This document shows, in pieces, positions 1 to 12,653 of a stretch of DNA of 12,653 bases. The stretch covers positions 1 to 12,653 of the forward strand of contig CAKRMO010000011.1 of NCBI GenBank assembly GCA_934364765.1. The letters are read 5' to 3'. Both the position numbers and the translations under genes were made by a program. Numbering within the stretch: the stretch's first letter is position 1; each line of letters starts with the position of its first letter. The stretch is from an uncultured Bacteroidaceae bacterium. GTDB lineage: Bacteria > Bacteroidota > Bacteroidia > Bacteroidales > Bacteroidaceae. The notes beneath the pieces are model-generated. The model was not told the origin of the DNA. It did no database searches and worked only from the letters and a program-made list of their open reading frames with translations.

Positions 1-62
1 GGGAAATCCTCTGTTGCCAGCGGCAGCGAAAGGCAGTAGTCCCTGATTGTCTCAATGTTCAT
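1..62 (-). CDS. MmcQ/YjbR family protein, N-terminal fragment
   Basis: An ATG at 62-60 on the minus strand opens a frame reading MNIETIRDYCLSLPLATEDF before the window ends. This matches the usual start of MmcQ/YjbR proteins (a short helix, then CLSLP, then a T/V-E-D-F-P stretch). Those are roughly 115-120-residue proteins with a cyanobacteria/CyaY-like double-wing DNA-binding fold whose physiological role is poorly defined. Only 20 complete codons are visible, so the family call rests on the N-terminal motif alone. The gene is divergent from the ferritin gene, with a 123-bp gap between the two starts. A plausible -7 box lies at 89-96. The family is fairly sure from the motif; no function is inferred. 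Confidence 0.7.
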   Translation of the reverse strand, partial: MNIETIRDYCLSLPLATEDF

Positions 63-88
63 ACAGCACAAATTTGCAATTGCATCCA

Positions 89-96
89 CAAAGTTA
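89..96 (-). promoter_or_regulatory. Candidate -7 box for the MmcQ-like gene
   Basis: The minus strand reads TAACTTTG here, matching the Bacteroidota housekeeping -7 consensus TAnnTTTG, about 27 bases before the ATG. The nearest TTTG upstream (112-109) is only 12 bases away instead of the usual 19-21, so the -33 element is not convincing. A 10-bp perfect palindrome, TGCAATTGCA (75-84), lies just downstream and could be an operator or chance. Confidence 0.35.
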
Positions 97-185
97 CAAC
101 TTTTCCGGCAAAACCACGGCTGACACCGCCGCAGGTGGCATGGAATTTGTTTCATGACAACTGTACAACATAAAAACATAACGCT

Positions 186-707
186 ATGCTCAACAAAAAA
201 ATCGAAGAGGCACTCAACGCCCAGATAAACGCCGAAATGTGGTCGGCATACCTCTACCTGTCAATGGCGGCCCACTGCCACGCCAACGGCAACCCCGGAA
301 TGGGCAACTGGTTCGAGGTGCAGTTCCAGGAGGAGCAGGACCACGCGAAAATCCTGTTCAACTACATAATACAGCGCGGCGGACACGTGGAGCTGAAAGC
401 CATCGACGCCGTGCCTACAGAATGGAAGTCGCCGCTTGATGTGTTTGAAAGCACACTGGCCCACGAGCAGAAAGTAACAGAACTGATAAACAACCTGTTC
501 GCCCTCACCACGGCCGAAAACGACTACGCCACCCAAAGCATGCTCAAATGGTTTGTTGACGAGCAGGTGGAGGAAGAGGAAAACGCCCAGAACATAATCG
601 ACAACCTCAGGATGATAAAGGACAACGGCTACGGGCTTTACATGCTCGACAAGGAACTCGCCGCCCGCACATACACGCAGGCCGCGCCCCTCGCCGCAAA
701 AGCCTGA
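186..707 (+). CDS. ftnA: Bacterial non-haem ferritin
   Basis: This 173-residue protein is a cytosolic iron-storage ferritin. It oxidises Fe(II) at a di-iron centre and stores the mineral inside a 24-subunit shell. All ferroxidase ligands known from E. coli FtnA are at identical positions: E17, E50, H53, E94 and Q127, with E130 for the third iron site and E49 and E126 also present. The N-terminal four-helix bundle is complete. There is no haem-ligand methionine pattern to suggest bacterioferritin, and the length is typical of FtnA. The last ten or so residues form a short Ala-rich tail. The ATG is preceded by an A-rich leader with no clear Shine-Dalgarno sequence, which is normal in Bacteroidota. 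The gene is monocistronic: it is divergent from the gene on its left and closed by a strong terminator at 732-773. I saw no convincing Fur box or promoter in the 123-bp upstream gap. Confidence 0.96.
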   Translation: MLNKKIEEALNAQINAEMWSAYLYLSMAAHCHANGNPGMGNWFEVQFQEEQDHAKILFNYIIQRGGHVELKAIDAVPTEWKSPLDVFESTLAHEQKVTELINNLFALTTAENDYATQSMLKWFVDEQVEEEENAQNIIDNLRMIKDNGYGLYMLDKELAARTYTQAAPLAAKA

Positions 708-731
708 ACGCCCGCACAGGCACAGCCAAAA

Positions 732-773
732 CAAGGCTTGCACCGCCAGCATGGTGCAAGCCTTGCTTTTTTT
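732..773 (+). terminator. Rho-independent terminator of ftnA
   Basis: A perfect 13-bp stem (CAAGGCTTGCACC at 732-744 pairing with GGTGCAAGCCTTG at 753-765) encloses an 8-base loop and is followed by C and seven T residues. It begins 25 bases after the ferritin stop codon and separates ferritin from the glycosyltransferase. Confidence 0.93.
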
Positions 774-863
774 CATGCCACGGCGCACAACGCGAATGGG
801 GAAAAAACATTAGCCGCACCGTGCAATAATTCGCCGCCGCCGGGGTTAATAATATAGTTTATC

Positions 864-1631
864 ATGAAAGTATCCATAATAACAGCCACCTTCAACAGTG
901 CCGGCACAATAGCCGACACCCTTGAGTCCGTCCTCGCCCAAACCTACAGCGACATAGAATACATTGTGGTTGACGGCGACTCACGCGACGCCACCATGGA
1001 CATAGTGAACAGCTACGCCCCGAAGTTCGGCGGGCGCATGAGGACAGTGAGCGAAAAGGACAACGGAATATACGACGCGATGAACAAGGGCATACGCATG
1101 GCCACCGGCGACATTGTGGGCATACTCAACTCGGACGACTACTTCACCTCCGCCGACGTGGTTGAGAAAATGGTCAGCGCGTTCCCGCCCGAAGCCGACG
1201 CGGTTTACGGCGACGTGCATTTCATACGCGACAAACGCCCCGGCGTGGTTGTGAGATACTACAGCTCGCGGCTGTTCCGCAGGTTCATGCTGCGCTTCGG
1301 CTTCATGCCCGCCCACCCGTCGCTCTACGTGCGCCGCGAAGTGTTCGCACGCGTGGGACTCTACAAGACCGACTACAAAATAGGCTCCGACTTTGAAATG
1401 GTGGTGAGGATGTTCCACACGTTCGGCATTGCCACACGCTACATACCGCTCGACTTCGTAACAATGAGAATGGGCGGCGCAAGCACGCGCAACATAGCCA
1501 GCCGCGCAACGCTGCTGAAGGAGGACACAAGGGCGTGCCGGGAAAACGGAATACACACAAACCGCTGCGTGATGTCGTGCAAATACATCTTCAAGCTAAT
1601 GGAATACCGCCCCGGAGTGTTCCAGAGATAA
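864..1631 (+). CDS. Family 2 glycosyltransferase (GT-A fold, WcaE-like)
   Basis: This 255-residue inverting glycosyltransferase transfers a sugar from a nucleotide-sugar donor, probably at the cytoplasmic face during surface-polysaccharide or glycan assembly. The N-terminus (residues 3-11, VSIITATFN) is the first GT-A strand. VVDGDSRDAT (35-44) is the nucleotide-binding region. SEKDNGIYDAMNKG (63-76) is typical of the WcaE-like subgroup, and NSDD (89-92) is the metal-binding DXD equivalent. The motif HPSLYVRR in the second half fits the acceptor-side region of the same subgroup. There is no membrane segment or signal peptide. The length is about usual for the group. The gene stands alone between two terminators, not inside a polysaccharide locus, so its acceptor and pathway cannot be read from context. 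The donor sugar is unknown. Confidence 0.9.
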   Translation: MKVSIITATFNSAGTIADTLESVLAQTYSDIEYIVVDGDSRDATMDIVNSYAPKFGGRMRTVSEKDNGIYDAMNKGIRMATGDIVGILNSDDYFTSADVVEKMVSAFPPEADAVYGDVHFIRDKRPGVVVRYYSSRLFRRFMLRFGFMPAHPSLYVRREVFARVGLYKTDYKIGSDFEMVVRMFHTFGIATRYIPLDFVTMRMGGASTRNIASRATLLKEDTRACRENGIHTNRCVMSCKYIFKLMEYRPGVFQR

Positions 1632-1668
1632 CCGTTGCGAATAACCTGTAAAACAACTATAAGCAATT

Positions 1669-1698
1669 GCAAAAAGCCCCTGTTCAAGGCTTTTTTGC
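1669..1698 (+). terminator. Terminator after the glycosyltransferase gene
   Basis: GCAAAAAGCC (1669-1678), a 9-base loop, then GGC and six T residues form a hairpin with a short GC core and an A/T-rich base. It lies 38 bases past the stop codon. The A-tract on the left makes it potentially bidirectional, but no minus-strand gene ends here. Confidence 0.75.
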
Positions 1699-1772
1699 AT
1701 TAAAATGCAGGACAAAAAAGAAAAACCGCCGTATTTTCAACATTTTACCAAGGCTTTACGGGAATAAATTGC

Positions 1773-1780
1773 TAAATTTG
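1773..1780 (+). promoter_or_regulatory. Candidate -7 box for pnp
   Basis: TAAATTTG matches the Bacteroidota -7 consensus TAnnTTTG. Transcription would start near 1785-1790 and leave an A-rich leader of about 55-60 bases before the pnp ATG. No TTTG occurs at the expected 19-21-base distance upstream; only TTTA sequences at less suitable spacing are seen, so the -33 element is weak. Confidence 0.45.
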
Positions 1781-1843
1781 TGCGTTTTTACGGACATAGG
1801 AATTTTCAGACGCAAGAAGAAAACAATAAAAGAAGATTTTTAG

Positions 1844-4150
1844 ATGAATGTTATCAAGAAAACTGTTTCGCTTCCCGACGGACGGGAGATAAGCATCGAA
1901 ACAGGCAAACTGGCGAAGCAGGCCGACGGCGCGGTGATGCTCAGCATGGGCGGCACAATGCTCCTCGCAACGGTATGCGCCGCACAAGACGCAGTACCGG
2001 GCACAGACTTCATGCCCTTGCAGTGCGATTACAGGGAACGCTACTCAGCGGCAGGACGCTTCCCCGGAGGGTTCACAAAACGCGAGGGACGCCCCTCCGA
2101 CTACGAGATTCTCACGAGCCGTCTCGTTGACCGCGCACTCCGCCCGCTGTTCCCCTCGAACTATCATGCCGAAGTTTACGTAAACATAATGCTCTTCTCC
2201 GCCGACGGAGTGGACATTCCCGATGCACTTGCAGGCTTCGCCGCTTCGGCTGCGCTCGCCTGCTCCGACATTCCCTTTGAAGCTCCGATTTCAGAGGTCC
2301 GCGTGGCGCGCATAAACGGCGAATACGTGATAGACCCCACATACGAGCAGATGAAGAACGCCGACATGGACATCATGGTGGGAGCTACCGAAGAGAACAT
2401 CATGATGGTGGAAGGCGAAATGGACGAAGTTTCCGAGCAGGACCTCATCGGCGCGCTCAAGGCCGCACACGAGGCAATAAAGCCCATGTGCCGCCTGCAG
2501 AAAGAGCTTGCCAAGGAACTCGGCACCGATGTGAAGCGCGAATACTGCCACGAGGACAACGACGAGGAATTGCGCGAAGAGGTGCGCAAAGCCTGCTACG
2601 ACAAGGCATACCAGATTACGCTTGAAGGAAACCGCGACAAGCACGCACGCGAAGACGCTTTCTCGCAAATACGCGAGGACTTCAAGGAAGCATACGCGGC
2701 AGCGCACACCGACTTGGGCGAGGACGAGCTTGAAGAAAAGAACGCGCTTATCGACCGCTACTATTACGATGTGGAGCGCGATGCCATGCGCCGTTGCGTT
2801 CTTGACGAAAAACGCCGCCTTGACGGTCGCGGATATGCAGACATACGCCCCATTTGGTGTGAGGTAAGCCCGCTTCCCGCGCCCCACGGCTCGGCAATAT
2901 TCACACGCGGGGAAACACAGGCACTCGCAACCTGCACGCTCGGCACAAAGCTCGACGAGAAGATGATTGACGAAGTGCTCGACCAGAGCATGCAGCGTTT
3001 CCTCCTGCACTACAACTTCCCGCCCTATTCAACAGGCGAGGCCAAGGCGCAAAGGGGCACCGGCCGCCGCGAAATAGGACACGGACACCTTGCATGGCGC
3101 GGACTGAAGGGCCAGATACCCGCAGATTTCCCCTACACCGTGCGCGTGGTGAGCGACATACTCGAATCCAACGGCTCGTCTTCAATGGCAACCGTATGCG
3201 CCGGCTGTCTGGCGTTGATGGATGCGGGCGTTCCCTTGAAGAACCCGGTTTCGGGTATTTCAATGGGCCTCATCAAAAACCCCGGAGAGGAGAAATACGC
3301 AGTGCTTAGCGACATTCTCGGCGACGAGGACCACCTTGGCGACATGGACTTCAAGACCACCGGCACGCCAAACGGCCTCACCGCAACTCAGATGGACATA
3401 AAATGCGACGGACTTTCATACGAAATCCTTGAAAAGGCGCTCATGCAGGCCAAGGAAGCACGCGAACACGTTTTGGGCGAAATGCTCAAGGTTCTCGACA
3501 AGCCGCGTGCCGACTTCAAGCCGCAGGTTCCGCGCATCGAGGCGTTCGACATTCCCAAGGAATACATCGGCGCAGTGATAGGCCCGGGCGGAAAGATTAT
3601 CCAGGGCATACAGGAAGAGACCGGAGCCACCATAACCATCGAGGAAACCGACGGCGTTGGCAAGGTGCAGGTTTCAGCCCCAAACAAGGAGAGCATAGAC
3701 GCCGCCGTTGCAAAAATCCGCGCCATTGTGGCAATTCCAGAAGTTGGCGAAACCTACGAGGCAAAAGTTGTGAGCATCATGCCATACGGCTGCTTCGTGG
3801 AATTCATGCCGGGCAAGGAAGGACTGCTCCACATAAGCGAGCTCGACTGGAAACGCTACGACACCGTTGAAGACGCAGGCATACACGAGGGCGACAAGAT
3901 AAGCGTAAAGCTTCTCGACATAGACGCAAAGACAGGCAAGTTCCGCCTTTCCCACCGCGCACTGCTCGAAAAGCCCGAAGGCTACGAGGAACGTCCGGCA
4001 CGCCGCCCGCGCCGCGAACCGAGAGGTGAACGCCGCGACGGCAACGACCGCCGCGAACGCCACAACGGCCCGCGCCACGAGCGCGGAGAGCGTTTTGAGC
4101 ACAAAGGCAACGAAGGCGCAGAACCCCAAAACAACGAAACGCAGGAGTAA
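1844..4150 (+). CDS. pnp: Polyribonucleotide nucleotidyltransferase (PNPase)
   Basis: This 768-residue protein is the phosphorolytic 3'-to-5' exoribonuclease that degrades mRNA to nucleoside diphosphates and acts in the cytosol as a trimer. Domains in order are: a first RNase PH domain (from residue 1); the linker helical domain (about 220-320, highly charged); a second RNase PH domain containing [15 protein letters not shown] and the catalytic block [12 protein letters not shown] (493-504), whose D496 and D502 match E. coli D486 and D492; a KH domain around 560-620 with IGPGGK; and an S1 domain from about 635 to 707. Residues from about 712 onward form a low-complexity Arg/Glu/Asn/His-rich tail absent from minimal PNPases. 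The ATG is preceded by an A-rich leader. The gene is monocistronic, with a promoter at 1773 and a terminator at 4216. The usual rpsO neighbour is not present. Confidence 0.97.
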
Positions 4151-4215
4151 AACCTCCGGCAAACATACCGTCGGGGACATGGCGTAAAAACCACCCCCCC
4201 GCAAAGCAAACCAAA

Positions 4216-4253
4216 CCGCAGCCCCGGCATCTTTGCCAAGGCTGCGGCTTTTT
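4216..4253 (+). terminator. Rho-independent terminator of pnp
   Basis: An 8-bp GC-rich stem (CCGCAGCC at 4216-4223 pairing with GGCTGCGG at 4240-4247) contains an inner 4-bp stem (GGCA/TGCC around TCTT) and is followed by CTTTTTG. It ends pnp transcription before the convergent receptor gene. Confidence 0.9.
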
Positions 4254-4378
4254 GTTACCGATTATCATTACGCTGCGGATGCTCGTTTTCTTTTAAGTCT
4301 TTGGTTTACAGGCGATTACCCTTGTCTTACAAATTATACATAAGCATCTGTTTCCCAATACATTGCAAGGCGCGAAAA

Positions 4379-4456
4379 TTATGTCTGACGTAGTTTGAAT
4401 TATGTCTGATATAATTTTTTCTACATAGGACATAGTTTTTTCTATGTCCTATGTAG
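4379..4456. repeat. Repeat array A: four 15-bp units at 21-bp period
   Basis: The units start at 4379, 4400, 4421 and 4442, exactly 21 bp apart: TTATGTCTGACGTAG, TTATGTCTGATATAA, CTACATAGGACATAG and CTATGTCCTATGTAG. Spacers are TTTGAA, TTTTTT and TTTTTT. Units three and four are exact reverse complements and form a 15-bp hairpin with a T6 loop, followed by TTTT. The array is framed by GCGAAAA on the left and TTTTCGGC on the right, so the whole element has roughly inverted ends. It sits between convergent genes. I recognise no named repeat family. The periodicity and the copies in two other gaps make a real element certain; its function is open. Confidence 0.93.
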
Positions 4457-4481
4457 TTTTCGGCAGCTGTGCATACTGTCA

Positions 4482-7061
4482 TTAAAATCTGCCTTTTTCG
4501 GCATTTCCCGCGCCGGTGCCTTTGTACTTGCTTCCTGCTGTGTTGAAACGATAACTCACTGTCAGTTTCACAGCTTGCGAGTCGCTGTAATTCCATTTGT
4601 TGAGGAGCATACTTGTGCCGTAAGTGAACATCGAATTGCGGGCTGTGCGGAATATGTCCGTAGCCTGCAGTTGGAACGTCCAACGGTCCAGTTTTTTCAC
4701 CACCCCAAAATTCATCTGCCAGCTCGGTTTCAGCGTCGCTATGGTCATGTCGCCGTATGTGTTTCCCGAAAAGTCCAAAGACAGAATGTAGTCATTCGGA
4801 AGGGAAAACGAGTTGTACCAACTTGCAAACAGCAGCGGGTTGTTCATTTTCCGGGTTGCGCCGTTGTGCATCATTTTGAAATCCTGCCCCATCAAAGTCA
4901 GGGACAACCGTGGCGACCACAGTCCGAACTTCGGGGTAAGGGACAGCGTTGCCGTGTATTTGTTAAGATGCGGATTGTTGACATTGTTGAAAATGTTCAG
5001 CGGCCTGTCCCCGCCGGGCTGCAAGTCAATCCGGCTGACTATGGCATCGTCAACATGCTGAAAGCTTGCGCCAAAATAAATCCAACGCCAAACGCCCGTC
5101 ATTGTGATGTCGTGGATTATTTCGGGCTGCAGCTGCGGATTTCCTTTCTCGTAGGTAAATACATCATCGTACTGCATATTGCTGCTCAGCTCGCGGTAGG
5201 ACGGGCGGCGCGTCTTCATCGCATAGTCAACAGACAGTTTCGCCTTTCCTATGGGGAACGATATGCCGGCGTTGGGGAACACCTTGTCATACTTTCGGCT
5301 TTGCCCTGCCATCCACACTTCATGCTCGTAATAGTCCGATGTGGTGTGCTCATACCTTAGTCCCGCCCCCAAGTCAGCCTTTCCCAAGGAAATGTCGTAA
5401 GACAAGAACCCTGCATATTTGCTCTCCTTTATATGGTCATCGGTTGAGGCGATTACCAGTTGCTCGTTGTCGTATGTTTGCTTGCGGTTTGTGAAGACAA
5501 GTTCGCCTCCGGCTTCCACCCTGCCCTTTCCCACAGGATGCGAAAACACGAGTTTGGAGGCGAACATCAGATTGTCGGCCTTGTTCACGCTGTTCACGCG
5601 GCTTTCCCCCGAAAGGCTGCTTAGTTCCTTTATATTCTGCACCGCCTTGTCCTGACGCACCACCAAATCGTTGTCGAAAGCTATGCTCCACTTGCCGGCT
5701 TCACCCCTGTAATAGGCATTCACATAGTGGGCTGGGGCGCGGCGGTGGTCCCATTTCAGGTCGTAGCGTATATTCTCCTGCTCCACGCCGTTTTTCGCCA
5801 CGGTCTGCAACGTCGGCCAAGCGGAGGTGCTGTTCGGCATAAAGCTCGTATTATATTTTGCCCCGATTGAATGGTGTTCGTTGAGCGCGTAGTTGAAGCC
5901 TATATTCGAAGAGATTGAAGCCATGCTCTTTGGAAATATGCCTATGTCGCTGTGCATCCGCCACACGTCGCCGTCTTTCCAAACAGTTTTGTTGTCTTTC
6001 TGATGCTGATACCGCTGCACCAAATCGTAATACAGTCCGCCAAACACGTCCAAGCCACCCTTGCGCCAATTCAAGTTGCCCCCCTCCGACAAAGACAGGT
6101 AACGCCCCTGGCGCAGCATGGAAGTAAAGTCCCCACTCAAACCGTCGCCCCGCTTTCTTACGGTTTTGACCGTAATCACCGCCCTTGTGGTGGCATCGTA
6201 TTTGTCGCCGGGATTATTGTTTAAGACCACCGAGGCTATATCCTTGGAACTTATTCTTTCAAGTTCGGTGTTGTCGGTAAGTTTCCTGCCGTTGACATAA
6301 ATCTGCGCACTGCCTTTGCCATAGACACTGAACTTGCCGTCGCCGCCATACACGCCCGGCACTTGCGCAAGCACATCGTTCGCCGTACCCGCCTCGCTCA
6401 AAGGCGTGCCCTTGACTTGGGTAACGAATCCTTCGCTTGTCATCTCAAAAGTTTTCCGCAGCCCTTTCACCACAACCTTTGACAGGTTCACGGTATCCGC
6501 CTTCAAGACCATTTCCCCTATTTCACCAGCGTTGCAAATGCCGTAAGCCGTTTTATAGCCCACGCAGCTCACCCTTACGATAGCTTTCTTCGCCTCACAA
6601 GGTATCACGAAACGGCCGTCCTCATTCGTTACGCCGCCTGTGACAAAGGCGGAGTCGCCGGCATCCAACAGGGCGACACTGGCAAACTCTACAGGGCGAC
6701 GGCGAACGTCAATGATGCGCCCCATCATCTTTGAGGAGGTTTTCCGGGTGCATTCCACAATGATGACATTATCCAACTGCGTCATCCTTATGGGATAGAA
6801 GCCTATCAACTGGCGTATGGCGCCGGGCACACTCATGTTGCGGATGCTTTTCGTTACAGTAAAATCCTCCAACTCGTCGTAAACGAAATTTATGGCGTAT
6901 TCATCCTGCGCGGCATTCAGATCTTTCAATGCCGCAGAGAACGACACATTATTATATTGGCGTGTGATGCGCTGGGCTGTGGCAGACAGTTGGGAGCAAA
7001 CGGCGCAAAGCGCCACCAACATTGCTTTCCTGAAAAAAATCATCACTTTCAAAAGTTCCAT
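4482..7061 (-). CDS. TonB-dependent-type outer-membrane receptor/transducer (STN + carboxypeptidase-like + plug + beta-barrel)
   Basis: From the ATG at 7061 this is an 859-residue outer-membrane protein. Residues 1-30 are a Sec signal peptide ending SATAQ. Residues 31-107 are an STN (secretin/TonB N-terminal) signalling domain. Residues 108-190 are a carboxypeptidase-regulatory-like domain (GRIIDVRRRPVEFASVALLD). A plug follows (DVLAQVPGVYGGDG, then IYVNGRKL), and then a long beta-barrel ending in SKYKGTGAG and a C-terminal Phe, as in the outer-membrane beta-barrel family common in Bacteroidota. It is not SusC-like and has no SusD partner. The STN domain and the upstream sigma/anti-sigma pair suggest it relays ligand occupancy to the anti-sigma factor; the ligand is unknown. 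The frame can also open at TTG 7073 or ATG 7043. I chose 7061 because it is an ATG with GGAAAAGGA just upstream, although the spacing is short. Expression probably comes from the ECF-type promoter at 7107-7136. Confidence 0.92.
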   Translation of the reverse strand: MELLKVMIFFRKAMLVALCAVCSQLSATAQRITRQYNNVSFSAALKDLNAAQDEYAINFVYDELEDFTVTKSIRNMSVPGAIRQLIGFYPIRMTQLDNVIIVECTRKTSSKMMGRIIDVRRRPVEFASVALLDAGDSAFVTGGVTNEDGRFVIPCEAKKAIVRVSCVGYKTAYGICNAGEIGEMVLKADTVNLSKVVVKGLRKTFEMTSEGFVTQVKGTPLSEAGTANDVLAQVPGVYGGDGKFSVYGKGSAQIYVNGRKLTDNTELERISSKDIASVVLNNNPGDKYDATTRAVITVKTVRKRGDGLSGDFTSMLRQGRYLSLSEGGNLNWRKGGLDVFGGLYYDLVQRYQHQKDNKTVWKDGDVWRMHSDIGIFPKSMASISSNIGFNYALNEHHSIGAKYNTSFMPNSTSAWPTLQTVAKNGVEQENIRYDLKWDHRRAPAHYVNAYYRGEAGKWSIAFDNDLVVRQDKAVQNIKELSSLSGESRVNSVNKADNLMFASKLVFSHPVGKGRVEAGGELVFTNRKQTYDNEQLVIASTDDHIKESKYAGFLSYDISLGKADLGAGLRYEHTTSDYYEHEVWMAGQSRKYDKVFPNAGISFPIGKAKLSVDYAMKTRRPSYRELSSNMQYDDVFTYEKGNPQLQPEIIHDITMTGVWRWIYFGASFQHVDDAIVSRIDLQPGGDRPLNIFNNVNNPHLNKYTATLSLTPKFGLWSPRLSLTLMGQDFKMMHNGATRKMNNPLLFASWYNSFSLPNDYILSLDFSGNTYGDMTIATLKPSWQMNFGVVKKLDRWTFQLQATDIFRTARNSMFTYGTSMLLNKWNYSDSQAVKLTVSYRFNTAGSKYKGTGAGNAEKGRF

Positions 7062-7106
7062 ATCCTTTTCCAATCCTTACACTATCTATACAGTTGAGCC
7101 AAGTGG

Positions 7107-7136
7107 AAAAACTAAGCAAAACTATTACTTTTTTCA
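7107..7136 (-). promoter_or_regulatory. Probable ECF sigma-factor promoter of the receptor gene
   Basis: On the minus strand this block reads TGAAAAAAGT, a short variable stretch, then GTTTTGCTTAGTTTTT. It is identical at 28 of 30 positions to the block at 8626-8655 before the sigma gene, and both lie just upstream of a start codon (45 and 27 bases). I infer that TGAAAAAAGT is the -35-like element and the CTTAG region the -10-like element. The conservation in non-coding DNA is seen directly; the sigma assignment is inferred from the gene cluster. Confidence 0.75.
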
Positions 7137-7227
7137 ATATTTGCTGATATAATCACCAATTCCATGCCATGCCCCACTCTGTATGAGCCATTCCATGCAA
7201 ACGCCGCCGCACCCAATGTCCGCAAAA

Positions 7228-7305
7228 CTACATCAGACATAGAAAAAACTACATAGGACACAGAAAAAATTATATCAGACATAATTCAAATTACATCAGA
7301 CCTTT
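7228..7305. repeat. Repeat array B: four 15-bp units at 21-bp period
   Basis: The units start at 7228, 7249, 7270 and 7291: CTACATCAGACATAG, CTACATAGGACACAG, TTATATCAGACATAA and a decayed TTACATCAGACCTTT. Spacers are AAAAAA, AAAAAA and TTCAAA. Its third unit with both flanks is a 28-bp exact inverted match to array A (7263-7290 against 4394-4421). The array therefore lies in the opposite orientation to A, and the two flank the receptor gene. It sits about 90 bp upstream of the receptor promoter and about 130 bp after the anti-sigma stop. Confidence 0.92.
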
Positions 7306-7438
7306 TTTCACCATTCTCAAACATCTGGCAAACAGTAACTTACAAAGAAATTTTTGAATTACGCTTAATCCTTTGCAAATCAGCGTTTTGAAGCGTGCAA
7401 ATCGTTTTTCTTGCAAAATTCATAGCACTCCACTTTTA

Positions 7439-8110
7439 TCACTCCACTTTCAAAGTCTCGTTGCAGGGCGAATAACTAATCTGTATGCGGTCGAAAGCGT
7501 TCAGGATTTCGATGTTCCGCTGCAATGTCTTAGTCTTGTCCCAATTGAAGAAGATGCGGATATGCCGGGCTTTTTCGTTTTCAAACTCCGCCTTGACACG
7601 ATAAAACGCCGCAAGCTGCGAAACAACGTCGCCAAGCTCTGCATTGTCGAACACAACAGGCTTGAAACTGAGAGTGTCCGGCTTTACCGCAACTTCCGCC
7701 TTTGCGCTGTCCCGCTTGTCGGACACGGCCAACTCCGCATTTGTTTTCGGAGCGTTGCTTGAGGACACGGAACGGAATGCACCCGAACGGATAGCCGCAA
7801 AAGTGATGCCCGAAAGAAAAATGAACCCGATGATCGAGGCGGCAACCTTGGAACGGCTGCCCGGCTTGGGGATTTTCACGGCCGCAATCCCGTGTTGGGC
7901 GGAAAACTCCCTCCACGCCTCGCCAGCATTAACTTTCTTGGGATTTGCTCTCCGCATTGCCATTCTTGCCATCGCCATGCCGTGAAAAAGTTCCTTTATG
8001 TCCTCATCGGCAAGCAGGGCTTCCACCTGCCCGTCGGTATAGCGTTCGGGATGTTCCTGCATATCGAAGAACATCATCCGTTTTTCTTCCTTATTCATTT
8101 CCTTTGTCAT
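7439..8110 (-). CDS. Anti-sigma factor, compact DUF4974-type (FecR-like)
   Basis: This 223-residue single-pass inner-membrane protein is expected to bind and hold the ECF sigma factor until the receptor signals. Residues 1-80 are cytoplasmic, with the HPERYTDGQVEALLADEDIKELF stretch typical of Bacteroidota FecR-type N-termini (split here at residues 20-42). Residues 89-107 form the membrane segment. Residues 108-150 are an Ala/Ser/Lys linker. Residues 151-221 (VVFDNAELGDVVSQLAAFY onward) match the DUF4974 domain that normally follows a FecR domain. A full FecR domain of about 100 residues is missing, since there is no space between membrane and DUF4974. The ATG overlaps the sigma stop codon as ATGA (8110-8107), implying translational coupling. 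The domain assignment is by eye and fairly sure; the anti-sigma role is inferred from the family and position. Confidence 0.85.
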   Translation of the reverse strand: MTKEMNKEEKRMMFFDMQEHPERYTDGQVEALLADEDIKELFHGMAMARMAMRRANPKKVNAGEAWREFSAQHGIAAVKIPKPGSRSKVAASIIGFIFLSGITFAAIRSGAFRSVSSSNAPKTNAELAVSDKRDSAKAEVAVKPDTLSFKPVVFDNAELGDVVSQLAAFYRVKAEFENEKARHIRIFFNWDKTKTLQRNIEILNAFDRIQISYSPCNETLKVE

Positions 8111-8598
8111 TGTCTTGCTCCTTTTAATTGTTTTCTGATCCAGTCCAACGCCTGCGAGATATGGTTATAAACCGTAACCTTGCTCACCCCGACTTCATCA
8201 GCCACCTCCTTGTAGGATTTCCCTTGCAGATAGCGCAAACGGAATATCAGCTTGCGCACAGGCGGTTCGAGGTTGTCGATGAGAAGTTTCACCCGGTCGA
8301 GACGCTCATCGGTATCTTCCGAAATAATTGCGTCTGCGTCATCAAGCAACAGCTTTGCCACTTTCTCCTTAACGCTTTTGCGGGCTATCAGGTTAAGGCT
8401 GCGGTTGCGGACGCTCCGCATCAGATACCCTTCCTCGCTTCCGGGCATCAGCACAACGCCGTCTGCAAGAATTTGCGTGAACACGTCGCTCACCACGTCC
8501 TTGCTTTCGTCGTCATCATTGAGAATGCATCTGGCCAGATTGTACATCCTCCCGTAATGCCGGCGAAACAGACGCTCTATGTCCTTTTCCTGTCTCAT
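8107..8598 (-). CDS. ECF RNA polymerase sigma-70 factor (Bacteroidota type)
   Basis: This 163-residue extracytoplasmic-function sigma factor directs RNA polymerase to a small regulon. Region 2 spans about residues 5-70: FRRHYGRMYNLARCILND, then DVVSDVFTQI, and LMRSVRNRSLNLIARK for the -10 contact. Region 4 spans about 108-160: LEPPVRKLIFRLRYLQGKS, then a helix-turn-helix YKEVADEVGVSKVTVYNHI for the -35 contact. There is no region 1 or 3, as expected for ECF factors, and the length is typical. The start is an ATG 27 bases below the conserved promoter block at 8626-8655. The gene overlaps the anti-sigma gene by 4 bp. The sequence context suggests autoregulation and activation of the receptor gene. 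Its signal and full regulon are unknown. Confidence 0.94.
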   Translation of the reverse strand: MRQEKDIERLFRRHYGRMYNLARCILNDDDESKDVVSDVFTQILADGVVLMPGSEEGYLMRSVRNRSLNLIARKSVKEKVAKLLLDDADAIISEDTDERLDRVKLLIDNLEPPVRKLIFRLRYLQGKSYKEVADEVGVSKVTVYNHISQALDWIRKQLKGARQ

Positions 8599-8625
8599 AC
8601 ACTACCAATACCGTTTGGCGAGGTC

Positions 8626-8655
8626 AAAAACTAAGCAAAACAATGACTTTTTTCA
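8626..8655 (-). promoter_or_regulatory. Probable autoregulatory ECF promoter of the sigma/anti-sigma operon
   Basis: The minus strand carries TGAAAAAAGT, four variable bases and GTTTTGCTTAGTTTTT, matching the receptor promoter block (7107-7136) at 28 of 30 positions with no gaps. It ends 27 bases before the sigma ATG, which would give a very short leader. Two such blocks in one cluster suggest that the sigma factor controls its own operon. Confidence 0.75.
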
Positions 8656-8676
8656 TTTTTCATGAATGGAACATAC

Positions 8677-8716
8677 AAAAAAACGGACGGCTGCGAATTT
8701 GCGCAATGCCGCCCGT
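8677..8716 (-). terminator. Rho-independent terminator of thrA
   Basis: Read on the minus strand, ACGGGCGGC (8716-8708) pairs with GCCGTCCGT (8691-8683), with one G-T pair. An inner TGCG/CGCA stem continues it, and seven T residues follow. It begins 27 bases after the thrA stop and isolates thrA from the sigma operon. Confidence 0.9.
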
Positions 8717-8743
8717 AGGTTATTTCTTCTTCCGCACCCGACG

Positions 8744-11173
8744 TCAGATGTTCGCCACGCTCATTATGTCGGCAAACACCCCGGCGGCGGTAACGTCAGC
8801 TCCCGCCCCGTAGCCCTCAATGTGCATGGGGTACTCGCGGTAGCGTTCGGTGGTTATCAGTATCACGTTGTTCGAGCCTTCGAGATGGTAGAACGGATGG
8901 TTCTTGTCAACCGCCACAAGCCCCACGCTCGTCTTTCCGTTGTCCATCCGCGCCACGTAGCGCCAGCGTTTCCCCTCTTTTTCAAGCGTCATGCGCCTCT
9001 CCTCAAAGCCGGCGTCAAGTTCAGGGAGGCGTTCCAGAAACTCTTCGAGCGGCATCTTCATGAACTCCTCAGGTATGAACGGCGTTGCAACCACATCGGC
9101 GGTGTCAACACAGTACCCCGCCTCGCGGGCAAGTATCACAAGTTTGCGCATAACGTCCTTTCCGCTCAAGTCAATGCGCGGGTCGGGCTCGCTGTAACCG
9201 GCCTCGCGCGCCATTTGCACGGCGCGGCTGAAAGGAGTTTCCTTGGAAATTTCGTTGAACACGAAGTTGAGCGTGCCGCTGAGCACCGCCTCGATGCAAA
9301 GTATCTTGTCGCCGCTGCCGGTAAGGTCGTTAATGGTGTTGATAATAGGAAGTCCCGCGCCCACATTGGTCTCGAATAGGAATTTCACGCCTTTTGCACG
9401 TGCGGTGTCCTTCAGCCTGCGGTAGTTTTCGTACGGCGATGAGGCGGCAATCTTGTTTGCAGCCACCACGCTTATGTTGTTCTCGAAAAGTGTCTGGTAA
9501 AGCCCCGCCACTTCCTCGCTCGCCGTGCAGTCCACAAACACCGAGTTGAAAATGTTCATGCCGAGAATTTCCCTTTTCAGGCGTTCTATGTCGCTCTTGC
9601 CGCCCTGTTTCAAGGCTTCCCTATAGTTTTCAAGCGCAATGCCGTCGCGGCTGAACACGGCGTTGTGTCCGCTCGCAATGCCTACGACATTAAGCTGCAA
9701 CCCTCGTGTACGCATAAGTTTCTCGCGCTGCGAAGATATTTGTTCAAGCAGCTTCGAGCCTACCGTGCCCACTCCGCACACAAAAAGGTTTAGCACCTGG
9801 TATTCGCTAAGGAAGAAACTGTCGTGTATAACGTTCAGCGACTTGCGCAAAAGGTCTCTCTCCACGACAAACGACACGTTTGTCTCGGTAGCTCCCTGCG
9901 CCATTGCCACTATGTTTATTCCGTTGCGCCCCAAGACCCCGAAAAGTTTTCCTGCAACGCCCGGGGTGTGCTTCATCTTGTCGCCCACAACCGCCACAGT
10001 CGAAAGGTTTCCGGTGAGTATTGCGGGGTTCATCGCACCGGTCGCAATCTCCTTTGCAAACTCGGCATCAAGCACGCGGCGAGCCTTCTCCCCGTCGTCG
10101 TCGGTTACGCAAAGGCTCGTGCTGGCCTCCGAGGAAGTCTGCGCCACAAGGAACACGCTCACGCCGTTGTCGGCAAGTGTCGAGAATATCCTGCGGTTCA
10201 CGCCTATCACGCCCACCATCGAAGGACCGCTCACCGTTACGAGGCTCGTGTTCCTTATTGACGAGATGCCCTTTATGGCACGCTTGTCGTCAATAGGCCC
10301 TTTGTGGATTATGCTGCCCGGCGCATCGGGGCGGAACGTGTTCTTAACGTATATGGGAATGCCCTTGACGCGCACCGGATATATGGTTGGCGGGTAAATC
10401 ACCTTAGCCCCGAAGTTGCAAAGCTCCATTGCCTCGTTGTACGAAAGCTCGTCAATGGTATAGGCGTTGGGGATAACCCTCGGGTCGGCGGTCATGAAAC
10501 CGTCAACGTCGGTCCAAATTTCAAGGGCCGAGGCATCGAGCGCGGCCGCCACTATTGCCGCCGTGTAGTCAGAGCCTCCGCGTCCAAGGTTGGTTGTCTC
10601 GCCATCGTTAAGGTCGCTCGCTATGAAGCCGCCAATCACCGCAGCCTCGGGCACAGGCGAGAAAGTCTGCCTCACAAGGCGCAGCGTGTTGTCGAAGTCC
10701 ACAAGGTTGCGCCCCTGGCGGCGTGTGGTCTTGATAAACTGCCTTGAATCATACCACGCCGCGCCGTCAATGAGCGAGGAGACTATCTGCGATGACAGCC
10801 TTTCGCCGTAACTCACAATTACATTGGCTGTTTTTTCGGTCAGGTCGCGTATAAGATACACGCCGTGGTATATGCTGCGCAGTTCGTCAAACAGCTCCTC
10901 AACTTTCTCGCACAGCGCGTCGCGCACCACCCCGTCGGGAATAACGGTGTCTATCATGTTGCGGTGGCGCTCTATCATTGCGTTGAACTCGTCGCGATAT
11001 GCCGCATCGCCTGCCGACGCCAGCCGCGACGTGGCTATAAGCCTGTCGGTGATGCCGCCAAGCGCGGATACCACAACTATCACAGGCTCGTCGATTGCCT
11101 CAACTATTTTCTTCAAGTTGAGTATGCTCTCCGGCGAGCCTACGGATGTTCCTCCGAATTTAAGTACTCTCAT
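8744..11173 (-). CDS. thrA: Bifunctional aspartate kinase / homoserine dehydrogenase
   Basis: This 809-residue cytosolic enzyme catalyses the first and third steps of the aspartate pathway to threonine and methionine: ATP-dependent phosphorylation of aspartate, and NAD(P)H reduction of aspartate semialdehyde to homoserine. The kinase domain starts with KFGGTSVG (5-12) and has GRGGSDYT (197-204) and CNFGAKVIYP near 250. ACT-type regulatory repeats lie around 310-450 (GISSIRNTSLVTVSG, then VAVVGDKMKHTPGVAGKLF). The NAD-binding motif GVGTVG is at 467-472, and the dehydrogenase ends with GYGAGADVTAAGVFADI near the C-terminus. The order and length match the ThrA/MetL fusion class. The ACT region argues for end-product feedback, but which amino acid inhibits cannot be told here. 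It has its own candidate promoter (11220-11227) and terminator, with no thrB, thrC or apgM neighbour. Confidence 0.97.
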   Translation of the reverse strand: MRVLKFGGTSVGSPESILNLKKIVEAIDEPVIVVVSALGGITDRLIATSRLASAGDAAYRDEFNAMIERHRNMIDTVIPDGVVRDALCEKVEELFDELRSIYHGVYLIRDLTEKTANVIVSYGERLSSQIVSSLIDGAAWYDSRQFIKTTRRQGRNLVDFDNTLRLVRQTFSPVPEAAVIGGFIASDLNDGETTNLGRGGSDYTAAIVAAALDASALEIWTDVDGFMTADPRVIPNAYTIDELSYNEAMELCNFGAKVIYPPTIYPVRVKGIPIYVKNTFRPDAPGSIIHKGPIDDKRAIKGISSIRNTSLVTVSGPSMVGVIGVNRRIFSTLADNGVSVFLVAQTSSEASTSLCVTDDDGEKARRVLDAEFAKEIATGAMNPAILTGNLSTVAVVGDKMKHTPGVAGKLFGVLGRNGINIVAMAQGATETNVSFVVERDLLRKSLNVIHDSFFLSEYQVLNLFVCGVGTVGSKLLEQISSQREKLMRTRGLQLNVVGIASGHNAVFSRDGIALENYREALKQGGKSDIERLKREILGMNIFNSVFVDCTASEEVAGLYQTLFENNISVVAANKIAASSPYENYRRLKDTARAKGVKFLFETNVGAGLPIINTINDLTGSGDKILCIEAVLSGTLNFVFNEISKETPFSRAVQMAREAGYSEPDPRIDLSGKDVMRKLVILAREAGYCVDTADVVATPFIPEEFMKMPLEEFLERLPELDAGFEERRMTLEKEGKRWRYVARMDNGKTSVGLVAVDKNHPFYHLEGSNNVILITTERYREYPMHIEGYGAGADVTAAGVFADIMSVANI

Positions 11174-11193
11174 TTTATAATGTATGTCAAAAC

Positions 11194-11207
11194 GGCGGTC
11201 TCCCGCC
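11194..11207 (-). promoter_or_regulatory. Leader hairpin before thrA
   Basis: On the minus strand GGCGG-GAGA-CCGCC forms a 5-bp all-GC stem closed by a GNRA-type tetraloop (GAGA), about 20 bases before the thrA ATG and close to the predicted transcript start. It would be stable in RNA. It could protect the 5' end or modulate initiation. There is no leader peptide or long T-tract, so a classical attenuator is not supported. Confidence 0.45.
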
Positions 11208-11219
11208 TCACTTTCGGCG

Positions 11220-11227
11220 CAAAATTA
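11220..11227 (-). promoter_or_regulatory. Candidate -7 box for thrA
   Basis: The minus strand reads TAATTTTG, matching TAnnTTTG, about 46 bases before the thrA ATG. No TTTG is found at the standard 19-21-base distance; the nearest similar sequence, TTTA at 11256-11253, is 25 bases away. The assignment rests on the -7 match and its position. Confidence 0.45.
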
Positions 11228-11577
11228 CTTATTCCCCATAAACTATTGGCAGTAAATTCCACTTTTTTACCCCCCGTTATCCCCAATATTTGCCGTTTGG
11301 CGCGGCAAACGCAAAAACTTGAGCGACTTTTCATGCAAACCGTTGCAAGCCTGTAAAAAATTATCCGCACATTTGCGAAAACACTGCACAACGCACGCTG
11401 CACGGGGCATGGCGGGGCACATATTTGCCCTCACGCCAAAACAGGGGGAAACGCCGCTTGGGCATTCATGGGCGCAAAGCGCAAGCTTCATCGCAAGACT
11501 TTGATTTACAACGGCTTGCCCTTGCTCTGAAAATTCTTTGTATGTTGTTGTCTGTCAGACGTTTGCAATGGCGAAAA

Positions 11578-11655
11578 TTATATCAGATATAATTTAAACT
11601 ACATAGGACATAGAAAAAATTATGTCTGATGTAGTTTTTCCCATGTCCTATGCAG
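11578..11655. repeat. Repeat array C: four 15-bp units at 21-bp period
   Basis: The units start at 11578, 11599, 11620 and 11641: TTATATCAGATATAA, CTACATAGGACATAG, TTATGTCTGATGTAG and CCATGTCCTATGCAG. Spacers are TTTAAA, AAAAAA and TTTTTC. The two core types alternate, and the first two units face the last two, so the array is close to an inverted repeat around its centre. It is preceded by GCGAAAA, as array A is. It begins 57 bases after the trxA stop codon. Confidence 0.92.
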
Positions 11656-11712
11656 TTTTTCCCGCAAATCGCGGCGGCGTTTTCCCGCGCCCTCCGCCCT
11701 TGCGTATGCCTG

Positions 11713-12027
11713 TCAAAGTATCGCCTTCAAGGCGTCCTCGAGCTGCTGCTTGGGAACTCCGCCCACAATGGTGTTGGCGAGCTTTCCGTCCTTGAAGTAA
11801 AGCACTGCCGGAATCGACATTATGCCGAAACGCTGGGCTATGCCGCCGTTGTCGTCCACATTGCAGCGCCCCACAACCGCCTTGCCGGAGTAAGCCTCCG
11901 CTATCTGCTCCACAAAAGGCATGATGTGGCGGCAAGGGCCGCACCAGTCGGCATAAAAATCAACCATCAAAGGCTTTCCGCCGTTGAGCAGTTCGTCAAA
12001 ATTCTGTTCTGTAATCTCAATCTCCAT
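11713..12027 (-). CDS. trxA: Thioredoxin
   Basis: This 104-residue cytosolic thiol-disulfide oxidoreductase reduces protein disulfides and is itself reduced by thioredoxin reductase. The active site WCGPC is at residues 28-32, the buried Asp of classical thioredoxins is D23, and the cis-proline is P73 in SIPAV. An extra cysteine, C55, lies in RCNVDDN. Length and motifs are those of classical TrxA, with no signal peptide, so it is not one of the periplasmic TlpA/ResA-like proteins common in Bacteroidota. The ATG at 12027 has a weak leader. It lies 52 bp downstream of the lipoprotein gene on the same strand, close enough for cotranscription, although no terminator or clear promoter decides this. 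Another thioredoxin paralogue elsewhere is likely, so the symbol is by family. Confidence 0.95.
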   Translation of the reverse strand: MEIEITEQNFDELLNGGKPLMVDFYADWCGPCRHIMPFVEQIAEAYSGKAVVGRCNVDDNGGIAQRFGIMSIPAVLYFKDGKLANTIVGGVPKQQLEDALKAIL

Positions 12028-12079
12028 ATTGTCGCTGTTTTTGTTTCTTCACCAACATATATTCAAACGCCGTGCCACG

Positions 12080-12457
12080 TCAATAGTCGCGCACAAAATA
12101 TGTATAGTCGCCGTCATCGAAATAAAGCCTGAAAGCATTTCGCCCGTCAAAGTCTATGTCCCAAGTTTCCGACGGACGGTCATTGTAGCGGAAGTATATC
12201 CTGTGGCGGCCCGCCTCCCACAGAAAAGAGGAGTAGTCAGACACATGGCCGTAATCGTATTGCGTAATCATTCCCATGCCGTCCCCGTAGAACTTCACAA
12301 CGGTGTAGGAGTTTCCCCAGTCGTCCTGCGTGTGCCACTCCCCCACAAGCCTGTCCTCGCTCCACCATGCATCGTCCCCACACGAGGAAAACGCGAAAAC
12401 AAGCGTGAGCATGAGCAGCAACACAGCCGCCGACGGTCTTTTGACAATAACTTTCAT
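12080..12457 (-). CDS. Small lipocalin-like lipoprotein
   Basis: This 125-residue lipoprotein has a charged start (MKVIVKRP), a hydrophobic stretch (residues 10-23), and a lipobox ending SSC with the acylated cysteine at C26. After it come G-D-D, a short acidic stretch compatible with a Bacteroidota surface-export signal. The mature part (LVGEWHTQ, then repeated aromatic strands such as IYFRYND and FRLYFDD) looks like a lipocalin-type small beta-barrel, starting with the usual V-G-E/K-W motif. No function is known to me. The open frame continues to 12649, but the 12457 ATG is chosen because it places the signal peptide correctly and lies just after a promoter (12481-12513). It is divergent from the gene at 12576 and 52 bp upstream of trxA. 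Confidence 0.8.
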   Translation of the reverse strand: MKVIVKRPSAAVLLLMLTLVFAFSSCGDDAWWSEDRLVGEWHTQDDWGNSYTVVKFYGDGMGMITQYDYGHVSDYSSFLWEAGRHRIYFRYNDRPSETWDIDFDGRNAFRLYFDDGDYTYFVRDY

Positions 12458-12480
12458 TTTCAAAACATTTTGCATCAGTG

Positions 12481-12513
12481 CAAAAGTACGCATTTTTTTC
12501 ATAACTTTGCAAG
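12481..12513 (-). promoter_or_regulatory. Candidate promoter of the lipoprotein gene
   Basis: The minus strand shows TACTTTTG (12488-12481, matching TAnnTTTG) with CTTG at 12513-12510, a 21-base gap, close to the Bacteroidota -33/-7 layout. Transcription would begin near 12474, about 17 bases before the ATG. Confidence 0.5.
12502..12509 (+). promoter_or_regulatory. Candidate -7 box for the gene at 12576
   Basis: TAACTTTG on the plus strand matches TAnnTTTG and would give a leader of about 55-60 bases before the ATG at 12576. It abuts the -33 region of the opposing lipoprotein promoter, so the two promoters share DNA. No good -33 TTTG is seen at 19-21 bases. Confidence 0.4.
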
Positions 12514-12575
12514 GAAACTGTTTTCCGCCCAAGCCAGCGGCGGAAATGCGTAAGGAATAACTAAAAAACAGATAT

Positions 12576-12653
12576 ATGAAAGCCCAGAAACTCATCCTTT
12601 CCGCGTTCGCACTCTGCGCCGCATTTGCAGGTGCAAACGCCCAGAGCAAAACC
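12576..12653 (+). CDS. Secreted protein of unknown function, N-terminal fragment
   Basis: An ATG at 12576 opens a frame of 26 codons that continues past the window. MKAQKLILSAFALCAAFAGA followed by NAQSKT is a clear Sec signal peptide: KAQK n-region, hydrophobic core, and ANA before Q as a signal peptidase I site. The cysteine within the core is not in a lipobox. It was chosen as real because of the signal peptide, the A-rich AACTAAAAAACAG leader and the -7 box at 12502. Nothing of the mature protein is visible, so no function can be given. Confidence 0.75.
   Translation, partial: MKAQKLILSAFALCAAFAGANAQSKT

Follow-up and report, generated by a model that had tools for sequence, protein, structure and literature searches.

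Intergenic arrays of short dyads, most often four at a spacing of 21-23 bp, recur with changing sequence in a Bacteroidaceae bacterium and related genomes

Intergenic arrays of short dyads, set 21-23 bp apart and most often four in number, occur in a Bacteroidaceae bacterium and in related genomes, and their defining feature is this geometry, with sequence secondary. Constant geometry combined with letters that change between species suggests that the arrays are landing pads for a DNA-wrapping protein. It is proposed that a putative DNA-binding protein may dock on them as an assembly of four dimers, with a geometry like that of Lrp, a reading to which we give a probability of about 0.45.

Arrays in the window

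Three gaps in the window (the whole stretch of 12,653 nucleotides that was analysed) hold four 15-bp units apiece, with unit starts exactly 21 bp apart. An earlier note on this DNA had described the same layout, and re-measurement gave the same positions. The features are listed below, with mismatches counted against the two 15-mers of that note.

4379..4456, no strand assigned: array 1, four 15-bp units starting at 4379, 4400, 4421 and 4442; spacers TTTGAA, TTTTTT and TTTTTT
4379..4393, plus strand: array 1 unit 1, TTATGTCTGACGTAG, TG core, 1 mismatch
4400..4414, plus strand: array 1 unit 2, TTATGTCTGATATAA, TG core, 0 mismatches
4421..4435, minus strand: array 1 unit 3, CTACATAGGACATAG as read on the plus strand, CT core, 0 mismatches
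4442..4456, plus strand: array 1 unit 4, CTATGTCCTATGTAG, CT core, 0 mismatches
7228..7305, no strand assigned: array 2, four 15-bp units starting at 7228, 7249, 7270 and 7291; spacers AAAAAA, AAAAAA and TTCAAA
7228..7242, minus strand: array 2 unit 1, TG core, 0 mismatches
7249..7263, minus strand: array 2 unit 2, CT core, 1 mismatch
7270..7284, minus strand: array 2 unit 3, TG core, 0 mismatches
7291..7305, minus strand: array 2 unit 4, TG core, half decayed, 3 mismatches
11578..11655, no strand assigned: array 3, four 15-bp units starting at 11578, 11599, 11620 and 11641; spacers TTTAAA, AAAAAA and TTTTTC
11578..11592, minus strand: array 3 unit 1, TTATATCAGATATAA, full dyad (7 of 7 pairs), 1 mismatch
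11599..11613, minus strand: array 3 unit 2, CT core, 0 mismatches
11620..11634, plus strand: array 3 unit 3, TG core, 0 mismatches
11641..11655, plus strand: array 3 unit 4, CT core, 2 mismatches

Eleven of the twelve units lie within 0-2 mismatches of these 15-mers and the twelfth (7291-7305) differs by 3, in agreement with the earlier count. A degenerate pattern for pairs of adjacent units gave 5 matches in the window and 0 in each of 200 dinucleotide shuffles, and self-matching of the window at lags 15-30 was highest at lag 21 (31 of 42 bases; runner-up 25). The spacers are 6 bp long and A/T-rich as had been described, except that three of the nine contain one G or C. The term quasi-palindrome, also used earlier, suits some units and is weak for others, with 2 to 7 of 7 pairs formed overall and only 2-4 of 7 in the five CT-core units. 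Units 3 and 4 of array 1 are exact reverse complements of each other. REP/BIME palindromes have a GTAG or CGTC tag at their foot; by an eye count, GTAG terminates seven of the twelve window units on one or the other strand, and it is lacking in units from other genomes, such as AAACAATATTGTTT. All three arrays are 3' of a minus-strand gene, at 25, 133 and 57 bp from its stop codon; this placement holds for the window but not for the family as a whole, since arrays in the relatives G432 and G001 are found in tandem and divergent gaps too.

The family in related genomes

A search of relatives for more arrays, as had been suggested, found further copies, and the family is therefore not confined to the window. 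In G432, the nearest relative found (ThrA 86% identical), 40 clusters of related cores are present in 270 kb, compared with 0-1 clusters in shuffled G432 sequence (255 kb), and in G001, which belongs to another genus, the family occurs at 19 places. Among 14 genus mates of G001, the 21-bp family was absent apart from weak matches in one. These counts bear out the view that the family is dispersed, intergenic and maintained rather than due to chance. The fixed phase with four units, taken earlier as the telling feature, also stands, four being the commonest count across genomes. Four units were seen in 15 of the 17 arrays looked at, and the main clusters of G432 show three units, not four. Of the two Clostridia MAGs, G002 has one place and G004 three, one with a mismatch; the G004 place that was inspected has two units. 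Weak R1 matches in G133, G016, G156, G111 and G358 fall in different 21-bp tandem arrays, as do, by eye, those in G277 and G083, and homology is not claimed for any of these; at those in G369 and G053 an array was not apparent by eye.

No match was obtained in viral contigs with one strict two-unit pattern as query, in phages with window array 1, or in plasmids with one array each of G407, G001 and G432. Literature searches on such repeats gave no description of them. At the Rfam gathering score there were 0 matches in the window and 3 in seven other pieces, namely two cobalamin riboswitches and one tRNA. Thirty genes adjacent to arrays (in G001, G407 and G580) share no common class, and Pfam gave nothing for four of them at 1e-8.

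In G001, a stretch of 83 bp is identical between two arrays whose flanks are unrelated and show no target duplication by inspection, which fits the idea that the arrays may be miniature mobile elements. Orthologous sites were sought for the C57 array, and the comparison yielded nothing because its flanks were unmatched in genus mates. The duplicated G001 stretch is also consistent with selfish repeats of the REP/BIME kind, short palindromes that are mobilised in single-stranded form by a Y1 (RAYT) transposase and clustered as arrays, as are the dispersed, intergenic and species-specific distribution and the high copy number in the near relative. However, a PF01797 profile search for the transposase found nothing in three array-bearing genomes, G407 and G560 (both assembled almost as a single contig) and G580 (a draft). 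It found one protein in G001, one in G432 and two in G547; the G001 protein is short (151 aa), and that of G432 adjoins a TnpB-like gene, an IS605-type arrangement as judged by eye. The strict 21-23 bp phase argues against such an origin as well. The resemblance to REP/BIME noticed earlier is thus retained for intergenic location and copy number and lost on the RAYT-like gene; an origin of this kind is already weakened, and we consider it unlikely.

Geometry without shared sequence

The earlier note had proposed a search for the 15-mer pattern at 21-bp spacing. Arrays with related sequence exist in G432 and G001, and the geometry also recurs with unrelated sequences in related genomes. A motif-free scan of intergenic self-matches in six genomes gave 71 at lags 21-23 (18, 45 and 8, respectively) vs 12 at the remaining lags from 13 to 40; ending at lag 40 omits multiples of the period, and lags 41-46 show places as well. 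Dyad units were present at 18 of 44 self-matches at lag 21, 53 of 74 at lag 22 and 9 of 12 at lag 23, compared with 0 of 1 at lag 20, 0 of 10 at lag 24 and 32 of 5000 random places. Between genomes the units are unrelated dyads that keep the 21-23 bp spacing, and even within G407 there are several unit families unrelated to one another. The samples are partly biased towards arrays, G407, G580, G547 and G560 each having been picked since a 20-kb sample held arrays and the G001 pieces having been partly chosen for them, and the genomes are mostly drafts. In random 20-kb family samples, dyad arrays appeared in only 4 of 20, and in the pieces of the six genomes, selected in part for arrays, the detectable dyad arrays numbered 2 to 10 per 100 kb.

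With duplicates dropped, 44 of 82 arrays have four units, 23 have three, 12 have five, one has six and two have seven; without the window and the 21-bp family of G001, the four-unit share is 30 of 64. The self-match threshold needs about three similar units, and therefore arrays of the G432 style are under-counted (in one set of pieces totalling 255 kb, self-matching gave 5 and the motif 38 clusters).

Direct repeats with a copy number of 3 to 7 could in principle be neutral minisatellites arising by replication slippage. Nevertheless, few intergenic repeats have other periods, the window arrays mix orientations, and the mode is four units. In G001, units from the same array are no more alike (11.85 of 15) than units from different arrays (12.10), and the arrays are therefore not plain slippage products. 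This explanation is largely refuted already, and appears highly improbable.

Palindromy, folding and gene context

In seven unit families, pairing between half-sites was about equal to that of shuffled halves or lower at most variable positions (at position 4 in G001, 0.41 vs 0.44 expected). One position of one G407 family is an exception and co-varies clearly (0.96 paired vs 0.65), and small excesses are seen at a few others; the dyad patterns used to choose the units tolerated 2-5 mismatches, a choice that disfavours the detection of double changes. When 14 G001 arrays were compared position by position, complementarity between units of one array did not exceed that with units from elsewhere, and self-complementarity (10.7-11.3 of 15, with 14 possible) was not above that with neighbours (11.0-11.4); one of the two identical copies was dropped from these tests and from that of likeness. 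The compensatory changes looked for in REP/BIME repeats did not emerge from the seven families or from the position-read units: clear hairpin compensation is absent in most families and is lacking in the one most closely tested (G001, 21 bp), which counts further against that origin. A foldback of unit 1 with 4 and 2 with 3 was unsupported, 1983 of 2000 permutations equalling or exceeding the observed value.

As RNA, five of five arrays folded far better than shuffles (z of -9.7, -3.3 and -9.6 for the window arrays; -11.6 and -9.7 for two from G001). Such strong fold energies would suit REP/BIME palindromes; good folding is in any case expected because the units are inverted. A consensus fold of 20 aligned rows (17 arrays, three in both orientations) reached -3.0 kcal/mol, and a stable shared fold was absent. 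Of 54 arrays, 23 lie in convergent, 19 in tandem and 12 in divergent gaps, so that convergent gaps are enriched (23 of 54 arrays vs 105 of 454 gaps). The ORF caller was custom-made and greedy; 26 of 80 arrays overlapped a called ORF, some of these ORFs probably being spurious.

The enrichment in convergent gaps, the folding, and the position of all three window arrays after a stop codon are what would be expected of RNA elements, i.e. bidirectional terminators or 3'-UTR stem-loops of the adjoining transcripts. However, the arrays do not have the stem and T-run of intrinsic terminators: 11 terminator-like matches were found at 4100-12100 of the window, none of them in an array, in a scan that performed much as on shuffles (mean 10.3). 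Between PNPase and array 1 there is a strong stem (4213-4250; found on the minus strand and, by eye, followed by T's on the plus strand too), and a SurA-like gene of G001 has, by eye, its own hairpin-plus-T before the array. Given also the missing consensus structure, the little co-variation and the arrays in divergent gaps, we hold an RNA function to be quite unlikely.

A role in supercoiling was proposed for BIME-2, and dyad clusters between genes might similarly absorb or attract torsional stress, or gyrase, without any sequence-specific oligomer. The convergent gaps, the helical phasing of the dyads and the A/T-rich spacers of the 21-bp family are in accord with this. Yet several 22-bp families (e.g. 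in G407) lack A/T-rich spacers, and units are near-exact within a genome's family, which torsion alone does not require; the explanation seems unlikely. The same spacers speak against curvature by phased A-tracts.

A proposed docking site

The docking-site proposal can be described as follows. Each array would be a double-stranded DNA site for the assembly of DNA-binding dimers, one dimer reading one 15-bp unit through two half-sites. Since successive units are two helical turns apart, all dimers would sit on the same side of the DNA. Because the commonest count is four units, an octamer is suggested, and its four dimers would bend, or wrap, some 80-90 bp of intergenic DNA. The protein would set the geometry while the letters drift with its specificity, so that related genomes would come to have unrelated sequences while the spacing stays at 21-23 bp. 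Copying would spread entire arrays, their flanks not being carried along. In favour are the period, the dyad units at lags 21-23, the commonest count of four, half-sites and units that mostly pair no better than shuffled or unrelated ones, and the dissimilarity of units within an array. We infer the protein, its oligomeric state, the wrapping and the role, which may lie in packing the chromosome locally or in insulating adjacent genes. The poor dyads of the CT-core units in the window, the strong folding of five arrays as RNA and the clusters of three in G432 speak against docking, as do Lrp/AsnC gene numbers that do not follow the arrays, the several unit families of G407, the co-varying position in one of them, and the small share of random family samples with dyad arrays (4 of 20).

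A bolder version, which we regard as speculative and rather improbable, is a chromosome element of gut Bacteroidales that is coded by geometry: four dyads at two turns, in tens to hundreds per genome, would be positioned wrapping sites for nucleosome-like octamers. The ruler would be conserved and the letters replaced within a genus, possibly through several paralogous or horizontally acquired binders, each with its own arrays. If the docking proposal is true, some gut Bacteroidales chromosomes frequently carry a feature set by spacing and not by sequence, which ordinary repeat searches therefore miss. To our knowledge, little is known about chromosome packing in this phylum; the arrays would offer a route into it and raise a simple question, namely what protein recognises four dyads spaced by two turns.

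Comparison with known systems

CRISPR arrays likewise consist of regularly spaced, partly palindromic repeats. The arrays here differ in that their units vary in sequence and orientation instead of being near-identical and their spacers are short, non-unique and A/T-rich (6 bp in the window); no cas gene was found among seven window proteins scanned. Plasmid iterons have a period of about 21-22 bp, are present in few copies and are protein-bound, whereas the present arrays are dispersed, with dyad units in mixed orientation, and the same seven proteins include no replication gene.

REP/BIME repeats with RAYT are also short, intergenic, palindromic, species-specific, clustered and in high copy, and some are regularly spaced (PMC2817692, PMC3733652). 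The present arrays differ in that no Y1 gene was found in three array-bearing genomes, and in having a strict two-turn period, a commonest count of four and a geometry that outlasts sequence.

Lrp dimers bind clustered 13-17-bp semi-palindromes whose centres are separated by two or three turns of the helix (PMC2995911), and for BarR proteins 4 to 5 regularly spaced 15-bp sites are predicted, the DNA apparently being wound around an octamer (PMC10201364). Such Lrp/AsnC operators resemble the arrays in their three to five clustered 15-bp semi-palindromes at whole turns on one helix face (PMC10201364, PMC2995911). The known cases regulate promoters, whereas the arrays number tens to (by extrapolation) hundreds per genome, have unrelated unit sequences and often lie in convergent gaps (23 of 54), with no start codon on either side. 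For BarR, the 15-17-bp spacers imply by arithmetic 30-32 bp between sites, although the paper speaks of two turns (PMC10201364). Lrp/AsnC genes are present in 16 of 16 genomes at 2-4 per genome, a number that does not track the arrays. The 15-bp unit falls within the 13-17-bp range, its dyads being good in G001 and weaker in the window, and the 21-23 bp spacing corresponds to a whole number of turns. Overall, the geometry is Lrp/AsnC-like, and an Lrp protein is a candidate binder.

Arrays of the window

The window carries a Bacteroidales-type gene set (ferritin-like, glycosyltransferase, TonB-type outer membrane protein, FecR-like, ECF sigma factor, and thioredoxin) and three intergenic arrays of near-palindromic units, located as follows.

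1844-4150: PNPase gene, assigned by eye
4379-4456: array 1, four 15-bp units at exactly 21-bp period
7228-7305: array 2, four 15-bp units at exactly 21-bp period
8744-11173: ThrA, a fused aspartokinase/homoserine dehydrogenase, assigned by eye
11578-11655: array 3, four 15-bp units at exactly 21-bp period

The geometry described in the earlier note, four 15-bp units per array at exactly 21 bp, is thus found in all three gaps, and eleven of the twelve units lie within two mismatches of either of the two 15-mers that it proposed. Unit cores are of either TG or CT type, orientation is mixed, and adjacent-unit pairs gave five matches to a degenerate pattern compared with none in 200 shuffles. That each array follows the stop codon of a minus-strand gene holds in the window and not as a rule for the family, since arrays of G432 and G001 also lie in tandem and divergent gaps.

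Two 35-bp copies (7107-7141 and 8626-8660, 89% identical) precede two minus-strand genes, those for the outer membrane protein and the ECF sigma factor, respectively; they may represent the sigma factor's own promoter.

Distribution of the 21-bp family

A strict two-unit pattern matched eight stretches in the species-genome collection, five of them in one MAG, G001 (labelled uncultured Phocaeicola sp.). A sequence profile derived from arrays of the window and of G001 found 19 places in 3.0 Mb of G001; among 17 G001 arrays inspected, 15 have four units, one has three, and one has two. Matches in its 14 genus mates were confined to G397, both weak, and no strong match other than in G001 was found in 393 genomes drawn from the order. 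The closest relative found for the window is G432 (ThrA identity 86%). The 270 kb examined in it hold 40 clusters with two or more family cores, 24 of which have three cores in the 21-bp layout; 38 fall in pieces not selected for arrays, and ten shuffles of those pieces yielded 0 or 1. The main G432 core is TTTGAG, and the third unit bears the GTCCTATG core of the window. The proposal of a repeat family is therefore upheld by the matches in G001 and G432. Upstream of ThrA, the gap bears an array in both the window and G432; the cores and the neighbouring genes differ between the two.

The OMP-FecR-sigma cassette between PNPase and ThrA (window 4150-8744) is absent in G432, and no array was seen by eye in the corresponding gap (L124:7356-7600).

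A wider class set by spacing

In a motif-free scan, the only criterion was self-similarity of a stretch at a fixed lag. For 270 kb of G432, lag 21 gave 22 places and the remaining lags in the range 16-31 gave 0-4 each (threshold 28/42, coding sequence included). G001 also bears 22-bp and 23-bp arrays, with units unrelated to the 21-bp family. Samples of 20 kb from 20 family members held seven dyad arrays at 21-23 bp within four genomes, with units including GGGACTC-nn-AGTCCC, TTGATGTACATCAAA, and CCAAGTGCTTGG; more sequence was then taken from these four. Across six genomes, lags 21, 22, and 23 gave 18, 45, and 8 intergenic self-matches, compared with 12 for the other lags from 13 to 40 together. 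Dyad units occur in 18/44, 53/74, and 9/12 self-matches at these three lags, and in 0/1 at lag 20 and 0/10 at lag 24, while 32 of 5000 random places score as high. Two sets served as controls. Of the two self-matches at lags 21-23 in 150 kb of E. coli K-12, one attains the dyad score, and by position both fall inside coding genes (yacH and gfcA). Among 20 Bacteroidales genomes at a greater distance, pieces adding up to 235 kb gave three such self-matches, one with dyads. Four units per array are most common (44 of 82), followed by three (23), five (12), seven (2), and six (1).

Several other array families were noticed. A second family of G001 (L149-L166) has CGCTCGCGAGCG-like units with ATATG spacers at 22 bp; lag 22 gave 20 places in 380 kb, including one simple GT repeat. 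Five 23-bp places in G001 (L152:12386, L154:17265, L160:12551, L165:1687, and L166:12395) have, for example, AAGGTGTACACCTT units. At two G001 loci, L055:2805-2975 and C24:39681-39848, a 21-bp array passes directly into a 22-bp array, and these composites are 75% identical to each other. In G407 (L198-L211), CTAAGTAT-n-ATACTTAG units recur by eye in several arrays, with outer units of different sequence, some apparently making an outer inverted repeat, and the phase kept at 22 bp. Tandem 21-bp arrays of 5-11 units are found in G003 (a MAG labelled uncultured Bacteroidetes, isolate Umea1; L059-L061), e.g. TAGCGTCCGACGCTA, where the spacer AGGTCA is not A/T and the period is unchanged. Further 21-bp tandem arrays with different units occur in the order in G156, G133, G016, G111, and G358 (L064-L068).

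DNA sites or RNA hairpins

If the units acted as hairpins, changes in one arm should be compensated in the opposite arm. In seven unit families, pairing at most of the variable positions was near or below that of shuffled halves (in G001, 0.41 vs 0.44 expected at position 4 and 0.66 vs 0.68 at position 5), in a test biased against double changes since its units were chosen by dyad pattern. One clear excess was seen at position 6 of a G407 family (0.96 vs 0.65 expected), with smaller ones, e.g. in a G580 family (0.83 vs 0.71), and one G580 position was far under expectation (0.13 vs 0.50). Units read by position from 14 G001 arrays, free of that selection bias, score no higher for self-complementarity (10.7-11.3 of 15) than for complementarity to their neighbours (11.0-11.4); nested, adjacent, and crossed pairings reach 22.2, 22.1, and 22.4 of 30, and nested pairing with other-array partners 23.0. 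On the opposite side, all five arrays tried for RNA folding folded strongly, as inverted units must, with z of -9.7, -3.3, and -9.6 for the three window arrays and of -11.6 and -9.7 for two from G001. No Rfam family matched an array in the window or in seven other pieces, and no terminator-like hit fell inside the window arrays, in a scan performing no better than shuffles.

Gene context and turnover

In clear gaps, 54 arrays divide into 23 convergent, 19 tandem, and 12 divergent, compared with 105, 240, and 109 for all gaps; a further 26, outside this count, overlapped an ORF from a simple ORF caller. Two G001 arrays 4.9 kb apart share 83 identical bp between unrelated flanks, with no target duplication visible. 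G001 units are no more alike within arrays than between them (11.85 vs 12.10 of 15; 52 of 5000 shuffles gave an equal or lower value); therefore, the arrays do not look made by local duplication. Their 112 half-sites draw on a small set (CTATGTC 48, CTAAGTC 13, CTACATC 10, TTATGTC 10, CTACGTC 9, and CTATAAC 7).

The region downstream of a SurA-like gene in G001 was compared with that in four of its 14 genus mates. Both G001 and G408 have a four-unit array there, at 21 bp in G001 and at 22 bp with unrelated, TGCATCGGGCAGTGCA-like units in G408; G397, G407, and G410 have no array at threshold, and G397 has one weak lag-21 place (22/42) resembling two halves of its terminator. Since the downstream genes differ, this reflects turnover at a gene end rather than a clean empty-site test.

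Candidate mover and binder

The earlier note suggested looking for a RAYT-like (Y1) transposase whose distribution follows the repeats. PF01797 counts are one in G001, one in G432, and two in G547, and none was found in array-bearing G407, G580, and G560. By eye, the G432 copy adjoins a TnpB-like gene. The arrays therefore seem not to depend on a RAYT. The 30 array-neighbour genes scanned share no class, and four have no Pfam match.

Searches of an open-licence paper library found no account of arrays of this kind in Bacteroidales. They are classed as a novel form of intergenic repeat, and the class defined first by geometry could yet turn out to be of a new kind.

In array geometry, the likeness is to Lrp/AsnC operators. 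According to PMC2995911, Lrp dimers recognise clustered 13-17-bp semi-palindromes whose centres are separated by two or three turns, and three dimers of one family member have about 100 bp wrapped around them; BarR, an octamer, has four to five predicted 15-bp sites at regular spacing, and its DNA appears wrapped (PMC10201364). Lrp genes number two to four per genome in all 16 genomes tested and do not track the arrays; the claim is therefore limited to function rather than identity, namely that the arrays may work like an Lrp-type site.
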